A model generated the notes under the pieces. It was not told the DNA's origin, ran no database searches, and saw only the letters and a program-made list of their open reading frames with translations. The position numbers and the translations under genes were made by a program. 64,000 nt of DNA from Paraburkholderia phenazinium (GTDB taxonomy: Bacteria; Pseudomonadota; Gammaproteobacteria; Burkholderiales; Burkholderiaceae): positions 1,364,001 through 1,428,000 of the forward strand of contig NZ_FSRU01000001.1 of NCBI RefSeq assembly GCF_900142845.1. Direction: 5' to 3'. Shown piece by piece: positions 1 to 64,000 of this stretch (the stretch's first letter is position 1; each line of letters starts with the position of its first letter).

Positions 1-1
1 C

Positions 2-1999
2 GACCACAAGAAAATGGCCATCACCGCGCGCGGCGCATGGGAGTCGGTGAAGCGGCATTTCCGCGAGATGGGTGTCGACACCCAGACCACGGATTTCAGC
101 GTGGTCGGCGTCGGCGACATGTCGGGCGACGTGTTCGGCAACGGCATGCTGCTGTCGCCGCATATCAAGCTGGTGGCCGCATTCGATCACCGGCATGTCT
201 TCCTCGATCCGCAACCCGATCCCGCCGCCAGTCTGGCGGAGCGTGGGCGCATCTTTATCCTCGAACGCTCCAGTTGGGCCGACTACGATCCCGCCTTGAT
301 CTCGGCCGGCGGCGGCGTGTTTCCGCGTACGGCGAAAACGATTCCCGTGTCGTCCGCGATGCAGGCCGTGCTCGGCATCAATGCCGCTGCACTCGCGCCG
401 AACGAACTGATTCGCGCGATCTTGCAGGCACCGGTGGATCTGCTCTACAACGGCGGCATCGGCACCTACGTCAAGGCGAGCCGCGAAACGCACGCGCAGG
501 TCGGCGACCGTACCAACGACGCGGTACGCGTGAACGGCGCGGATCTGCGCTGCAAGGTGGTGGCGGAGGGCGGCAACCTGGGACTCACGCACCTGGGACG
601 CATCGAATTCGCGTTACGCGGTGGGCGCATCAATACCGATGCGATCGACAACTCAGCTGGCGTCGATTGTTCGGATCACGAAGTGAACATCAAGATTCTG
701 CTCGGCCTCGTGGTGGCGGACGGCGAGATGACCGAGAAGCAGCGCAATGCCTTGCTCGCCGATATGACCGATGAAGTCGGCCTGCTGGTGCTGCAGGACA
801 ACTACTATCAGACCCAGGCGCTGTCGATTGCGGGGCGCTACAGCGTCGAACTGTTCGATGCGGAAACGCGCTTCATGCGCTGGCTCGAACGGGCCGGGCG
901 TCTGAACCGCGTGATCGAGTTCCTGCCGACAGACGAGGAAATCGCCGAGCGCCAGGCTGCGAAGCAAGGGCTGACCTCGCCGGAGCGCGCGGTGCTGCTC
1001 GCCTACAGCAAGATGTGGCTCTACGATGCGCTGGTCGCATCCGACATGCCGGAAGACCCCCTGGTCAGCAGCATGTTGATCGACTATTTTCCGAAGCCGC
1101 TGCGGCAGCGCTTTCGCGAGCCGATGCATCGTCATCCGCTGCGGCGCGAGATCCTCGCCACCTATCTGACGAACGCGCTGGTCAACCGGGTGGGCTGCGA
1201 ATTCATCCACAGGCTGATGGAGGAGACTGACGCCCAGCCGGGCGAGATCGTGCGGGCCTGCATCATGGCTCGCGATGTGTTCGATCTCGACGAGGTGTGG
1301 CACAGCATCGACGCGCTCGATAACCGCGTAGCCGACGACGTGCAGGCGCGCATGTTCGTCGAGGTGGCGCGGCTCGTCGAGCGTGCGGCGCTGTGGTTCC
1401 TGCGGCAACTGCAAACGGGTGCCGTCAGCGACGTGACGGATCTGCTGACGCGTTGCCGCGATGCGGCCCAGCGGCTCGCGTCGCAATGGCCGTCGCTGTT
1501 GCCCGCCGCGGACCTGGAGGCGCTCTCGGAACGCCAGCGGGTCCTTGTGGATGCAGGCGTGGATAGCGAACTGGCGGTGCGCGTGGCGAGCGGCGAAATC
1601 TCCGCGGCGGTGCTCGATATTGCCGAGGTGGCGGCCAAGTGCGGCAAGGATCTCGAACGGGTGGCGGGGGTGTATTTCGCGCTCGGCACGCAGCTCAACT
1701 ACGGCTGGATCGGCGAGCGTGCGAATGCGCTGCCCACGCCGACGCATTGGGACACGCTGGCGCGCGCCGCCGCGCTTGCCGAGCTGGCGCGCCTGAAGCG
1801 CGCCTTGACGACGAGCGCGCTGATGGGCGCGGAGGAAGCATCGACGCCGGAGGAGCTGGTCGAAACATGGCGTGAACAACGGGCGGCGCCGCTCGAACGT
1901 TATGCGCGCCTGCTGGCCGATCTGCGCGCCTCGGGCGGTGCGAGCCTGTCCGTGCTGCTGGTGATCGTGCGTGAAATGGCGTTGCTGGAGCGGGCTTGA
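2..1999 (+). CDS. NAD-specific glutamate dehydrogenase, large class, C-terminal part
   Basis: The frame is open from the first bases of the window (reading Asp-His-Lys-Lys-Met), so the 5' part of the gene lies upstream. About 665 C-terminal residues of what is normally a roughly 1,600-residue enzyme are present. This class oxidises glutamate to 2-oxoglutarate and ammonia with NAD in the cytoplasm. Visible family hallmarks are the stretch ARGAWESVKRHFREMG, the VGVGDMSGDVFGNGML nucleotide-binding segment, and YNGGIGTYVKAS followed by VVAEGGNLGLT. The rest is the long helical C-terminal extension typical of the 180-kDa type. It ends in TGA and the next gene, selD, is about 150 bp downstream. The family call is firm; only the missing N-terminus limits it. 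Confidence 0.95.
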   Translation, partial: DHKKMAITARGAWESVKRHFREMGVDTQTTDFSVVGVGDMSGDVFGNGMLLSPHIKLVAAFDHRHVFLDPQPDPAASLAERGRIFILERSSWADYDPALISAGGGVFPRTAKTIPVSSAMQAVLGINAAALAPNELIRAILQAPVDLLYNGGIGTYVKASRETHAQVGDRTNDAVRVNGADLRCKVVAEGGNLGLTHLGRIEFALRGGRINTDAIDNSAGVDCSDHEVNIKILLGLVVADGEMTEKQRNALLADMTDEVGLLVLQDNYYQTQALSIAGRYSVELFDAETRFMRWLERAGRLNRVIEFLPTDEEIAERQAAKQGLTSPERAVLLAYSKMWLYDALVASDMPEDPLVSSMLIDYFPKPLRQRFREPMHRHPLRREILATYLTNALVNRVGCEFIHRLMEETDAQPGEIVRACIMARDVFDLDEVWHSIDALDNRVADDVQARMFVEVARLVERAALWFLRQLQTGAVSDVTDLLTRCRDAAQRLASQWPSLLPAADLEALSERQRVLVDAGVDSELAVRVASGEISAAVLDIAEVAAKCGKDLERVAGVYFALGTQLNYGWIGERANALPTPTHWDTLARAAALAELARLKRALTTSALMGAEEASTPEELVETWREQRAAPLERYARLLADLRASGGASLSVLLVIVREMALLERA

Positions 2000-2155
2000 A
2001 GTCGAGTGCGCAGGTGACGGCTTCGAACCCGTCGTGACGGGCCGTCGTGGTGCCGGTTGGACGGATGGGCCCCGGATTGCCCATAATGCTGACTATAGCC
2101 TTGCAAGGTCAACCCGAACTTCAACCCGAACCGGCAACCGCGCCCTGACTCATCC

Positions 2156-3250
2156 ATGACCGATCACGTTGCTTTGAATTCTGCTGCTTCAGATCCCGCT
2201 GCTTCACATCCCGCTGTACCGCGGCTCACAAGTCTTTCGCACGGCGGCGGCTGCGGCTGCAAGATTGCGCCCGGCGTCCTCTCCGACCTGCTCAAGCGCA
2301 GCGTGCCGCTGCCGGTCTTTCCCGACTTGCTGGTCGGCACGGAAACCGCCGACGATGCAGCCGTCTACCGTCTGAACGACGAGCAGGCGATTATCGCCAC
2401 CACCGATTTCTTCATGCCGATCGTCGACGATCCGTACGACTTCGGCCGCATTGCCGCAACCAACGCACTCTCCGACGTCTACGCGATGGGCGGCAAGCCG
2501 ATCCTTGCGCTGGCCCTGGTCGGCATGCCGATCAACGTGCTGCCGCACGACGTGATCGCGGCGATACTGCGCGGCGGCGAAGACGTGTGCAAGGAGGCGG
2601 GCATCCCGGTTGCGGGCGGCCATTCGATCGATTCCGTCGAGCCGATCTACGGTCTTGCCGCGCTGGGCGTGGTCCATCCGCAGCGGATCAAGCGGAACGC
2701 AGACGCTCGGGCCGGCGATGTGCTGGTGCTCGGCAAGCCGCTCGGCGTGGGTGTGCTGTCGGCGGCGCTGAAAAAGAACCAGCTCGACGACGCGGGCTAC
2801 GCGGCGATGATTGCCAACACAACCAAACTCAATCGTCCGGGTACGGATCTCGCCGCCTTGCCGGGCGTGCATGCGTTGACCGACGTCACGGGCTTTGGCC
2901 TGCTCGGGCACACGCTGGAACTCGCGCGCGGCGCGGGCTTGAGCGCCCATCTTCGTTACGCGGATCTCCCCTGGCTCGCCGGCGTGGAAACCTTCGCGGC
3001 TGCCGGCGTAATCACCGGAGCGTCAGGCCGCAACTGGGCTTCGTACGGAGAGAGCATTAGCCTGGACGCCGGATTGCCTGCCATTGCCCAGGCGCTGCTG
3101 ACCGATCCGCAAACCTCGGGCGGGCTGCTCGTGTCCTGTGCGCCGGATAGCGTCGACGACGTGCTGGCGATTTTCCGCGCGGACGGCTTCGATCGTGCGG
3201 TGGTGATCGGCGAAATGCGTGACGGTGCGCCGCGTGTCGAGGTTGCGTAA
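2156..3250 (+). CDS. selD: Selenide, water dikinase
   Basis: A 364-residue enzyme that makes selenophosphate from selenide and ATP, the Se donor for selenouridine in tRNA or selenocysteine. The N-terminal glycine-rich loop GGGCGCK carries the catalytic Cys/Lys of SelD. The family segments DDAAVY, TTDFFMPIVDDPYDFGRIAA, NALSDVYAMGG and TDVTGFGLLGH (AIR synthase-like fold) all follow in order. The stop codon abuts the ATG of the next gene with no spacer, so the two are probably translated from one message. No selA, selB or mnmH (selU) is in this window, so the selenium use cannot be read locally. Confidence 0.96.
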   Translation: MTDHVALNSAASDPAASHPAVPRLTSLSHGGGCGCKIAPGVLSDLLKRSVPLPVFPDLLVGTETADDAAVYRLNDEQAIIATTDFFMPIVDDPYDFGRIAATNALSDVYAMGGKPILALALVGMPINVLPHDVIAAILRGGEDVCKEAGIPVAGGHSIDSVEPIYGLAALGVVHPQRIKRNADARAGDVLVLGKPLGVGVLSAALKKNQLDDAGYAAMIANTTKLNRPGTDLAALPGVHALTDVTGFGLLGHTLELARGAGLSAHLRYADLPWLAGVETFAAAGVITGASGRNWASYGESISLDAGLPAIAQALLTDPQTSGGLLVSCAPDSVDDVLAIFRADGFDRAVVIGEMRDGAPRVEVA

Positions 3251-4189
3251 ATGACGGAGATGAAAGAAGAATCGCCGAAGGCCATCTTTTACGCGCTCGC
3301 CGCCAACCTCGGGATTGCGGTGTTCAAGTTCGCCGCGGCGACCTTTACGCAGTCCGGCTCGATGTTCGCGGAGGCGATTCACTCCACCGCCGACTGCGGC
3401 AACCAGCTTCTGCTGCTATTCGGCCTGCGTGAGGCCAGGAAGCCGCCTAGCCCGCTGCATCCGATGGGCGCGGGCCGCGAGATCAACTTCTATTCGCTGC
3501 TGGTGGCGCTGCTGCTGTTCTTCGTCGGCGGGGCGTTCTCGGTGTACGAAGGCATACACCGCCTGTTTGCGCGCGAGCCGCTCTCGCATGCGTACGTGGC
3601 GCTGGCCGTGCTGGGTGTCTCTGTGGTGCTCGAGACGTTGTCGCTCATGGGGGCCGTCAGGGAGATTCGCAAGACGCATCCCGACAAGTCCATGTGGCGC
3701 TGGTTTCGCGAAACGCGCGAATCGGATCTGCTGGTGGTGGCGGGCGAAGACATCGCGGCGCTTGCCGGCCTCGCCATCGCTTTCGTCGCAGTGCTGCTGA
3801 CGATGATCACCGGCAACCCGATGTTCGATGCGCTCGGCTCGATCGGCGTCGGCCTGCTGCTGATGGTGATTGCGTGGCTGGTGGCGCGTGAAGTGAAGTC
3901 GATGATCGTCGGCGAATCGGCCGGCCCGGACGTGCGGCGCGCCATCGAAGCGCATTTGCTGGCGCGTGCCGAGATCCGCAGCATCATCAATATGATCACG
4001 CTGCAGTGGGGCCGCGATGTGGTGGTCGCGGTGCAGGCGGAGATGATCGATTATCCCAGCGGCCGCGCGATGGTCGACGCCATCAACATCGTGGAAGCCG
4101 ATTTGCAGGCGACCTTTCCGCAGGTCCGCTGGGTGTTCTTCGAACCGGACGTGCCGCGCGATCAACGCGGCGGGGCGTCATATACCTGA
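3251..4189 (+). CDS. CDF-like cation transporter
   Basis: A 312-residue inner-membrane protein of the cation diffusion facilitator superfamily, which exports divalent metals in exchange for protons. An HSTAD motif sits in the second membrane segment (the HxxxD metal site), and a GED-x-AAL segment lies at the position of the second site. The latter is typical of a divergent CDF branch whose metal is not settled. About six hydrophobic helices are followed by a cytoplasmic C-terminal domain of about 100 residues. The ATG follows the selD stop immediately, so the pair forms an operon. The metal cannot be read from the sequence, and co-expression with selenium metabolism is only suggestive. Confidence 0.85.
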   Translation: MTEMKEESPKAIFYALAANLGIAVFKFAAATFTQSGSMFAEAIHSTADCGNQLLLLFGLREARKPPSPLHPMGAGREINFYSLLVALLLFFVGGAFSVYEGIHRLFAREPLSHAYVALAVLGVSVVLETLSLMGAVREIRKTHPDKSMWRWFRETRESDLLVVAGEDIAALAGLAIAFVAVLLTMITGNPMFDALGSIGVGLLLMVIAWLVAREVKSMIVGESAGPDVRRAIEAHLLARAEIRSIINMITLQWGRDVVVAVQAEMIDYPSGRAMVDAINIVEADLQATFPQVRWVFFEPDVPRDQRGGASYT

Positions 4190-4201
4190 ATGACGATGCC
4201 G

Positions 4202-4223
4202 GGCCCCGCATCGACACGGGGCC
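4202..4223. terminator. Hairpin between convergent genes, likely bidirectional terminator
   Basis: Perfect 7-bp arms GGCCCCG (4202-4208) and CGGGGCC (4217-4223) enclose an 8-nt loop. The hairpin lies between the stop codons of the CDF transporter and the aldo/keto reductase, which converge here. It is followed on the plus strand only by a short pyrimidine run (TCTT), so the U-tract is weak. Confidence 0.5.
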
Positions 4224-4248
4224 TCTTGCATTGTGCGCGGTGCCGCGC

Positions 4249-5229
4249 TTATTTGAAGCCCGTCACCGCGTGCGGCACGTACAGTTCTTCGAGCTGCTTC
4301 ACTTCGTCTGCGCTCAGCTTGAGCGACAGCGCCGCCACGGCATCGTCGAGATGCTGCGCTTTGGTTGCCCCGACAATCGGCGCGCTGATCACGCTCTTTT
4401 GCAGCACCCACGCCAGCGCAACCTGCGCGCGCGGCACGCCGCGGCTGGCCGCAATCTGACCCACCCGTTCGACGATCTGGCGGTCCGCGTCTTCGGTCTG
4501 CGCATACAGCGTGCGGCCGAATTCGTCGGTTTCCGAGCGTGCGCTGCTGGTGTTCCAGTCGCGTGTGAGACGGCCGCGCGCAAGCGGGCTCCACGGAATC
4601 ACGCCGATGCCTTCGCTTTCGCACAGCGGCAGCATCTCGCGTTCTTCTTCGCGGTACAGCAGGTTCACGTAGTTCTGCATCGTTACGAAGCGGGTCCAGC
4701 CGTGCTGCTCGGCCACATGCAGCGCCTTCGAAAACTGCCACGCATACATGGACGACGCGCCGATATAACGTGCCTTGCCCGCCTTCACGACGTCGTGCAG
4801 CGCTTCCATGGTCTCTTCGATCGGCGTGGCATAGTCCCAGCGGTGGATCTGATACAGGTCGACGTAGTCGGTGCCGAGACGCTTCAGGCTCGCATCGATT
4901 TCCGCCATGATCGCCTTGCGCGACAGGCCCATGCCATTAGGACCCGCGTGCATGCGGCCATGCACCTTGGTTGCAAGCACGATCTCGTCACGCTTGGCCA
5001 GATCTTTCAGCGCGCGGCCCACGATCTCTTCACTGGTGCCGTCGGAATAGACATTGGCCGTATCGAAGAAGTTGATGCCGTGATCGAGCGCCTGCTTGAT
5101 GAACGGGCGCGAGTCGCTCTCGCTGAGCGTCCACGGATGGTTGCCGCGATCGGACGCGCCGTAGCTCATGCAACCCAGACAAAGTCGAGAGACATCGAGG
5201 CCGGTGCGGCCCAGTTTCACATAGTCCAT
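4249..5229 (-). CDS. Aldo/keto reductase
   Basis: A cytoplasmic NADPH-dependent oxidoreductase of the aldo/keto reductase superfamily, 326 residues with the chosen start. The catalytic tetrad is visible: Asp in FFDTANVYSDG, Tyr in the same segment, Lys in LATKVHG, and His in LYQIHRWD. A TIM-barrel length and a VIPWSPLARG segment fit the family. The start was set at the ATG at 5229 because AGGAG is 7 nt upstream of it; an ATG two codons earlier has that AGGAG only 1 nt away. The gene is alone on its strand and diverges from the NUP-family gene. Substrate unknown. Confidence 0.9.
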   Translation of the reverse strand: MDYVKLGRTGLDVSRLCLGCMSYGASDRGNHPWTLSESDSRPFIKQALDHGINFFDTANVYSDGTSEEIVGRALKDLAKRDEIVLATKVHGRMHAGPNGMGLSRKAIMAEIDASLKRLGTDYVDLYQIHRWDYATPIEETMEALHDVVKAGKARYIGASSMYAWQFSKALHVAEQHGWTRFVTMQNYVNLLYREEEREMLPLCESEGIGVIPWSPLARGRLTRDWNTSSARSETDEFGRTLYAQTEDADRQIVERVGQIAASRGVPRAQVALAWVLQKSVISAPIVGATKAQHLDDAVAALSLKLSADEVKQLEELYVPHAVTGFK

Positions 5230-5380
5230 GCTCATGCTCCTGTGAGTAATGCCGATTGCGCAAGCGGAGGGCTCTTCGTTGGTCGAACGTGCTTTCGCGT
5301 CGCTGATCAGCCAATGCGCATACCGTGTTGAAGCATATTCGATATTGGCGCAGACTTCACGGGCCGAGACATGGACGCCG

Positions 5381-5434
5381 CTGCGCTTGACCCCGCTTGA
5401 CCCCGTTTGACCTCGCCTGACCCCCGTTCGACCC
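5381..5434. repeat. 10-bp tandem repeat array
   Basis: About five imperfect tandem copies of a 10-bp unit, best written CCCCGCTTGA, run from about 5381 to 5434. The period matches one helical turn, and several copies contain TTGACC, which resembles a -35 element. The array is in the intergenic region between the divergent aldo/keto reductase (start 5229) and the NUP-family gene (start 5502). Confidence 0.7.
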
Positions 5435-5501
5435 TTCAGCGAGTCCGTCTCAGGCAGTAGCGCCCTCCCAATCCGCATGACAGAAAAAAGGAAGGACACC
5501 G

Positions 5502-6572
5502 ATGCTGACTCGTATTCTCGCGGCAAGCGCTGCGTTGACTTTCGCGGCGTGTGCGGCTGTTTCGACAGTCCCGGCGCGCGCCGATGACGACACCGCCACG
5601 CAAAGCGCCGACGCTTCGCACGGACGCCCCGTCAAGGTGATGATCATTTCGATGTTCGGCCCCGAAGGGCAGGTCTGGCTCGATCATCTCGGCCCCTGGC
5701 AGGAGATCCCGGTTGACGGCCTCTCGCCCGATTATCCCTCGGTCCACTGCAACAAGCAGGACGTGTGCGTGATGACCACCGGCATGGGGCACGCGAATGC
5801 CGCAGCGTCGATCATGGCGCTGACTTTCTCGCAGCGCTTCGATCTGCGGCATACGTATTTCATGGTGGCCGGTATTGCCGGTATCGATCCGCAGCGCGGC
5901 ACTGTGGGGTCTGCGGCATGGGCGAAGTATCTGGTCGACTTCGGCATTCAGTGGGAAATCGACGCGCGCGAAATTCCCGCTAACTGGAACACGGGCTATC
6001 TCGGCATCAATACGCAGAACCCGACACAGAAGCCCTCGCTCGACTATCGCACCGAAGTGTTCCAGCTCAATTCGCAGCTTGCCGACGCGGCGTTTGCGTT
6101 GTCGCGCAACGTCACGTTGACGGACAACGCCCAGGCGCAAGCGGCGCGTGCCCGCTATGGCTATGCGCCGGCGGATTTGCCGCCCACGGTCATCCAGTGC
6201 GATACGCTCGCGGGCGACACGTGGTGGTCGGGCACATTGCTCGGCGAACGCGCACGCGACTGGACCAGGATACTGACCGACGGCAAAGGCGTGTACTGCA
6301 CGACGCAGCAGGAAGACAACGCTACCTATGAAGCGCTCAAGCGCGCGGCGAGCGCGCATCGGGTGGACCTGAACCGCGTGGCCGTGCTGCGCGCCGGATC
6401 GGATTTCGACCGGCCGTATGCGGGCCAGACGAGCGCCGATAATCTGTTGAACTATGCAGCGCAGGGCGGCTTCACGATTGCGATTGCCAATCTGTTTCTC
6501 GCCGGCAACCCGCTGGTCCAGCAGATTGTGACGCACTGGAGCCAGTGGCGTGAGGGCGTGCCTCAGCAATAA
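5502..6572 (+). CDS. Purine nucleoside permease (NUP family), periplasmic
   Basis: A 356-residue protein with an N-terminal Sec signal (hydrophobic residues 5-24, cleavage near ARA-DD). After it comes the NUP family core: KVMIISMFGPEGQVW, TTGMGHANAAASI, FMVAGIAGIDPQRGT and CDTLAGDTWWSG. These resemble the nucleoside phosphorylase-like NUP proteins first described as yeast nucleoside permeases. In bacteria they are probably periplasmic nucleoside-binding or nucleoside-processing proteins, so the name permease should not be taken literally. The start is supported by a GGAAGGA Shine-Dalgarno about 7 nt upstream. No transport partner gene is adjacent. The family call is firm, the activity is not. 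Confidence 0.85.
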   Translation: MLTRILAASAALTFAACAAVSTVPARADDDTATQSADASHGRPVKVMIISMFGPEGQVWLDHLGPWQEIPVDGLSPDYPSVHCNKQDVCVMTTGMGHANAAASIMALTFSQRFDLRHTYFMVAGIAGIDPQRGTVGSAAWAKYLVDFGIQWEIDAREIPANWNTGYLGINTQNPTQKPSLDYRTEVFQLNSQLADAAFALSRNVTLTDNAQAQAARARYGYAPADLPPTVIQCDTLAGDTWWSGTLLGERARDWTRILTDGKGVYCTTQQEDNATYEALKRAASAHRVDLNRVAVLRAGSDFDRPYAGQTSADNLLNYAAQGGFTIAIANLFLAGNPLVQQIVTHWSQWREGVPQQ

Positions 6573-6648
6573 GACGCAAAGAAACGTGCGCGCGCAACGA
6601 TCCGCGATCGCCGCGCGCGCCGCGTCGTGCAGTGCGGGGTGGGGTGGC

Positions 6649-7653
6649 TCAGGCGACCCACTCCGTCATCACCGGCGTATCCAGCACCGGCGACGATTCG
6701 CGCTGCTCGAAGGTGCGCTTCGTGCAAGGCGTGTCGAGACTGCAGCGGCCGCTCAGCAACGGGCAGCGGTCGAATAACTCCGCAATCCAGTCGACGAACA
6801 CGCGCACCTTCGGCGACAGATGGCGGCTGTGCGGATAGACCGCCGAAATCGGCATGGGCAGCGGCTTGAGTTCGGGCAGCACTTCGACCAGTTGGCCCGA
6901 CTCCAGATGCGGCAGCACCATGAAGAGGGCCGGCTGGATCAGGCCGAAGCCCTCCAGACCGCAGGTGACATAGGCGTCCGCGTCGTTGACCGACACCGTG
7001 CCCTTCATTTTCACCTCGACTTCCTTGCCGTCCACCTTGAAGGCCCAGTCGATCACGCGCCCCGTGCGGCTCGAAAAATAATTCACCGCGCAGTGGGTCT
7101 CCAGATCGTCGAGCGTGTGGGGCATGCCGTACTTCTGCAGATATTCGGGCGCCGCGCACGTGACGCCTTCGAAAATGCCGATGCGGCGCGCCACCAGCGA
7201 CGAATCCTGCAGCGCGCCGACCCGCACCACGCAATCCACGCCCTCTTGCAGCAGATCGACCGGGCGGTCGGTCAGGCCGAGCTGCAGGTCGATATCCGGG
7301 TAGCGCGTGTGGAATTCACACAGGGAAGGGATCACCAGCAGGCGACCGATCGAGCCCGGCATGTCGATGCGCAGCTTGCCGTGCGGCTTCTTGTTGCCGC
7401 TCTGGAAGCTGGCTTCGGTCTCCTCGACGTCCGCCAGAATGCGCACGCAGCGCTCGTAGTAGGCGGCGCCGTCCGGCGTGAGCGACAGGCGGCGCGTCGT
7501 GCGATGCATGAGGCGCGTGCCGAGAAACGATTCGAGGTTCTGGATGATGGTGGTGACCGAGGCGCGCGGCAGATCGAGCGTTTCCGCGGCACGGGTGAAG
7601 CTGTTGGTGTCGACGACACGGGTGAACACCTGCATGGCCTGAAGACGGTCCAT
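6649..7653 (-). CDS. ceoR: LysR-type regulator of the efflux operon (CeoR/BpeT-like)
   Basis: A 334-residue LysR-family regulator: N-terminal winged helix (RAAETLDLPRASVTTIIQNLE, interrupted here for length at residue about 20-40), then a substrate-binding effector domain. The start at 7653 has GGAGG 6 nt upstream; a longer reading to 7749 lacks this. The gene diverges from a lipase-like gene followed by an RND pump. This is the gene order of ceoR-llpE-ceoAB-opcM in B. cenocepacia and bpeT-llpE-bpeEF-oprC in B. pseudomallei, so it is probably the pump's activator. The C-terminal tail after about residue 300 is longer than usual and Cys-containing. Symbol given by synteny. Confidence 0.85.
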   Translation of the reverse strand: MDRLQAMQVFTRVVDTNSFTRAAETLDLPRASVTTIIQNLESFLGTRLMHRTTRRLSLTPDGAAYYERCVRILADVEETEASFQSGNKKPHGKLRIDMPGSIGRLLVIPSLCEFHTRYPDIDLQLGLTDRPVDLLQEGVDCVVRVGALQDSSLVARRIGIFEGVTCAAPEYLQKYGMPHTLDDLETHCAVNYFSSRTGRVIDWAFKVDGKEVEVKMKGTVSVNDADAYVTCGLEGFGLIQPALFMVLPHLESGQLVEVLPELKPLPMPISAVYPHSRHLSPKVRVFVDWIAELFDRCPLLSGRCSLDTPCTKRTFEQRESSPVLDTPVMTEWVA

Positions 7654-7752
7654 GGCTAACCTCCAAAAGGGGCCGGCGGCCCGCAACGCCAGTCGAATAG
7701 GCAGGATTAGCCCGGTTTGGCCGGGGTGCGAATTCGATTGTTTGGGCATGCC

Positions 7753-7808
7753 GAATTGTGTTGCCGGATTATAGGCATTTATTTAGGAGTCTGCCGAACC
7801 CACAATTC
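7753..7808. promoter_or_regulatory. Inverted repeat in the ceoR-llpE divergent promoter
   Basis: GAATTGTG at 7753-7760 and CACAATTC at 7801-7808 are perfect 8-bp inverted arms, 40 nt apart, in the 170-190 bp between the divergent LysR and llpE starts. The spacing is wider than one LysR box, so the arms may belong to two operator half-sites. The assignment to CeoR is inference from location. Confidence 0.35.
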
Positions 7809-7845
7809 ACACCATTCCAGTTCTATGCGTATTGCGCTGTTCGAT

Positions 7846-8712
7846 ATGAATGCATTCAAACCGCCGTACTCCTCCTTTGTGCCGCCTGACGTTGCGCAGG
7901 TGGCCGATGCACCGTCGGCGCGCACGGCACTCGATGTGACCGACGTGACGATCGAGGGGCACGCGCAGGACATCACGTTGCGTTTGTATCGTCCGGGCGG
8001 CAAAAGTGCGCTGCCTGTACTGCTTTATTTTCACGGCGGCGGCTTCGTGCGCGGCTCGCTGGGCGAGGCCGACTTCGCCGCGCGCTATTTCGCAGAACAC
8101 TTACCGGCGCTGGTCGTCTCGGTGGGCTACTCGCTCGCGCCGCAGTTTCCGTTTCCCGCCGCGCCCGAAGATGCGCACCGCGCGGCGCTGTGGGTGCAGA
8201 CCCGCGCCCGGGCGTTCGGCGGCAACACCAAACATATTGGCGTCGCGGGGCACGACGCGGGCGGCCAGCTCGCCAATTGCCTCGCCTTTATCGCGCGCGA
8301 CCGCGGCGATGTGCGGATCGGCGCGCAGGCGCTGTTCGGCCCGATGCTGGACCCCAGCCTGACGCGCCTTGGCGACGAACAGCGGCTCGGCTCCGACATC
8401 ACCGCCAAGGAGTGCGCGGCCTGCTATCGCGCGTATCTGCCGCAAGCCTCGCAGCGCATGCATCCGTATGCCGCGCCGCTCGAATCGGCGCGTCTGGCGG
8501 GTTTGCCCGCCACGCTGATTGCGACCGCGCAAAACGACGTGTTGCACGTCGAGGCCGAGAAATATGCCAGCAACCTGATCGATGCGGGTGTGCTGACCCA
8601 GGTGGTCCGTTATCCGAGCGTCTCGCACGCCGCGCTGGCCGACCATCCGGCCGCGTTGCAGGAAGCGGTGCGCTTCTTTCAGTGGCGCTTCGACGCGCGC
8701 GCCCACCGATAA
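7846..8712 (+). CDS. llpE: Lipase-like alpha/beta hydrolase with Asp in place of catalytic Ser
   Basis: An alpha/beta hydrolase of the hormone-sensitive-lipase type, first gene of the RND efflux operon, where llpE sits in the Ceo/BpeEF loci. The oxyanion segment FHGGGFVRG (residues about 62-70) is intact, and the acid and base are in place (Asp231 in QNDVLH, His261 in SVSHAAL). At the nucleophile elbow, however, the sequence is GHDAGG rather than the usual GDSAGG, which puts Asp137 (codon GAC, 8254-8256) where Ser should be. Classical serine-esterase activity is therefore doubtful. The start is uncertain: 7846 or 7825 (seven codons longer), and neither has a clear ribosome site. Confidence 0.82.
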   Translation: MNAFKPPYSSFVPPDVAQVADAPSARTALDVTDVTIEGHAQDITLRLYRPGGKSALPVLLYFHGGGFVRGSLGEADFAARYFAEHLPALVVSVGYSLAPQFPFPAAPEDAHRAALWVQTRARAFGGNTKHIGVAGHDAGGQLANCLAFIARDRGDVRIGAQALFGPMLDPSLTRLGDEQRLGSDITAKECAACYRAYLPQASQRMHPYAAPLESARLAGLPATLIATAQNDVLHVEAEKYASNLIDAGVLTQVVRYPSVSHAALADHPAALQEAVRFFQWRFDARAHR

Positions 8713-8754
8713 ACCGATTTCAATCCAACTAACTAACAACGACGGGAGCCGTAC

Positions 8755-9975
8755 ATGTCTATTTTTTCTACCAAGCGCCATCGTCTGGCGCTAGCCGTTC
8801 TGACTGTTGTCGTGATTGCCGGGCTCGGCACGTTCGGCGCGATTCGCGTCGATGCGAGCTCGCCCGCGCAGGCCACGCCGACCATCGTGCCGGAAGTGGA
8901 CGTGGCGGCCGTGATCGAAAAAACCATCACTGACTGGCAATCCTATTCGGGGCGCCTCGAGGCGGTCGAGAAGGTCGAGGTGCGCCCGCAGGTGTCGGGC
9001 ACGATCGTGTCGGTGAATTTCAAGGACGGCGCGCTCGTGAAGAAGGGCGACACGCTGTTCGTGATCGATCCGCGCCCGTACCAGGCCGAAGTGGATCGCG
9101 CCGCGGCGCAACTGGCTGCTGCGCAGGCGCAAGCCGGTTATACGCAGAGCGATTGGGAGCGTGCGCAACGCCTGATCGGCGATAACGCCATCGCCAGGCG
9201 CGACTACGACGAGAAGCAGAACGCCGCGCGCGGCGCGAGCGCCAACGTCAAGGCCGCGCAGGCCGCGCTCGAAACCGCGCAGATCAACCTGGGCTACACC
9301 AAGGTGGTCGCGCCGGTGTCGGGCCGCGTCTCGCGCGCCGAAATCACCGTGGGCAACGTGGTTTCCGCGGGTGCGGGTGCGCCGGCGCTGACGTCGCTGG
9401 TGTCGGTTTCGCCGATCTACGCCTCGTTCGATGCCGATGAGCAGACCTACCTGCAATACATCGGCCGCGAGAAGGACGGCACCAAGGTGCCGGTCCAGCT
9501 CGGGCTTGCCGATGAGTCGGGTTATTCGCGCACCGGTGTGATCGATTCGGTCGACAACCAGCTCGATACCTCGTCCGGCACGATCCGCGTGCGCGCGCGC
9601 TTCGACAATCAGGACGGCACACTGATTCCGGGTCTCTACGCCCGCGTCAAGGTGAGCGGCAGCGCGCCGCATCCGGCGCTGCTGATCGACGATGCCGCGG
9701 TGGGCACCGATCAGGACAAGAAGTTCGTGTTCGTGGTCGACAAGAGCGATCAGGTGGTCTACCGCGAGGTGTCCCTCGGGGCGATGCAGGGCAGTCTGCG
9801 CGTCGTCAAGTCGGGCCTGCAGAGCGGCGACCGGATCGTCGTCAACGGGACGCAGCGTGTGCGTCCCGGCGAGACGGTGCGTGCCCACGCCGTGCCGATG
9901 AGCGGCGACGACGATGCGGACAGCGCCTCGGTCGCACAGACGCAGGGACATGCGAAAACGCAGAAGAGCTCGTGA
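8755..9975 (+). CDS. ceoA: RND efflux periplasmic adaptor (membrane fusion protein)
   Basis: A 406-residue adaptor that links the inner-membrane RND pump to the outer-membrane channel. An N-terminal membrane anchor (residues about 11-30) is followed by a lipoyl-type half (VEVRPQVSGTIVSVNFKDG), a helical hairpin rich in Ala/Gln (residues about 115-165), the second lipoyl half (LGYTKVVAPVSGRVS), and beta-barrel and membrane-proximal domains. GGGAG lies upstream of the ATG. It follows llpE by about 40 nt and precedes the pump gene by about 65 nt. By synteny it matches CeoA/BpeE, part of a pump that exports chloramphenicol, trimethoprim and salicylate-type compounds; the substrates of this copy are inferred. 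Confidence 0.92.
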   Translation: MSIFSTKRHRLALAVLTVVVIAGLGTFGAIRVDASSPAQATPTIVPEVDVAAVIEKTITDWQSYSGRLEAVEKVEVRPQVSGTIVSVNFKDGALVKKGDTLFVIDPRPYQAEVDRAAAQLAAAQAQAGYTQSDWERAQRLIGDNAIARRDYDEKQNAARGASANVKAAQAALETAQINLGYTKVVAPVSGRVSRAEITVGNVVSAGAGAPALTSLVSVSPIYASFDADEQTYLQYIGREKDGTKVPVQLGLADESGYSRTGVIDSVDNQLDTSSGTIRVRARFDNQDGTLIPGLYARVKVSGSAPHPALLIDDAAVGTDQDKKFVFVVDKSDQVVYREVSLGAMQGSLRVVKSGLQSGDRIVVNGTQRVRPGETVRAHAVPMSGDDDADSASVAQTQGHAKTQKSS

Positions 9976-10039
9976 GCCGCGTGCTTAACGGTTGCTTCCT
10001 GCGCGCCGCTTCCCAGCGCTTTAATTTTCAGAGCCTCTC

Positions 10040-13000
10040 ATGAACATATCCAAATTCTTCATCGACCGGCCGATCTTTGCGGGCGTGCTATCGGTCCTGA
10101 TCCTGCTGGCGGGCATCATTTCGCTCTTCAAGCTGCCGATCTCCGAGTACCCCGAAGTCGTGCCGCCCTCGGTGGTGGTGCACGCGCAGTATCCGGGCGC
10201 AAACCCGAAGGTGATCGCCGAAACGGTGGCTTCGCCGCTCGAAGAGCAGATCAACGGCGTGGAAAACATGCTGTATATGCAGTCGCAGGCCAATAGCGAC
10301 GGCAACCTCACGCTGACGGTGACGTTCAAGCTCGGCACCAATCCGGACCTCGCGACGCAGCTGGTGCAGAACCGCGTCAACCAGGCGCTGCCGCGCCTGC
10401 CGGACGACGTGCAGCGTCTCGGCGTGACGACCATCAAGAGCTCGCCGACCCTGACGATGGTGGTCCACCTGATCTCGCCGAACAACCAGTACGACATGAC
10501 GTATCTGCGCAACTACGCGCTGCTCAACGTCAAGGACCGGCTGGAGCGTATCCAGGGCGTGGGCGAAGTGCAGTTGTGGGGCTCGGGCGACTACGCGATG
10601 CGTATCTGGCTCGATCCGCAGAAAGTCGCGCAGCGCGGCCTGACGGCCACTGACGTGGTCAACGCCATCCGCGAGCAGAACATTCAGGTGGCAGCCGGTC
10701 AGATTGGTTCGTCGCCGTCGTTGCCGGGCACGCAGTTGCAGTTGTCCGTGAATGCGCGTGGCCGTTTGCAGACCACCGGCGAATTCGGCGACATCGTCGT
10801 CAAGACCGCGCCGGATGGTGCGGTGACGTATCTGCGCGACATTGCCCGTATCGAACTGGCCGCGTCGGAATACGGCCTGCGTTCGCTGCTGGACAACAAG
10901 TCGGCGGTGGCGCTCGCAATCAACCAGGCGCCGGGCGCGAACTCGCTGCAGATCTCGGATCAGGTGCGTGCGGCAATGAAGGACCTGAAGGAAGACATGC
11001 CCGCAGGCGTGGACTACCAGATCGTCTATGACCCGACGCAGTTCGTGCGCTCCAGTATCGAGGCCGTGATTCACACGCTGCTCGAAGCGATTGCGCTGGT
11101 CGTGATCGTGGTGATCGTGTTCCTGCAGACGTGGCGTGCGTCGATCATTCCGTTGATCGCGGTGCCGGTGTCGATTGTCGGGACGTTCTCGCTGCTGCTG
11201 GCGTTCGGCTTCTCGATCAACGCGTTGTCGCTGTTCGGCATGGTGCTCGCCATCGGGATTGTGGTGGACGATGCGATCGTGGTGGTGGAGAACGTCGAAC
11301 GCAATATCGAAGCGGGGCTGAGTGCGCGCGATGCGACGTACAAGGCCATGCAGGAAGTGAGCGGGCCGATTATCGCCATCGCGCTGACGCTGGTGGCCGT
11401 GTTCGTGCCGCTCGCGTTCATGACGGGTCTCACGGGTCAGTTCTACAAGCAGTTCGCGGTGACCATCGCGATCTCGACGGTGATCTCGGCGTTCAACTCG
11501 CTGACGCTCTCGCCGGCGCTGTCCGCGATGCTGCTGCGCGGCCATGGCGCCAAGGAAGACTGGCTGACGCGGGGGATGAACGTCGTGTTCGGCCGCTTCT
11601 TCAAGGGCTTCAACAAGGTGTTTCATCGCGGCTCGACTGCGTATGGCAAGGGCGTGCAGGGCGTATTGCGCCGTAAGGGCGGCATGCTGGCGGTCTACGC
11701 CATCCTGCTCGGCGCGACGGTGCTGATCACGCGTATTGTGCCGGGCGGCTTCGTGCCGGCGCAGGACAAGGAATACCTGATCGCCTTCGCGCAGTTGCCT
11801 AACGGCGCCTCGCTCGACCGCACCGAAAAGGTGATCCGCGATATGAGCGCGATTGCGCTGAAGCAGCCGGGTGTCGAAAGCGCGGTGGAGTTTCCGGGCT
11901 TGTCGGTGAATGGCTTCACCAATAGCTCGAGCGCGGGCATCGTGTTCGTCACGCTCAAGCCGTTCAAGGATCGCGGCAGCAAGGCGCTCTCCGCCGGTGC
12001 GATTGCGGGCGCGCTGAACCAGCAGTATGGCGCGATCAAGGATTCGTTCGTGGCCGTGTTCCCGCCGCCGCCGGTGTTGGGTCTCGGTACGCTGGGCGGC
12101 TTCAAGATGCAGCTGGAGGATCACGGTGCGCTTGGCTACGCGGAGCTGAACAAGGCGACGGAAGCGTTCATCAAGAAGGCTGCCACGACGCCTGAACTGG
12201 GGCCGACCTTCTCCAGCTATCAGATCAACGTGCCGCAACTGAATGTGGATCTGGACCGCGTCAAGGCCAAGCAATTGGGCGTGCCGGTGACGGACGTGTT
12301 CGACACGATGCAGATCTATCTGGGCTCGCTGTATGTGAACGACTTCAACCGCTTTGGCCGGGTGTATCAGGTGCGGGTGCAGGCCGACGCGCCGTTCCGT
12401 CAACGTGCCGACGACATCGGGCAACTGAAGACGCGCAATGCCGCGGGCGAAATGGTGCCGCTGTCTTCGCTGGTGACGGTGACGCCGACCTTCGGTCCGG
12501 AAATGGTGGTGCGCTACAACGGCTACACCGCGGCCGACATCAACGGTGGACCGGCGCCCGGTTATTCGTCGGGCCAGGCGCAGGCCGCGGCGGAGCGCGT
12601 GGCGGCGGAAACCTTGCCGCGTGGCGTGAAGCTCGAATGGACCGACCTGACGTATCAGCAGATCATCGCCGGCAATGCGGGCATGTGGGTGTTCCCGATC
12701 AGCGTGCTGCTGGTGTTCCTGGTGCTGGCTGCGCTGTATGAAAGCCTGACGCTGCCGCTCGCGGTGATCCTGATCGTGCCGATGAGCTTGCTGTCTGCGC
12801 TGACCGGGGTCTGGCTCACGCATGGCGACAACAACATCTTCACGCAGATCGGCTTGATGGTGCTGGTGGGGCTGGCCTCGAAGAACGCGATTCTGATCGT
12901 CGAGTTCGCTCGCGAACTCGAACACGACGGACATACGCCGCTGTCGGCGGCGATCGAAGCGAGCCGCATGCGGTTGCGCCCGATCCTGATGACGTCGATC

Positions 13001-13225
13001 GCTTTCATCATGGGCGTGGTGCCGCTGGTGCTGTCGAGCGGGGCGGGTTCGGAGATGCGTCATGCGATGGGTATCGCGGTGTTCTTCGGCATGCTGGGTG
13101 TGACGCTGTTCGGCTTGATGCTGACCCCTGTGTTCTATGTGGTGCTGCGTACGCTTGCCGGCGGCAAGATTCACGTCGCGCAAAAAGACTCGCCGCACTA
13201 CGCGTTGCCGGTCACGGACGCTTGA
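10040..13225 (+). CDS. ceoB: RND efflux pump, inner-membrane transporter
   Basis: A 1,061-residue HAE1-type proton-driven drug exporter, full length for the family. It begins MNISKFFIDRPIFAGVLS, the classic first membrane helix. The proton-relay Asp pair is present in TM4 (GIVVDDAIVVVENVER), and the second half repeats the layout (VGLASKNAILIVEFARE in TM10). It works as a trimer taking substrates from the periplasm and outer leaflet, with CeoA and OpcM. The ATG is about 65 nt after ceoA, and the stop overlaps the region just before the opcM ribosome site. Nothing in it looks broken. Confidence 0.95.
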   Translation: MNISKFFIDRPIFAGVLSVLILLAGIISLFKLPISEYPEVVPPSVVVHAQYPGANPKVIAETVASPLEEQINGVENMLYMQSQANSDGNLTLTVTFKLGTNPDLATQLVQNRVNQALPRLPDDVQRLGVTTIKSSPTLTMVVHLISPNNQYDMTYLRNYALLNVKDRLERIQGVGEVQLWGSGDYAMRIWLDPQKVAQRGLTATDVVNAIREQNIQVAAGQIGSSPSLPGTQLQLSVNARGRLQTTGEFGDIVVKTAPDGAVTYLRDIARIELAASEYGLRSLLDNKSAVALAINQAPGANSLQISDQVRAAMKDLKEDMPAGVDYQIVYDPTQFVRSSIEAVIHTLLEAIALVVIVVIVFLQTWRASIIPLIAVPVSIVGTFSLLLAFGFSINALSLFGMVLAIGIVVDDAIVVVENVERNIEAGLSARDATYKAMQEVSGPIIAIALTLVAVFVPLAFMTGLTGQFYKQFAVTIAISTVISAFNSLTLSPALSAMLLRGHGAKEDWLTRGMNVVFGRFFKGFNKVFHRGSTAYGKGVQGVLRRKGGMLAVYAILLGATVLITRIVPGGFVPAQDKEYLIAFAQLPNGASLDRTEKVIRDMSAIALKQPGVESAVEFPGLSVNGFTNSSSAGIVFVTLKPFKDRGSKALSAGAIAGALNQQYGAIKDSFVAVFPPPPVLGLGTLGGFKMQLEDHGALGYAELNKATEAFIKKAATTPELGPTFSSYQINVPQLNVDLDRVKAKQLGVPVTDVFDTMQIYLGSLYVNDFNRFGRVYQVRVQADAPFRQRADDIGQLKTRNAAGEMVPLSSLVTVTPTFGPEMVVRYNGYTAADINGGPAPGYSSGQAQAAAERVAAETLPRGVKLEWTDLTYQQIIAGNAGMWVFPISVLLVFLVLAALYESLTLPLAVILIVPMSLLSALTGVWLTHGDNNIFTQIGLMVLVGLASKNAILIVEFARELEHDGHTPLSAAIEASRMRLRPILMTSIAFIMGVVPLVLSSGAGSEMRHAMGIAVFFGMLGVTLFGLMLTPVFYVVLRTLAGGKIHVAQKDSPHYALPVTDA

Positions 13226-13236
13226 GGAGAAAAACA

Positions 13237-14832
13237 ATGAAACGGTTTGAATCATTACCAGGGTGGGGCCGGGCGGCAGCCAGTGGTTTGCTGGTAGCGC
13301 TGCTTGCAGCCTGCTCGGTGGAGCCGACCTATAAGCGTCCCGATGTCGATACGTCGGCAGCGTTCAAGGAAGCGCCGGTCATCGCACCGCAAGACGCGGG
13401 CACGTGGAAAACGGCTCAACCGGCCGACGACGCGCATCGCGGCGAATGGTGGCGCATCTTCGGCGACCCGGCGCTCGACGATCTGGAACAGCAGGCGGCT
13501 GCCGCTAACCAGGACCTGAAGGCCGCGGCGGCGCGCGTGCAGCAGTCGCGGGCGTCGTTGAAGGCGGCCCGCTCGGACTGGTTCCCGAAGCTCGATGCGG
13601 GTTTCGGACCGACGCGCGAAACGGTCTCGCCGGCCTCGCAGTTCCTGCCGCAAAGCAATGGTCCGGAAACCACGACGCTGTGGCGCGCGGACGGCACGGT
13701 GTCGTACGAAACGGATCTGTTCGGACGGGTCGGCTCGAATGTGAACGCGACCCAGGCCGATGCGCAGCAGAGCGAAGCATTGTTCCGTTCGGTGCAGCTC
13801 GCGTTGCAGGCGGACGTCGCGCAGAACTACTTCCAGTTGCGCGAGCTCGATACCGACCAGAACCTGTATCGCCAGACGGTGACGTTGCGTGAAGACACGC
13901 TCAAGCTGATCCAGCGGCGTTTCAACGAAGGCGACATCAGTGAACTGGATCTGGCGCAGGCCCGCAACGAACTGGCTAGCGCGCGTGCGGATGCAGTGGG
14001 CGTGGCGCGTCAACGGGCCGCGTCCGAGCATAGCCTCGCGATCCTGCTCGGCAAGGCGCCGGCGAACTTCTCGTTCCCGGAAACGCCGCTCGTGCCGGTG
14101 ACGGCGAAGGTGCCGCCGGGGTTACCGTCGGCCTTGCTGGAACGCCGTCCGGACGTGGCGGCCGCCGAGCGTGCGATGGCCGCGGCGAATGCGCGCGTCG
14201 GGCTGGCGAAGTCGGCGTTCTTCCCGAAGCTCGACATCACCGGTGCGCTTGGGTATGAGTCGGCTACCTTGGGCGATCTGTTCATGTGGTCGAGCCGCAC
14301 CTTCCTGCTCGGGCCGTTTGCCGGCACGGCGTTGACGTTGCCGCTGTTTGACGGTGGCCGTCGCAAGGCGAATCTGGCCCAGGCGCGCGGCAAGTACGAC
14401 GAAGATGTGGCGCAGTATCGTCAGCAGGTGCTGGTGGCGTTCAAGGAAGTCGAGGACAACCTCTCCGATCTGCGACTGCTCGACGACCAGATCCAGGCGC
14501 AGGACGATGCGGTGAACGCATCGCAACGGGCGTCGCATCTGTCGCAGACGCAGTACACGGAAGGGCAGGTCAGCTATCTGGATGTGATCGACAGTCAGCG
14601 GCAAGTGTTGCAGTCGCAACTGCAGGCGAGTCATCTGGAGGGCACGCAGGCGGTGTCGACGGTCAATCTGATTCGCGCGCTGGGCGGTGGATGGGGTGAA
14701 GCAGGGGCGTCGGATGTGCCGGTGGCGGGGGCTGCTTCTGCTCCGGTTGCAGGTGCTGGGGCCGTTGCCCCGGTTGTCACCACTGCATCTGCTGCTGCGA
14801 AGGATGCGCCGCAGCAGGTAGCGAAGCAGTGA
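13237..14832 (+). CDS. opcM: RND efflux outer-membrane channel lipoprotein (NodT family)
   Basis: A 531-residue outer-membrane factor of the TolC/OprM type. The start is the ATG at 13237 with GAGGAG 7-8 nt upstream; a TTG five codons earlier overlaps the ceoB stop and is unlikely. The signal peptide ends in a lipobox, LLAAC, giving a lipidated Cys. Two TolC-like repeats follow, with the family segments WWRIFGDPALDDL, ELDLAQARNELASARADAVG and LLERRPDVAAAERAM. An Ala/Val/Pro-rich low-complexity tail of about 40 residues ends the protein. It is the last gene of the llpE-ceoAB-opcM operon. Confidence 0.93.
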   Translation: MKRFESLPGWGRAAASGLLVALLAACSVEPTYKRPDVDTSAAFKEAPVIAPQDAGTWKTAQPADDAHRGEWWRIFGDPALDDLEQQAAAANQDLKAAAARVQQSRASLKAARSDWFPKLDAGFGPTRETVSPASQFLPQSNGPETTTLWRADGTVSYETDLFGRVGSNVNATQADAQQSEALFRSVQLALQADVAQNYFQLRELDTDQNLYRQTVTLREDTLKLIQRRFNEGDISELDLAQARNELASARADAVGVARQRAASEHSLAILLGKAPANFSFPETPLVPVTAKVPPGLPSALLERRPDVAAAERAMAAANARVGLAKSAFFPKLDITGALGYESATLGDLFMWSSRTFLLGPFAGTALTLPLFDGGRRKANLAQARGKYDEDVAQYRQQVLVAFKEVEDNLSDLRLLDDQIQAQDDAVNASQRASHLSQTQYTEGQVSYLDVIDSQRQVLQSQLQASHLEGTQAVSTVNLIRALGGGWGEAGASDVPVAGAASAPVAGAGAVAPVVTTASAAAKDAPQQVAKQ

Positions 14833-14855
14833 GCTTTTAGGCGGTAAGTAGTCAA

Positions 14856-14893
14856 GCGGCAAGGGGCGGCCAGTCGATTGCGCCCCTTGCCGC
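14856..14893. terminator. Strong hairpin after the efflux operon
   Basis: Perfect 13-bp arms GCGGCAAGGGGCG (14856-14868) and CGCCCCTTGCCGC (14881-14893) with a 12-nt loop, 24 nt after the opcM stop. There is no U-tract, so it may act as an mRNA-stabilising end or a Rho-assisted stop rather than a textbook intrinsic terminator. Confidence 0.55.
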
Positions 14894-15075
14894 AGTTCGT
14901 TGCGTCTTCCTTTGCGTGGATGGCCTTTGCGCCTCGCGTGCCTTTCTCCGGTTCAGTCCCACCCTCCGTGCGGTCCTCGCCGCATATCGCGTTTGCCACT
15001 TTCCTTTCCAACATCCCTTGGTAGACCGCCGATTTTCAGCGGTTTATCATCTTCCGCTTGTCATCTGGAGACTCC

Positions 15076-16278
15076 ATGAACGAACCGGGCCATCCAGCGT
15101 CGTTCGACGGGCAAGCGTCAGCGGCGATTGGCGATCTGACCGGGCTGCTCGACGCATTGCGCGCCACTGCAGCCGAGCGCGATCGCGACGGCGGCCATGC
15201 CGCTCAGGAAAAACAGTGGATCGCCGATGCGGGCCTGCTCACGCTCGCCGTGCCGCGCGAGTTTGGCGGTGCGGGTGCGCCCTGGCCTGCGATCTACGCA
15301 ACGATTCGCGCAATTGCCCGCGTAGATAGCGCGCTCGCCCATCTGCTTGGCTTCCAGTGCCTGCAAGTGGTGAGTGTCGACGTGTGGGGCAATCCGGCGC
15401 AACGGGCCCGTTATCTGCGCGGCACCGTCGAGGCGCGCTGGTGGTGGGGCAACGCCGTCAATCCGCTCGACACCCGCCTGGTTGCGACCGCAACCACCGA
15501 CGGCGGCTTCCGTCTGAACGGGCAGAAGGGCTTTTGCTCCGGCACGCGCGGCTCGCAGATGATGACTGTCTCGGCGCACGACCCGCAGACCGGCAAGCCG
15601 ATTTTCGCCGTGGTGCCAACCACGCGTGACGGCATCACCGTGAACGAAGACTGGAATCCGATCGGCCAGCGGCAGACCGATAGCGGCAGCGTGTCGTTTG
15701 CCCAGGTCAAGATCGAAGCAGACGAAGTCCTGCACCGTTCCGAAACGCCCCCCACGCCGCACGCCACGTTACGCACGCTGGTGTCGCAACTGGTGCTGAC
15801 CAACCTGTTCGTCGGCATTGCGCAGGGGGCGCTGGAAGAAGCGCGCCGCTACGTGACGCAGAATGGGCGGCCCTGGATCAGCTCCGGCGTGGAGAAGGCC
15901 ACGGACGATCCGTATCTGATCCAGCGCTTCGGCGAAATGCGTCTGCAGACGGTGAGCGCGGAAGCGTTGACCGAGCGTGCCGCGCAAGCTCTCGAGAACG
16001 CCTGGCAAAAGGGCGCCGCGCTCAGCGCCGAAGAACGGGCGCACGTGGCGCTCGCCACCTCCGAAGCGAAGATTCTCGCGCACCGGGCGGCGCTCGAAGT
16101 CAGCCAGAACCTGTTTGATGCCTGCGGGGCGCGTGCCACGCACGCACCGCTTGCACTCGACCGATTCTGGCGCAATGCCCGCGTCCATACGCTGCACGAT
16201 CCGCTTGACTACCGCGTGCGTGACGTGGGCCGCTACGCGCTAAGTGGAACATTGCCGGACGTTTCTTTGTACACTTGA
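15076..16278 (+). CDS. Acyl-CoA dehydrogenase-fold flavoprotein (DszC/SfnC-like)
   Basis: A 400-residue protein with the acyl-CoA dehydrogenase fold: N-terminal helical domain, central beta domain (NGQKGFCSGTRGSQ), C-terminal helical bundle. It lacks the usual catalytic Glu context and looks closer to the DszC/SfnC branch. Members of that branch use reduced flavin and oxygen to oxidise organosulfur compounds, so a monooxygenase is likelier than an acyl-CoA enzyme. The start is the ATG at 15076, with TGGAG 6 nt upstream; an in-frame TTG six codons earlier is less likely. No flavin reductase or sulfonate transporter is adjacent, so the substrate is open. Confidence 0.75.
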   Translation: MNEPGHPASFDGQASAAIGDLTGLLDALRATAAERDRDGGHAAQEKQWIADAGLLTLAVPREFGGAGAPWPAIYATIRAIARVDSALAHLLGFQCLQVVSVDVWGNPAQRARYLRGTVEARWWWGNAVNPLDTRLVATATTDGGFRLNGQKGFCSGTRGSQMMTVSAHDPQTGKPIFAVVPTTRDGITVNEDWNPIGQRQTDSGSVSFAQVKIEADEVLHRSETPPTPHATLRTLVSQLVLTNLFVGIAQGALEEARRYVTQNGRPWISSGVEKATDDPYLIQRFGEMRLQTVSAEALTERAAQALENAWQKGAALSAEERAHVALATSEAKILAHRAALEVSQNLFDACGARATHAPLALDRFWRNARVHTLHDPLDYRVRDVGRYALSGTLPDVSLYT

Positions 16279-16339
16279 GGCCGTCTGCGGCGCCCGAAAC
16301 TGGGCGCCGCTGCTACGTCTACCTCAAGAGGTCACCGGC

Positions 16340-17668
16340 TTGCCATTCAATCTACCGACTACCGCTACCGCACCGTTTTGCCCATCCGAGGTTCAGGGCA
16401 CGGTCGCCGTCCCGCAGGGCGCGCCGTTATGGAAGCGGATCATGCAGTTCGCCGGCCCCGGCCTGCTGATTTCGATCGGCTACATGGACCCCGGCAACTG
16501 GGCCACCGATATCGAAGCCGGCTCGCGCTACGGCTATAGCCTGCTGTTCATCGTGGTGCTGTCGAGTCTCGCGGCGATCGCGCTGCAGTGCCTGAGCATG
16601 CGGCTCGGCATCGCAACCGGCCAGGATCTCGCGCAACTGTCGCGCAGCCGCTACTCGCCGGCCGTCGCCCGCGTGCAATGGCTGCTTGCCGAAGTGTCGA
16701 TCATTGCCTGCGACCTTGCCGAAGTGCTCGGCGGCGCACTCGCGTTTCACTTGCTGTTCAAGTGTTCGCTGACCACCGGCGTGATCCTGACGGCGTTCGA
16801 TACGCTGATCGTGCTCGGCCTGAAGGGCAAGAATTTCCGCGACCTCGAAGCGATCATTCTCGGGCTGATCGCCACCATCGGCATTGGTTACATCGTGCAA
16901 CTGGTACTCGTGCATCCGCACTGGCCGTCCGTGATGGCGGGACTCGTGCCGTCGTGGCACGCCGTCAGCGCGCGCGAGCCGCTCTACCTGTCAATCGGCA
17001 TCCTCGGTGCGACGGTGATGCCGCACAACCTGTATCTGCATTCGTCGATCGTGCAGACCCGCGCGGTGAAGCGCGATTCGCGCAGCATTGCCTCGGCCAT
17101 TCGCCTGTCGCGTCTCGATACGATCGTCTCGCTGGTGATTGCCCTGCTGATCAACGCGGCGATCCTGATTCTCGCGGCGGCCGCGTTCAACGCCACCGGG
17201 CACAACCAGGTCACGGAAATCGAAGACGCTTACCGGCTGCTGGCGCCGATCGTCGGCACCGGCTTTGCGGCCGTGCTGTTCGCCATCACGCTGCTGGCGT
17301 CGGGGCAAAGTTCGACGTTCACCGGCACAGTGGCTGGCCAGGTCATCATGGAAGGCTTTTTAAAGCTGAAGATTCCGTGCTGGCAGCGCCGCTTCATCAC
17401 GCGAGCGCTTGCGCTGATACCCGCCTTGATCGGCGTGCAGACGCTCGGCAACGGCGCGGTGGGCACGCTGCTGGTCGCAAGCCAGGTGGTGCTGAGCCTG
17501 CAATTGCCGTTCGCCCTCTATCCGTTGATCCGTATGACTAACGATCGTGCCCTGATGGGCGAATTCGCCAATCGCCTGCCGACGCGCTTGATCGCGTGGG
17601 CGCTGTTTGTTGTGATTACAGCGGCGAACCTCTGGCTGGTCGTGCAGACAGTGGGGTGGTTGGGCTGA
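16340..17668 (+). CDS. mntH: Nramp-family Mn(II)/H+ symporter
   Basis: An inner-membrane divalent metal importer, about 442 residues, eleven hydrophobic segments. Both Nramp metal-site signatures are present: GYMDPGNWATD in TM1 and VMPHNLYLHSS in TM6. The start is uncertain. No ATG lies before the essential first helix in a sensible place, so TTG at 16340 was chosen, with AGAGG 8 nt upstream; a longer reading from GTG 16244 would overlap the previous gene. The window also encodes two Mn exporters at 54-56 kb, so import and export of the same metal are both represented. Substrate is assigned by family. Confidence 0.9.
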   Translation: MPFNLPTTATAPFCPSEVQGTVAVPQGAPLWKRIMQFAGPGLLISIGYMDPGNWATDIEAGSRYGYSLLFIVVLSSLAAIALQCLSMRLGIATGQDLAQLSRSRYSPAVARVQWLLAEVSIIACDLAEVLGGALAFHLLFKCSLTTGVILTAFDTLIVLGLKGKNFRDLEAIILGLIATIGIGYIVQLVLVHPHWPSVMAGLVPSWHAVSAREPLYLSIGILGATVMPHNLYLHSSIVQTRAVKRDSRSIASAIRLSRLDTIVSLVIALLINAAILILAAAAFNATGHNQVTEIEDAYRLLAPIVGTGFAAVLFAITLLASGQSSTFTGTVAGQVIMEGFLKLKIPCWQRRFITRALALIPALIGVQTLGNGAVGTLLVASQVVLSLQLPFALYPLIRMTNDRALMGEFANRLPTRLIAWALFVVITAANLWLVVQTVGWLG

Positions 17669-17736
17669 GCGCGATCCGCTCATGGAGCGCGGCGCCGGAA
17701 GCCGGCTTCGAATGAGCCAACCGGACAACGGTCGGC

Positions 17737-18318
17737 TCAGGCGGCTTCCGCGATCTGCGTAGCTTCGAGCGCTTCTTGCGCTTCCAGCCTGGCCGCTGCG
17801 GCGGCCTTCTTGGTCTTGCCGGCGCGCGACGGCGGCTGGCAGGCACCACATACGACGTTGTGCTGCAAGTCGTGCTTGTGCGCGACGAACTTGCCCGTGC
17901 AACGGCAGCACGGCGTCAGTTGCAGGATATCGGCGTCGAAGAAACGTACCAATGTCCATGCACGCGTCAGGTCCAGCACCGGTTCCGTGTCACTGTGCTT
18001 GCAGTGCTCCAGATACAGCCGGTAGCCTTTCGTCAGCGCGTCCAGATGCGAACAACGCGCTTCCTTCTTGAGGAACAGGTACGTGTTATAGAACAGCGAG
18101 GCGTGGATGTTAGCCAGCCACGTCATGTACCAGTCCGCCGAGAACGGCAACATTCCCTTGGGCGGCGAAACGCCCTTCACCTCGCGATAGAGGCGAATCA
18201 TGCGGTCGCGCGACAGCGTCAATTCGCTCTCGAGCACTTGCATGCGCGCGCCGAGCTCGATCAGAGCAATGGCGCGAAACACTTCCTGCGCATCTTCCGT
18301 CAGGCTTCGCTTGAGCAT
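17737..18318 (-). CDS. flhC: Flagellar master regulator subunit FlhC
   Basis: A 193-residue partner of FlhD; the FlhD4C2 complex activates class II flagellar promoters with sigma-70. The sequence tracks FlhC closely: LGARMQVLESELTLSRDRM, GMLPFSADWYMTW, LTRAWTLVRFFDADILQL, then the zinc-binding cysteines CCRC and CGACQPPSRAGK. The C-terminal tail is Ala-rich. The start at 18318 is supported by GAGGTG about 6 nt upstream. It lies 13 nt downstream of flhD on the same strand. No other flagellar gene is in the window. Confidence 0.96.
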   Translation of the reverse strand: MLKRSLTEDAQEVFRAIALIELGARMQVLESELTLSRDRMIRLYREVKGVSPPKGMLPFSADWYMTWLANIHASLFYNTYLFLKKEARCSHLDALTKGYRLYLEHCKHSDTEPVLDLTRAWTLVRFFDADILQLTPCCRCTGKFVAHKHDLQHNVVCGACQPPSRAGKTKKAAAAARLEAQEALEATQIAEAA

Positions 18319-18331
18319 CGCAGTCACCTCG

Positions 18332-18652
18332 TTAAGCGAATTGCTCTGCTGGCTGGCCGGCCAACAGGATAGCCGCATGCGTCGGCGCTACTTCTGCGTG
18401 CTTGCTCGTCTGCGTCAACGCCGACAACATGGCGTGATCGTTGAAACGGAAAAAGCACAGAAGCTGATCGGAAGAGGCCAGTTTGACGATTTGCGCGAGC
18501 GACAGCCCGGCAAGCAAATCGGCCAGTTCCGACGACAGGCCCAAGCGGAACATCCCGACAGGCTTGTCCTCGCGCAACATACGTTGTGCGAGCATGATGT
18601 AAGACAAATTAATCTCGCGGATAGACTCCCGCGTCTCGCTGCTACGGTCCAT
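18332..18652 (-). CDS. flhD: Flagellar master regulator subunit FlhD
   Basis: A 106-residue Flh[19 protein letters not shown] and [27 protein letters not shown] are family-diagnostic. FlhD is the dimeric helical partner that, with FlhC, binds class II flagellar promoters. The Shine-Dalgarno before the ATG is weak (GGA about 9 nt away). It heads a two-gene operon with flhC and is preceded by an unusually long, AT-rich, palindrome-containing leader, as expected for a gene that integrates many signals. Confidence 0.94.
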
Positions 18653-18780
18653 TTTTGTGTTTCCGAAGCCCCGAATTGCTATGTCGGCTTTTTTGCGCCG
18701 TTATGCTTTTTGTACCCTAGCCGGACACTGATGACCTCCGGCTACATTCACTTCTTGATACCGGTCCTGACTCTTTGATA

Positions 18781-18807
18781 CAAGGTGTTACAACTCGTAA
18801 CACCTTG
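18781..18807. promoter_or_regulatory. Perfect palindrome upstream of flhD
   Basis: Arms CAAGGTGTTAC (18781-18791) and GTAACACCTTG (18797-18807) are perfect inverted copies around AACTC. The dyad is 129-155 nt upstream of the flhD start, within range of a promoter-proximal operator. It could equally form an RNA hairpin in the leader, but there is no U-run after it in either direction. Confidence 0.6.
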
Positions 18808-19196
18808 GAAGCAATTGTATGAAGTGGATTTCAGGAAATCAATACCTTCTCAAAAAAATATCTCACAAAAATACAACATTTCCCGGTAACTCTTTCACGG
18901 TGCCGTAATAGAAGCTGCGGCGTCGGCTTCCCGGCGCGTGCGAACCGCGCGCAGTGGGCCTCAGGCCTTGTGTGGCGGCTTTCTTTGAAATGATCTGAGG
19001 AAATTGCCTTGATTGCCTGTGATAACCCTAATAGGCAATTCAAATAGAAAGCTAAAAGAAAGGATTTGAGATTTTCAGTAATAACTACTGCTCGCCGGGA
19101 GGCTTACGGGGACAAATGAAGCTGTAACACTTCGGTGCGGCCCCAGTTACAAACTCGGGCCGCAATTGTAACTCGTAGCAGGTTTGCACTGACGGC

Positions 19197-19220
19197 CAGC
19201 CCGACCGGTCGGTCGGGCTG
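19197..19220. promoter_or_regulatory. GC-rich dyad in the flhD upstream region
   Basis: Arms CAGCCCGACC (19197-19206) and GGTCGGGCTG (19211-19220) pair perfectly around GGTC. The centre contains ACCGGTCGGT, a shape seen in some TetR-type operators. It lacks a U-tract, so it is not a classical terminator for either neighbour. Confidence 0.4.
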
Positions 19221-19408
19221 ACGGCGGGTGAGATTACATGTGGGGCGAGTGGGGCGACTGACCGATGCGTTTGCCCCGTTTGATCGAGCATCCTCTGAGG
19301 ACAGGCAGGCTGCCTGACACGAGGATCCCATGTTAAGAATGGATATGACAACTCCAGACGGGACGGGCGTTGCAGCGGACCTGGTGGGCGCAGTTGTCAG
19401 TGCAGTTG

Positions 19409-19936
19409 TCAAATAAACCGGGCCATCAGGTCCAGATCGCTGAATACGCCGTTGACGCACAGCCCCTCGATTTCCCGTCCGTAGGGGCGGAAACCGACGG
19501 ATTCATAGAGACGGCGAGCCGCGTCGTTTTTGCTGGCGACGACCAGCTGGATTTGCCGCAAGCCCTCGACGCGATCGGCGCGCGCCAGCAGTTCGGTGAG
19601 CAGCGCGCGTCCCACGCCGCGACCCGCCGCTTCAGCCGCGACATACATGCCGACGACCGAAGCCTTGTGCAGGTCCTTGATCCGTTCTTGTCGCGTGAGC
19701 CCCACCATGCCGATCAGCGCTTGATCCTCCGCCGTGAATGCGCCGAGCACGAAATTGCCTTCAGCTGCTCGTGCGCCTTGCAGTACGGCGTCGTAGTGCT
19801 GCGGGCCTCTCTCGAGCGCCTCCTGATGACTCTGACCGAACGACTCGGGGTGCGCCAACAGGGCGCGCAGACGTAACTGGAAGAAAGCGTCACGGTCGGC
19901 CGGGTTGAGTTGGCGGATCAGCGGGGCAGGCGCCAT
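19409..19936 (-). CDS. GNAT-family N-acetyltransferase
   Basis: A 175-residue acetyl-CoA-dependent acyltransferase. The acetyl-CoA loop is visible as the Gly-rich AAGRGVGRALL, preceded by the beta4 segment GMYVAAE and followed by VVASKNDAARRLYESVGF, the standard motif A/B layout. The start at 19936 has GGAG 8 nt upstream; a start further upstream lacks support. No neighbour suggests a substrate. It could modify a small amine, an amino acid or a protein N-terminus. Confidence 0.88.
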   Translation of the reverse strand: MAPAPLIRQLNPADRDAFFQLRLRALLAHPESFGQSHQEALERGPQHYDAVLQGARAAEGNFVLGAFTAEDQALIGMVGLTRQERIKDLHKASVVGMYVAAEAAGRGVGRALLTELLARADRVEGLRQIQLVVASKNDAARRLYESVGFRPYGREIEGLCVNGVFSDLDLMARFI

Positions 19937-20046
19937 CGGAGTGTCTCCATGTGCAGGGTGTGGGGGAGCTCGCATGTTACCAGGGCGGCAAGGTGCGCGG
20001 CGCGTGGCCGTTCATCACGGGCCTTTGGTTTTCGGCTGCAGGTTGT

Positions 20047-20898
20047 TTACGCGGCCTGATCTTCTGCGTAGGCGCGCAGGGCAGCGGCGGTTTGCGGATC
20101 GGCAGGGAAAAACGCCTCGATCGCGAGCTCTGAGAGCGTGACGTCCACGGGGGTGCCGAACACGGTCGTGGTGCTGAAGAACGACAGCACGCCGAGCGGC
20201 GTACGCAGCCGCAGCGGTACGGCGATCTGGTTGAGGATGGCGTTGCTGTCTTCGTCGGCGCTTTGTGCGCCGGGCGGCGTCGGGTAGGCGGCCAGTTCGT
20301 CGCGCAGGGCGGCGAGCGTGTCGTCGGCACTGACTTCGACCTGGCGCTGCAGGCGCGCCAGCACATGAGCGCGCCAAGCATGCCAGTTGACGATGGTCGA
20401 CGCGATACCTTCCGGATGCAGGCTCAACCGCAGGGCGTTCACGGGCGCTTCCAGCAAGGCCGCGCTCGCCGCGCCGACCAGCGGCGCGAGCGCGCGGTTG
20501 GCGGCGACGATCGTCCAATGGCGGTCGATCGCGAGCGCCGGATACGGCTCGTGTCCCTTCAATACCAGTTCCACCGCTTCGCGTGCGGCGCTCAGTTGCG
20601 GATCGGTCAATGGCCGCTCGCGGAACAGCGGTGCGTAGCCGGCCGCGACCAGCAGCGCGTTGCGGGCGCGCAGCGGCACCTCGAGACGCTCGGCGAGGTG
20701 CATCACCATTTCGCGGCTCGGCAGCGCGCGGCCCGATTCGACGAAGCTCAGATGGCGGGTCGAGATATCGGCTTCTGTTGCCAGCAACAACTGGCTCATC
20801 CGGCGCCGCTGCCGCCATTCGCGCAGCAATTCGCCGACGGTGCGGCTGACCGACGATGTGCCGGGCGGGATGGTCTGGGGGTGGGAGAGGGTGCTCAT
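20047..20898 (-). CDS. MmyB-type XRE transcriptional regulator
   Basis: A 283-residue regulator: N-terminal Cro/C1 helix-turn-helix (ELLREWRQRRRMSQLLLA, then STRHLSFVESGRALPS, residues about 23-62) fused to a MmyB-like ligand-binding domain that starts around ERPLTDPQLSAA and includes YPALAIDRHWTIVAANRAL. The latter resembles a PAS fold that binds a small hydrophobic ligand. A 17-nt palindrome is centred about 42 nt upstream of its start, consistent with autoregulation. The same palindrome recurs before the SnoaL-like gene at 21828, making that gene a likely target. Confidence 0.9.
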   Translation of the reverse strand: MSTLSHPQTIPPGTSSVSRTVGELLREWRQRRRMSQLLLATEADISTRHLSFVESGRALPSREMVMHLAERLEVPLRARNALLVAAGYAPLFRERPLTDPQLSAAREAVELVLKGHEPYPALAIDRHWTIVAANRALAPLVGAASAALLEAPVNALRLSLHPEGIASTIVNWHAWRAHVLARLQRQVEVSADDTLAALRDELAAYPTPPGAQSADEDSNAILNQIAVPLRLRTPLGVLSFFSTTTVFGTPVDVTLSELAIEAFFPADPQTAAALRAYAEDQAA

Positions 20899-20931
20899 GG
20901 AGGGATGATAGCCAAGGCTGGCCGGGAATCC

Positions 20932-20948
20932 ATTACCTGGGGGGTAAT
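20932..20948. promoter_or_regulatory. Palindromic operator upstream of the MmyB-type regulator
   Basis: ATTACCTGGGGGGTAAT; extended by one flanking base pair set it has perfect 8-bp arms CCATTACC (20930-20937) and GGTAATGG (20943-20950). It lies 34-50 nt upstream of the regulator's ATG. A second site with the same outer bases and the same 17-nt length is at 21711-21727. Confidence 0.65.
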
Positions 20949-21077
20949 GGCGGGAGGTTGGCCGTCGTTGGCGCTCGGTCCGATTGTCAACGTGCGGCGC
21001 TGCGAACGGCGCCAGATGTCGAACGATGGCTTTTTGGAATGGGCTTTTTCACGGCTCACTTAAACTTATATGGGGAC

Positions 21078-21105
21078 TTGATATAACTTATTTTTGACTT
21101 ATAAT
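21078..21105 (+). promoter_or_regulatory. Sigma-70 promoter of the toxin-antitoxin pair
   Basis: TTGATA (21078-21083) and TATAAT (21100-21105) with a 16-nt spacer in a short AT-rich patch. The -10 box ends only 7 nt before the toxin ATG, so the transcript would begin at or next to the start codon. No Shine-Dalgarno is visible there. Confidence 0.7.
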
Positions 21106-21112
21106 TTAATCG

Positions 21113-21367
21113 ATGACTGCGATAAACTGGACGCAAAAGGCCGTTAAACAGTTGCGCAAGCTGGATCGCCAGCAGCAGATTGCGATTCGTGACGGGGTCG
21201 GCACGTTGGCGGCGATGCCGGACTGCCAACACGTCAAGTCGCTGACCAATCATCAATACGGGTACCGGCTCAGGGTAGGAAACTACCGGGTCTTGTTCAA
21301 CTGGGACGGCACAATCAAGGTCGTCGAAATCGAAGAAGTGAGGAAGCGCGATGAACGGACCTACTAA
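21113..21367 (+). CDS. RelE/ParE-superfamily toxin
   Basis: An 84-residue basic protein with the RelE fold signature: KQLRKLDRQQQ near the N-terminus, GYRLRVGNYRVLF in the core, and a C-terminal VVEIEEVRKRDERTY ending in the Arg/Tyr pair typical of ribosome-dependent mRNA interferases. It is the first gene of a two-gene module; its 3' end overlaps the antitoxin start by 17 nt. Toxin-first order resembles HigBA, but the sequence is RelE-like. The promoter position suggests a leaderless message. Activity was not tested here; the fold call is strong. Confidence 0.88.
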   Translation: MTAINWTQKAVKQLRKLDRQQQIAIRDGVGTLAAMPDCQHVKSLTNHQYGYRLRVGNYRVLFNWDGTIKVVEIEEVRKRDERTY

Positions 21368-21677
21368 CATTCAGGTCATCAATGGGCTGGATGGGAAGCC
21401 CGCCTTCGTGGTCATTCCGTACGAGGACTACATTGCCGAGCGAAACGTGGAACGTGAGCTGATTCCGCACGACGTCGTGAGCCGCACGGTCGATGGCGCG
21501 ACACCGGTACGTGCGTGGCGGGAACATCTCGGTCTCACCCAGGCTGAGGTCGCGAAGCGCCTCGGTATCAGCCAGTCGGCGTATGCGCAACAGGAAGTCA
21601 GCGAACGTTTGCGTAAGGTGTCGCGGGAGAAAATCGCTGCAGCGCTTGGCATCACGCAGGAACAGCTTGACCTGTGA
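21351..21677 (+). CDS. XRE-family antitoxin
   Basis: A 108-residue antitoxin. The N-terminal half (GKPAFVVIPYEDYIAE) resembles the toxin-neutralising segment of Phd/HTH-type antitoxins, and the C-terminal half is a Cro/C1 helix-turn-helix (LGLTQAEVAKRLGISQSAY) that would bind the module's own promoter. It starts inside the toxin gene, so translation is coupled. The module sits between a regulator and a gene that share an operator, suggesting it was inserted there. Confidence 0.88.
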   Translation: MNGPTNIQVINGLDGKPAFVVIPYEDYIAERNVERELIPHDVVSRTVDGATPVRAWREHLGLTQAEVAKRLGISQSAYAQQEVSERLRKVSREKIAAALGITQEQLDL

Positions 21678-21710
21678 CGATTGCCGAATAGAACCCTCCG
21701 CCCCAATTCC

Positions 21711-21727
21711 ATTACGTCTTAGGTAAT
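21711..21727. promoter_or_regulatory. Second copy of the MmyB-type palindrome
   Basis: ATTACGTCTTAGGTAAT, 17 nt, matching the site at 20932-20948 in its outer ATTAC/GTAAT arms and spacing. It is about 100 nt upstream of the SnoaL-like gene and about 35 nt after the antitoxin stop. Confidence 0.6.
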
Positions 21728-21827
21728 CGACTCACGCCTCCTCAACGTCGATTCTTCAGTCCGAGCCCGCCGCAAACACACGGTTTGCCGAGCGTAGCGC
21801 TCACTCAAGCGACTGAAGGAATCTGCG

Positions 21828-22196
21828 ATGAACGCCCATACCGACCTGATCGACCGCTATTTCGCCGCGTGGAACGAAACCGACACGGCGAGCCGTCGCA
21901 AACTGATCGCCACCACCTGGAGTACCGACGCCGCCTATCTTGACCCGTTGCTTTCGGGCGACGGCCATGACGGGATCGACGCGATGATTCGCGCCGTGCA
22001 CGAACGCTTCCCCCGCCACACCTTCCGCCGCACCACGGATGTGGACGGCTTCGCCAACCGCCTGCGTTTTTCGTGGGAACTGGCGTCGCCCGACGGCACG
22101 CCGGTCGTCAAGGGTTCGGATTTTGGTGTCGTCGATCCGAGCGGCCGCCTGCAGGCCGTCACCGGCTTCCTCGACGCCATGCCGGGCGCTGCCTGA
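21828..22196 (+). CDS. SnoaL-like (NTF2-fold) small protein
   Basis: A 122-residue single-domain protein of the NTF2/SnoaL-like type: YFAAWNETDTASRRKLIATTW, then AAYLDPLLSGDGHDGIDAMI, and a C-terminal sheet (RFSWELASPDG, VKGSDFGVVDPSGRL, VTGFLDAM). Members range from polyketide cyclases to isomerases and binding proteins, so the reaction is unknown. The palindrome upstream links it to the MmyB-type regulator 770 bp away. It is followed by a small membrane protein gene that may share its transcript. Confidence 0.8.
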   Translation: MNAHTDLIDRYFAAWNETDTASRRKLIATTWSTDAAYLDPLLSGDGHDGIDAMIRAVHERFPRHTFRRTTDVDGFANRLRFSWELASPDGTPVVKGSDFGVVDPSGRLQAVTGFLDAMPGAA

Positions 22197-22249
22197 CCCA
22201 CCGCCCATCAACCGGGGCTGCCAGCCTTCCCGCCTTCAAGGAGACGATC

Positions 22250-22507
22250 ATGCACGGGCCTCGTGCCGCTGGTTTCGCCGTTGCGCTCGCGTTCGCGCGG
22301 GTGTTCGGCGCTCTCGACGCAGCCAGCACCGCGATTGCCGGTTTCGCGCTGTTGGCCGGCACGCGGGCCTTCACCTTTACCGCGCTGCTTGCATGGCGCG
22401 AGCCCGTGCTGGGTGGCGCTGGACTCGTGCTGCTGGGGCTGGTGGGCTGGCTGCGCTGGTGCTGCGACCGTGGCCGCTGTCGAGCTAAGCCGTCGTGGAA
22501 CGGTTAG
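22250..22507 (+). CDS. Small hypothetical membrane protein
   Basis: An 85-residue frame starting at an ATG with a good AAGGAG 7 nt upstream. It has two hydrophobic stretches (residues about 8-33 and 52-68) and a short Cys/Arg-rich tail (WCCDRGRCRAK). It follows the SnoaL-like gene by 53 nt and its 3' end overlaps the convergent LysR gene by 23 nt. I recognise no family. The ribosome site and hydrophobic pattern argue that it is real; high GC makes chance frames common. Confidence 0.45.
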   Translation: MHGPRAAGFAVALAFARVFGALDAASTAIAGFALLAGTRAFTFTALLAWREPVLGGAGLVLLGLVGWLRWCCDRGRCRAKPSWNG

Positions 22508-23423
22508 TTACCCGAAGCGAGTCGCCACTCGTCGTGGCTTCGACCTGCGACAGCACCCACCGGCGGAACTGAGCCAGCGGCGGCCGCGTCTCGATACGTT
22601 CGGGGAAATAGCAGAGGTAGTGACCCTGATCGACCTCGATGGGCGCCGCGATCGGTTCGATCAGCGTCCCGGCGGCCAGGTTGTCCGCGACGAGAAATGC
22701 CGGGACAAGCGCGAGTCCGAGGCCGGCTTGCGCAGCCTGAAACAACACCGAATACTGCTCGAAGCGTGGGCCGCCGAGCGCATGCAGGCCACGCACGCCG
22801 TAGCACTGCGCCCATTGGGCCCAAACCTGCTCGGCTTGCCCATGCAGCAGTCGTGGCGCATGCGCCGTGTCTTCCGGTATCCGCAGCGGATGCCGACGGT
22901 GATAGTCAGGTGAGCAGACCAATATGAAGTGCCGACCGTCGATGTAATCGCACACCACGCCCTCCCAATTGCCGTCGCCATAGCGGATCGCCGCATCGAG
23001 GTCGAGCGGGAACGGGTCGCCTTGCGCGAGATGCCGGCTAAAGCTGATCGTCGCTCCCGGCGTGCTGGAGAGGAAGTCGGGCAGCCGCGGAATCAACCAT
23101 TTGGTTGTGAAGGTCGGCACGCTGGCAATGGTCAGCAGGTCGCTCTGTCCGGCTGCGCTCATCAATTCCAGCGACGCATTGCCGATGTCGCGCAAAGGCC
23201 CCGCCACGCGCGACAGGTAGACGCTGCCGGCGCGGGTCAGCACGAGGTTGCGGCCGTCGCGAATGAAAAGCTGCACGCCGAATGCGGCTTCAAGGCTGGC
23301 GATCTGCCGGCTCACCGCGCTGGGCGTCAGGCCGAGGGCGCGCGCCGCCCGCGAAAAATTCAGATGCTTTGCCGAACTCGTGAAGGCAAGCAGTTCCGCA
23401 ACGTTGGGATAGTGGTGTTTCAT
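22485..23423 (-). CDS. LysR-family regulator (GcvA-like)
   Basis: A 312-residue regulator with an N-terminal winged helix (SRAARALGLTPSAVSRQIA, residues about 25-43) and an effector domain of the GcvA type (TFTTKWLIPRLPDFL, DAAIRYGDGNWEGV). It diverges from an ABC-transporter operon with about 180 bp between starts, so it is the natural candidate to control that operon. The ATG at 23423 was chosen over a TTG two codons earlier; neither has a strong ribosome site. Confidence 0.88.
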   Translation of the reverse strand: MKHHYPNVAELLAFTSSAKHLNFSRAARALGLTPSAVSRQIASLEAAFGVQLFIRDGRNLVLTRAGSVYLSRVAGPLRDIGNASLELMSAAGQSDLLTIASVPTFTTKWLIPRLPDFLSSTPGATISFSRHLAQGDPFPLDLDAAIRYGDGNWEGVVCDYIDGRHFILVCSPDYHRRHPLRIPEDTAHAPRLLHGQAEQVWAQWAQCYGVRGLHALGGPRFEQYSVLFQAAQAGLGLALVPAFLVADNLAAGTLIEPIAAPIEVDQGHYLCYFPERIETRPPLAQFRRWVLSQVEATTSGDSLRVTNRSTTA

Positions 23424-23604
23424 CGGCAAGGTGGCATCGAAGTGTGGCGCGAACTGTTCCGATCAGGCACAGCGCAATGCGTGTTTTGTACGTTTTTTTC
23501 ATGACGACGCCATGTCGTATCCGCACACTTGCAAGCAATTCGAAACCCGCACCGGTTCGTCGCATGGTGGGCGGGTTTCATTTTGCTCATCGAGGAACAC
23601 CTGC

Positions 23605-24456
23605 ATGCAGACCCCCGCCACCCCCGCTATCCAGCCGCGCCTCCCCGCCCGCCGCGGGGCGCCGCGCGCCGTGCCGGCCGGGCGCATCGCGCTGCAGATC
23701 GTCGTGGTGCTGTTTGCGTGCTACATGCTGTTGCCGATCGCGCTGCTCCTGATCGGTGCATTCGGCAAGACGTGGACCAATACCGTGCTGCCGGCCGGCA
23801 TCACCGGACACTGGTTCGCGGAGCTGGCCGCCAACCCGGGCTTGCGGCGCGCCTTCGGCGTCAGCCTGCTGGTGGCGCTGGCCTGCTGCGGCGCATGTTC
23901 CGCACTCGGTTTGCCGCTCGCGTATGCGTTGCATTACCGCTCGCGCTCGGGACGCGGCATGAGCGCACGGCTGATCGCGCTGCTGCCGGTGGGCGTCCCG
24001 GCGCTGACGCTCGGTTTCGGCTACATCGCGGTCTTCAGCGGCGACACCTTGCCGTGGCTCGGCTCGCTGCCGCTGCTGATCGCCGCTCATACCGTATTGA
24101 CGCTGCCTTATCTGACGCAAACGCTGCTCAGCGATTTGCGTCACCTCGACATCGAGCGGCTCGAAGCGTGCGCCGCCACGCTCGGCGCTACGCCGCTGCG
24201 GCAGTTCCTCACGGTTGCGCTGCCCAACCTCCGGCAGAGCGTGCTCTCGGGACTGGTGATGGTGGCTGCGCTGTCGATTGGGGAATTTCAGGTCTCCAAT
24301 CTGATCGCGGGCTTTCGCTACCGCAACTATCCGGTGGTGCTGCTGCAGGCGTTCTACGGCGCGACCGGCCTGGCGTGCGCCGCCACCGTGGTGCTGCTGG
24401 GCCTCGCGGTGATCGCGACGCTGGTCTCGGTCAATACGGTTCAACGGTTCAAGTAA
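23605..24456 (+). CDS. ABC importer permease
   Basis: A 283-residue inner-membrane permease of the BPD family, with about six hydrophobic helices. The EAA loop, which contacts the ATPase, reads EACAATLGATPLRQFLTVALPNL. The start at 23605 has GAGGA about 9 nt upstream; the open frame reaches further back to 23431 but without support. It heads an operon of permease, ATPase, binding protein and second permease, in an order that differs from the usual binding-protein-first layout. The type resembles iron/polyamine/phosphonate importers; the solute is unknown. Confidence 0.87.
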   Translation: MQTPATPAIQPRLPARRGAPRAVPAGRIALQIVVVLFACYMLLPIALLLIGAFGKTWTNTVLPAGITGHWFAELAANPGLRRAFGVSLLVALACCGACSALGLPLAYALHYRSRSGRGMSARLIALLPVGVPALTLGFGYIAVFSGDTLPWLGSLPLLIAAHTVLTLPYLTQTLLSDLRHLDIERLEACAATLGATPLRQFLTVALPNLRQSVLSGLVMVAALSIGEFQVSNLIAGFRYRNYPVVLLQAFYGATGLACAATVVLLGLAVIATLVSVNTVQRFK

Positions 24457-24460
24457 AACG

Positions 24461-25489
24461 ATGAGTCTTCATTTCGACAACGTGAGCTTTGCTTACCCAG
24501 GTGCGCGGCACGGCATCGATTCCGTGACGCTGACGGTCGCGCCCGGGGAGTTGCTGGCCGTCATGGGCCGCAGCGGCTCCGGAAAATCCACGATCCTGCG
24601 GTTGACCGCAGGACTGCTAAACGGTTATCGCGGCCGCATCGCCATTGGCGGAACAGATGTCGCCGGCGTGCCGGTGTGGCGTCGCGAAACCGGCATGGTG
24701 TTCCAGCAATATGCGCTGTTTCCGCATCTGAGCGTAGTGGATAACGTGGCCTACGGGCTGCGCATGCGAGGCGTCGACCGGGACCGGCGCCGTGCCCGCG
24801 CACTCGAGATGCTCGAACGGGTAGGGCTCACCGAACACGCAGCGCGCCGCCCGGCCTTGCTCTCGGGCGGACAGCAACAGCGCGTCGCGCTGGCGCGCGC
24901 GCTTGCCTTCGAGCCGAAAGTCCTGCTGCTCGACGAACCGCTCGCGGCGCTCGACGCCGGCATCCGCCAGCAATTGCGCGACGAAATCCGCACGCTGCAG
25001 CGCGCCTGCGGCGCGACCACGCTGCTGGTGACGCACGACCAGGACGAAGCGCTGAGTCTTGCCGACCGGGTGGCCGTGGTCGACGGCGGGCGGGTGTTGC
25101 AGGTGGATACGCCGGAGCGCCTCTACACGCAGCCGGTATCGACGCAGGTCGCGCGCTTTGTGGGCCATTCGAGCGTGATGCCTGGCCGCGTGATCGGCGT
25201 GAACGCCGTCGACGTGTCCTTCGCAGTGCTATTCGCCGACACCGGCGCGTTCCGTCCCGGCGAGCGTGTCAGCGTGCTGCTGCGGCCGGAGCACGTGCAG
25301 CCCGATCCGCCGGCGGACGCGCTCAACCGGCTGGGCGGCCGTCGCACCGAGGTGCGCTATTTCGGCGCGACTTGCCGCTACGACTTCGTTCCCGAGCACG
25401 CGCAAGCGCCGCTGCTATGCGAAGGGCGGTGTCTTGCCGAACACGCCATCGCCATCGCCCCCGAGGACTTGCGCGTCCTGGCCGCGTAG
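24461..25489 (+). CDS. ABC importer ATPase
   Basis: A 342-residue ATPase with all motifs: Walker A GRSGSGKST (residues about 36-44), Q-loop VFQQYALFP, signature LSGGQQQRVALARAL, Walker B VLLLDEPLAALD and H-loop VTHD. The C-terminal about 100 residues form a TOBE-like regulatory domain (FRPGERVSVLLRPEHVQ), as in PotA/FbpC-type transporters. It begins 4 nt after the first permease stop, so translation is tightly linked. Confidence 0.92.
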   Translation: MSLHFDNVSFAYPGARHGIDSVTLTVAPGELLAVMGRSGSGKSTILRLTAGLLNGYRGRIAIGGTDVAGVPVWRRETGMVFQQYALFPHLSVVDNVAYGLRMRGVDRDRRRARALEMLERVGLTEHAARRPALLSGGQQQRVALARALAFEPKVLLLDEPLAALDAGIRQQLRDEIRTLQRACGATTLLVTHDQDEALSLADRVAVVDGGRVLQVDTPERLYTQPVSTQVARFVGHSSVMPGRVIGVNAVDVSFAVLFADTGAFRPGERVSVLLRPEHVQPDPPADALNRLGGRRTEVRYFGATCRYDFVPEHAQAPLLCEGRCLAEHAIAIAPEDLRVLAA

Positions 25490-25530
25490 TTCAACTGATT
25501 TCCATTCATGCAGTTTGACGGAGTGTCACC

Positions 25531-26622
25531 ATGGTTGCAGGGTTTCGTCTTGTGTCGCACGTGCGCCGTGCGGCCGGATTCGTTTGCGCATTGACGCTGC
25601 TGGGCGGCGCGTGCAGCGCGCAGGCCGCGCCGCTGTATCCCGGCGAGGACGCGTTGTATGAGAAGGCCGCTGACGAAGGACTCGTCGTTTCGTTCGACAC
25701 CGGTCCGGAATGGGCCAACTGGAAGTCGCTGTTCGCCGAGTTCAGGAAGCGCTATCCGAAGGTCGAGATCACCTACAACGACATCGGCTCGGCCGCGACC
25801 GTGGTCGCCCTCGACAAGGCCCGCCGCCGCCCGCAGGCCGACACTGCCTACTACTTTGCCGCGTCGGCGCTCGACGCGGTCAACAAGGATGTCGTCGCGC
25901 CGTTCAAGCCGTTGAACTTCGACAGGTTGCCGCCGGTATTCCGCGACCCCGACGGCCGCTGGTTCACGGTCCATTCGCTGAATATCGCGCTGCTTGTCAA
26001 CCGCAAGCTGGTCAAGGATGTGCCGACCGGCTGGGCCGACCTGCTCAAGCCGGAATACCGCAACTCGGTGGTCTATCTCGACCCGCGTTCGACGGGCCAG
26101 GGGCAAGTCGACGTCTTCGCCGCCGCCTATGCATTCGGCGGCAGCGTCGACAATCCGAAGCCGGGCGCCGACTTCTTCGGCAAGCTGCGCGAAGCCGGTA
26201 ACGTGATGCGCGTCGAGGGCACCACGCCGTACGCGAAGTTCCTCAAAGGCGAAATTCCGATCCTGATCGGCTACGAGAACGACGGGCTGAAAGCGAAATA
26301 CGTCGACGGCATGGGCGACGCGGCCGAGGTGGTGATTCCGAAGGAGGCCAGCGTATCGGCGCCGTATGCGATGAGCCTGGTAAAGAACGCACCGAATTCC
26401 GATGCGGCGCAACTCTGGTTGAACCTGGTGATGAGCGACGTCGGTCAGGCGTTGTTTGCGCAAGGCTATGTGCGTCCGGCCGTGCCGGGTGTGCCGCTCT
26501 CGCCGGAGATCCGCGCGAAGATGCCCGATGCACCGCAAGTGCATCCGCTCGATGTGGTCAAGGCCGCCGCGAAGAAGGCCGAGGTGGACCAGTTGTGGGC
26601 GCAGGCTGCGCTCGCGAAGTAA
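25531..26622 (+). CDS. ABC importer periplasmic binding protein
   Basis: A 363-residue secreted solute-binding protein: basic N-terminus, hydrophobic signal, cleavage near AQA-AP. The mature part begins LYPGEDALYEKAADEGLVV, the shape of AfuA/PotD-type (type II) binding proteins. GGAG precedes the ATG. It sits between the ATPase and the second permease. The ligand could be an organic cation, a phosphonate, thiamine-like compound or ferric iron; the iron-binding Tyr pair of FbpA is not evident, so iron is less favoured. Confidence 0.85.
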   Translation: MVAGFRLVSHVRRAAGFVCALTLLGGACSAQAAPLYPGEDALYEKAADEGLVVSFDTGPEWANWKSLFAEFRKRYPKVEITYNDIGSAATVVALDKARRRPQADTAYYFAASALDAVNKDVVAPFKPLNFDRLPPVFRDPDGRWFTVHSLNIALLVNRKLVKDVPTGWADLLKPEYRNSVVYLDPRSTGQGQVDVFAAAYAFGGSVDNPKPGADFFGKLREAGNVMRVEGTTPYAKFLKGEIPILIGYENDGLKAKYVDGMGDAAEVVIPKEASVSAPYAMSLVKNAPNSDAAQLWLNLVMSDVGQALFAQGYVRPAVPGVPLSPEIRAKMPDAPQVHPLDVVKAAAKKAEVDQLWAQAALAK

Positions 26623-26635
26623 GGGGCCCGGCAAG

Positions 26636-27481
26636 ATGGATGCATCGTCAACCCACGGCGCCGACGACAACGCCGGCCTCGTGAGACGCTTCGGCGCTGT
26701 GCCGGCCGGGCTCGTTCTCGCGTTGTTTTTCGCGCTGCCACTGGGCGCGCTGATGGTATCGGCGGCGGACGATCGCGGTTCGGCTTTCGTGCGGCTCGTC
26801 CGGGATCCGCTGGTGTCGAGCGCGCTGGCGAATTCGCTGGTGCTGGCGGTGAGCGCCGGCACCGTCTCGCTGGCGGTGGGGGTGCCGCTTGCCATGGCGC
26901 TGGCTGCGCAAGCGCCCGGCCGCCGCCGCTGGTTGCTCGCGCTGCTCGGCGTGCCGCTGGCGTTCTCCGGGCTCGTGATCGCTTACGGTTTCATTCTCGC
27001 TTTCGGCCGCGCTGGATTTGTCACGAGCCTTCTCGCAGGCATGGGCGCGGATCCCGCTAGCGTGGGATCGCTGATCTACACGAGCGCAGGGCTGGTGCTG
27101 GCTTACGCGTACTACCTGATCCCGCGTGTGGCGCTGATGGTGTATCCGGCTATCGCCAACCTGGACCGCCGGCCGCTCGAAGCCGCGTTGACCTTGGGCG
27201 CTTCGCCGCTGCGGGCGTTGTTCGATGTGGCGCTGCGCGAGCTTTGGCCTTCGATCGCGGCCGCCTGGTGTCTCGTCACTTCGATCGCGCTCGGCACCTA
27301 CGGGACGGCGCTCGCGCTAGCCGGCACGCAGATCAATATTTTGCCGCTCCTGATGTATCTGAAGCTGTCCGATGGACAGACCGATTTTCCACTGGCCGCA
27401 GCGCTGTCGCTCGTGCTGATGGCCGTTTGTACCTGTGTCCTTGCGCTGGGGGAATGCCTTGCACGGCAACGAAGAGATTGA
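26636..27481 (+). CDS. ABC importer permease, second subunit
   Basis: A 281-residue BPD-family permease, about six helices, EAA loop EAALTLGASPLRALFDVALREL. The start at 26636 has AAGGGG 9 nt upstream and is 13 nt after the binding-protein stop. It partners with the permease at 23605. Its 3' end overlaps the start of the LOG-like gene by about 23 nt, tying that enzyme to the operon. Confidence 0.87.
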   Translation: MDASSTHGADDNAGLVRRFGAVPAGLVLALFFALPLGALMVSAADDRGSAFVRLVRDPLVSSALANSLVLAVSAGTVSLAVGVPLAMALAAQAPGRRRWLLALLGVPLAFSGLVIAYGFILAFGRAGFVTSLLAGMGADPASVGSLIYTSAGLVLAYAYYLIPRVALMVYPAIANLDRRPLEAALTLGASPLRALFDVALRELWPSIAAAWCLVTSIALGTYGTALALAGTQINILPLLMYLKLSDGQTDFPLAAALSLVLMAVCTCVLALGECLARQRRD

Positions 27482-28028
27482 TTGGTCGCATCACGCGTAT
27501 CTTGCGCTGCAAAAACTGGCCGCCCGTCAGACGAGTGCGAGACGCCATGTCACGCCGGTCGGCCTGATTGGTCCGCGCGAGGCGACTGCGGAGCAGTTGT
27601 CGTCGGCGCGAAGCCTGGCGTACGCATTGGCCGGTGCCGGCATGGCGCTTCTATGCGGCGGCAAAGGCGGCGTGATGGAAGCAGCCGCCTGCGGTGCAAA
27701 GGCAGCGGGCGGCGTGGTGATCGGTTTGTTGCCCGAAGACGATGCAGCTGAGGCAAACCCGTATCTGACCGTGGCGTTGCCGACCGGACTGGGCATCACC
27801 CGTAACGCGTTGATTGCGCGTGCCTCGGTGTGCCTGATTGCGGTGGGCGGCGGACTGGGCACGCTCTCCGAGATGGCGTTGGGCCTGCAGTGGGGCAAGC
27901 CGGTGTTCACCACATGCGGCGCCCCACATGTGCCAGGCGTCGAACGGTTCGACGACATCGATCAGCTTGTCGTGACGGTCGCGAACTGGCTCGCCTCGGA
28001 GGGCGGGACCGTCACCATGAACGATTGA
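27459..28028 (+). CDS. LOG-like (TIGR00725-type) nucleotide-binding protein
   Basis: A protein of about 189 residues with the Rossmann-type core of the lysine-decarboxylase-like/LOG group: VGLIGPREAT, ALLCGGKGGVMEAA, and the VGGGLGTLSEMALGLQWGKPVF loop in shorter pieces at residues about 135-155. True LOG enzymes release cytokinin bases from nucleotides through PGGxGTxxE; here the Pro is replaced, as in the TIGR00725 branch whose role is unknown. The TTG at 27459 is preferred (GGGGGA about 5 nt upstream); GTG 27435 is possible. It overlaps the upstream permease gene. Confidence 0.72.
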   Translation: MHGNEEIDWSHHAYLALQKLAARQTSARRHVTPVGLIGPREATAEQLSSARSLAYALAGAGMALLCGGKGGVMEAAACGAKAAGGVVIGLLPEDDAAEANPYLTVALPTGLGITRNALIARASVCLIAVGGGLGTLSEMALGLQWGKPVFTTCGAPHVPGVERFDDIDQLVVTVANWLASEGGTVTMND

Positions 28029-28130
28029 ATCTGGCGCCGTACGCCAGCCCTGGAGTGAATCCGCTCCGAGTCCGGTAGGAAGTGTGCTTCAACAAGGCGG
28101 TCGGTATTTCATTAACATATAGGTATCCTA

Positions 28131-29336
28131 ATGATGATTAAAAAGTCGCTTTTCGCTCTCGTCACCCTGAACGGTTTGTGTGCCGCAGCCCACGCGCAGA
28201 GTAGCGTCACCTTGTACGGCATCGTCGATGCCGGTCTGGGCTACACCAGCAATCAGGCCGTCGTCCAGACGGCGGGTAAGGCCGGCACGCCCGCCGTGCT
28301 GGTCGGCAAGTCGAACTACGCCTTCGCGAGCGGTACGTGGTACGGCAGCCGCTGGGGCCTGAAGGGCAAGGAAGATCTGGGCGACGGCCTGGCCGCGATC
28401 TTCCAGCTCGAAAACGGCTTTAACATCGGCACCGGCCAGTTGGGGCAGAGCAGCCGCGAATTCGGCCGGCAGGCATTTGTGGGCCTTTCCAGCACGAAGT
28501 TCGGCACGCTGACGATGGGCCGCCAGTACGACCCGATCGTCGACTTCGTCGGCTCGATTGGACCGACCAGCTTTCTGAGCGGCATGGCCGCGCACCCGGG
28601 CGACCTCGACAACATCGACAACCAGTCGCGCGAGAACAACTCGTTCAAGTACGTGACTCCGTCGTTCCGCGGCCTGCAACTGGGCGCTCTGTACGGCTTC
28701 GGCAATCAGGCGGGCAGCCTGAAGAACCAGAGCACGTGGAGCCTGGGTGGCCAGTACACGAACGGCCCGTTCGCGCTCGGCGCGGCGTATCTGCAGGCGA
28801 ACAACACCTATGGCCCGACGGGCGGTACGTGGACCAGTTCGTATGACGGCACCTTCTCGTCGTCGATCAATCAGGGCTTTGCGACGGCGCAGAACATGCA
28901 GATCGTCGCCGCGTCGAGCTCGTACCTGGTCGGTCCGGTGACCCTCGGCCTGTCCTATAGCAACACGCAGTACAAGGCGAGCAGCTTCTCGCTGTTCAAG
29001 GGCAAGGAGACGTTCAATTCGGCAGGGGCGACGGCATCGTGGCAGATCGATCCGGAACTGCGTGTCGCCGTGGGCTACGACTACACCGCGGGCAGCTCGA
29101 TCGAAGGCCAGTCGGCTCCGAAGTACAACCAGTTCAATCTGTCGTCGTTCTACTTCCTGTCCAAGAGCACCTCGCTCTACGCCATGGTCGGCTATCAGAA
29201 GGCCAGCGGCAAGACGCTTGACCAGTACGGCAACGTGGTGAACGCCACCGCGTCGATCGGCGACGTGGCGAACGGCATCTCGTCAGCGGGCGATACGCAG
29301 ACGCTCGTGCGCGTCGGTGTCCGCCACAACTTCTAG
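28131..29336 (+). CDS. Gram-negative porin, Burkholderia type
   Basis: A 401-residue outer-membrane porin. The signal peptide ends AHA-QS and the mature chain opens SSVTLYGIVDAGLGY, the canonical start of Burkholderia trimeric porins. Family marks include WGLKGKEDLGDGLAAIFQLE, FGRQAFVGLS, GTLTMGRQYD and a C-terminal aromatic residue (HNF). Sixteen beta strands are expected. It shares this pattern with the second porin at 45260. About 100 bp separates it from the LOG-like gene, and it is probably transcribed on its own. Confidence 0.95.
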   Translation: MMIKKSLFALVTLNGLCAAAHAQSSVTLYGIVDAGLGYTSNQAVVQTAGKAGTPAVLVGKSNYAFASGTWYGSRWGLKGKEDLGDGLAAIFQLENGFNIGTGQLGQSSREFGRQAFVGLSSTKFGTLTMGRQYDPIVDFVGSIGPTSFLSGMAAHPGDLDNIDNQSRENNSFKYVTPSFRGLQLGALYGFGNQAGSLKNQSTWSLGGQYTNGPFALGAAYLQANNTYGPTGGTWTSSYDGTFSSSINQGFATAQNMQIVAASSSYLVGPVTLGLSYSNTQYKASSFSLFKGKETFNSAGATASWQIDPELRVAVGYDYTAGSSIEGQSAPKYNQFNLSSFYFLSKSTSLYAMVGYQKASGKTLDQYGNVVNATASIGDVANGISSAGDTQTLVRVGVRHNF

Positions 29337-29398
29337 GCCCCGGGCAGCGGCCGGCAGCCGCGAGTGTTTTCGACTCGGCGCTGCTGGCCCGATACCGC

Positions 29399-30307
29399 TC
29401 AATTGACGCCTTCAGCCGTCTGGATCGTCTCGATCAACTGCTTGAGTCCTGGCGCGGGCTGCCGGCGGCTTGTGTAGTACATCATCAGCGGCTCGCCGAG
29501 CGCGGCCCAATCGGCCAGGACGATTTCGAGCTGTCCGGTGCGGACAAAATCCCGCGCGTGCCGTTCGAGACAATAGCCGAGGCCGATGCCGTTCGTCACA
29601 GCGTTCAGGACCGATTGCGTGTTGTTGACGCAAATCGGTCCCGGCACGTCGATCCTCTCGAACTCGTTGCCTTTCTCAAGCTCCCATTTATACAGCGTCT
29701 TGTCGCCTAGGCGCATGCGTACGCAGGCGTGGCTGCGCAGGTCCGCCGGCCGCAGCGGGCGTCCGCGTCGCGCCAGGTAGGCGGGAGACCCCACCACGAC
29801 CCAGCGCAGCGGTTGCGTGAGCGGCACGGCGACCATGTCGCGCGGCACGGAGTTGCCATAGCGGATGCCCGCGTCGAAGCCGTCCGCGACGATATCCACA
29901 ATGCGGTCGTCGACGGCGATGTCGAGATCGATTGACGGATAGGCGGTCACAAACCCGGCCAGAACCGGGTGCAATAACAGCACGGACGCATCGTAGGGAA
30001 TGTTGAGGCGCAAGCGTCCAACCGGGAAGTTACGATGCTGTTCAAGCGCATCGAGCGCCGTACCGATCGATTCAAAGCCTACCTCCAGTTGCTTGGCGAG
30101 CGTTTCGCCCAACACGGTGGGGACGACCGAGCGGCTGGTCCGGTTCATCAGTTTGACCCCCAGCCGGTTCTCCAGATTGCGAAGGGAGTGGCTGATCGCG
30201 GAAGAGGACACGTCCAGTTCGAGCGACGAGACCCGAAAGCTTCGGGACCGTGTCAAACTTAAAAAGACATTTAATTCCGTCAGATCGGAACGGGTCAAAT
30301 TGCGCAT
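29399..30307 (-). CDS. LysR-family regulator
   Basis: A 302-residue regulator: N-terminal helix-turn-helix (SSLELDVSSSAISHSLRNLE, residues about 26-45) and an effector domain with DAGIRYGNSVPRDMVAVPL, the pattern of the DsdC/CrgA-like branch. It converges on the porin gene, 62 bp away. Its own upstream side is a 400-bp low-GC gap, so no divergent target is obvious. Confidence 0.88.
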   Translation of the reverse strand: MRNLTRSDLTELNVFLSLTRSRSFRVSSLELDVSSSAISHSLRNLENRLGVKLMNRTSRSVVPTVLGETLAKQLEVGFESIGTALDALEQHRNFPVGRLRLNIPYDASVLLLHPVLAGFVTAYPSIDLDIAVDDRIVDIVADGFDAGIRYGNSVPRDMVAVPLTQPLRWVVVGSPAYLARRGRPLRPADLRSHACVRMRLGDKTLYKWELEKGNEFERIDVPGPICVNNTQSVLNAVTNGIGLGYCLERHARDFVRTGQLEIVLADWAALGEPLMMYYTSRRQPAPGLKQLIETIQTAEGVN

Positions 30308-30717
30308 AGCGGTCTATTGAGGAAAAATTGAGAATTTTTACAACATTTTCATTGTGCAGATGGAATCGGCTGGGCTGTGCGGATGCAGAACAGGGCTAGC
30401 GCGCGATTGTGATTGTAATGGGTGCGCGTCAGGTCTTTGGAGTGCCGATGGCGTTGCGTGGACGGATGCGGTGACGGCGCCGGGAGCGCTGATCACCTCG
30501 TCTGCCGGCAGGCAGGATGAATGGATTTCACTGCCGCGCTGAGTTGCCATTGATAGGCTGTTAGGTATTATTCCGGATATTTTTTATTAAATTGTTACCT
30601 TGTCGAATGCGGATGGATGGACTTTTCAATTAAAATTGATGCAATCTTAACGGGTAAAGAGAATAAGATGAGTCCGCGCTTTTGCTGGCCCATGTTTCGT
30701 CGAGGCAGATACATTGA
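30308..30717. other. Intergenic region, possible dispersed repeat
   Basis: About 400 bp between the LysR gene and a small membrane-protein frame. The part 30354-30540 has higher GC and short open frames on both strands without ribosome sites or plausible protein character; 30545-30660 is AT-rich. I see no RNA gene or clear terminator. The GC-rich block may be an intergenic repeat. Confidence 0.4.
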
Positions 30718-30942
30718 ATGAAAAGTCGAGTGTCGACGGGGGCCGGGGTGGGTGACTGGATCGAGGTCATCATTGGCGTGCTGATCCTGAACTTTGTGCT
30801 GTTCATTGCTTCCTGCCTGCTGGAGCTTCTCTCTATCAACAAGGAATCGAGGCGGCTCGACGAACTCCTTGAAGGTCAACGAAGAGCCGCCGGGCTCGAG
30901 AGCCGGAAGCCCTCCGACCCCTCAAGCCGCTGGCGGCGCTAG
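30718..30942 (+). CDS. Small hypothetical membrane protein
   Basis: A 74-residue frame with one long hydrophobic segment (residues about 14-40, VIIGVLILNFVLFIASCLLE) and a basic, Ser-rich cytoplasmic-looking tail. A GAGG lies about 13 nt upstream of the ATG, which is far. Codon third positions look coding. I recognise no family. It is 100 bp before the alginate lyase-like gene on the same strand. Confidence 0.4.
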   Translation: MKSRVSTGAGVGDWIEVIIGVLILNFVLFIASCLLELLSINKESRRLDELLEGQRRAAGLESRKPSDPSSRWRR

Positions 30943-31043
30943 GTGGGTTGTTGCGCGGACCGAATAGGACTATTGTGCTCGCAAAGCGTCTGCGGGGCCG
31001 GACGCTGGTGAGCTAACGGCAGAGCGTTCCGGGGCCGCGTGCA

Positions 31044-32318
31044 ATGAAACCTTCAATGCTGGTGATATCCGCATGTCTCATCCTTACGTGTTCGATCGTG
31101 CGCGCGGTTGAAGCCGGCGCGCCTGTGGCGCCCGCGGTCTACACGCTCGATCCGGCATCCCTTGCATTCGCGAAGCAGCGCATCCAGGCGGGCGACCCGG
31201 CGTTACTGCCGGCGTATCGGCAGCTCATTCGCGACGCCGGCGAGGCGCTCGTCGCCACGCCGTTTACGGTCACGGCCAAAGGCGTGACGCCGCCGAGCGG
31301 CGACAAGCACGACTATCTGAGCATGGCGCCGTACTGGTGGCCCGATCCGTCCAAACACAACGGTCTTCCGTATGTGCGACGCGACGGCCGGATCAACCCG
31401 GCAACCAAGAACGACGAGACCGACTCGAAGCGCATCGCGCAGTTTTCGCAAGCGGTGGGCGATCTCGGCACGGCCTACTACCTGTCCGGCGACGAGCGTT
31501 ACGCGCAGCGCGCGGCGCTTCTGTTGCGCACGTGGTTTCTCGACCCCGCCACGCGGATGAATCCCAATCTGAACTACGGGCAGGCTGTGATGGGCGTGGC
31601 GCACGGGCGCGGTACCGGCATTATCGATACCCGTTATTTCTGGCAGATCGTCGATGCGATTGGCTTGATCGCACCCTCAGGTCAACTAAGCGAAGTGGAC
31701 AGGGCGGGCTTGCGTCAATGGTTCGCCGACTATACGCAATGGCTGCTGACCAGTCCGGCCGGTCACGACGAAGCCGCCGCGCGCAACAACCACGGCTCGT
31801 ACTTCGACGAGCAGGTGATCGACTATGCCTTGTTCACGGGCGATCGCCCGCTGGCTGGGCAATATTTGCAGAAGGTGCTCACCGCGCGCCTCGATACGCA
31901 GATCGCGGCGGATGGCCGGCAGCCGCTCGAGCTCGAACGCACGCGGTCGTTTCACTACAGCACCTTCAATTTGCTGGCGCTGTTTCGAATTGCCCGCTAT
32001 GGCGAGCAACTCGGCGTAGACGTCTGGCATTACCCGAATGCGAGCCGCCCGGCGTTACGCATCGCGAATGCCTACCTCGCGGCGTATGCAGCGGATCCAT
32101 CGAGCTGGCCGTACAAGGACATTGAGGGCGTGAGTCTCGCAGACTATCTGCCCCTGATGCTGATGGCCGAACGTGTCTACGGCGCCGGTACGGAGGCCGC
32201 CGCACTTCGGCAGCAAATGCAGGACCGCTTGCCCACCGCGCGTGACTGGCTCTGGTGGCCGGGTGTTGGTTTGAATGCGCCGGAATCTCAGCCGACTGGC
32301 GCTGCGTCGCAAGGCTGA
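31044..32318 (+). CDS. Alginate lyase-family polysaccharide lyase
   Basis: A 424-residue secreted protein (signal peptide residues about 1-25) of the alpha/alpha-toroid alginate lyase family (PL5-like). Diagnostic segments are LSMAPYWWPDPSK, a central NNHGSYFDEQV with the catalytic Asn/His, and LERTRSFHYSTFNLLAL with the Arg/His/Tyr group. It would cleave polyuronates by beta-elimination in the periplasm or outside. No alginate biosynthesis or uptake genes are adjacent, so the true polymer is uncertain. Confidence 0.87.
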   Translation: MKPSMLVISACLILTCSIVRAVEAGAPVAPAVYTLDPASLAFAKQRIQAGDPALLPAYRQLIRDAGEALVATPFTVTAKGVTPPSGDKHDYLSMAPYWWPDPSKHNGLPYVRRDGRINPATKNDETDSKRIAQFSQAVGDLGTAYYLSGDERYAQRAALLLRTWFLDPATRMNPNLNYGQAVMGVAHGRGTGIIDTRYFWQIVDAIGLIAPSGQLSEVDRAGLRQWFADYTQWLLTSPAGHDEAAARNNHGSYFDEQVIDYALFTGDRPLAGQYLQKVLTARLDTQIAADGRQPLELERTRSFHYSTFNLLALFRIARYGEQLGVDVWHYPNASRPALRIANAYLAAYAADPSSWPYKDIEGVSLADYLPLMLMAERVYGAGTEAAALRQQMQDRLPTARDWLWWPGVGLNAPESQPTGAASQG

Positions 32319-32352
32319 CTGACAAAACGATCATAAAACAGAGGGGAACCTC

Positions 32353-32682
32353 ATGATACGGGGTGGTGTAGTGATGTTGACTGTCGCGGCGCTTGTCGGG
32401 CTCGGCGGTTGCGGGAACAAGGAAGGCGACGAATTCGTCGGCAAATGGCAAAGTACTAAAAGCGCGCAGAGCGTCGAGATCACGCGGAACGACGATGGGT
32501 TTATCATCGCCAATACCACCCGTGGCGCCATGAAGGGCGCGGTGATTTCAGCCGCTTACCGGGATGGCGCGCTGGAGGTCAGCACGGGCGGCGGGACCGA
32601 AAGCATCGCTTACGACAAGGCACACGATGCGATCGTCTTGCCGACCATGGCGGGCGCCACGCCGTTCAGCCGGGTGAAGTGA
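32353..32682 (+). CDS. Small hypothetical lipoprotein
   Basis: A 109-residue protein with a signal peptide ending in a lipobox (GLGGC, Cys20), then a short beta-rich domain (GKWQSTKSAQSVEITRNDDG). It resembles generic small periplasmic lipoproteins; no specific family recognised. AGAGGGGAA lies just upstream of the ATG. It follows the alginate lyase-like gene by 34 nt and may share its transcript. Confidence 0.7.
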   Translation: MIRGGVVMLTVAALVGLGGCGNKEGDEFVGKWQSTKSAQSVEITRNDDGFIIANTTRGAMKGAVISAAYRDGALEVSTGGGTESIAYDKAHDAIVLPTMAGATPFSRVK

Positions 32683-32807
32683 GACTCGCGGCGCGGCGCG
32701 CGCTTTGCCGGATCCTGGCAAGACACCTGCTAACATGCGAGTCGCCGGGCCGGACCATGGGACCATGATTGCGGCCCCGCAGTCCCGCCGTTACCGTTGA
32801 ATTCGCC

Positions 32808-33707
32808 ATGTCGCTGATTAGTCTGCTTGATCCGTGGGAGCCGTCGTTCGCGCTCGTCGCCGTTTTCGTCGCCGTTGCGGTGCTGTTCGCGCGCGGTTCG
32901 CGCCGCGTTCGCATCAGCCTTGCGCGGCAGGTGGCGTTCTGGGTCGGCCTCGGGCTGTTCTATATCGCGCTGCATACGCGGCTCGATTACTACGCCGAGC
33001 ACCAGTTCTTCGTCCATCGGCTCCAGCATCTGGTGCTGCACCACCTGGCGCCGCTGATCCTGATGGCGGCCTATCCGGGCAGTGCGCTGCGCGCCGGCTT
33101 GCCGTTGCGCTGGCGCAGCGCGCTGCGGCGCTGGCAACGGACGCGGCCCGCGCGTATCGCGGCGGCGGTCGTGCTGAATCCGGCCTTTATTTCGGCGGCC
33201 TTCGTCGTGTCGGTGGTCTTCTGGCTGATTCCGTCCGTCCAGTTCGTCGCAATGCTCGACTGGCGCATCTACACGTTCATGAACTGGTCGGTGGCCGTCA
33301 GCGGCCTGCTGTACTGGTGGATGCTGCTCGACCATCGGCCCAGTCCGCCGAGCCGCACCCGGCCGGGCCTGCGCGTGCTCTCGCCGGTCATCACCATGAC
33401 GCCGCAGATTCTGGTGGGCGCCATCATCACGTTCTCCTCGCGTGACCTCTATCCGATCTTCACGTTATGCGGCCGCGCGTTCACGTCGGTGCCGGCCTCG
33501 CTGGATCAGAGCCTGGGTGGCCTGATCATGTGGGTGCCGGCCGGCGTGCTCGAAGCGATCGGCGCCATGATGGCGTTGCGCCATCTGATGCGCCTGTCCA
33601 CCTTGCCGTCGCGTGTGCCGCCGAAGGCGAGGCGGGGTGGGGCGCAGGCTGCGAAATTCGAATCCATCGTGCCGCCGGCGGCAGCCGTCCCGAAGGAGCG
33701 GCTGTGA
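32808..33707 (+). CDS. CtaG-family (caa3-type) membrane protein
   Basis: A 299-residue polytopic protein of the caa3-CtaG family, about seven membrane segments. The family His-rich stretch is visible: YYAEHQFFVHRLQHLVLHHLAP, here at residues about 63-84, and later MTPQILVGAIITFSSRDLYPIF in parts. The family is tied to copper delivery to cytochrome c oxidase, but no oxidase gene is near. The ATG at 32808 gives a short hydrophobic start; the frame is open 13 codons further back. Confidence 0.8.
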   Translation: MSLISLLDPWEPSFALVAVFVAVAVLFARGSRRVRISLARQVAFWVGLGLFYIALHTRLDYYAEHQFFVHRLQHLVLHHLAPLILMAAYPGSALRAGLPLRWRSALRRWQRTRPARIAAAVVLNPAFISAAFVVSVVFWLIPSVQFVAMLDWRIYTFMNWSVAVSGLLYWWMLLDHRPSPPSRTRPGLRVLSPVITMTPQILVGAIITFSSRDLYPIFTLCGRAFTSVPASLDQSLGGLIMWVPAGVLEAIGAMMALRHLMRLSTLPSRVPPKARRGGAQAAKFESIVPPAAAVPKERL

Positions 33708-33762
33708 GCCGGCCGCAGCCGCAGCCGCAGTCAGCGTTCAATCGCACGCGGCCTGCGGACGT

Positions 33763-35337
33763 TCACACCCTCGCCGACGCATGCCCATCCACGCGGAAGA
33801 TCGCCACCGCCTGCTTCAACGACTTCACCTGATCTTCCAGCGATTGCGCCGCCGCCGCGGCTTCTTCAACGAGCGCGGCATTCTGTTGCGTCACTTCGTC
33901 CATCTGGGTGACCGCGCGTGCGATCTGGTCGATCCCGCCGCTCTGCTCTTCGGATGCCGCTGAGATTTCGCCCATGATGTCGGTCACGCGCTGTACCGCG
34001 GTCGTGATCTCGCTCATCGTCTTGCCGGCCTGATTTACGAGGCTTGCACCGGCTTGCACGCGGTTCACGGACGTGTCGATCAGCGCCTTGATCTCCTTGG
34101 CCGCTGCCGACGAACGTTGCGCGAGGCTGCGCACCTCGCCCGCAACCACGGCAAAGCCTCGACCATCCTCGCCTGCGCGCGCCGCTTCGACGGCTGCATT
34201 GAGCGCGAGAATATTGGTCTGGAACGCAATGCCTTCGATGATCGTGATGATGTCGGCGATCTTCGCCGAGCTCTGGTTGATCTCGTCCATCGTGCCGATC
34301 ACGTTGTTCACCACGGCGCTGCCCTGGCCCGCAATCTCCGATGCGTTGAGCGCAAAGGCACTCGCCTGACGCGCGTTGTCGGCGTTCTGTTTGACCGTGC
34401 CGGTGATCTGTTCCATGCTCGCCGCCGTTTCCTGCAGCGAGGCCGCCTGTTGCTCGGTTCGCGCCGACAGGTCGGCATTGCCCGAGGCAATCTCGCTTGC
34501 CGCGACGGTGATCGATTCGGTGGATGCGCGGATATGGCGCACGGTGCCTGCGAGTTCCATCTGCATGCGGCGCAAGGCGCCTTGCAACTGGCCGATTTCG
34601 TTGGTGCCGCGCGCGACGATGTCGCTTTGCAGATCGCCCTTCGACATGCGCTCGAAGTCCTGCGCCATTTCGTTGATCGGCTCCACCACCACGCGCGTGA
34701 GCGCCCGGCGCACGAAGATGCCGATCGCCACCGCCAGCAGCGCACACGCCACAAGCACCAGATTCATCACATGCGCGCGCGCCTGTGCATCGGCGAAGCG
34801 CTGTGCCGCGCGCGAGACGGCATAGTCGAGCAGCGGTTGGGACAGCTTGTCGAATTCGTTATAGAGCGGGCTGCTGAACTGCAGCTGGATCCGGTGATAA
34901 GCGTCGAAGTCCTTGGCCTTGAGGGCATCGAACTCCGGCATGATGCCCTTGCTCATCATGGCGGCGTGCTTGTCCGCTGCGTCGTTGACGAGCGATTGCG
35001 CGTCCGGCGAAACTGGCACCGCCAGAAAGGCGTCCCATTGCTTCTGCGATTCGCTGCAGTAGGTGGTGGCGAGTTGCAGTTGCCGCGCCGCGTCGTCATC
35101 CTTTTGCTGGCCTGTGAGCGATTCGTAGCGATTCTTCGCGGAGCGGCAGCGCAGCAGCAGTTCGGAGCTGCGCGACAGCGCATTGGTAGCCGTCATGTCG
35201 TGCTGATACATGTGGCTGAGCGCTTCGTTGGTCGAGGCGAGCGACGTAAAGGCACAGGCGCCGACCGCCAGTACCAGCAGCACAAAGATGCCGGTGGCGA
35301 GAGTCAGACCCGTTCTGACCGATAGATTATTGAACAC
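33763..35337 (-). CDS. Methyl-accepting chemotaxis protein
   Basis: A 524-residue chemoreceptor. TM1 is near residues 12-33; a periplasmic four-helix-bundle domain (4HB type, to about 190) senses ligand; TM2 and a HAMP domain (PINEMAQDFERMSKGDL) follow; then a long signalling coil with the conserved tip IIEGIAFQTNILALNAAVEA and GRGFAVVAGEVRSLAQRS. The start is GTG at 35337, with AAGAGA 6 nt upstream. There is no CheR-docking NWETF-like end. The ligand is not apparent. Confidence 0.94.
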   Translation of the reverse strand: MFNNLSVRTGLTLATGIFVLLVLAVGACAFTSLASTNEALSHMYQHDMTATNALSRSSELLLRCRSAKNRYESLTGQQKDDDAARQLQLATTYCSESQKQWDAFLAVPVSPDAQSLVNDAADKHAAMMSKGIMPEFDALKAKDFDAYHRIQLQFSSPLYNEFDKLSQPLLDYAVSRAAQRFADAQARAHVMNLVLVACALLAVAIGIFVRRALTRVVVEPINEMAQDFERMSKGDLQSDIVARGTNEIGQLQGALRRMQMELAGTVRHIRASTESITVAASEIASGNADLSARTEQQAASLQETAASMEQITGTVKQNADNARQASAFALNASEIAGQGSAVVNNVIGTMDEINQSSAKIADIITIIEGIAFQTNILALNAAVEAARAGEDGRGFAVVAGEVRSLAQRSSAAAKEIKALIDTSVNRVQAGASLVNQAGKTMSEITTAVQRVTDIMGEISAASEEQSGGIDQIARAVTQMDEVTQQNAALVEEAAAAAQSLEDQVKSLKQAVAIFRVDGHASARV

Positions 35338-35396
35338 GTTGGTCTCTTGGTTGAGCGTAGCGAAAAGCGATTGTTGTTGTGTCCGGTGACGCCCGT

Positions 35397-36260
35397 TCAA
35401 ACAAACTGAAAGAGCGAGGCCGGTGTATCGATCAGCACGGCACGCAACTGATCGGGTTGGTTCACGAAGGCGCCCAGATGATCGCGGACGAGGCGCGCGT
35501 TCTGGACGTCTTCGAACTGCGTATGCGGCCAGTCCGTTCCCCACACCAGACGATCCACGCCGAATTCGCGAAGCAATGCCGGCCATGCACGGGCGGCGAT
35601 CGCGAGCGCTGCGTCCGGATCGCGCGGATCCGGACTCACGCGGTACGCCGCCGATATTTTCACCCACACACGCCGCGTGGCGCCTAGCGAGAGCAGGCTG
35701 GCAAAGCCTGGATCGGCGAGGCCGAGCGCGGGGTCGAAGCGTCCAAAGTGATCGACGACAATACGCACCCCGCTATTGAGCAAAGCCGGTGCGATGTCAG
35801 GCAGGCGGGCCGCTTCGATCTGCACTTCGAGATGCCAGTCCAGCGCCGTCATGCGTTCGAGAAACGGCGCCCAGAGCGGATTGCCGAAGTCGGGTAAGGC
35901 CTTGCCGATCAGATTGGCGCGCACGCCGACCACACCACGGGCATGCCACGCGTCGATCTCACCGAGATCGCGGGCGGGATCCACGACGACGATGCCGCGC
36001 AACTGCCCGGGATGCGCAGCGAGACAGGACAGCAGGAAGCCATTGTCGGTGCCGAGGAAGCTCGGCTGGACCAGAACGCCGTGCGATAGCCCGAGGCTCG
36101 CGAGCATCTTGCGATAGTCGTCGAGCGTCGCATCGTAGGACGGCGCATAGCGGCGTCCCGACGCAAGCGGAAGACCGCGCACGAATACATGCGCGTGGCT
36201 GTCGATGCCGGTGATCGGCTGTGCGGTGTGAAGGGCGGTCGTACCGTGAGAGAAGGTCAT
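35397..36260 (-). CDS. Amidohydrolase-2 family metal-dependent hydrolase
   Basis: A 287-residue TIM-barrel hydrolase. The first metal motif is GIDSHAHVF (HxH, residues about 19-27), with VDHFGR near the middle and WGTDWPHTQ near the end, the layout of the LigI/PDC-hydrolase-like and ACMSD-like branch. Members cleave lactones or decarboxylate ring-fission products. It is 9 nt downstream of an aromatic-acid-type MFS transporter, so a catabolic role on the imported compound is likely. Substrate unknown. Confidence 0.83.
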   Translation of the reverse strand: MTFSHGTTALHTAQPITGIDSHAHVFVRGLPLASGRRYAPSYDATLDDYRKMLASLGLSHGVLVQPSFLGTDNGFLLSCLAAHPGQLRGIVVVDPARDLGEIDAWHARGVVGVRANLIGKALPDFGNPLWAPFLERMTALDWHLEVQIEAARLPDIAPALLNSGVRIVVDHFGRFDPALGLADPGFASLLSLGATRRVWVKISAAYRVSPDPRDPDAALAIAARAWPALLREFGVDRLVWGTDWPHTQFEDVQNARLVRDHLGAFVNQPDQLRAVLIDTPASLFQFV

Positions 36261-36269
36261 GCGTCGACG

Positions 36270-37517
36270 TCAGGCTGCGGGTTCATCGGCAAGTGTACGG
36301 CCGCGGGTTTCCGGCAGCATCAAAATCGAAACGACGACGATGGCATAGGCGAAAGCCGCGGATGTCCCGATCGCAAAGCCCAGCGAAAACTGGCTCGCAA
36401 GATGCCCGACCAGCACCGGGAAGCCGGCGGAGACCACCCGTCCAAAGTTGTAGCAAAAGCCCACGCCGGTGCCGCGCGTGCCGCGTGGATAGAGTTCGTT
36501 GAAGAGGGCGCCCATGCTTGCCGGAATGCCGGCGGCGAAGAAGCCGAGCGGAAAACCTAGCGCGAGCATGGCGTGGTTCGACATAGGCAGGAACACGTAC
36601 AGGATCACGGTCGCCACGCAGCACACCGAGAACAGCAGGATGGTCTGCCGCCGTCCGATCGCGTCGAGCAACACCGATGCGGCGAGGCAGCCGCAGAAAA
36701 ACGCGAGGATGATCACGGCCAGGTAGCCGCCGGTGCCGAGCACGGACAAGTGTCGTTCCGTCTTCAGGAACGTGGGCAACCAGGTCGTCAGCGCGGAATA
36801 GCCGCCATGTGCGCCGACGCCGAGCAGACCGCCGATCAGCGTCATGCGCAGGACATCCGGTGCAAAGATGGACAGAAGCGGCATGCGTTCGACGGCGCCG
36901 CCATCCTTCTTTATTTTGGCAGCGGGTGCTTCGGGCTCCTTGATATGGCGCCGGATGTAGATGACGAGCAGGGCGGGCAGCATGCCGACCGCGAACATCA
37001 CGCGCCAGCCCATGGCCGGCGGCAGGAACGAGAACACCGCGGCATAGAGCAGCACAGCCGCGGCCCAGCCCACGGCCCATGCGCTTTGCACGGCGCCCAT
37101 GGCCTTGCCGCGATGCTGGTTGCGGATCGTCTCCGCCATGAGCACGGCGCCGGCCGCCCATTCGCCGCCGAAGCCAAAACCCTGCAAGGCCTTGAGAACG
37201 ATGAATTCAGGGAAGTTCTGCGCGAATGCCGACAACAGCGTGAAGACGGAAAACCACGCAACCGTAATCTGCAGGGTGCGCACACGGCCAATGCGGTCCG
37301 CCGCCGCGCCGCAAATCCAGCCGCCCAGCGCCGAGGCAATCAGCGTGACGCCGCTGACGAGACCGGCCTCGGTTTTGCTGATGCCCCATTCGGCGATGAT
37401 CGCCGGAATCACGAGGCTGAACATCTGCACGTCGAGCGCATCGAGCGCCCAGCCACCGAAGCACGCCCAGAAGGTGCGCCGCTCGTTTTTGGATACTTCG
37501 CCATACCAGGAAAACAT
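36270..37517 (-). CDS. MFS transporter, aromatic acid:H+ symporter type
   Basis: A 415-residue twelve-helix importer. The AAHS signature between TM2 and TM3 reads GWICGAAADRIGRVRTLQ, and TM1 carries WALDALDVQMFSLVIP. The second-half motif appears as LLDAIGRRQTIL. Such transporters bring in protonated aromatic or similar organic acids. It lies between a GntR regulator and an amidohydrolase on the same strand, with 143 bp before it, enough for its own promoter. Confidence 0.9.
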   Translation of the reverse strand: MFSWYGEVSKNERRTFWACFGGWALDALDVQMFSLVIPAIIAEWGISKTEAGLVSGVTLIASALGGWICGAAADRIGRVRTLQITVAWFSVFTLLSAFAQNFPEFIVLKALQGFGFGGEWAAGAVLMAETIRNQHRGKAMGAVQSAWAVGWAAAVLLYAAVFSFLPPAMGWRVMFAVGMLPALLVIYIRRHIKEPEAPAAKIKKDGGAVERMPLLSIFAPDVLRMTLIGGLLGVGAHGGYSALTTWLPTFLKTERHLSVLGTGGYLAVIILAFFCGCLAASVLLDAIGRRQTILLFSVCCVATVILYVFLPMSNHAMLALGFPLGFFAAGIPASMGALFNELYPRGTRGTGVGFCYNFGRVVSAGFPVLVGHLASQFSLGFAIGTSAAFAYAIVVVSILMLPETRGRTLADEPAA

Positions 37518-37660
37518 CTGGACTCCACGCGCCTGATGCCGGCGCTGCTACTGGTTAAACCCCGAAAACTGCGCGGCGCACAGGGCGCCATTTAACTGTG
37601 CCGGCAATGGCAAGCCGTCGCTGCGCGCCGCGATGGGCGCGCAGAACGCGACTGCGGCGC

Positions 37661-38392
37661 CTAGCGAATTTCGATTTCGTATGCGAAGTGTTGGGCGGCG
37701 CCACGCGAGAGGCGCCATTCGAGCGGCGCGCCGTCGTAGCCGAAGGCGACCCGTTCGATGACGACGATCGGGCTATGCTCGGGTACGCCCAACGCGGCGA
37801 CGTCTGTTGCGTTGGCGGTTTCGACAGTGAGGCGTTCGTCGGCGCGCGCCACCACACGGGCACAGCGTTTCTCGTAGAACGGATACAGCAGTGGGCCGAA
37901 TTCCTCGACGGGGCAGTCGGCTAACGCCGCGAAGGGCTCGTACGGCAGCCAGATCTGTTCGGCCACGATGGGTGTGTCGTCGATCAGACGCAAACGGGCG
38001 AGCCGGATCGCTTTAGCGCCGGATTTCAGGCTGAATCGGGCCACCACCGCCTTGGGCGCTTTCGTGACCACACGCTCGAGAATGCGGCTCTCGGGGACGC
38101 GGCGCTCGCCGTTAGGCGCATGAAAACGGAAGAAGCGGAACAGCGAGCGATCGAAGGTGGCGCGGCGCACGAAGGTGCCGCGGCCCTGGAAGCGTTCGAC
38201 CAGCCCCTCGCGCTCCAGCAGGTCGACCGCCTTGCGCACGGTGCCCACGGCGAGGTCATATGCGAGCGCCAGTTCCTGCTCCGTCGGCAGCGGATCGTGC
38301 GGCTGCCATTCGAGCGCAGCGATACGCGCGGCCAACTGGTCGCGCAGGCGGTGATAGCGGGGAATGCGGTCGTCCACGATCGTATGGGCCAA
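37661..38392 (-). CDS. GntR-family regulator (HutC/UTRA type)
   Basis: A 243-residue repressor: N-terminal winged helix (LPTEQELALAYDLAVGTVRKA, in parts, residues about 35-55) and a C-terminal UTRA ligand domain (PIVAEQIWLPYEPFA, ending APLEWRLSRGAAQHFAYEIE). The start is TTG at 38392; no in-frame ATG exists upstream. An 8-bp-arm palindrome lies 11-36 nt upstream of that start, in the gap before the divergent amine oxidase. It probably controls the oxidase and the MFS/amidohydrolase genes. Confidence 0.88.
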   Translation of the reverse strand: MAHTIVDDRIPRYHRLRDQLAARIAALEWQPHDPLPTEQELALAYDLAVGTVRKAVDLLEREGLVERFQGRGTFVRRATFDRSLFRFFRFHAPNGERRVPESRILERVVTKAPKAVVARFSLKSGAKAIRLARLRLIDDTPIVAEQIWLPYEPFAALADCPVEEFGPLLYPFYEKRCARVVARADERLTVETANATDVAALGVPEHSPIVVIERVAFGYDGAPLEWRLSRGAAQHFAYEIEIR

Positions 38393-38402
38393 TGGCCGGG
38401 TA

Positions 38403-38428
38403 AATTCATATATATGATTGTATGAATT
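38403..38428. promoter_or_regulatory. Palindromic operator between gntR and the amine oxidase
   Basis: AATTCATA (38403-38410) and TATGAATT (38421-38428) are perfect inverted arms around a 10-nt AT-rich spacer. Position in a divergent promoter next to a GntR gene suggests it is that regulator's binding site. Confidence 0.6.
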
Positions 38429-38503
38429 CTGTGCGCTGAGGATCGGGGTTTTCCCTGGACGAAGGTATGATCGCGAATATCGTCAACTGCTGGAGGAGAG
38501 GCT

Positions 38504-39676
38504 GTGTCTGAAGAGCGATGCGAGGTTGCAGTAGTTGGGCTGGGCGCGATGGGCGCGGCGACGCTTTACCAACTCGCGAAAGCCGGGGTAAAAGCGGTGG
38601 GCATTGACCGTTTCGCTCCGCCGCACGATCAGGGATCGAGTCACGGCGATACGCGTATCACGCGTCTGGCAGTGGGCGAAGGGGCCGCTTATGTGCCGCT
38701 GGTGCGCAGGTCGCATCAGATCTGGCGCGAGCTGGAAGCGCAGAGCGGTGAAGCGCTGTTCGAGCAATGCGGGGTACTCGTCATGAGCTCGAGCGCGACG
38801 ACGACGTCGCATCATGGCGCGGCCGATTTCACCGCGAACACCATTGAGCTGGGGCGTACCTATGGCATTGCGCACGAGGTCCTCACGTCGTCGCAGATCC
38901 GCGAGCGCTTCCCTCAATTCGGACCGATCCGCGATGGCGCGGTGGGGTACTTCGAACCCGAGGGAGGCTTTGTGCGTCCGGAGCGTTGTATCGCGACGCA
39001 GCTAGAGGCGGCGCAAGCGCTTGGCGCCACCCTGATCACCGGTGCCACGGTTTCCGCATTGGAATCGCTCGGTGGTGGGGTTCGCGTCAAAGCGGGCGAA
39101 CGGACGCTCGTGGCTGACAAGGTCATTGTCTGTGCCGGCATGTGGTCCGCCAACCTGCTGGGCGAGCCGTTTAGCGCCTTGCTGAAGGTCTGCCGGCAAA
39201 CGCTGTACTGGTTCAAGCTGGCCGAGCCGACGATTTTCCCGGAAGTGTCGCCGAGTTTCATTCTGGCCCATGGTCCCGGGGAAGCCGATATTTGCTATGG
39301 CTTTCCGCCTATTCCCGGTGAAGGCAGCATGAAGATCGCGACCGAGCAGTATGTGGCGCTCAACTCGATCGACGCGCTCGACCGCACGGTCTCCGCCGCC
39401 GAGGTGGACGAGATGTATCGCAAGCAGGTGGCGGGCAATATCGCCGGTGTGACCTCTGAGTTGGTCAAGGCACGCGTTTGCACGTATACGGTGACCCCTG
39501 ACTTCGGCTTCATCATCGACGATCATCCGACGCTCGACAATGTGACCGTGGTGTCAGCCTGTTCGGGGCATGGCTTCAAGCATTCGGCGGCGATTGGCGA
39601 AGCGGTGGCGCAGCGCTGCGTGAGCGGCGCAAGCCAGATTGATCTGTCCGCGTTTTCGTTGAGCCGCTTTGCGTGA
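38504..39676 (+). CDS. solA: FAD-dependent N-methyl amino-acid oxidase (SolA/sarcosine oxidase type)
   Basis: A 390-residue monomeric amine oxidase. The N-terminal dinucleotide motif is VAVVGLGAMGAATLYQLAK; the covalent-flavin Cys of this family is present in VCTYTVTPD (residue about 326). It oxidises secondary amines such as sarcosine or N-methyltryptophan to imine and hydrogen peroxide. The GTG start has a strong GGAGGAG 7-8 nt upstream. It diverges from the GntR regulator. SolA and MSOX-type enzymes cannot be separated by eye; other N-methyl amines are possible. Confidence 0.85.
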   Translation: MSEERCEVAVVGLGAMGAATLYQLAKAGVKAVGIDRFAPPHDQGSSHGDTRITRLAVGEGAAYVPLVRRSHQIWRELEAQSGEALFEQCGVLVMSSSATTTSHHGAADFTANTIELGRTYGIAHEVLTSSQIRERFPQFGPIRDGAVGYFEPEGGFVRPERCIATQLEAAQALGATLITGATVSALESLGGGVRVKAGERTLVADKVIVCAGMWSANLLGEPFSALLKVCRQTLYWFKLAEPTIFPEVSPSFILAHGPGEADICYGFPPIPGEGSMKIATEQYVALNSIDALDRTVSAAEVDEMYRKQVAGNIAGVTSELVKARVCTYTVTPDFGFIIDDHPTLDNVTVVSACSGHGFKHSAAIGEAVAQRCVSGASQIDLSAFSLSRFA

Positions 39677-39684
39677 AAGGGTGC

Positions 39685-39720
39685 GGTCCGAAGGGCGTGC
39701 TGTTGGCCCTTCTTCGGACC
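39685..39720. terminator. Hairpin between convergent genes
   Basis: GGTCCGAAG (39685-39693) and CTTCGGACC (39712-39720) form perfect 9-bp arms, extended inward by GGC/GCC. It lies between the amine oxidase stop and the convergent phospholipase D-like stop, whose last base it touches. Likely a shared terminator. Confidence 0.55.
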
Positions 39721-41138
39721 TATGGGTGAAGACGGTCTTGCGCTTCGCCATACGTCTGTGGGTTCAGGCTGCAGGCGAGACCGTTCCAGTTGAAGTCGCC
39801 CGCTTGCCATCGTGTTTCGTTATCGCGTGCGATACGTTGATAGAGCTGCAGCGCGGACACGTCGTCGAGGTGACGCGTGTCTTCGCCCAGATGTTCGAGG
39901 AAGAGTTGGCAACGCAGCTCGCGCACCGCATCCGGGTCCCAGACCGTCGCATTCATCTCGCTGTGACCGAACAGCGAATTCGCATGCAGGTTGCACGAGC
40001 CGATCGTCATCCACGCATCGTCGACGAGCATGAGTTTGGCGTGGACGTAAACGTAGCGCCGGCCGCCGGATCGCGTTGGCCCCGCAATCCCAGCTAACGT
40101 GAAATTCGCGTAGCGGCCGAGTGCTTCGATCTGATCGAAAAACGGCTTGCTTTCCGGTTTCAGTCTCCACTGCGCAACATATCCCTCGGGCTCGCCGGGT
40201 AAGAGCAGGACGACGGCTACCCCGCGTTTCAAGGCATCTTCGAGCGCGCTGGCAATAGTGGGCACAGGCAGCGCCTGGTTTTCCAGGTAGATCGAACGGC
40301 GCGCAGCCTGAATGGCCAGCAAGTATTGATCCGTGATGGAGCGTTCGCCGGCCGCGATGGGGTAAGCCTCGCTGTCAGCAGCAGCGTGTGCCTCACGATA
40401 GCAATCCGCGTGGACGTTGCGCTGAATCTGCACGACGCTCGGGCCGCATGGCTCGGATGAACGCGTCGGGAAAGCGAGCGCGGAATGGCCTTGCGGGCCG
40501 TAGACCCCAAGGGCCTGCGTCCGCTCGCTGGTTTCGTTCCAGCGCTGCACGAAATTGTGATGCACGTCGCTTGCGCACGGACCCGTAATCTCGACATACA
40601 CATCGTGGCGTGGCTCGCCGTCTACATGACCGGGTTCGACAATCGCAAAGGTCGGATTGATGCCGCCGACAAACGTGGTCTCGGCCGGCTGACCCGCATC
40701 GATTAGCCAGCACTTCTGGTGATGACAAAAGGCGCGCGGCGCGCGGTCCCAGCGGGCGCTAAAACGCGAACCCCGCGCAGCGAGCCACTCGAAGTCCGCG
40801 GGCGTGCCGGCGAAGGTCTGTCCGTATCCGCTGCTCTCGGGATTGGGGCGCCAAAAAATCACGCGGACGTCGAGACCTCGCTCGACGGCGCGATCCAGTA
40901 CATCGAACAGTGTGCCCCGGCCATCCGGCATCTGAAAGTCCGTGGCGATGAAGGTCACGGTGAACCAGACGCTGTGCTGCGCATGCTCCACCGCTTCGCA
41001 AATGCGGCGAAAAGCCGGCCCGCTGTCGACGAGCGGATGAACCCGATTGCCCACGCGTCGCGGATAGGACCCATGCGTGATGAATGGGATGGTGTGCGGC
41101 TCGGTTGCGTCGCCGGCTGTCTGGTCGCTGTGACTCAT
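39720..41138 (-). CDS. Phospholipase D-family (cardiolipin synthase-like) protein
   Basis: A 472-residue PLD-superfamily enzyme with two HKD motifs: HHQKCWLID (residues about 139-147) and VHAKLMLVD (about 367-375), each with the trailing Ser/Asn context (GGIN and GSCN). Two HKD halves joined in one chain fit bacterial cardiolipin synthases or phospholipases; no membrane helices are evident at the N-terminus, unlike ClsA. It may transfer phosphatidyl groups or hydrolyse phosphodiesters. No neighbour clarifies the role. Confidence 0.85.
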   Translation of the reverse strand: MSHSDQTAGDATEPHTIPFITHGSYPRRVGNRVHPLVDSGPAFRRICEAVEHAQHSVWFTVTFIATDFQMPDGRGTLFDVLDRAVERGLDVRVIFWRPNPESSGYGQTFAGTPADFEWLAARGSRFSARWDRAPRAFCHHQKCWLIDAGQPAETTFVGGINPTFAIVEPGHVDGEPRHDVYVEITGPCASDVHHNFVQRWNETSERTQALGVYGPQGHSALAFPTRSSEPCGPSVVQIQRNVHADCYREAHAAADSEAYPIAAGERSITDQYLLAIQAARRSIYLENQALPVPTIASALEDALKRGVAVVLLLPGEPEGYVAQWRLKPESKPFFDQIEALGRYANFTLAGIAGPTRSGGRRYVYVHAKLMLVDDAWMTIGSCNLHANSLFGHSEMNATVWDPDAVRELRCQLFLEHLGEDTRHLDDVSALQLYQRIARDNETRWQAGDFNWNGLACSLNPQTYGEAQDRLHP

Positions 41139-41219
41139 CGAAGGTATCGGATCCGGGTTGTCGGCGGCTTGGGAGAACCGCGGATCATGATACGGTAGAT
41201 CGATGACAGGGATGCAACG

Positions 41220-42275
41220 TCACGTAGCGCTGTTCAGCTCGTACTTCATGATGTTGCCGTGCCGTCCATGAATGTCGCGTTCGACGCTATACACGTCCCC
41301 CTCGATCGTCGAACTCTGCGCCAACACCTGCGCGATCGCCGAACGATCCTCTGCATCCAGTGCGACCGCCATGACCTTCAGATGCTCCGGCAGATGATCG
41401 CCGCGGCGCACGCCGACAATGGCGCCCGCGACCTGCTCCTGGTCGAGCACCCAGCGCGTCGCGATGGTCGCAATCGACACGCCGTGCTTAACCGCAATGC
41501 GCTCGAGCGTTTGCAGCAGCGTCTGGAACAGATCCCAGCCGCCGAAATCGTCGATGATCAGCTTGTACTTGATGAGCGAGCGGTTGGCGATGTCCTGTCC
41601 CGGTTCGGCGGCGCCGAGCCATCGCCCGGACAGAAACCCGCCCGCTACGGTGCCGTAGCAAAACAGATGAATGCCGTGCTCGCGCGCATATGCGCCGAGT
41701 TGCCGCGCCGGACGCCGGTCCAGCAGGGAGTACTGCACCTGCATGCTGGTTAGTTCGATGCCTGCATCTACCAGCTCCTTCGTGCGCTGTGTGTCGAAAT
41801 TGGTGCCGCTCAGGCGGTCGATCTTGCCCGCCTGCTGCAATTCGCGCAGCCATTGCGCGACTTCGAGGTAGCGCGGGACCGAATAGTCCCACCAGTGAAA
41901 CTGCACCAGGTCGAGTCGCTCGACGCGCAAACGCGAGAGCGAGCGGTCGATGGTTTGCTGAACTAACCGATGGTCGATCGTCTTGAGCGCGGACAGATCG
42001 GGGACGAACTTCGTATGAATCTTCAACTGATCGAGACTGTCCGCGCCGCGGCGATTGCGGTAGTCGTCACGGAATTCGCCGATCATTTCCTCGACACCCG
42101 TGTAGATGTCGGCACAATCGAAAGCGGTCACGCCGGCGTCGTAGTAAGCGCCCATGTCCGCAATCGCTGTGGCGCGATCGACGCTGCCATGGTCCCCGGC
42201 AAGTTGCCAGCCGCCTTTGAGAATACGTGAGATCGAGTAGCCGGGCGCCAGCTCGACGCGCTGCATCTGTGTCAT
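41220..42275 (-). CDS. Aldo/keto reductase
   Basis: A 351-residue aldo/keto reductase: Asp and Tyr in FDCADIYTG, Lys in HTKFVPD, His in VQFHWWDYS. A distinctive C-terminal extension of about 30 residues follows the NADPH-binding ATRWVLDQEQVAGAIVGVRR segment. Its ATG overlaps the stop of the TIGR04076 gene by ATGA, so translation is coupled. It is the last gene of the XRE-cupin operon. Substrate unknown; sugar-derived or hydroxy-acid compounds are possible. Confidence 0.88.
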   Translation of the reverse strand: MTQMQRVELAPGYSISRILKGGWQLAGDHGSVDRATAIADMGAYYDAGVTAFDCADIYTGVEEMIGEFRDDYRNRRGADSLDQLKIHTKFVPDLSALKTIDHRLVQQTIDRSLSRLRVERLDLVQFHWWDYSVPRYLEVAQWLRELQQAGKIDRLSGTNFDTQRTKELVDAGIELTSMQVQYSLLDRRPARQLGAYAREHGIHLFCYGTVAGGFLSGRWLGAAEPGQDIANRSLIKYKLIIDDFGGWDLFQTLLQTLERIAVKHGVSIATIATRWVLDQEQVAGAIVGVRRGDHLPEHLKVMAVALDAEDRSAIAQVLAQSSTIEGDVYSVERDIHGRHGNIMKYELNSAT

Positions 42276-42649
42276 TCAAAGTCCTTTTCGATGAGTTTGA
42301 CCGCGGTCGTATCCGCATGCCGGAATCGGCGTTTGCCGAGCCGGGTGATGCGAAAGCGCGAGGGGCAATTAGGATCGGGGCAGGCCACTTCGGCGTCCGT
42401 GGACATCCAGTCATGCGGGTCGGTGGCACGTTGCTTGGCGGGCAGCAGCGGCAGCAATGCCGCGAGCGAGTAAATCGAAAACGCCTGGCCCGGCGGCAGA
42501 TGCAGCATCTCGCCGTGCAATTCGAAGGAGTCGCCGACCTGTGCGCCGCAATACAGCTTGGCGCCCTCCGGTGCAACGACTTCGACGCGCAGATCGTAAA
42601 GCTCGAACGAGGGCGCTTCTGCGCGCTCGTCGTGGGTGTGAGAAGTCAT
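42272..42649 (-). CDS. TIGR04076-family protein
   Basis: A 125-residue protein of the family named TIGR04076, of unknown function: DLRVEVVAPEGAKLYCGAQ, GDSFELHGEMLHLPPGQAF, FSIYSLAALLPLLPAKQR, and a late Cys pair (ACPDPNC) that could bind metal. It starts 2 nt after the XRE-cupin stop and ends overlapping the aldo/keto reductase start. The tight coupling suggests the three act together. Confidence 0.75.
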   Translation of the reverse strand: MTSHTHDERAEAPSFELYDLRVEVVAPEGAKLYCGAQVGDSFELHGEMLHLPPGQAFSIYSLAALLPLLPAKQRATDPHDWMSTDAEVACPDPNCPSRFRITRLGKRRFRHADTTAVKLIEKDFE

Positions 42650-42651
42650 GT

Positions 42652-43188
42652 TCAAGGATTCGGTGGGGTGACCGACAGGATGATTTCGGTGGGATGGGCA
42701 GAGCCGTTGCGATAGCGGTGCGGCAGCCGCGAGTCGAACGAAATGCTCTCGCCGGCCGCCACCTGGTACTCGATGCCGTCGATCTGTGCGATCAGCTCGC
42801 CGGCGATCACATACACGCATTCCGACGACGCGTGGCCGCGCGGTTCGTCGGCAGACACTTCGCCCGGTTGCAGCACGGCGCGTAGCACTTCAAGCTGACC
42901 GTTGCCGGCCGTCAGGCGTTCGTAGCCGACGCGCCCCTTTGGCGCAATCAGTCGCGAGCGATTGCCTGGCCGGCTGATCCAGACCGAAGGTGCGATTGTC
43001 TGGGCGAACAGTGAGGCGACCGATTCGCCGAATACGCCGGCGAGGCGCCGCATGGTTTCAAGGCTCGGGTCCGTCACCGCCCGCTCGATCTGGCTGAGCA
43101 GCGTAGGCGAGACATCCGCGAGACTTGCCAGTTGGCGCAGCGACATGCCGCGCGCGGTCCGCAATTCCTTGAGTCGTTCACCAATCAA
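42652..43188 (-). CDS. XRE-family regulator with cupin domain
   Basis: A 178-residue regulator: N-terminal helix-turn-helix (LKELRTARGMSLRQLASLA, LLSQIERAVTDPSLETMRRLA) and a C-terminal cupin (GHASSECVYVIAGELIAQIDG). TTG at 43188 was chosen as the start because GAGG is 7 nt upstream; the frame is open to 43281 but the extra residues have no regulator character. It leads the TIGR04076/aldo-keto reductase operon and diverges from a DUF3311-symporter operon. Repeated GGTGCAC motifs in the gap are its likely sites. Confidence 0.85.
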   Translation of the reverse strand: MIGERLKELRTARGMSLRQLASLADVSPTLLSQIERAVTDPSLETMRRLAGVFGESVASLFAQTIAPSVWISRPGNRSRLIAPKGRVGYERLTAGNGQLEVLRAVLQPGEVSADEPRGHASSECVYVIAGELIAQIDGIEYQVAAGESISFDSRLPHRYRNGSAHPTEIILSVTPPNP

Positions 43189-43232
43189 TTTGTGGCCTCG
43201 TGTCGTGCAGCTCGATCGAACATTGGTGTGTA

Positions 43233-43400
43233 GTATAGGTGCACGATATTGTGTCGTCAACGTGGCGCCAATGCGCCTCATGCTGATTCGCCTTGAACTG
43301 GGTTAACGCCAAAAATACCCAATAAACCAGGGTTAACCTGATCCGTCCGCGCCACAAATTATTTTTGACCTGCTTGAAATGATGTGCACTACAGGTGCAC
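43233..43400. promoter_or_regulatory. Repeated GGTGCAC operators in the XRE-cupin/symporter divergent region
   Basis: GTATAGGTGCAC (43233-43244) and CTACAGGTGCAC (43389-43400) are similar 12-mers. The second is part of GTGCAC-TACAG-GTGCAC (43384-43400), a spaced pair of the palindrome GTGCAC. A possible -35 (TTGACC, 43365-43370) lies 17 nt before the second site, so a bound regulator would cover the -10 region of the symporter operon. Confidence 0.5.
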
Positions 43401-43446
43401 ACTCTGCCTCCATTAGTGCAGTCCAACTTCACGTGGAGCAAAGGTC

Positions 43447-43725
43447 ATGGCGCAAGGTCAGGCGGCGGGCGGCAGTGCCCGTCACGCGTATCGGTGGTTG
43501 CTGGTCGTTCCTTTTGTCTGGCAGGCGGGGCTTGCCCCCGTCGTCAACGGCGTGTCGTGGTCGCCGCTCGGTCTGCCGTTTCCGATGCTGTGGCAGTTGG
43601 TGGGAATCGTGCTGACGAGCGTGCTGATCGCAATCGTGTTCCGGCTCGACCGTGCGCATGGCGTCGAGCGTGAAGAAGAGGCCTTCATTGCGGCGACCTC
43701 CGGGTCCACGGGAGAGCCGCGATGA
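43447..43725 (+). CDS. DUF3311-family small membrane protein
   Basis: A 92-residue protein with two hydrophobic helices (residues about 18-35 and 45-67), of the family that almost always precedes a sodium:solute symporter gene and is thought to be its small subunit. GGAG lies about 10 nt upstream. Its stop overlaps the symporter ATG (ATGA). Confidence 0.85.
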   Translation: MAQGQAAGGSARHAYRWLLVVPFVWQAGLAPVVNGVSWSPLGLPFPMLWQLVGIVLTSVLIAIVFRLDRAHGVEREEEAFIAATSGSTGEPR

Positions 43726-45215
43726 AGCTCGCCATTGTGATCGTGATCCTGCTTGCCACGCTGACCGGCGCGGTGGGATATGGCCGGCGCACCCGCAAGG
43801 GACACACGTTAACGGACTGGGCAGTGGGCGGCCGCAGTCTGGGCGCGGTGATCTTCTGGTTCATGAACGCAGGGGAGGTCTACACGACTTTCGCTGTGCT
43901 CGGCATTTCCGGCTACGCGTGGGCGCTAGGGGCGCCGGCTTACCTGGCATTCTGTTCGGTGTCGCTGAGCTATGCGATCGGCTACTGGCTGATGCCGAAG
44001 ATCTGGCGAGCGGGGCGTACCCGTCAGCTCGTCACGCAGGCCGATTTTTTCGCGGCCCGCTACGACGCCACCTGGCTGGGTGTCGTGACCGGCGTGATCG
44101 GCATTGCCTCGTTGATTGTCTATGTGCAGATTCAACTGGTGAGCCTGGGATTGATCGTTCAGTTGACGCTCGACGATCTGATCTCCACCCAGGCGGCCAC
44201 CTTGATTGCCGGCTTGCTGATGATCACCTTCGTCTTCGTCGCCGGGGTGCGTTCCGCGGCGTTTGCGGCGGGCGTCAAGGACGTGCTGATGATCGTGGTG
44301 GTCGTGTTGTTGAGTGCGACGGTGGCGGGCAAAGTGGGCGCGGCGTCCATGCTGGATATCTTCCACATGGCCGAGGTGCAGCATCCGGGCATCGGCAAAT
44401 TCCCGGGGCTGGATCCGACGTCGCCGACGACAGCCATCTGGTTAATGACCTCGTCGATCAACATCGCGCTCGGCAACTGGGTGTTCCCGCATCTGTTCCA
44501 GATGTCGTACACGGCGCAAAGCGCGACCGCGATTCGACGCAATGCCATCTGGCAGCCGCTCTATTCGCTGGCGTACTTCTTCATCATTCTGCTTGGCTTC
44601 GCGGCACTGCTTGCCGGTACCCATCCGCCGGGCAACAACCTGAACGCCGCGCTGCTGCAATTCATCTCCGAGCGTTATGCCGCACCCATCGTCGGTCTCG
44701 TGGCAGGGACGGGATTCCTGTTGGCGCTCGCGCCCGGCGCGTTGCTGTTGCTGACCGCGGGTTCGATCTTTAGCCGCAATGTCGTCGCACCGTTCATGCC
44801 CAATCTCAAGGACAGCACCTCCTTGCTGATCTCGCGCGGTTCGCTGACCGTGTTTGCCGCGATTGCCGTCTGGCTGTCGATCAGTCAGAAAGGCTCGCTC
44901 GTGAAGATTCTGCTCGACGCGTATTCGGCAATCGGCATGCTGGCGCCCGCTGTCTTCCTCGGATTTCTCTGGAAGCGGACCACCGCGGTGGGTGTGCTGG
45001 CGGGTCTCGCGGCCGGCTTCGTTGCGCTGCTGGCGCCGTTTGCCGCGCACTACTGGGCTGCGGTGGCCCCTCAATGCGAGCCGGGACTGATCGCCATGGC
45101 GATCAACGCCGCGACGGTCGTACTCGTCAGCCTGGCCACGCCATTGCCGACGCGGCATGCGGTATCGCTCGGCGTCGCGTCTGAGTCTATTGCCGGCAAG
45201 CAATCGGCGGCCTGA
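43722..45215 (+). CDS. Sodium:solute symporter (SSS family)
   Basis: A 497-residue inner-membrane importer with about thirteen helices. SSS features include TDWAVGGRSLG near the N-terminus, the TM2 segment NAGEVYTTFAVLGISGYAW, and ALAPGALLLLTAGSIFSRNV toward the C-terminal half. It is the functional partner of the DUF3311 protein and is followed by a porin, so outer- and inner-membrane uptake of one solute are encoded together. The solute is unknown. Confidence 0.92.
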   Translation: MKLAIVIVILLATLTGAVGYGRRTRKGHTLTDWAVGGRSLGAVIFWFMNAGEVYTTFAVLGISGYAWALGAPAYLAFCSVSLSYAIGYWLMPKIWRAGRTRQLVTQADFFAARYDATWLGVVTGVIGIASLIVYVQIQLVSLGLIVQLTLDDLISTQAATLIAGLLMITFVFVAGVRSAAFAAGVKDVLMIVVVVLLSATVAGKVGAASMLDIFHMAEVQHPGIGKFPGLDPTSPTTAIWLMTSSINIALGNWVFPHLFQMSYTAQSATAIRRNAIWQPLYSLAYFFIILLGFAALLAGTHPPGNNLNAALLQFISERYAAPIVGLVAGTGFLLALAPGALLLLTAGSIFSRNVVAPFMPNLKDSTSLLISRGSLTVFAAIAVWLSISQKGSLVKILLDAYSAIGMLAPAVFLGFLWKRTTAVGVLAGLAAGFVALLAPFAAHYWAAVAPQCEPGLIAMAINAATVVLVSLATPLPTRHAVSLGVASESIAGKQSAA

Positions 45216-45259
45216 ACAAACTTCATTCGAATAGCCGTGCCCCTTACCTGGAGATCCTG

Positions 45260-46465
45260 ATGAAAAAGAGCAGTATCTGTATGGCTGTGCTACTCGCGCT
45301 GCCGGCGCTGGCCGAGGCCCAAAGCAGCGTGACGCTGTATGGCCTTGTCGATGCGGGTATCACGGTCGTCAACAATACCGGCAAAGGTCATGTGGTCGAA
45401 TCGGACACTTGCGGACCGCCGAGTTGCAACCTGTGGGGGCTGAAGGGCAAAGAAGACCTCGGTGGCGGTACGTCGGCGATCTTCACGCTCGAGAACGGTT
45501 TCAACATCCAGAACGGTAAGCTCGGGCAGGGCGGCACGGAGTTCGGGCGGCAGGCCTTCGTGGGGCTGAGCAACGATCAGTGGGGCACGGTCACGCTGGG
45601 ACGTCAGTACGATCCGCCTTCGTTGACGGTGGGCTATTTCCCGTCGAGCAATAACTTCGCCACCGGCTACGGCTCGCACTTCGGCGACCTCGACAACCTG
45701 AACCAGTCGATCCGCTTCAACAACGCGGTCAAGTACGTCAGCCCGACCTGGGGCGGCTTGCATGTGGAGGGGATGTTCAGCTTCGGCGGTGTGGCAGGCG
45801 ACTTCTCGACCAATCGCGTCTGGTCCCTGGCTGCGGCGTACACGCGGGGACCTTTCTCGGTGGCGGCGGGCTACCTGGACATCCAGAATCCCGCTACCAA
45901 TTCGGGTGGGACCGGCGGTGTGTACGCGTCGAATGGCAACTATGTCGGGTCATTGAACGACTATGTCGGACTGCAGGACGCCAATGCCATGAAGGTGTTC
46001 ACGGTGGGCGGTTCGTACACGCTTGGGCCGGCGACTTTCGCACTGAACTACTCGCATACGGACCTTGAAAACAGCCAGTATTTTGTCGTCAACGGCTTTG
46101 CCGGCGCCGGTGGCGGCAATGACTTCAAGATGGACGCCTACGAAGCCAGTGCGACCTACAAGGTCACCCCCGAACTACTTCTGGGTGCGGCCTACATCTA
46201 TAACGCAGGCAAAGCCGACTATCAGAATCTGAAGCCGGACTTCCAGCAGGTAAACCTGGGCGTGAACTATGCGCTCTCCAAGCGCACCAGCCTGTATGCG
46301 CTTGCGATCTTCCAGAAGGCGGGCGGCGATGGCATCGCACCTGTGTTCGACGCGGATGGCGCAGTAGTGGGGCGCACGGCGATTGCCGAAATTCCGGGGG
46401 CCGGTTATGACTCCAGCACATCGAAGCAATTGCTGATGTCGGTGGGGGTGTATCACGCGTTCTGA
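45260..46465 (+). CDS. Gram-negative porin, Burkholderia type
   Basis: A 401-residue trimeric porin. Signal ends AEA-QS; mature chain starts SSVTLYGLVDAGITVVNN. WGLKGKEDLGGGTSAIFTLE, FGRQAFVGLSNDQWG and TLGRQYDPP match the family, and the last residue is Phe. GGAG precedes the ATG by 7 nt. It lies 44 nt after the symporter and is probably co-transcribed with it. One Cys pair (DTCGPPSC) sits in an early loop, which is unusual and absent from the porin at 28131. Confidence 0.94.
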   Translation: MKKSSICMAVLLALPALAEAQSSVTLYGLVDAGITVVNNTGKGHVVESDTCGPPSCNLWGLKGKEDLGGGTSAIFTLENGFNIQNGKLGQGGTEFGRQAFVGLSNDQWGTVTLGRQYDPPSLTVGYFPSSNNFATGYGSHFGDLDNLNQSIRFNNAVKYVSPTWGGLHVEGMFSFGGVAGDFSTNRVWSLAAAYTRGPFSVAAGYLDIQNPATNSGGTGGVYASNGNYVGSLNDYVGLQDANAMKVFTVGGSYTLGPATFALNYSHTDLENSQYFVVNGFAGAGGGNDFKMDAYEASATYKVTPELLLGAAYIYNAGKADYQNLKPDFQQVNLGVNYALSKRTSLYALAIFQKAGGDGIAPVFDADGAVVGRTAIAEIPGAGYDSSTSKQLLMSVGVYHAF

Positions 46466-46671
46466 GCGGCGCAGCAGGCCGTCGTCGGTTGTGACGGCGG
46501 CCGGCAGATATGCGGCCACTTCGTGCTAGTTGTGTGTTTTGCCGATTCGCCACCGCTTGCAATGACGCTCGTGCCCAGTAAAAATGCCGAGGTGGCTGCG
46601 GCGACCACAGTACCTGAGCCCGTATGTTCGAATGCCGCGAGACGTGACAGAAGACGAAACAGGAGACTGCT

Positions 46672-47685
46672 GTGAAACTCGCGGCCATGATCGCCACCGT
46701 GCTTACCCTCTTCGCTGCGCCGGCCTTTGCCGCCAATGTAGGTTTCGAGGAAGTCAGGATAACGAATGGGGACGAACCGCCGCTAACGGTAGGGATCTGG
46801 TATCCGACCGATGCGCCCGCGACCCAGCACCCCCTCGGCTATTTCACCCAGACGGTGGCGCCCGGCGCTCCGATTGCGGGCCGTGACCTGCCGCTGGTGG
46901 TGATGTCGCACGGTGGCGGAGGTTGGTACGACGGTCATTACGACACGGCGCTCGCCCTCGCGCACGCGGGCTTCGTGGCCGCCGCGGTCAGCCATGCGGG
47001 CGATACGTTCGACGACCAAAGCAAGGTCTTGCAACTGTGGCGCCGTCCCGCCCAGCTTCGCCGGCTGGTGGACTATATGCTCGGCGAGTGGCCCTCGCAC
47101 GAACGGCTGGACGCGGGCCGTGTCGGCGCGTTTGGATTTTCCAACGGTGGCTTCACCGTGCTGGTGGCGGCCGGTGGTGTTCCGGATCTTGCGGCGATCG
47201 CGCCGTATTGCGAAGCGCACCCCGATCACAACCTGTGCCAGGTCCTAACGCATGCCGGCGTCGATCTTCATTTGGGCCAGGGCATTCCCGCCGATGCCTG
47301 GGTGCACGACGCCCGCATCAAAGCCGTGGTCGTCGCCGCGCCGGCATTCGGCTTTAGCTTCGGCCGCGCGGGCTTAAGCGGCGTGCGTGTGCCGGTGCAG
47401 CTCTGGCGGGCGGCGCAGGATCATCGCCAGCCTGATCCCTACTATGACGAAGCGGTGCGCGCAGACCTGCCCCGAGCGCCGGACTATCACGTGGTCGAAA
47501 ACGCGGGCCACTTCGATTTCCTGCCACCCTGCAGTGCACGCATGTCCCAGACGATGCCGGAAGTTTGCGCCAGCTTGCCGGGCTTCGACCGCGCGGCGTT
47601 TCATGAACGATTCAATGCGGACGTGGTGCGTTTTTTTCAGGCGAGGCTAGATTCATCGCGACCTGCCAAAGCTGACACGCCGTAA
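46672..47685 (+). CDS. Secreted dienelactone hydrolase-like alpha/beta hydrolase
   Basis: A 337-residue periplasmic hydrolase of the COG4188 type. Signal residues 1-20 (AFA-AN). The nucleophile elbow GFSNGG (Ser at about residue 159) is intact, the oxyanion segment is VVMSHGGGG, and the base is His in ENAGHFDFLPPC. The GTG start has AGGAG 6 nt upstream. Related proteins act on esters and lactones, including platelet-activating-factor-like lipids. Substrate unknown. Confidence 0.85.
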   Translation: MKLAAMIATVLTLFAAPAFAANVGFEEVRITNGDEPPLTVGIWYPTDAPATQHPLGYFTQTVAPGAPIAGRDLPLVVMSHGGGGWYDGHYDTALALAHAGFVAAAVSHAGDTFDDQSKVLQLWRRPAQLRRLVDYMLGEWPSHERLDAGRVGAFGFSNGGFTVLVAAGGVPDLAAIAPYCEAHPDHNLCQVLTHAGVDLHLGQGIPADAWVHDARIKAVVVAAPAFGFSFGRAGLSGVRVPVQLWRAAQDHRQPDPYYDEAVRADLPRAPDYHVVENAGHFDFLPPCSARMSQTMPEVCASLPGFDRAAFHERFNADVVRFFQARLDSSRPAKADTP

Positions 47686-47691
47686 GCGCAT

Positions 47692-48093
47692 TCACTCCCC
47701 GCACTGCACGTCTTTCTTTTGCACGACGATGATCGCCGGGTAAGTCCCCCGGTCGAGTTCGACACGGGTGACGACGGCCATTGTTACGCTGTCGCTGTCG
47801 TCGTACACGCTGATTTCTTCATGCCGAAGGTTGGTGACCCCAGTGCAGCCAGTCGCGCGACCGTCGTCCGAAACATCGCATTGGATCGCGTGGTCTGCAA
47901 GGAAGCGAAACCTGTCTCTGTCGGGCGTAGCAAGATAGTCGTGCATGCTCTGCGCCGCTCCACCCACGCCGGTGACATACCCCATGGTGCACGACTGTTT
48001 AGGGGCGGCGGCGTTGCTGGGTGTCTGGGCGATGGCTGCGGTGCTTGCGGCCGCGATGACCGCCGCGAGTGTCGATGCAAGGAGGTATTTCAT
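47692..48093 (-). CDS. Hypothetical secreted protein
   Basis: A 133-residue protein with a clear signal peptide (residues 1-22, AIA-QT), then a small domain containing four Cys (positions about 35, 72, 83 and 131) likely paired in the periplasm. No family recognised. It converges closely on the hydrolase gene (6 nt between stops). Confidence 0.65.
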   Translation of the reverse strand: MKYLLASTLAAVIAAASTAAIAQTPSNAAAPKQSCTMGYVTGVGGAAQSMHDYLATPDRDRFRFLADHAIQCDVSDDGRATGCTGVTNLRHEEISVYDDSDSVTMAVVTRVELDRGTYPAIIVVQKKDVQCGE

Positions 48094-48235
48094 GGGCAAA
48101 CCACGGTTGACGGAACGTAGTGCTGGATTGTAGTGGCATTTTGCCCAAGGGGTCGGGGAGCGGGACGAAATCAATCTCGACCCGCGCCCCAACGACATGC
48201 CACCCGCGTCATGCGACTTCGCCAGCTTGCACAGC

Positions 48236-49945
48236 TCAAGCCGCGTCCATCATCCGAAATTCCGCGTCGATCGCTTCGCCGTGATCGCGCCAGCGATGGA
48301 ACTGCTCGCGCTTCTGGCGCCCCGAGGCCACGCTCTGCTCGACGGCGTCCACGTTGCCGCGCAACTCGACGAGTTCCGGGAAGAACTGATCTTCGAACCG
48401 AGGCCCGTCGATCAGTTCGAGCAATTCCGCGCGCTGCTTCGTAAAGTTGTCGACCATCTTCGCGATCACCTCGCGGAACGCCCGCTCGCGGTTGGCCTGC
48501 TCCCACGAGTCCCAGATTTCAAGCGCGAGCCCAAGCACCGATAGCATGCCGTTGAGCCCCTTGGCAAGATTGACCGCGCCCCACGGCTTGAACTTCAGCA
48601 ACTTGCCGAGATCGAGCCCGACCACCTTCGCAACACCGAGAACGCCATCGCGCGCGGCCAGTATCGACGTGTTGTTGATCATGCCGCTCTTGACCACGTA
48701 ATCGATGCCCTGTTTGCCGTACACGCGCACGGTGGCGTTGAAGTGGTTGACCTCCGCGTCGAAACCAACGGCCATCTTGCCGACCTCGAACTTCACCGAG
48801 CGCAGTTGCTGGTCGAACGCGTTCTGCAGGTTCGCGCTCAACACCGCGCCGTCCGCGCCCACGTTGCGCTCGAAGAACTCCGAAAACGTCTGCATGGACT
48901 GCTTGTGGGTCTGCAGGATCAGGTCGGTGAAGAACTCGGAGACGAAGCGCCGCAGGCCGATTCGCACGTCGACGATGCGCGCGTCGGCCGTGACCATCTG
49001 TTTCTTCAACTGGTTGCTCATGGTTTCGAGCCGGTCGACTTCCTGGGCAATCTTGTCGTCGTTGTGCACGGCGATCGGCAACTGTTTGCCGAGCACATCG
49101 CGGACGATGCTGCGCTTGGTTTCATCGACGACCGCCGCGACGCCGCCCGCCGCCGATACCTTCTCCGACGTCGCGCGCTGCAGCAGCCCGATGCGCGACA
49201 GCGCGCGGAATCGATCGAGATCCGCCAGCCAGTACTCGGTGCCCATCTCGAACGGGTCGGCAGCCACGGCCACCACCGCGAGCTCGCGCGCCTCGGCGTC
49301 GCTCAGTGCGATCAGGTCGCGCAGGCGGCCGACAACATTCTCCTTCTTGATGTTCAGGCTCTGCGCATATTCGTGTTCGTCCTCGACGTCCGCCACCGCG
49401 TCGAAGCGGCTCAGCACGAATACCGTACGCGGCAGCAGGTTCAGCGTGCGGAACAACCACGTCAGATCGTCGCGGTGACTCTCCTTGATCGGATTGGTCG
49501 GGTCCATCACGTACACGACAAGATGCGCTTCGCTCACATACTTGCGCGTGAGCTCCTTGTATTTTTCGAGCGTGTTGGTTTGCGCGTCGAATTGCTCCTT
49601 GAAGCCGAACAGCCCGGGCGTGTCGATCAGCACGCAGTCCGGGCCGGCCTCGTAGACCGTGACCGCATTCGACGACTCCTGATGGCTGATCTTCATCGTC
49701 GACTTGTCGAGCCGCTCGAGCCACGCGGCCGCAATCGCAGTCTTGCCTTCGGAAAAGCCGCCGATCAGCACGACACGCAGCTTGTCGTCTTCGATGCTGC
49801 GGATCGCGCCGTCGAGCTTCGCCTTGACGTTCGGATCGGCGTCGATCCCGAACGCCTCACCCTGCGCGAGGAACGCCTGAAGTTCATGCAGCACCTTCAA
49901 CGTTCCCGCTTGCCGTTCCTTAAAAGACTCCAGCGTCTGTTCCAT
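48236..49945 (-). CDS. leoA: Dynamin-like GTPase LeoA
   Basis: A 569-residue dynamin-superfamily GTPase, close to the 571 residues of E. coli LeoA. G1 is GGFSEGKT (62-69), G3 DTPGLFG (108-114), and G4 the SRFD at about 179-182. Long helical regions follow, with a hydrophobic, Gly-rich segment around residues 430-475 that could contact membrane. Its ATG overlaps the stop of the larger upstream GTPase by one base (TAATG), so they are made together. LeoBC-LeoA pairs are the Eleos anti-phage system; LeoA was first linked to toxin vesicle release. Assignment rests on size, motifs and pairing. Confidence 0.78.
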   Translation of the reverse strand: MEQTLESFKERQAGTLKVLHELQAFLAQGEAFGIDADPNVKAKLDGAIRSIEDDKLRVVLIGGFSEGKTAIAAAWLERLDKSTMKISHQESSNAVTVYEAGPDCVLIDTPGLFGFKEQFDAQTNTLEKYKELTRKYVSEAHLVVYVMDPTNPIKESHRDDLTWLFRTLNLLPRTVFVLSRFDAVADVEDEHEYAQSLNIKKENVVGRLRDLIALSDAEARELAVVAVAADPFEMGTEYWLADLDRFRALSRIGLLQRATSEKVSAAGGVAAVVDETKRSIVRDVLGKQLPIAVHNDDKIAQEVDRLETMSNQLKKQMVTADARIVDVRIGLRRFVSEFFTDLILQTHKQSMQTFSEFFERNVGADGAVLSANLQNAFDQQLRSVKFEVGKMAVGFDAEVNHFNATVRVYGKQGIDYVVKSGMINNTSILAARDGVLGVAKVVGLDLGKLLKFKPWGAVNLAKGLNGMLSVLGLALEIWDSWEQANRERAFREVIAKMVDNFTKQRAELLELIDGPRFEDQFFPELVELRGNVDAVEQSVASGRQKREQFHRWRDHGEAIDAEFRMMDAA

Positions 49946-52146
49946 TACACCGCCTCTGTTTCGGACATCGTTTTAGACAAATGCGCGAGATTCGCGCAGA
50001 CCCGCAGCAGCGCCGAGTTGACGTGCGCGGCTTGCTGGACCGAGCGCTCCACTTCCGTCGCGATCTCGTCGATACGCGCGGTCACGTTCTCGATCACCTC
50101 GTTGTAGCTTCGCTTCATGGCGTCGCCCATCCCGTCGACGACGCGGTCGAGATTCTCGTTGACGGCTTTGCGCTGCTGCGACTTCTTGTAATCGCTGTCA
50201 AATAGCCCCCAAACCGCCTTCGCAATGCTCACCACGAGCGTCACGCCGCCAATCGCGAGCGTCACCCAGCCCACCGGATTCCACAGCATCATCAGGCCGC
50301 CCGCGAGCGCCGCGACGAGCGGCATGTATTTCACGCCGCTGTCGAAGGTCATGTTCAGTTCGAAGCCGCCTAGCGTGGGCGCGCCGATCGAGCGGTACGC
50401 GTCCTGAAGCTGCTCGACGCGTTGCTGGAAGCGTTCGAGAATATCGCCCACTTCCTGCTGGAAGCGCTCGAGTTGGGCCTTCATCTGCTCCGGCAGCTCG
50501 GCTTCCAGGGTCGCCTGCTCGCCCCGGATCGCGAGCCCTAACGCATGCTTCAGATCGTCGTTGCCGATGCCGTCGTCGATGCGGTTGTAGACGCGCCGGC
50601 GCACGCTCGTCTCGAACGTTCGGATCGCGCCGTCCGCGAGCGTTTGCAGCGCGGGGCCGAGGCTGCGGACTGTCAGTTCGAGCTGCTGGCTGACCAGTGC
50701 CCAATCGCGCTTCAGTTGCGCGGCGAGCGGCGCGACCGTATCGCGCTGGATCAGGGTGATGGTCCCCGTCGCTGCCTGCACCGCGCTGCGCACCTTGTTC
50801 ACGTTGGCGGTGCGGATGCGCGCGTCGCAATCGGTCACCATGCTGCCGGTCAGCCAGTCGACGAACGGCTGGAAGCCCGACTTCGACAGCAGCTCGGCGG
50901 CGCTCGCCTTGGCGAGAAACTTCGCGCGGCTGCGCGCGACGTCCGAGAACGGCACGAGACAGTCGGCCGCCGCGAGAAAGGCCGGTTGCGCGCTCAACGC
51001 AATATGGCGCTGATAACGTTCGCCCAGATGCTCATGCATCGTCTCGTCGAGCACGGCAAGGCTGTCGCGTTCGCCCTGACTCAGCAACTCGCCCTTGTCG
51101 AGCTGGATCGGATTGGTGATGCGTTTGTTGTAGATGGTCCAGACTTCGCTTTGGTCGCCCAGATGCGTGCGAATTTTTTCGAGCGTGCCTTGCCCGTTTT
51201 CGTCGCCGGTCTGCGGCGCGGCGGCCTTGCCGGTCACGTAAAACACGGCGTGCGCGGCCTTTACCGCGCCGAGAATGCTGTCGAGCACGCGCGCTTCCTT
51301 GCCCTCGATGCCCGGCACGTCGAGCAGTTCGAAATGCTGCTGGTTCGCGTCGAACCCGTAGCCGTGCGCATCGAGCGTGTAGTCGGAGCGGCCGGTGCCG
51401 ACGATCTGCCCGTCGGCGAGCGGCGCGAGGCTGTCGAGTGCGGCATGCGCACTCGTTTGCCGGGCTTCGAGCGCCTCATGCGCGGCCTGAGCGCGTTCAC
51501 GCTGCGTGTCGAGCTGTTCGCGTTCGGCCGCATGCGCTGCGCCAAGCGCGAGACGTTGCTGCTCGCCCTGTGCGAGCGCCACTTCTTCCGGTCGCTTGCG
51601 GAACAGATGTATCAGCTTTTGCCAGAACGACGCCGCCTGTTTCTGCGCGACGATCAGGTGCCGCAGGCGGCTCAGTTCCTGTTCGAGAGCATCGCGGTCC
51701 GCATCGAGCTGCGCGCTGCGTTCGACGGCTTGCGCCTGCAGTGCGTCGAGCTGTGCGCGGCTGTCGTCGATCGCTTGCTTCAAAGTCGACAAGGCGGCTT
51801 CGCCAAGGCCGAACTCCGCCTGCTTCGCGCGAAACGCCGCGCGCGCGTCGGCTTTGCTGCGTTCGCCGAGCAGGATGCGCAGCGTTTCGATGATCGTCGA
51901 TTTGCCGGCATTCGTTTCGCCGTAGAACGCGATCGTGAACGTGTCCCAACGCGCGTGACGCTGCAGCGCTTCGATACGCTGCACGAGATCTGCGTGAATC
52001 GGGGCGACGAGATTTTCGACCTGCGCCATCGTTTGCGCGACGCGCGCGTCGGTCGCATCGAGATCGAGCTGCTTCAGCAGATCGTCGATTTCATTCAGTA
52101 CGGCTTGGTGGAGATCGTTCGATGAGGCCCCGGCGGTTGGTCGCAT
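49945..52146 (-). CDS. leoBC: Dynamin-like GTPase LeoBC
   Basis: A 733-residue dynamin-like GTPase. G1 is GETNAGKS (76-83) and G3 DVPGIEG (276-282). Between them a coiled-coil insertion of about 130 residues (118-245) splits the GTPase domain, an unusual layout. A 43-residue hydrophobic stretch at 607-649 (VAALAGGLMMLWNPVGW and VTLAIGGVTLVVSIAKAVW) looks like a membrane paddle, followed by a helical tail. The G4 motif reads YNKR rather than NKxD. The start has no Shine-Dalgarno and an A-rich leader. It forms a two-gene operon with leoA. Confidence 0.75.
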   Translation of the reverse strand: MRPTAGASSNDLHQAVLNEIDDLLKQLDLDATDARVAQTMAQVENLVAPIHADLVQRIEALQRHARWDTFTIAFYGETNAGKSTIIETLRILLGERSKADARAAFRAKQAEFGLGEAALSTLKQAIDDSRAQLDALQAQAVERSAQLDADRDALEQELSRLRHLIVAQKQAASFWQKLIHLFRKRPEEVALAQGEQQRLALGAAHAAEREQLDTQRERAQAAHEALEARQTSAHAALDSLAPLADGQIVGTGRSDYTLDAHGYGFDANQQHFELLDVPGIEGKEARVLDSILGAVKAAHAVFYVTGKAAAPQTGDENGQGTLEKIRTHLGDQSEVWTIYNKRITNPIQLDKGELLSQGERDSLAVLDETMHEHLGERYQRHIALSAQPAFLAAADCLVPFSDVARSRAKFLAKASAAELLSKSGFQPFVDWLTGSMVTDCDARIRTANVNKVRSAVQAATGTITLIQRDTVAPLAAQLKRDWALVSQQLELTVRSLGPALQTLADGAIRTFETSVRRRVYNRIDDGIGNDDLKHALGLAIRGEQATLEAELPEQMKAQLERFQQEVGDILERFQQRVEQLQDAYRSIGAPTLGGFELNMTFDSGVKYMPLVAALAGGLMMLWNPVGWVTLAIGGVTLVVSIAKAVWGLFDSDYKKSQQRKAVNENLDRVVDGMGDAMKRSYNEVIENVTARIDEIATEVERSVQQAAHVNSALLRVCANLAHLSKTMSETEAV

Positions 52147-52238
52147 ACGGATTTGTTGTTAGGTTTGTAGTTTGGAGAGACGAGATCGATCCGTGCGCGA
52201 ACGAGTACCGGATTCGCGCGCGCATCACGATGCCATGG

Positions 52239-52282
52239 TTTTCGGCAATTCAGCCCAAAAATTTAGGGCGATTTTCCGAAAT
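52239..52282. other. Nested dyad upstream of leoBC
   Basis: TTTCGG/CCGAAA (outer, 52240-52245 and 52276-52281) encloses GCCC/GGGC (52253-52256 and 52266-52269). It sits between the EamA stop and the leoBC start on the same strand, about 95 nt before leoBC, in the only AT-rich patch of the gap. It may terminate the eamA transcript or be part of leoBC control. Confidence 0.4.
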
Positions 52283-52393
52283 GAACCTGTGAGCGGAATG
52301 CAACGATCCTCACGGCAAAGTCACGCCGACAGCGAAGATAGATGCGCACGCGGACATTTCATGTCCCAATGCGGCAAGCGTGGACCACCAGGC

Positions 52394-53236
52394 TCAAAGC
52401 CCCAGACAAACTGCACCGGCCGCGACGACGATGCACGCGAGCCAGCGCTTTCCACTGACCGCCTCGCGCAGAAACACGCGCCCGATCAGCACCGCGAACA
52501 CCACGCTGGTCTCGCGCAGCGCCGATACCGCACCCATCGCGCCCGACTGCAGCGCCCAGATGACGATGCCGTACGCCGCGATCGACACGAGCCCACCCAC
52601 CAGCGACGAGCCGAGCGCCATAGGCGCCGTCCGCAGCGGTGCCCACAGCGCCGCTAGCCCGCGCTTCGCGACGAACAGCAGCGGCATCAGCCAGTAGAAC
52701 AGGAACATCCACGCGGTGTAGGCGAGCGCTTCGCCGCCGGACAGGCGCACGCCGATGCCGTCGATCACGGTATAGAGCGCGATGGTGGCGCCGGTCGTCA
52801 AGGCGGCTAGCGCGCCCGCGCGCGACACATGCTGCCCCTGCAGCGCGAGCGCGATGATGCCGCCCGAGATCATCACGATCCCGAGCGCGTGCAACGGGCC
52901 GATCGTTTCATGCGCGAAGAGCGCGGCGCCGAGCGTGACGAGCAAGGGCGACGAGCCGCGTGCGATCGGATAGGCCTGCGCCAGATCGTTGCGCCGATAC
53001 GATCGCACGAGGCTCACGTTGTAGACGATATGCACGAGCCCCGATGCGACGATATACGGCCACGCCGCAGCGGCCGGCCACGGCGTGACCAGCACCACGA
53101 GTGCGGCGACCGCGCCGATGGCGATGCTCATCCACGTCATGGACAGGAGGCGGTCGGCATTGCCGTGCAGCATGGCATTCCAGCTCGCGTGGAGCAGGGC
53201 GGCAAGCAGGACGAAGCCGCCGGTATAACTGAGCAT
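52394..53236 (-). CDS. EamA/DMT-family transporter
   Basis: A 280-residue protein of ten hydrophobic helices, two EamA repeats: first half with LLAALLHASWNAMLHG and YPIARGSSPLLVTLGA, second half with SALRETSVVFAVLIGRVFLRE. The family exports metabolites or amino acids. It diverges from a LysR gene 100 bp away, the common pairing of exporter and regulator. Confidence 0.9.
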   Translation of the reverse strand: MLSYTGGFVLLAALLHASWNAMLHGNADRLLSMTWMSIAIGAVAALVVLVTPWPAAAAWPYIVASGLVHIVYNVSLVRSYRRNDLAQAYPIARGSSPLLVTLGAALFAHETIGPLHALGIVMISGGIIALALQGQHVSRAGALAALTTGATIALYTVIDGIGVRLSGGEALAYTAWMFLFYWLMPLLFVAKRGLAALWAPLRTAPMALGSSLVGGLVSIAAYGIVIWALQSGAMGAVSALRETSVVFAVLIGRVFLREAVSGKRWLACIVVAAGAVCLGL

Positions 53237-53335
53237 GCGGATTCCGGAGCGACGGTGAAGTAAGTAGGGTATCTATCTTGTGGCCCACTCACAAACCAGA
53301 TAAATTGCCGGTTCGCGTTAGACAAACTCTTGCGG

Positions 53336-54259
53336 ATGAAGCGGCTATTACCTCCACTCAATGCCTTGCGCGCTTTCGAGGCCGCAGGCCGCCTCGGCAG
53401 TTTCAAGGAAGCCGCCGCGGAACTGCACGTCACGCACGGCGCGGTGAGCCAGCACGTGCGGCTGCTTGAAGAGTGGCTTGAGTCTTCGTTGTTCGAGCGG
53501 CACAACCGGCGTGTGGTGCTGACGCCGGCGGCGAAGGCCTACCTGGCGGAAATCGCTCCGCTGTTCGAGCAGCTCTCGCAGGCCACTGCCCGATATGGCG
53601 TTTCCGAAACGGTGGCGCGGAGCTTGTCCGTGAATGCGCCCGCCACCTTCACATTGCGCTGGCTGGTGCCGAGGCTGGCGAAATTCCGCGCGGCGTATCC
53701 CGAGGTGGACGTCAACGTGGAGACGTCGAACGAACCGGTGGAGAGTCTGCAAGCCAGCTATGACGTCATCATCCGCGGCGGTCCGGATACGTTCTATGGC
53801 TACGCGATGCGGCCGTTCCTGTCCGAGGAACGACTGCCGGTCTGCAGTCCGGCGCTCCTGCAGCGACTGCCGCTTCGCACACCGGACGATCTGCGGCGGC
53901 ATACGTTGTTGCACACATCAAGTCTTCCGCGACTGTGGCCGGACTGGCTGGCTAGCGCAGAGACGCCCGCGCTCAAACCCGCCGCCACGCTGACCTTCGA
54001 CCACTTCTATCTGACGTTGCAGGCCGCCATCGACGGCATAGGCGTTGCCATGGGGCCGACTGCGCTGGTCTCCGACGATCTCGCTACCGGCCGGCTTGTC
54101 GCGCCGTTCGTGGGTCCTCGTCTGCCGTCGCGCAGCTACTGCACTTACGTCGCGGATGGCAATGCCACGGATGAGCGGGTCGTGCTATTCCGCTCATGGC
54201 TCGAACGCGAGGGGATGCCTTCGCAAACCGAACCGGTCCGCAAGAAGCGAACTCGCTGA
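53336..54259 (+). CDS. LysR-family regulator (GcvA-like)
   Basis: A 307-residue regulator: LNALRAFEAAGRLGSFKEAA and HVTHGAVSQHVRLLEEWL at the N-terminus are typical of GcvA/AmpR-type LysR proteins, and TFTLRWLVPRLAKFRAAYP opens the effector domain. ATG 53336 is preferred to a TTG two codons earlier. It probably controls the divergent EamA exporter. Confidence 0.9.
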   Translation: MKRLLPPLNALRAFEAAGRLGSFKEAAAELHVTHGAVSQHVRLLEEWLESSLFERHNRRVVLTPAAKAYLAEIAPLFEQLSQATARYGVSETVARSLSVNAPATFTLRWLVPRLAKFRAAYPEVDVNVETSNEPVESLQASYDVIIRGGPDTFYGYAMRPFLSEERLPVCSPALLQRLPLRTPDDLRRHTLLHTSSLPRLWPDWLASAETPALKPAATLTFDHFYLTLQAAIDGIGVAMGPTALVSDDLATGRLVAPFVGPRLPSRSYCTYVADGNATDERVVLFRSWLEREGMPSQTEPVRKKRTR

Positions 54260-54331
54260 GCGCTGGCGGAGCGGCTTCGCTTGCAAACGGGGCGGCTTGC
54301 ATAAAGCTGGCTGACGGTCGAACCGGGCGTG

Positions 54332-54922
54332 CTAGAACATCGGATGCGCGTCCGGATAGAGCGCCGTTCTCAAGGCGAGTCCACCGAGTACGACAAAGAT
54401 GATGGCAGCCAGAATGTGCACGGCCTTGGTCGGCAAGCGGTCGGCGAACTTGTGCCCGAGATAGATGACCGGCACGTTCGCCAGCATCATGCCCAGCGTC
54501 GTACCCGCGACCACGCCGAAAAATTCGTGGAAGCGCGCGGCAAGCGCGATGGTGACGATCTGCGTCTTGTCGCCCATCTCGGCGAGAAAGAAGGTCACGG
54601 CCGTCGTGCCGAAGACGCCCATTGTGTTCTTGGTTAGCGCTGCATCGGCGTCGTCCAGCTTGTCCGGAATCAGAATCCACACAGCCATTACCGCAAACGA
54701 TGCGACCACGGCCCAGTTCAGGATGCCCGGCCTGAGCACGCTCGCGAGCCACGCTCCCAGCGCACCGGATGCCGCATGGTTGATCAGCGTGGCGGCCAGC
54801 ACACCGAGCACAATGGGAATGGGTTTGCGATACCGCGCAGCCAGTACGAGGGACAGTAGTTGGGTTTTATCGCCGATTTCGGCGAGGCCGACGACACTGG
54901 TCGCAACGAGAAAGGATTGCAT
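54332..54922 (-). CDS. UPF0016/Gdt1-family manganese exporter
   Basis: A 196-residue membrane protein with two repeats, each carrying the family motif: AEIGDKTQ near residue 15 and AEMGDKTQ near residue 115. Gdt1/UPF0016 proteins move Mn2+ (and Ca2+ in eukaryotes); MneA of Vibrio cholerae is a Mn exporter of this family. About six helices. A yybP-ykoY-type Mn riboswitch with a terminator occupies its leader, which fixes manganese as the likely substrate. The start at 54922 opens MQSFLVATSVVGLAE; the frame upstream is the riboswitch region and not coding. Confidence 0.92.
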   Translation of the reverse strand: MQSFLVATSVVGLAEIGDKTQLLSLVLAARYRKPIPIVLGVLAATLINHAASGALGAWLASVLRPGILNWAVVASFAVMAVWILIPDKLDDADAALTKNTMGVFGTTAVTFFLAEMGDKTQIVTIALAARFHEFFGVVAGTTLGMMLANVPVIYLGHKFADRLPTKAVHILAAIIFVVLGGLALRTALYPDAHPMF

Positions 54923-54947
54923 GGGATGTTGTACCCGGGCCGCGCTG

Positions 54948-55003
54948 AAAAAACGCGATGACGCGCATTCCGGCGACCCGGTTAGGTCGGAATGCGAGTC
55001 ATC
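54948..55003 (-). terminator. Riboswitch-controlled intrinsic terminator before the Gdt1-type gene
   Basis: On the minus strand 16-nt arms GATGACTCGCATTCCG (55003-54988) and CGGAATGCGCGTCATC (54972-54957) pair with a single mismatch and are followed by TTTTTT (54953-54948). The 5' arm shares bases with the closing P1 helix of the aptamer, so the two structures exclude each other: aptamer formation should relieve termination. Confidence 0.85.
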
Positions 55004-55111
55004 GGTCTTGCCAGGCATTTCGCTGCGTACGCCATGGCGAGTCTTGCGACTGGCCAAGTATGTTGACGTGCGCCCTCGAACATCGCGTTCGAGGCGGCTA
55101 CTCCCCAATGA
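54999..55111 (-). ncRNA. yybP-ykoY manganese riboswitch (for the Gdt1-type exporter)
   Basis: The minus-strand leader contains the aptamer landmarks in order: GGGGAGTAGCC, then GTCAACATA, then GGCAAGACC. A closing P1 helix is TCATTGG (55111-55105) with CCGATGA (55005-54999), one G-U pair. These are the two conserved loop segments that dock to bind Mn2+ in this class. It is followed at once by a terminator that overlaps P1. Expected logic: Mn2+ stabilises P1, terminator fails, exporter is made. Confidence 0.9.
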
Positions 55112-55120
55112 GCAGGCGCG

Positions 55121-55150
55121 ATTCTATCGCGCGGCCCATTACAAATGCAA
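55121..55150 (-). promoter_or_regulatory. Promoter of the Gdt1-type gene leader
   Basis: On the minus strand TTGCAT (55150-55145), 18-nt spacer, TAGAAT (55126-55121). The expected transcript start is near 55114, right at the aptamer's 5' end. Confidence 0.6.
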
Positions 55151-55204
55151 CCTTCCCGTCTAACCGCTTCCTGCGAAGCCGGGCGCCTTGACGAGCGGAC
55201 GGCA

Positions 55205-55233
55205 TTACATAGGCCTTTCAGTCATGGTATGCT
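55205..55233 (+). promoter_or_regulatory. Promoter of the mntP leader
   Basis: TTACAT (55205-55210), 17-nt spacer, TATGCT (55228-55233). The expected start near 55240 coincides with the 5' end of the aptamer. Confidence 0.6.
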
Positions 55234-55240
55234 CGCCCCT

Positions 55241-55344
55241 GTCTTTGGGGAGTAGCCGGCTTCTACCCAGAAGCGCCTGCATCAACATTCTCGGTCGCGC
55301 AGACCGTGGTGCAGGTAGCCGTTTCGGTTGGCAAGACCATCGAC
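55241..55344 (+). ncRNA. yybP-ykoY manganese riboswitch (for mntP)
   Basis: The plus-strand leader shows GGGGAGTAGCC (from 55247), ATCAACATT (55281-55289) and GGCAAGACC (55330-55338), the same landmarks as the facing copy. The closing helix pairs GTC..TGG (55241-55248) with CCA..GAC (55337-55344), with a small internal loop. A hairpin that shares its 3' strand follows. The gene served is mntP, the standard target of this class in proteobacteria. Confidence 0.9.
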
Positions 55345-55386
55345 ACACCACGCGACCGGTCGGGCGCGGCGGTGTGTCGTGGTTTT
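55341..55386 (+). terminator. Riboswitch-controlled terminator before mntP
   Basis: CGACACACC (55341-55349) and GGTGTGTCG (55371-55379) pair perfectly, with further pairing inside, followed by TGGTTTT. The first four bases of the 5' arm are also the end of the aptamer's P1 helix, so the structures compete. The U-tract is shorter than in the facing copy. Confidence 0.7.
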
Positions 55387-55412
55387 CAGCCCGACCTCGA
55401 GCGCCTACTCTG

Positions 55413-55982
55413 ATGAATCCTGTCGCAACGCTATTCCTGGCTTTTGCCATGTCCACCGACGCCTTTGCAGCCGCTATCGGCAAAGGCGCCACGCTCCATC
55501 GCCCGCATTGGAGCGAAGCCATCAGGACGGGGCTGATCTTCGGCGCGATCGAAGCGCTGACCCCTTTGGCCGGATGGTTCCTCGGCAAGGCCGCCGCCCA
55601 ATACGTCTCCGCATGGGATCACTGGATCGCGTTTGCGCTGCTGTTGGTCCTCGGCGCCCGCATGGTCTTCAACAGCTTTGCCGCTAAAGAAGTCGAGGAG
55701 AGCAGGCCGGCGACCCATTCGTTCTGGTTGCTCGCCTTGACCGGCTTCGCCACGAGTATCGATGCGATGGCGGTTGGCGCGGGCCTCGCCTTTGTCGACG
55801 TCAACATCTATTCGACGGCTGCCGCGATCGGTCTCGCCACTATGGCGATGGTCACTCTCGGCGTCATGCTCGGCCGTGTCATCGGCCACGTCGCGGGCCG
55901 GCGTGCCGAGATGGCGGGCGGCGTCGTGCTGATCGGCATCGGCAGCACCATCCTTGTGGAACATCTGCAGCTATTCGGCTAA
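55413..55982 (+). CDS. mntP: Manganese efflux pump MntP
   Basis: A 189-residue membrane protein, same size as E. coli MntP (188). Two repeats with the conserved acidic sites: [15 protein letters not shown] near residue 12 and [14 protein letters not shown] near residue 115. Six helices. It exports Mn2+ when the metal is in excess. The leader is a Mn riboswitch, which confirms the assignment. The ATG has no clear Shine-Dalgarno, only GAGCG about 11 nt upstream. Confidence 0.96.
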
Positions 55983-56008
55983 CGCCGACCGCGCATTGAC
56001 GCTCTCCG

Positions 56009-56362
56009 TCACGCCGCCTGACGCGTCGTGCGAAGGAGCATGACAGCCGACGCGAGCGTCAGCACGGCGAGCGTGACCGGCCCGATCGTCTTCATGACGT
56101 CATGTGAAGACCATCCGACCAATGCATCGCAGAACTGAATGGATCCCAGCAGCAGCGCAAGAACGGTGACACCGGGACGAGAGCGCGCCGCAAGCGCAAT
56201 GAGCGCGGCAATCGCAAGCGGTACGGTGCGGGCGACGCCATACAGCGCCGCAACATCAACCGCCGGCTGACCGATGACCATGGCCAGCGAGAACGCAACG
56301 CTCACCAGCGCGTTGAGACAGGCGATGACCGCACAGACATAGAACGCGAATTTTGTACTCAT
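56009..56362 (-). CDS. Hypothetical membrane protein
   Basis: A 117-residue protein of four hydrophobic helices covering almost the whole chain (for example VCAVIACLNALVSVAFSLAM and LAIAALIALAA). No specific family recognised. It diverges from a MarR-type regulator, and the 13-bp palindrome GAGAA-TGG-TTCTC lies directly before its ATG, so it is probably repressed by that regulator. No Shine-Dalgarno is evident. Confidence 0.7.
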   Translation of the reverse strand: MSTKFAFYVCAVIACLNALVSVAFSLAMVIGQPAVDVAALYGVARTVPLAIAALIALAARSRPGVTVLALLLGSIQFCDALVGWSSHDVMKTIGPVTLAVLTLASAVMLLRTTRQAA

Positions 56363-56363
56363 G

Positions 56364-56376
56364 GAGAATGGTTCTC
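56364..56376. promoter_or_regulatory. Palindrome between the membrane protein and marR genes
   Basis: GAGAATGGTTCTC: perfect 5-bp arms around TGG, starting one base upstream of the membrane-protein ATG and 35 nt before the MarR start. Candidate operator. Confidence 0.45.
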
Positions 56377-56410
56377 TATGTGAATGATTTGCGTAATGTA
56401 GTATGCGCGG

Positions 56411-56848
56411 ATGAAACCGTCAAGCCATCTGACCGACACGTCGGGCTACATGTTGAGCAAGCTCGGCCAGGCAACGATCGAGCAGTTCGCTCAACGTCTG
56501 CGTCCGCTCGGGATTCGTCCGAAGCATTGCGGCTTGCTGGCGGCGATCCGTCATATGCCCATGACGTCTCAACTGGCGCTCGGACAGGCCTTGAATGTGG
56601 TGCCGAGTGCGATCGTCACGATGATCGACGATCTGGAAGCGCTGGGTGCAATCAAGCGGGTTGCGGATGAAGCGGACCGGCGTCGATACGCAATCGAACT
56701 GACCGAAAAAGGCGCGGCGATGCTGCAGCAGGCAACAGCCATTGCGCAACAGGTCGATGAGTCAATCCTCGCTCCCCTTGGGAAAAGTGAGCGGGATACG
56801 TTGCGTCAACTCCTGAAGAAATTGAGCACGGGTTTGTCGCAAGCGTGA
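56411..56848 (+). CDS. MarR-family regulator
   Basis: A 145-residue dimeric winged-helix regulator: RPLGIRPKHCGLLAAI, TSQLALGQALNVVPSAIVTMIDDLEALG and the wing RVADEADRRRYAIELTEKG. It resembles phenolic-responsive MarR proteins. It diverges from a small membrane protein that it may control. Confidence 0.9.
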   Translation: MKPSSHLTDTSGYMLSKLGQATIEQFAQRLRPLGIRPKHCGLLAAIRHMPMTSQLALGQALNVVPSAIVTMIDDLEALGAIKRVADEADRRRYAIELTEKGAAMLQQATAIAQQVDESILAPLGKSERDTLRQLLKKLSTGLSQA

Positions 56849-56950
56849 GAGGGGTGTGCGCTCGCTATTTGAATTCGCCGCACCTGGAGGATGACGCCAT
56901 TCCGCCTGCCTGGTGATGAGCGCGGCAATACGGATTGGCGCCAGCCATAA

Positions 56951-57772
56951 TCAATTCACCTGCAGAGTGCCGCCGTTGCCGAGGCCGCCCTTCACGTTTT
57001 GCGCTTTATATTGCTTCACCGACACAACGAGATTATTCAGCGAGTCGGTAAACGCCGCGACGACGACCTTGCCCTGCGCCGTATTCGCATACGCACCGCC
57101 TGCACCGCCGCCCGCACCGCCAAAGCCACCCGCGACGACGCCGGCGAGCATGCCATAGTCGACGTTCTTGGCCGAGCCTTCTGCGGCAGCCAACTGGACG
57201 CTCGAACGGTTGTCGACCAGCGTGAGCAGGGTGGATGCTTCCTGCGTCTTCATGGTGCCGGCAACCCCCGCGAGCGCTCCGCCGACCACCGGCACAAAGG
57301 CCAGAAGCCCCGCTGCGCCGCCACCCGCGTTGTTGTTGCTGAAGGTGATGCTGGGGCTGATGGTGTAGTCGGCAGCGACCATCTGGCCTTTATGCATCTT
57401 CGACGTCTTGCGCAGTTCGCCGGATTCGTTCAGTGCGCGCTCGTCCATGGCGGCAGCGAGGCCGCGGCCACGATCGACCACTACGAAGCAGTTCGACTGC
57501 TGCACCAGCAGTTTTAGAACCGGCACTGTGCTGCCAAGCTGATATTGGCCGGTCAACATGCCATACCAGGGTGCAGTGGTGTCCTCGACAATCGAAACCG
57601 TCCCGAGCGGCGCCGTGCAGTGCTGCAAGCCGACGTTGGCGTTCTGGGATGTCCCGCCGGCCGCCGAACCGGTTGCGGTGGTTTTTGCCGACGTAGCGCC
57701 CATCTGCATATCCGAGCAGGCAGTCAGCATCAGCAGCGACAAGGCTGCAGCCCCTGTTAATTTAATGTTCAC
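56951..57772 (-). CDS. CsgG/HfaB-like lipoprotein
   Basis: A 273-residue lipoprotein: GTG start at 57772 (GAGG 4-5 nt upstream), signal ending LMLTAC with lipidation Cys19, then a CsgG-like domain: LGTVSIVEDT, VPVLKLLVQQSNCFVVVDRGRGL, MVAADYTISPSITFSN. CsgG is the curli secretion pore, HfaB the holdfast anchor. A Gly/Ala-rich stretch near residue 220 (GGFGGAGGGAGGAY) is unusual. No curli or holdfast genes are near, so it more likely acts alone. Confidence 0.78.
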   Translation of the reverse strand: MNIKLTGAAALSLLMLTACSDMQMGATSAKTTATGSAAGGTSQNANVGLQHCTAPLGTVSIVEDTTAPWYGMLTGQYQLGSTVPVLKLLVQQSNCFVVVDRGRGLAAAMDERALNESGELRKTSKMHKGQMVAADYTISPSITFSNNNAGGGAAGLLAFVPVVGGALAGVAGTMKTQEASTLLTLVDNRSSVQLAAAEGSAKNVDYGMLAGVVAGGFGGAGGGAGGAYANTAQGKVVVAAFTDSLNNLVVSVKQYKAQNVKGGLGNGGTLQVN

Positions 57773-58223
57773 GTTTCCTCTCGCGTTTGAAGTTGTTACG
57801 TTTTTTGCCCAGCTAGCGCTGGGCAGTCAGGTCTGGACCTTCTGCATTAACGCAATGGGAATAACGGCAATGGGGTGCGAAAACTTAATAGAATCAGCTT
57901 GGGTTTTTTATTTTATGCTGAATGGATAAAATCGCGATGGATAGTCCATCCGAAATATCGATCTATTGGCTCGCGTGAAAGCGGAGCGGTTTAATCGTCA
58001 ATTCGATTCAGTAAAGCGGATTTGGTTTGCGGCAAACGTTTTCGCGGTTAAACACCGGAAGGTTTTATCGTCGCTTGGGGGTATCGGGCGTCCTGGATTT
58101 TGATTGCGGACGCAACCAGTTCGGGGTCGTTCGGAGCGGTGCTGCCAAGGTGAGGCGTCGAGAACCGGCCAACCTGCGTCCGCGATGGTTCGGGCGCAGG
58201 TTGGGGTGTAGAGGTGGGGTTCG
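57773..58223. other. AT-rich intergenic region upstream of the CsgG-like gene
   Basis: About 450 bp, low GC for this genome particularly 57,880-58,030, no credible gene, no RNA recognised. It probably carries the promoter of the CsgG-like gene and the 3' end of the MBL hydrolase transcript. Confidence 0.5.
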
Positions 58224-59318
58224 TTACGTCGGAAGCGAATTCAGGCTGTAGTTGCCCGCCGTGGCGGTGTTGCGCCACCACCGTTCGCCGCGATGGGGCG
58301 CGGCCAGATCCAGCCGCTCGCCCATTCGCGGCGTGGCGAGCGGAATGCCGCGCGCCGTGGTGAGGCCCGTCACGCGCTCGAACGGTTCCTGCCAGCGATG
58401 CATCGCCAGATCGAAGGTGCCGTTGTGCACCGGCATGAGCCAGTGGCCGCGCAGATCGACGTGTGCCTGCACGGTGTCTTCCGGTTGCATATGGACGTAC
58501 GGCCATTGTGCGTCGTAGGCGCCGGTTTCGAGGAAGGTCACGTCGAACGGACCAAACCGCTCGCCGATCGCCTTGAAGCCGTCGAAGTAGCCCGTGTCGC
58601 CGCTGAAGAACACCCGCAGATCGTCGTCGACGATCACCCACGAGGCCCATAAGGTGCTGTTGCCGTCGAACAGGCTGCGGCCGGAGAAATGCTGAGCCGG
58701 CGTGGCCGTGAATGCCAGACCGTCGATCTCCGTACCCTGCCACCAGTCGAACTGGCGCACCTTCGAAGCGTCGATACCCCACTCGATCAGCCGGTCGCCG
58801 ACACCCAGCGGCGTCAGAAACACACCTGTCTTGCCGGCGAGCGCCAGCACCGTCTCGCGGTCCAGGTGGTCATAGTGGTCGTGCGACAGAATCACGCCGG
58901 CGAGCGGCGGCAAATCGGCAAGCGCGATGGGCGGCGCATGAAAGCGTTTGGGGCCGAAGCGCCGGAATGGCGACGCGCGTTCGGCGAACACCGGATCGGT
59001 GAGCCAGAACCGACCACGCAGCTTGAGCAGCAGGGTCGAGTGTCCGAGGCGAAACAGGCTGCGGTCGGGTGCGGCGTCGAGCTGGGCGCGCGTCAGCGGA
59101 TCGACGGGCAGCGGGCTTGCCGGCGCCGTGCCGTCCGGCTTTTTGAACAGCAGATTCCACGCGATGCTCAACGTCTTGCCGAACCCTTCGACAGGACGCG
59201 GTTTGACGTTGCGAAAGCGCTCGCTGTCATGCTGGGCCGACGAGCCAAACGATTCGCGCCCGCGTTGAGCCGCTGTCAGGCCCAACGTGCGGCGCAAGGA
59301 TTCGGTGAACGAGGTCAT
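58224..59318 (-). CDS. MBL-fold metallo-hydrolase (NAPE-PLD/UlaG-like)
   Basis: A 364-residue metallo-beta-lactamase-fold enzyme. The metal motif is LSHDHYDHLD (HxHxDH), preceded by RLGHSTLLLKLRGRFWLTDPVF and followed by TPAQHFSGRS and FSGDTGYFDGF, the NAPE-PLD-like branch. Such enzymes hydrolyse phosphodiesters or lactones. The ATG at 59318 was chosen; the frame continues seven codons upstream into the promoter. It diverges from a TetR regulator whose repeats lie in the gap. Confidence 0.88.
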   Translation of the reverse strand: MTSFTESLRRTLGLTAAQRGRESFGSSAQHDSERFRNVKPRPVEGFGKTLSIAWNLLFKKPDGTAPASPLPVDPLTRAQLDAAPDRSLFRLGHSTLLLKLRGRFWLTDPVFAERASPFRRFGPKRFHAPPIALADLPPLAGVILSHDHYDHLDRETVLALAGKTGVFLTPLGVGDRLIEWGIDASKVRQFDWWQGTEIDGLAFTATPAQHFSGRSLFDGNSTLWASWVIVDDDLRVFFSGDTGYFDGFKAIGERFGPFDVTFLETGAYDAQWPYVHMQPEDTVQAHVDLRGHWLMPVHNGTFDLAMHRWQEPFERVTGLTTARGIPLATPRMGERLDLAAPHRGERWWRNTATAGNYSLNSLPT

Positions 59319-59339
59319 GTAGAGCGTTCCAGGACACAA

Positions 59340-59391
59340 AGTAGACTGTTCAGTGTAGTTTATCCTGGAAAAAAGTAAACTGCATGGTGTA
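59340..59391. promoter_or_regulatory. Direct repeats in the MBL-tetR divergent promoter
   Basis: AGTAGACTGTTCAGTGTA (59340-59357) and AGTAAACTGCATGGTGTA (59374-59391) agree at 13 of 18 positions and are 34 nt apart, about three helical turns. AGTTTA and TAAACT between and within them also form an inverted pair. Likely TetR sites. Confidence 0.55.
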
Positions 59392-59402
59392 AAATTTTAG
59401 CT

Positions 59403-60017
59403 ATGGATGCCATTGATACCCGTCTCCGTCTAACCGACCGCAAGCGCGCCGCCATCATCGGCGCCGCGATTGAAGAATTTCTCGCGGCCGGTTTCGACGC
59501 CACCAGCATGGACCGCGTCGCAGCCCGCGCGAGTGTCTCCAAGCGGACGGTCTACAACCACTTTCCGAGCAAGGAAGCGCTGTTCGCGGCGATTCTGCGG
59601 CAGTTGTGGGACTCGAGTGACGCGGGGCAGGTCTTTGCTTATTCCTCGTCGCAACCGTTGCGCGACCAGTTGCTCGAGCTGTTGCGCAAAAAGCTGAGTC
59701 TTCTGAACGACGAAGCCTTCCTCTCGCTCGCACGCGTGGCGATCGCGGCGGGCATTCATTCGCCGGAGCGCGCGCGCGACATGGTGGCGCGCATGGGCGA
59801 GCGCGAAGAAGACCTGACCGTGTGGATTCGTGCCGCCGCTGCCGACGGCCGCCTCAAGACCGAGGACCCGGTGTTCGCCTCGCTGCAATTGCAAGGCCTC
59901 GTGAAAGGCTTCGCGTTCTGGCCGCAGGTGACGATGGGCCAGCCGTCGCTTAGCAAGGCCGAGCAAAAGCACATCGCCGAATCCGCCGCCGATATGTTTC
60001 TGGCGCGCTACGCCTGA
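59403..60017 (+). CDS. TetR/AcrR-family regulator
   Basis: A 204-residue regulator: helix-turn-helix segment SMDRVAARASVSKRTVYNHFPSKEALF in shorter pieces at residues about 36-62, then an AefR-like C-terminal domain (LSLARVAIAAGIHSPE). It starts 12 nt after the second repeat and diverges from the MBL hydrolase, its probable target. It converges on the aldehyde dehydrogenase gene. Confidence 0.9.
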   Translation: MDAIDTRLRLTDRKRAAIIGAAIEEFLAAGFDATSMDRVAARASVSKRTVYNHFPSKEALFAAILRQLWDSSDAGQVFAYSSSQPLRDQLLELLRKKLSLLNDEAFLSLARVAIAAGIHSPERARDMVARMGEREEDLTVWIRAAAADGRLKTEDPVFASLQLQGLVKGFAFWPQVTMGQPSLSKAEQKHIAESAADMFLARYA

Positions 60018-60040
60018 CTGGCGCCGTCACCATGACGCCG

Positions 60041-61462
60041 TCACGAGGCGGCAAGCACCGACTTCGGTTCAAGAAACGCCTCCAGACCGAACGTGCCGTA
60101 CTCGCGACCGATCCCCGATTGCTTGAAACCGCCAAACGGTGCGGCCGGCTCGTGCGCGAGCGTGTTGACGAGTACGCGGCCGGCGTCGATCCGCGCCGCG
60201 ACTTCGCGCGCCCGCTGCGCATCCGCTGAAAATACGTAGGCCTGCAAACCATATTGCGTGTCGTTGGCAATCGCGATGGCTTCCTCTGTATCGCGGTAGG
60301 TGAGAATCGACAGCACGGGGCCGAAGATTTCTTCGCGGGCAATCGTCATGTCGTTCGTCACGTCGCTGAAGACAGTCGGGCGGACGAACCAGCCAGCCTC
60401 GACGCCATCCGGCCGGCCAGGGCCACCTGCGATCAGCCGCGCGCCTTCGTCCGTGCCGATGCCGATGTAGCGTTGCACGCGCTCCCACTGCTTCTGGCTA
60501 ACCATGGGACCTACGGTTGTTTGCGGATCGCGCGGATCGCCGGCCTGCGTGCGGGCCACTTCCTCCTGCACGCGTGCTTCGAACTCCGCCAGCCGGTGTT
60601 GCGGTACGAGGATGCGCGTGCCCGCGATGCAGGCCTGGCCGCTGTTCATGAAACCGGCCTGAATCGCCAGCGGCACTGCCTGGTCGAAGTTCGCATCGTC
60701 GAGCACGATCACGGGCGACTTGCCGCCCAGTTCGAGCGTGACGCGCTTCAAGGTCTCGGCGCCGGCGCGCAGGATCGCCTTGCCGACCGCCGTGGAGCCC
60801 GTGAAGGAGAGCTTCGCGACATCGGGGTGCGTGCTGATCTGGGCGCCGACAGTCTCGCCCCGTCCCGTGACGATATTGAACACCCCTGCCGGCAAGCCCG
60901 CTGCATGCAGCGCTTCGGTGACGACGCGGGTCTGGATGGCGCTCATCTCGCTCGGCTTGATGACGGCCGTGCAGCCCGCGGCCAACGCGGCGGCCAGCTT
61001 GCCGCAGATGAAGCCCGCGTCGCTATTCCATGGGGTAATCAGTCCGGCGACACCGAGCGGTTGCATGACCACGTCAGCGGTGCCCGCACGGCGCGTGAAG
61101 GCGTAATCCTCCAATACTTTCGCCGCTTCGAGCAGCACGTTGCTCGCGTGTTGCGCCATCCACCGGCCGCGCGACACCGGCGCGCCATATTCCTCGGTGA
61201 TGGCCTCGTAAAGCTCGTCTTCTTTCGCAACGACGGCTTCGTGCATCCGCTTCAGCATGTCGATGCGCTCGCGCTTGCTGGTGTGCGAAAACGCGGAAAA
61301 GGCCCGCTTCGCGGCAGCGATCGCGTCGCATGCGTCTTGCGCATCGGCGAGGCGCACGCGGCCGATCACCTGTTCGGTGGCGGGATTGAAGAGGTCGAAG
61401 AGTTCGTCGCCGTGAGGCGTGACGAACGCGCCGTCGATATAAATCTTGTCGATCATCTGCAT
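60041..61462 (-). CDS. Aldehyde dehydrogenase family protein
   Basis: A 473-residue NAD(P)-dependent aldehyde dehydrogenase. Catalytic Cys in NSGQACIAGTR (residue about 280), catalytic Glu in TLELGGKSPV, Asn in ITPWNSD, and the cofactor loop FTGSTAVGKAI. The C-terminal FGGFKQSGIGREYG is intact. Start at 61462 (MQMIDKIYI); two codons later is also possible. It diverges from a LysR gene about 100 bp away. Substrate unknown. Confidence 0.92.
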   Translation of the reverse strand: MQMIDKIYIDGAFVTPHGDELFDLFNPATEQVIGRVRLADAQDACDAIAAAKRAFSAFSHTSKRERIDMLKRMHEAVVAKEDELYEAITEEYGAPVSRGRWMAQHASNVLLEAAKVLEDYAFTRRAGTADVVMQPLGVAGLITPWNSDAGFICGKLAAALAAGCTAVIKPSEMSAIQTRVVTEALHAAGLPAGVFNIVTGRGETVGAQISTHPDVAKLSFTGSTAVGKAILRAGAETLKRVTLELGGKSPVIVLDDANFDQAVPLAIQAGFMNSGQACIAGTRILVPQHRLAEFEARVQEEVARTQAGDPRDPQTTVGPMVSQKQWERVQRYIGIGTDEGARLIAGGPGRPDGVEAGWFVRPTVFSDVTNDMTIAREEIFGPVLSILTYRDTEEAIAIANDTQYGLQAYVFSADAQRAREVAARIDAGRVLVNTLAHEPAAPFGGFKQSGIGREYGTFGLEAFLEPKSVLAAS

Positions 61463-61563
61463 GGTGGCTACCCGGAAGCGGTTCTGGAACACACACGATA
61501 GATCGGCACGATTGCGTTGACTAGCCGTACAATCTGGCATGAAACATTGAGCGATTTGGGATA

Positions 61564-62508
61564 ATGAACACTTCAGGCCTGAGCGAACTGGAAGCGGTAC
61601 TGGCCGTCGCGCGTCAGCGCAGCTTTCGCGCGGCGGCAACCGAACTCGGCGTTTCGACGTCTGCGCTCAGTCACGCGGTGGCGGCGCTCGAGTCGCGCAT
61701 CGGCGTGCGGCTTTTCAATCGCACGACCCGCAGTGTGTCCTTGTCGGAGGCGGGCGCGCAATTCGTCGACAGCGTGGCGCCGGCGCTTTCCACCATCCGT
61801 CTCGCGCTCGAACAGGCGGGCAGCTTTCGCGACACGGTGTCGGGCACGTTGCGCATCAACACGTCGGCGGGCGCCGCGAGGCAGGTGATGCCGCTCTTTA
61901 TCGCATTCCTGCAGCGCTATCCGGAACTGAAGCTCGATATCGTCACCGAGGGCCGCCTGATCGACATCGTCGTCGAGGGCTTCGATGCCGGCATCCGTCT
62001 CGCGGAAACGGTGCCGCGCGACATGATCGCGGTGCCGTTCGGCGAGCCGCAGCGCTTCGCCGTCGTGGCCAGTCCAGGCTACTTTGCGCAGCACATGCCG
62101 CCGCGCACGCCGGCCGATTTGCACGCGCATCGCTGCATCCGTGCGCGGATGCCGAGCGGCGCGATCTATCAGTGGGAGTTCGCGCGCCACGGCGAAGCGC
62201 TGCGTATCGACGTGCAAGGCGCGCTGACGCTCGACGAGCCGGGTTTGATGCTGCAAGCCGCGCGGGCCGGTCTTGGCGTGACCTATCTGACCGAGTGGAA
62301 CGTCGCCGCGGATCTGCAGGCCGGCACGCTGGTGCGAGTCCTGGAAGACTGGACGCTGCCACTCGACGGTCTCTGTCTCTACTATCCGGGTCGCCGTCAT
62401 GTGCCGGCCAGCTTGCGCGCGCTGATCGAGATGATTCGCGAGCATGCCGAAGCGCAGCGCACGCGACCCTCCTCGAAGGGCAGGGCGCGCCGCCCCCGGC
62501 GTTCGTGA
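61564..62508 (+). CDS. LysR-family regulator
   Basis: A 314-residue regulator: helix-turn-helix SFRAAATELGVSTSALSHAV, then an effector domain with LRINTSAGAARQVM and DAGIRLAETVPRDMIAVPFG, the same branch as the LysR at 29399. The tail is Arg-rich. It likely controls the divergent aldehyde dehydrogenase gene. Confidence 0.9.
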   Translation: MNTSGLSELEAVLAVARQRSFRAAATELGVSTSALSHAVAALESRIGVRLFNRTTRSVSLSEAGAQFVDSVAPALSTIRLALEQAGSFRDTVSGTLRINTSAGAARQVMPLFIAFLQRYPELKLDIVTEGRLIDIVVEGFDAGIRLAETVPRDMIAVPFGEPQRFAVVASPGYFAQHMPPRTPADLHAHRCIRARMPSGAIYQWEFARHGEALRIDVQGALTLDEPGLMLQAARAGLGVTYLTEWNVAADLQAGTLVRVLEDWTLPLDGLCLYYPGRRHVPASLRALIEMIREHAEAQRTRPSSKGRARRPRRS

Positions 62509-62639
62509 GACATCGGCGGTCAGTTCAGGCTGGGTAGCATGCCCGGCGTACGTGGCAGGCATGCTGCGTGGCCAGCACTGCCGGCGGCGCCGTCGGCACG
62601 TCAATCAACCTGTTATTTGACGTTTACGTAATAATTGCG

Positions 62640-64000
62640 ATGCACGGCTGTTTCGATCCACTAACCATCAAAAATGTGCGGGTCATGGCTTTCAGCGAAC
62701 CAAGGTCTCCATTTTTCAAGTGGGTCGTCTCTTCCGCCCAGCACCTGAGCGCGGAAAATCGGCAAATCTTGCTCGCCAATCTGTTCACGCGAACCGCGTC
62801 AATCGTGTTCGCGTCGATCTGCGAAATCAGTGTCTGCGCCACCGCGTACTACCTTTATCCGAACCGCGGCATCTACGCCTTGTGGGGCGGCGCCGTCGTC
62901 GCGCTGCTGGTCGCCCGTCTGACCTTGATCCGGGTGTGCTGCACGCAGAGTGCGCGCGGCCAGCCGACCCCTACCTCGGCGTTCCTGCTCGCCAGCATCC
63001 TGTGGAGCGCGCTGTTCGGCTTCGGGAGCCTGCTCTGCAATACCAGCGGCGACAACACGCTGTTTCTGCTCGGCAACGTTTGCGCCGTCGGGGTGATCGG
63101 CGGGCTGGCAGGGCGCAACGCCGGCACGCCCCGCCTCGTGCTCATTCAGATCACCTTGATTCTCGGGCTATTGGGTCTGGGAGCGGCACTGTCGCCCGGT
63201 TCGGGCAAGCTTGTCCTGCTGTTTCAGGCGCCGTTCTGCGCGGCCGGCTTTTTCACGGTTGCCCTGCGCAGCAATCGCGATACCGTCGCGTTGCTGATGG
63301 CGCGCGAAAGCAGCCATCGCCTGGCGCGCCACGACAGCCTCACGGGGCTGCCCAATCGCGCGCGTATCAGCGAGCTCCTGCTGGAGCGTACCGGGGCCGG
63401 CTTTGCCAAAGCGGATCGATCGTTCGCAGTTCTGCTGATCGATCTCGACGGCTTCAAGGCCATCAATGACAGTCTGGGTCATGCGGCCGGCGATCAGATT
63501 CTTCAGGAAGCGGCGGTGCGCTTGCGTGAAATACTGCCGGCCGGTGGCCTGGTCGGCCGTCTGGCCGGCGACGAGTTCGTCGCCATTGCCGACGATACCG
63601 CTGCCCAGGCCACCGACGTCCGTGCGCTGGCCGGCCGCATCGTCAAGACTTTGGCGCGCCCATTTGCGCTGAGCGAAGCACGCGTGCATATCGGCGCGAG
63701 CGTGGGCATTGCGCTCTACCCGGAGCATGGCAAAACCGGTCCGCAGTTGCTGATCTGCGCGGACCGCGCCTTGTACGCGGTCAAGCGTAACGGCAAGAGT
63801 GCGTTCGCCGTATTCGACGCTGACAAGCACGCGTCCGACGAGAGTCTGAGTCTTCTGCGCAGCGACCTCGAAGGCGCGATGCAGTCGTTCAGCGGTTTGC
63901 GGATGGAATACCAGCCTATCTTCGATCTGAGCGACGGCACCATCTCCGGCCGCGAGGCCCTGCTGCGCTGGACGCACCCGACCCGCGGCGAGCTGTCTCC
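62640..64000 (+). CDS. Membrane-bound GGDEF-EAL protein, 5' part
   Basis: The frame runs open to the window edge (453 codons visible). The N-terminal about 200 residues have six hydrophobic helices of a sensor domain I cannot name. A GGDEF domain follows: RHDSLTGLPNRARI, LLIDLDGFKAINDSLGH, and the active-site motif as AGDEF (309-313). An EAL domain has just begun (EYQPIF, then EALLRW at 439-444). It would make or break c-di-GMP at the inner membrane. Start at 62640 or the ATG at 62685; neither has a strong ribosome site. Confidence 0.88.
   Translation, partial: MHGCFDPLTIKNVRVMAFSEPRSPFFKWVVSSAQHLSAENRQILLANLFTRTASIVFASICEISVCATAYYLYPNRGIYALWGGAVVALLVARLTLIRVCCTQSARGQPTPTSAFLLASILWSALFGFGSLLCNTSGDNTLFLLGNVCAVGVIGGLAGRNAGTPRLVLIQITLILGLLGLGAALSPGSGKLVLLFQAPFCAAGFFTVALRSNRDTVALLMARESSHRLARHDSLTGLPNRARISELLLERTGAGFAKADRSFAVLLIDLDGFKAINDSLGHAAGDQILQEAAVRLREILPAGGLVGRLAGDEFVAIADDTAAQATDVRALAGRIVKTLARPFALSEARVHIGASVGIALYPEHGKTGPQLLICADRALYAVKRNGKSAFAVFDADKHASDESLSLLRSDLEGAMQSFSGLRMEYQPIFDLSDGTISGREALLRWTHPTRGELS

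Follow-up and report, generated by a model that had tools for sequence, protein, structure and literature searches.

The yybP-ykoY Mn2+ riboswitch is counted among the most widespread bacterial riboswitch classes in the excerpted text of PMC13274385, and its way of controlling exporters in Gram-negative bacteria is unsettled. For Vibrio parahaemolyticus, RNA-seq without a drop-off at the Mn riboswitches is described (excerpts of PMC13274385), whereas in Bordetella, where the exporter BP3410 (annotated as a calcium:cation antiporter) is under a Mn-dependent ON switch, a transcript of about 200 nt is reported and premature termination without Mn is argued (extracts of PMC8546581). The Escherichia coli mntP riboswitch is called translational and Rho-linked in PMC11647493. 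The riboswitch, both exporters treated here and their regulation by Mn2+ are already known. A different kind of relative is offered by the preQ1-II and SAM-II riboswitches, H-type pseudoknot platforms that place a helix at the Shine-Dalgarno (SD) site. Among the literature found, no paper links Paraburkholderia with a manganese riboswitch, and no title among the matches listed concerns a divergent pair or the loop-to-start helix described below; the head-to-head arrangement and its decay and exporter swap are likewise absent from that literature, whose coverage excludes the founding papers of the riboswitch, so that an earlier description is possible.

Here, we analysed a stretch of 64 kb from Paraburkholderia phenazinium (the window), in which two exporter genes diverge from a gap of 490 bp bounded exactly by the ATG of gdt1 (54922, minus strand) and the ATG of mntP (55413, plus strand). 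The gene gdt1 (54332–54922, minus) encodes a UPF0016/MneA-type Mn2+ exporter of 196 aa (PF01169 GDT1, 149.5 bits, cut-off 27) with two E-x-G-D-K-T motifs that are invariant among seven aligned proteins; the family motif is defined as E-x-G-D-(K/R)-(S/T), in one or two copies, in the abstract of PMC7380456. The 189-aa product of mntP (55413–55982, plus) matches PF02659 Mntp with 180.5 bits and scores above the cut-off of the NCBIfam equivalog NF008546 (235.6 vs 214). These matches agree with the initial annotation, made from the letters of the sequence, in which the two leaders were assigned to a Gdt1/UPF0016-type gene and to mntP. Its view of the exporters as unrelated holds at the sensitivity used, as remote homology between Gdt1 and MntP went undetected in a comparison of profiles built from seven sequences each (probability 0.6%); both families are, however, filed under the LysE superfamily. 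Elsewhere in the window, two adjacent long open reading frames of 569 and 733 aa (48236–52146, minus) have P-loop GTPase-like N-termini and by eye look like a dynamin-type pair.

A cmscan search of the whole window against the Rfam model RF00080 (gathering score 45), covering both strands, returned one match above the gathering score for each gene: 55235–55406 on the plus strand for mntP (73.8 bits, E 2.3e-17) and 55118–54936 on the minus strand for gdt1 (58.9 bits, E 5.6e-13); a search of the 8.5-Mb genome gave these two and no others. Each strand of the gap does carry the landmarks noted earlier in both leaders (GGGGAGTAGCC, TCAACAT and GGCAAGACC), and the loop sequences of the class (GGGGAGUAG, UCAACAU and GGCAAGACC) occur in both leaders in the sequence and in the cmscan alignments. 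Both leaders are thus supported as yybP-ykoY riboswitches and are candidates for selective Mn2+ binding. With other members of the class they share the aptamer landmarks, a score above gathering, exporter genes downstream and an overlap of the aptamer helix P1 with a following hairpin (T); the window differs in having two copies head to head. With the E. coli mntP riboswitch, the locus has the gene family and the aptamer in common, but the E. coli leader (L157) has another platform, as judged by eye, and is the single leader at its locus, not part of a divergent pair.

Contrary to the initial description as twin copies of one riboswitch, the two aptamers of the window are only 65% identical and each falls into the clade of its own gene. 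A tree of 63 rows sampled from 154, with few columns and long-branch warnings, groups the aptamers by gene family and not by locus (support 99/95 for GDT1, 96/90 for MNTP and 92/81 for the exchanger family discussed below), and together with the low identity it rules out a twin duplication; within a locus, aptamer identity is 0.64–0.70 across 13 loci. Because the aptamers sort by gene family, the members of this divergent pair (the divergon) look like gene-plus-riboswitch cassettes rather than a duplicated switch.

Although a strict sigma-70 consensus scan of the region gave no promoter, an alignment of nine divergons, inspected by eye, contains conserved islands directly upstream of both aptamers. 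On the mntP side, TGnTATGCT (TGnTAAGCT in one) precedes the aptamer in 9/9 divergons; in the window it appears as the putative extended -10 element TGGTATGCT at 55225–55233 (plus), and its TGn is lost in 3/3 aligned remnants from which mntP has gone. On the gdt1 side, GATAGAATC/GATAAAATC likewise precedes the aptamer in all nine, and TTGC, some 18 bp further upstream, is conserved too; here the putative elements are a -10 (TAGAAT, 55121–55126, minus), conserved in the divergon alignment, and a -35-like TTGCAT (55145–55150, minus) at an 18-bp spacing, a weak consensus match whose TTGC part is found in 13/13 aligned rows. Given these islands in an otherwise variable spacer, transcription would start at about 55240 on the plus strand and about 55114 on the minus strand, some 127 bp apart. 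The earlier placement of both starts at the aptamer 5' ends, about 130 bp from each other, is thus plausible, with the 9/9 islands on its side and the empty strict scan against it.

Such closely spaced starts, and the presence of the arrangement in nine genomes, would suit a regulatory role for the head-to-head arrangement itself, through a shared operator or a coupling of the two divergent promoters. Against such an effect, sequence conservation is lacking between the promoter elements, gdt1 retains its leader where mntP has been lost, and 11/11 mntP copies away from gdt1 still have an RF00080 match; by eye, the alignment contains no conserved block besides the promoter elements that could serve as a shared operator. 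We regard this explanation as very improbable.

Each aptamer is followed by a hairpin T and a short U-run. In gdt1, T spans 54957–55003 (minus, arms 55003–54988 and 54972–54957) and is found both by covariation and in the MFE structure, with 98.2% of cells paired and two-sided changes in 8/15 pairs across 37 sequences; six U follow at 54948–54953. The T hairpin of mntP (55341–55379, plus, arms 55341–55349 and 55371–55379) is likewise found by covariation, with 94.5% of cells paired and two-sided changes in 7/9 pairs across 59 sequences, and is followed by four U at 55383–55386. In unconstrained folds, T formed in all five leaders tested (by eye). The 3' strand of P1 overlaps the following hairpin in both leaders, as had been claimed, and in gdt1 the overlapping arm is the 5' arm of T. 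The earlier contrast of six U after a 16-bp stem with four after a 9-bp stem is right about the U-runs, but in the fold the mntP stem is longer than 9 bp, as it is extended by apical pairs and, across a bulge, by CCA (55337–55339) with TGG (55380–55382).

The leaders of the window combine, in sequence and fold, the GC-rich hairpin, U-run and P1 competition of an intrinsic attenuator. A terminator scan returned two sites, one before each U-run, where 0.5 were expected from shuffles; these are short stems of five and six pairs, distinct from T itself. Relatives seldom keep the U-run. TTTT follows the hairpin in 12/42 gdt1 leaders of the window's subtype and in 0/21 of the other gdt1 subtype, in 15/24 mntP leaders of the genus vs 1/38 of other genera, and in 0/28 exchanger leaders. 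Because TTTT is mostly absent in relatives, intrinsic termination, on this comparison, is not the conserved read-out. The proposal that terminators of different strength set different thresholds is left without comparative support, the U-runs being mostly unconserved. Its companion, that both leaders switch transcription, is in keeping with the P1/T overlap but looks incomplete, as a conserved helix before the start codon points to an added post-transcriptional layer.

In this helix, a segment inside T (alpha) pairs with a segment of the tail shortly before the start codon (alpha-prime). In gdt1, alpha (CCGGGTCGC, 54973–54981, minus) pairs with alpha-prime (GCGGCCCGG, 54935–54943, minus), which ends 12 nt before the ATG; in mntP, alpha (GGTCGGGC, 55358–55365, plus) pairs with alpha-prime (GCCCGACC, 55389–55396, plus), which ends 16 nt before the ATG. 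Exchanger leaders have GGTCGGACG/CGTCCGACC in these roles, placed before a possible short leader frame and well upstream of the exchanger ATG. The helix is absent from the RF00080 consensus, in which this stretch is drawn unpaired save for a 7-bp closing helix, all seven pairs of which fail in the gdt1 match. Neither gdt1 nor mntP of the window has a clear SD sequence (54923–54935 and 55397–55412), unlike many relatives, the leaders of which have SD-like bases at the matching place.

Within a gene family, the near-invariance of the helix says little about it. In gdt1, 99.7% of cells are paired and six of the nine pairs never vary (37 sequences); in mntP, 94.7% are paired and a two-sided change from UA to CG occurs in five of 59 sequences. 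For the mntP structure as a whole, 99/500 shuffles reached the observed eight pairs that change on both sides, whereas the number of two-sided cells (90 vs 23.4 when shuffled) and the covariation score were reached by none of the 500. When each leader was tested singly against shuffles, values of 0.05 or below were obtained for 33/39 mntP leaders (39 of 67 could be parsed, and five of the 67 were left out as duplicates), 44/63 gdt1 leaders and 25/27 exchanger leaders. In the other gdt1 subtype, where the helix often has just 5 bp, most leaders fail this test; a local SD hairpin considered for that subtype was inconsistent by eye and was not counted.

Comparison across the phylum is more informative. 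From 67 loci, the best matches listed from draws at class, order and phylum level, 48 platforms were used, after three duplicates, 15 unparsed leaders and one weak stem had been left out. Alpha pairs with its own alpha-prime at a score of 23.7, vs 17.65 (sd 0.49) when partners are exchanged, and none of 5000 permutations was as high; a loop-tail helix with covariation, as in an H-type pseudoknot platform, is hence present across this set, weakly so in the other gdt1 subtype. Kinship among the rows lifts the scores of foreign partners and so counts against the observed excess. A pairing score of at least 18 is reached by 44/48 platforms vs 18.1% of shuffled tails, and at four control positions by only 3, 3, 9 and 10 of the 48; in 23/48 platforms, the own tail beats more than 90% of foreign tails. 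The helix also lies close to the ribosome site: alpha-prime ends a median of 11 nt before the start codon (range 3–58; a start was found in 41/44), SD-like bases follow it directly in 33/44 leaders vs 6.9 (sd 2.1) in shuffles, and the linker measures 6–12 nt in 36/44 (extremes 0 and 22), with TTTT inside it in 3/48 platforms. A loop-to-tail pairing that adjoins the ribosome site is shared with preQ1-II and SAM-II, but here the pairing belongs to the platform and not to the ligand-binding aptamer, and its pseudoknot geometry is putative. The apical stem of T and the alpha/alpha-prime helix partly compete, because alpha is just 54% unpaired in the T fold (45% for random windows), and in some leaders, such as L185 (15 bp, L1 of 1 nt), the full pseudoknot looks sterically impossible. 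The idea that alpha-prime is a switching strand shared with the 3' region of the aptamer was set aside, as the effect was small (11.76 vs 10.90, with 1/5000 permutations as high).

Both genes are most likely switched on by Mn2+, because the aptamer, the competition of P1 with T and the published cases of Bordetella BP3410 (extracts of PMC8546581) and E. coli mntP (PMC11647493) agree; with BP3410, the locus would also share an exporter gene that Mn turns on through its riboswitch. In the model that we favour, each transcript would begin at the 5' strand of P1. Without Mn2+, the 3' strand of P1 would pair into T and, at the U-runs of this locus, transcription would in part stop; on transcripts that pass T, alpha would join alpha-prime just before the start codon or SD, and the resulting pseudoknot of T loop and tail would clamp the start region. 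With Mn2+, the docked aptamer would hold P1 so that T cannot form, which would reduce the clamp to a plain hairpin. The lack of a drop-off in V. parahaemolyticus (excerpts of PMC13274385) would fit the post-transcriptional tier of this scheme, and the transcript of about 200 nt in Bordetella (extracts of PMC8546581) the transcriptional one. On the whole, we hold it to be reasonably probable that the locus contains two independent Mn2+-ON riboswitches in divergent orientation for two different Mn2+ exporters, each combining a transcriptional attenuator with a helix before the start codon that works at translation.

The role and sign that we infer for alpha/alpha-prime could be reversed, if the helix formed only after Mn2+ binding, looped out the 3' arm of T and so blocked a return to T, acting as an ON latch. 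Folds in which P1 is forced, and T is excluded by construction, contain alpha/alpha-prime in 4/5 leaders (by eye), alpha overlaps part of the apical stem of T, and in leaders such as L185 T and the full helix cannot coexist, all of which a latch would accommodate. It would, on the other hand, need neither the close spacing to the SD and start codon nor a linker of 6–12 nt, and leaders without a U-run require an OFF mechanism that acts on full-length RNA. We consider a latch rather unlikely and slightly favour the clamp. At the other extreme, the leaders could be transcriptional attenuators and nothing else, alpha/alpha-prime being a by-product of conserved GC-rich sequence. The U-runs of six and four in the window, the covariation of T in both families, TTTT in 15/24 mntP leaders of the genus and the short leader transcript of Bordetella, for which termination was argued (extracts of PMC8546581), would all be expected of such attenuators; the species-specific pairing that no permutation of partners equalled, the confinement of the helix to its position relative to the controls and the lack of a U-run in most relatives would not, which makes this reading improbable. 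Extending the clamp beyond the locus, we tentatively suggest, as a real possibility that may yet prove wrong, that Pseudomonadota Mn2+ riboswitches share an undescribed second switching element, a pseudoknot clamp between the inside of T and the tail just before the SD or start codon, that would make them translational or dual even where they appear terminator-like; the divergon of the window would then hold two independently evolved versions side by side.

RF00080 matches each of the 144 Paraburkholderia genomes searched at E 0.001, and 141 of them above the cut-off; at E 1e-20, 129 of the 144 contain Gdt1 and 24 contain MntP. By coordinates, mntP forms a divergon with gdt1 in nine of these 24, stands in tandem with it in four and lies elsewhere in 11, either on another contig or, as in G119, which has two contigs with gdt1, at a great distance on one of them. 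The design was rightly called unusual, as 9/144 genomes of the genus have it. In the family, MntP occurs in 65/398 genomes, eight of them in the same genus; of the other 57, 40 were inspected over about 2.5 kb upstream (one locus was shorter), and gdt1 was found there in none of the 40. In the four tandem genomes (L011–L014), a fluoride riboswitch is clustered with gdt1 and mntP, and Pfam matches in L011 add crcB and a CDF cation-efflux gene.

In a gdt1 tree, the nine divergons, four remnant loci and 12 loci without an adjacent mntP form one group of 25 rows, with support of 88/91 at that fork (drawn open) and 98/86 one step out (26 rows). The remnants (L026, L027, L029 and, about 2 kb away, L046) have differing breakpoints, and three of them keep the mntP promoter, without its TGn, and the aptamer start while lacking mntP. 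In L046, a decaying leader is visible as an orphan Mn-riboswitch match (3898–4046, plus, 61 bits) that lies some 2 kb away from gdt1, in a locus where mntP was not found. The differing breakpoints suggest that mntP was lost repeatedly in one gdt1 clade and left broken promoter-aptamer remnants behind. By parsimony on this one tree, the divergon probably arose once, by cassettes meeting head to head, and then went through several losses of mntP.

Two steps out in the gdt1 tree, Paraburkholderia sp. DHOC27 (L044/L075) has an intact 335-aa protein of the Na/Ca-exchanger family (PF01699, 103.7 bits) opposite gdt1, with a second Mn aptamer before it (44.5 bits, just below the cut-off). Other members of the genus (L034–L040 and L117–L136) carry a third lineage of Mn riboswitches, with for instance 111.8 bits in L034, the leaders of which precede a gene of this family (PF01699 in L034 and L075); here, alpha-prime is mostly followed directly by GGAG and a GTG or ATG that may open a short leader frame. 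Bordetella belongs to the Burkholderiales, and BP3410 is perhaps the counterpart of this exchanger leader, not of gdt1 or mntP.

We also looked through 84,980 species genomes for pairs of outward-facing GGGGAGTAGC motifs separated by 91–151 bp, with a pattern scan that misses wider spacings (178 bp in G001) and may omit the genome of the window. It returned 14 species: six Paraburkholderia (one named Burkholderia sp.), four that we take to be Comamonadaceae (L067, L069, L071 and L074) and four others. The latter (L064, L070, L073 and L076) were taken as chance hits, with no RF00080 match at gathering, a test that also misses the TerC loci described next, and with no Mn exporter family among the eight neighbouring frames scanned. 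TerC-family genes stand head to head on both flanks of three Comamonadaceae loci; in the fourth, the left end of which is cut off, the single visible gene is of this family. Their leaders carry GGGGAGTAGC, and two that were examined also have GCAAGACC or a near variant. RF00080 finds none of these leaders even at E 5, and they may form a sub-type of the Mn riboswitch that this Rfam model overlooks.

For Gram-negative exporter control by yybP-ykoY, on which published accounts of absent drop-off and of termination diverge, the covarying helix at the start codon is a concrete and mutable target. The divergon cassettes, their decayed remnants and the swapped exporter illustrate, in turn, how such regulatory modules may be built and lost.
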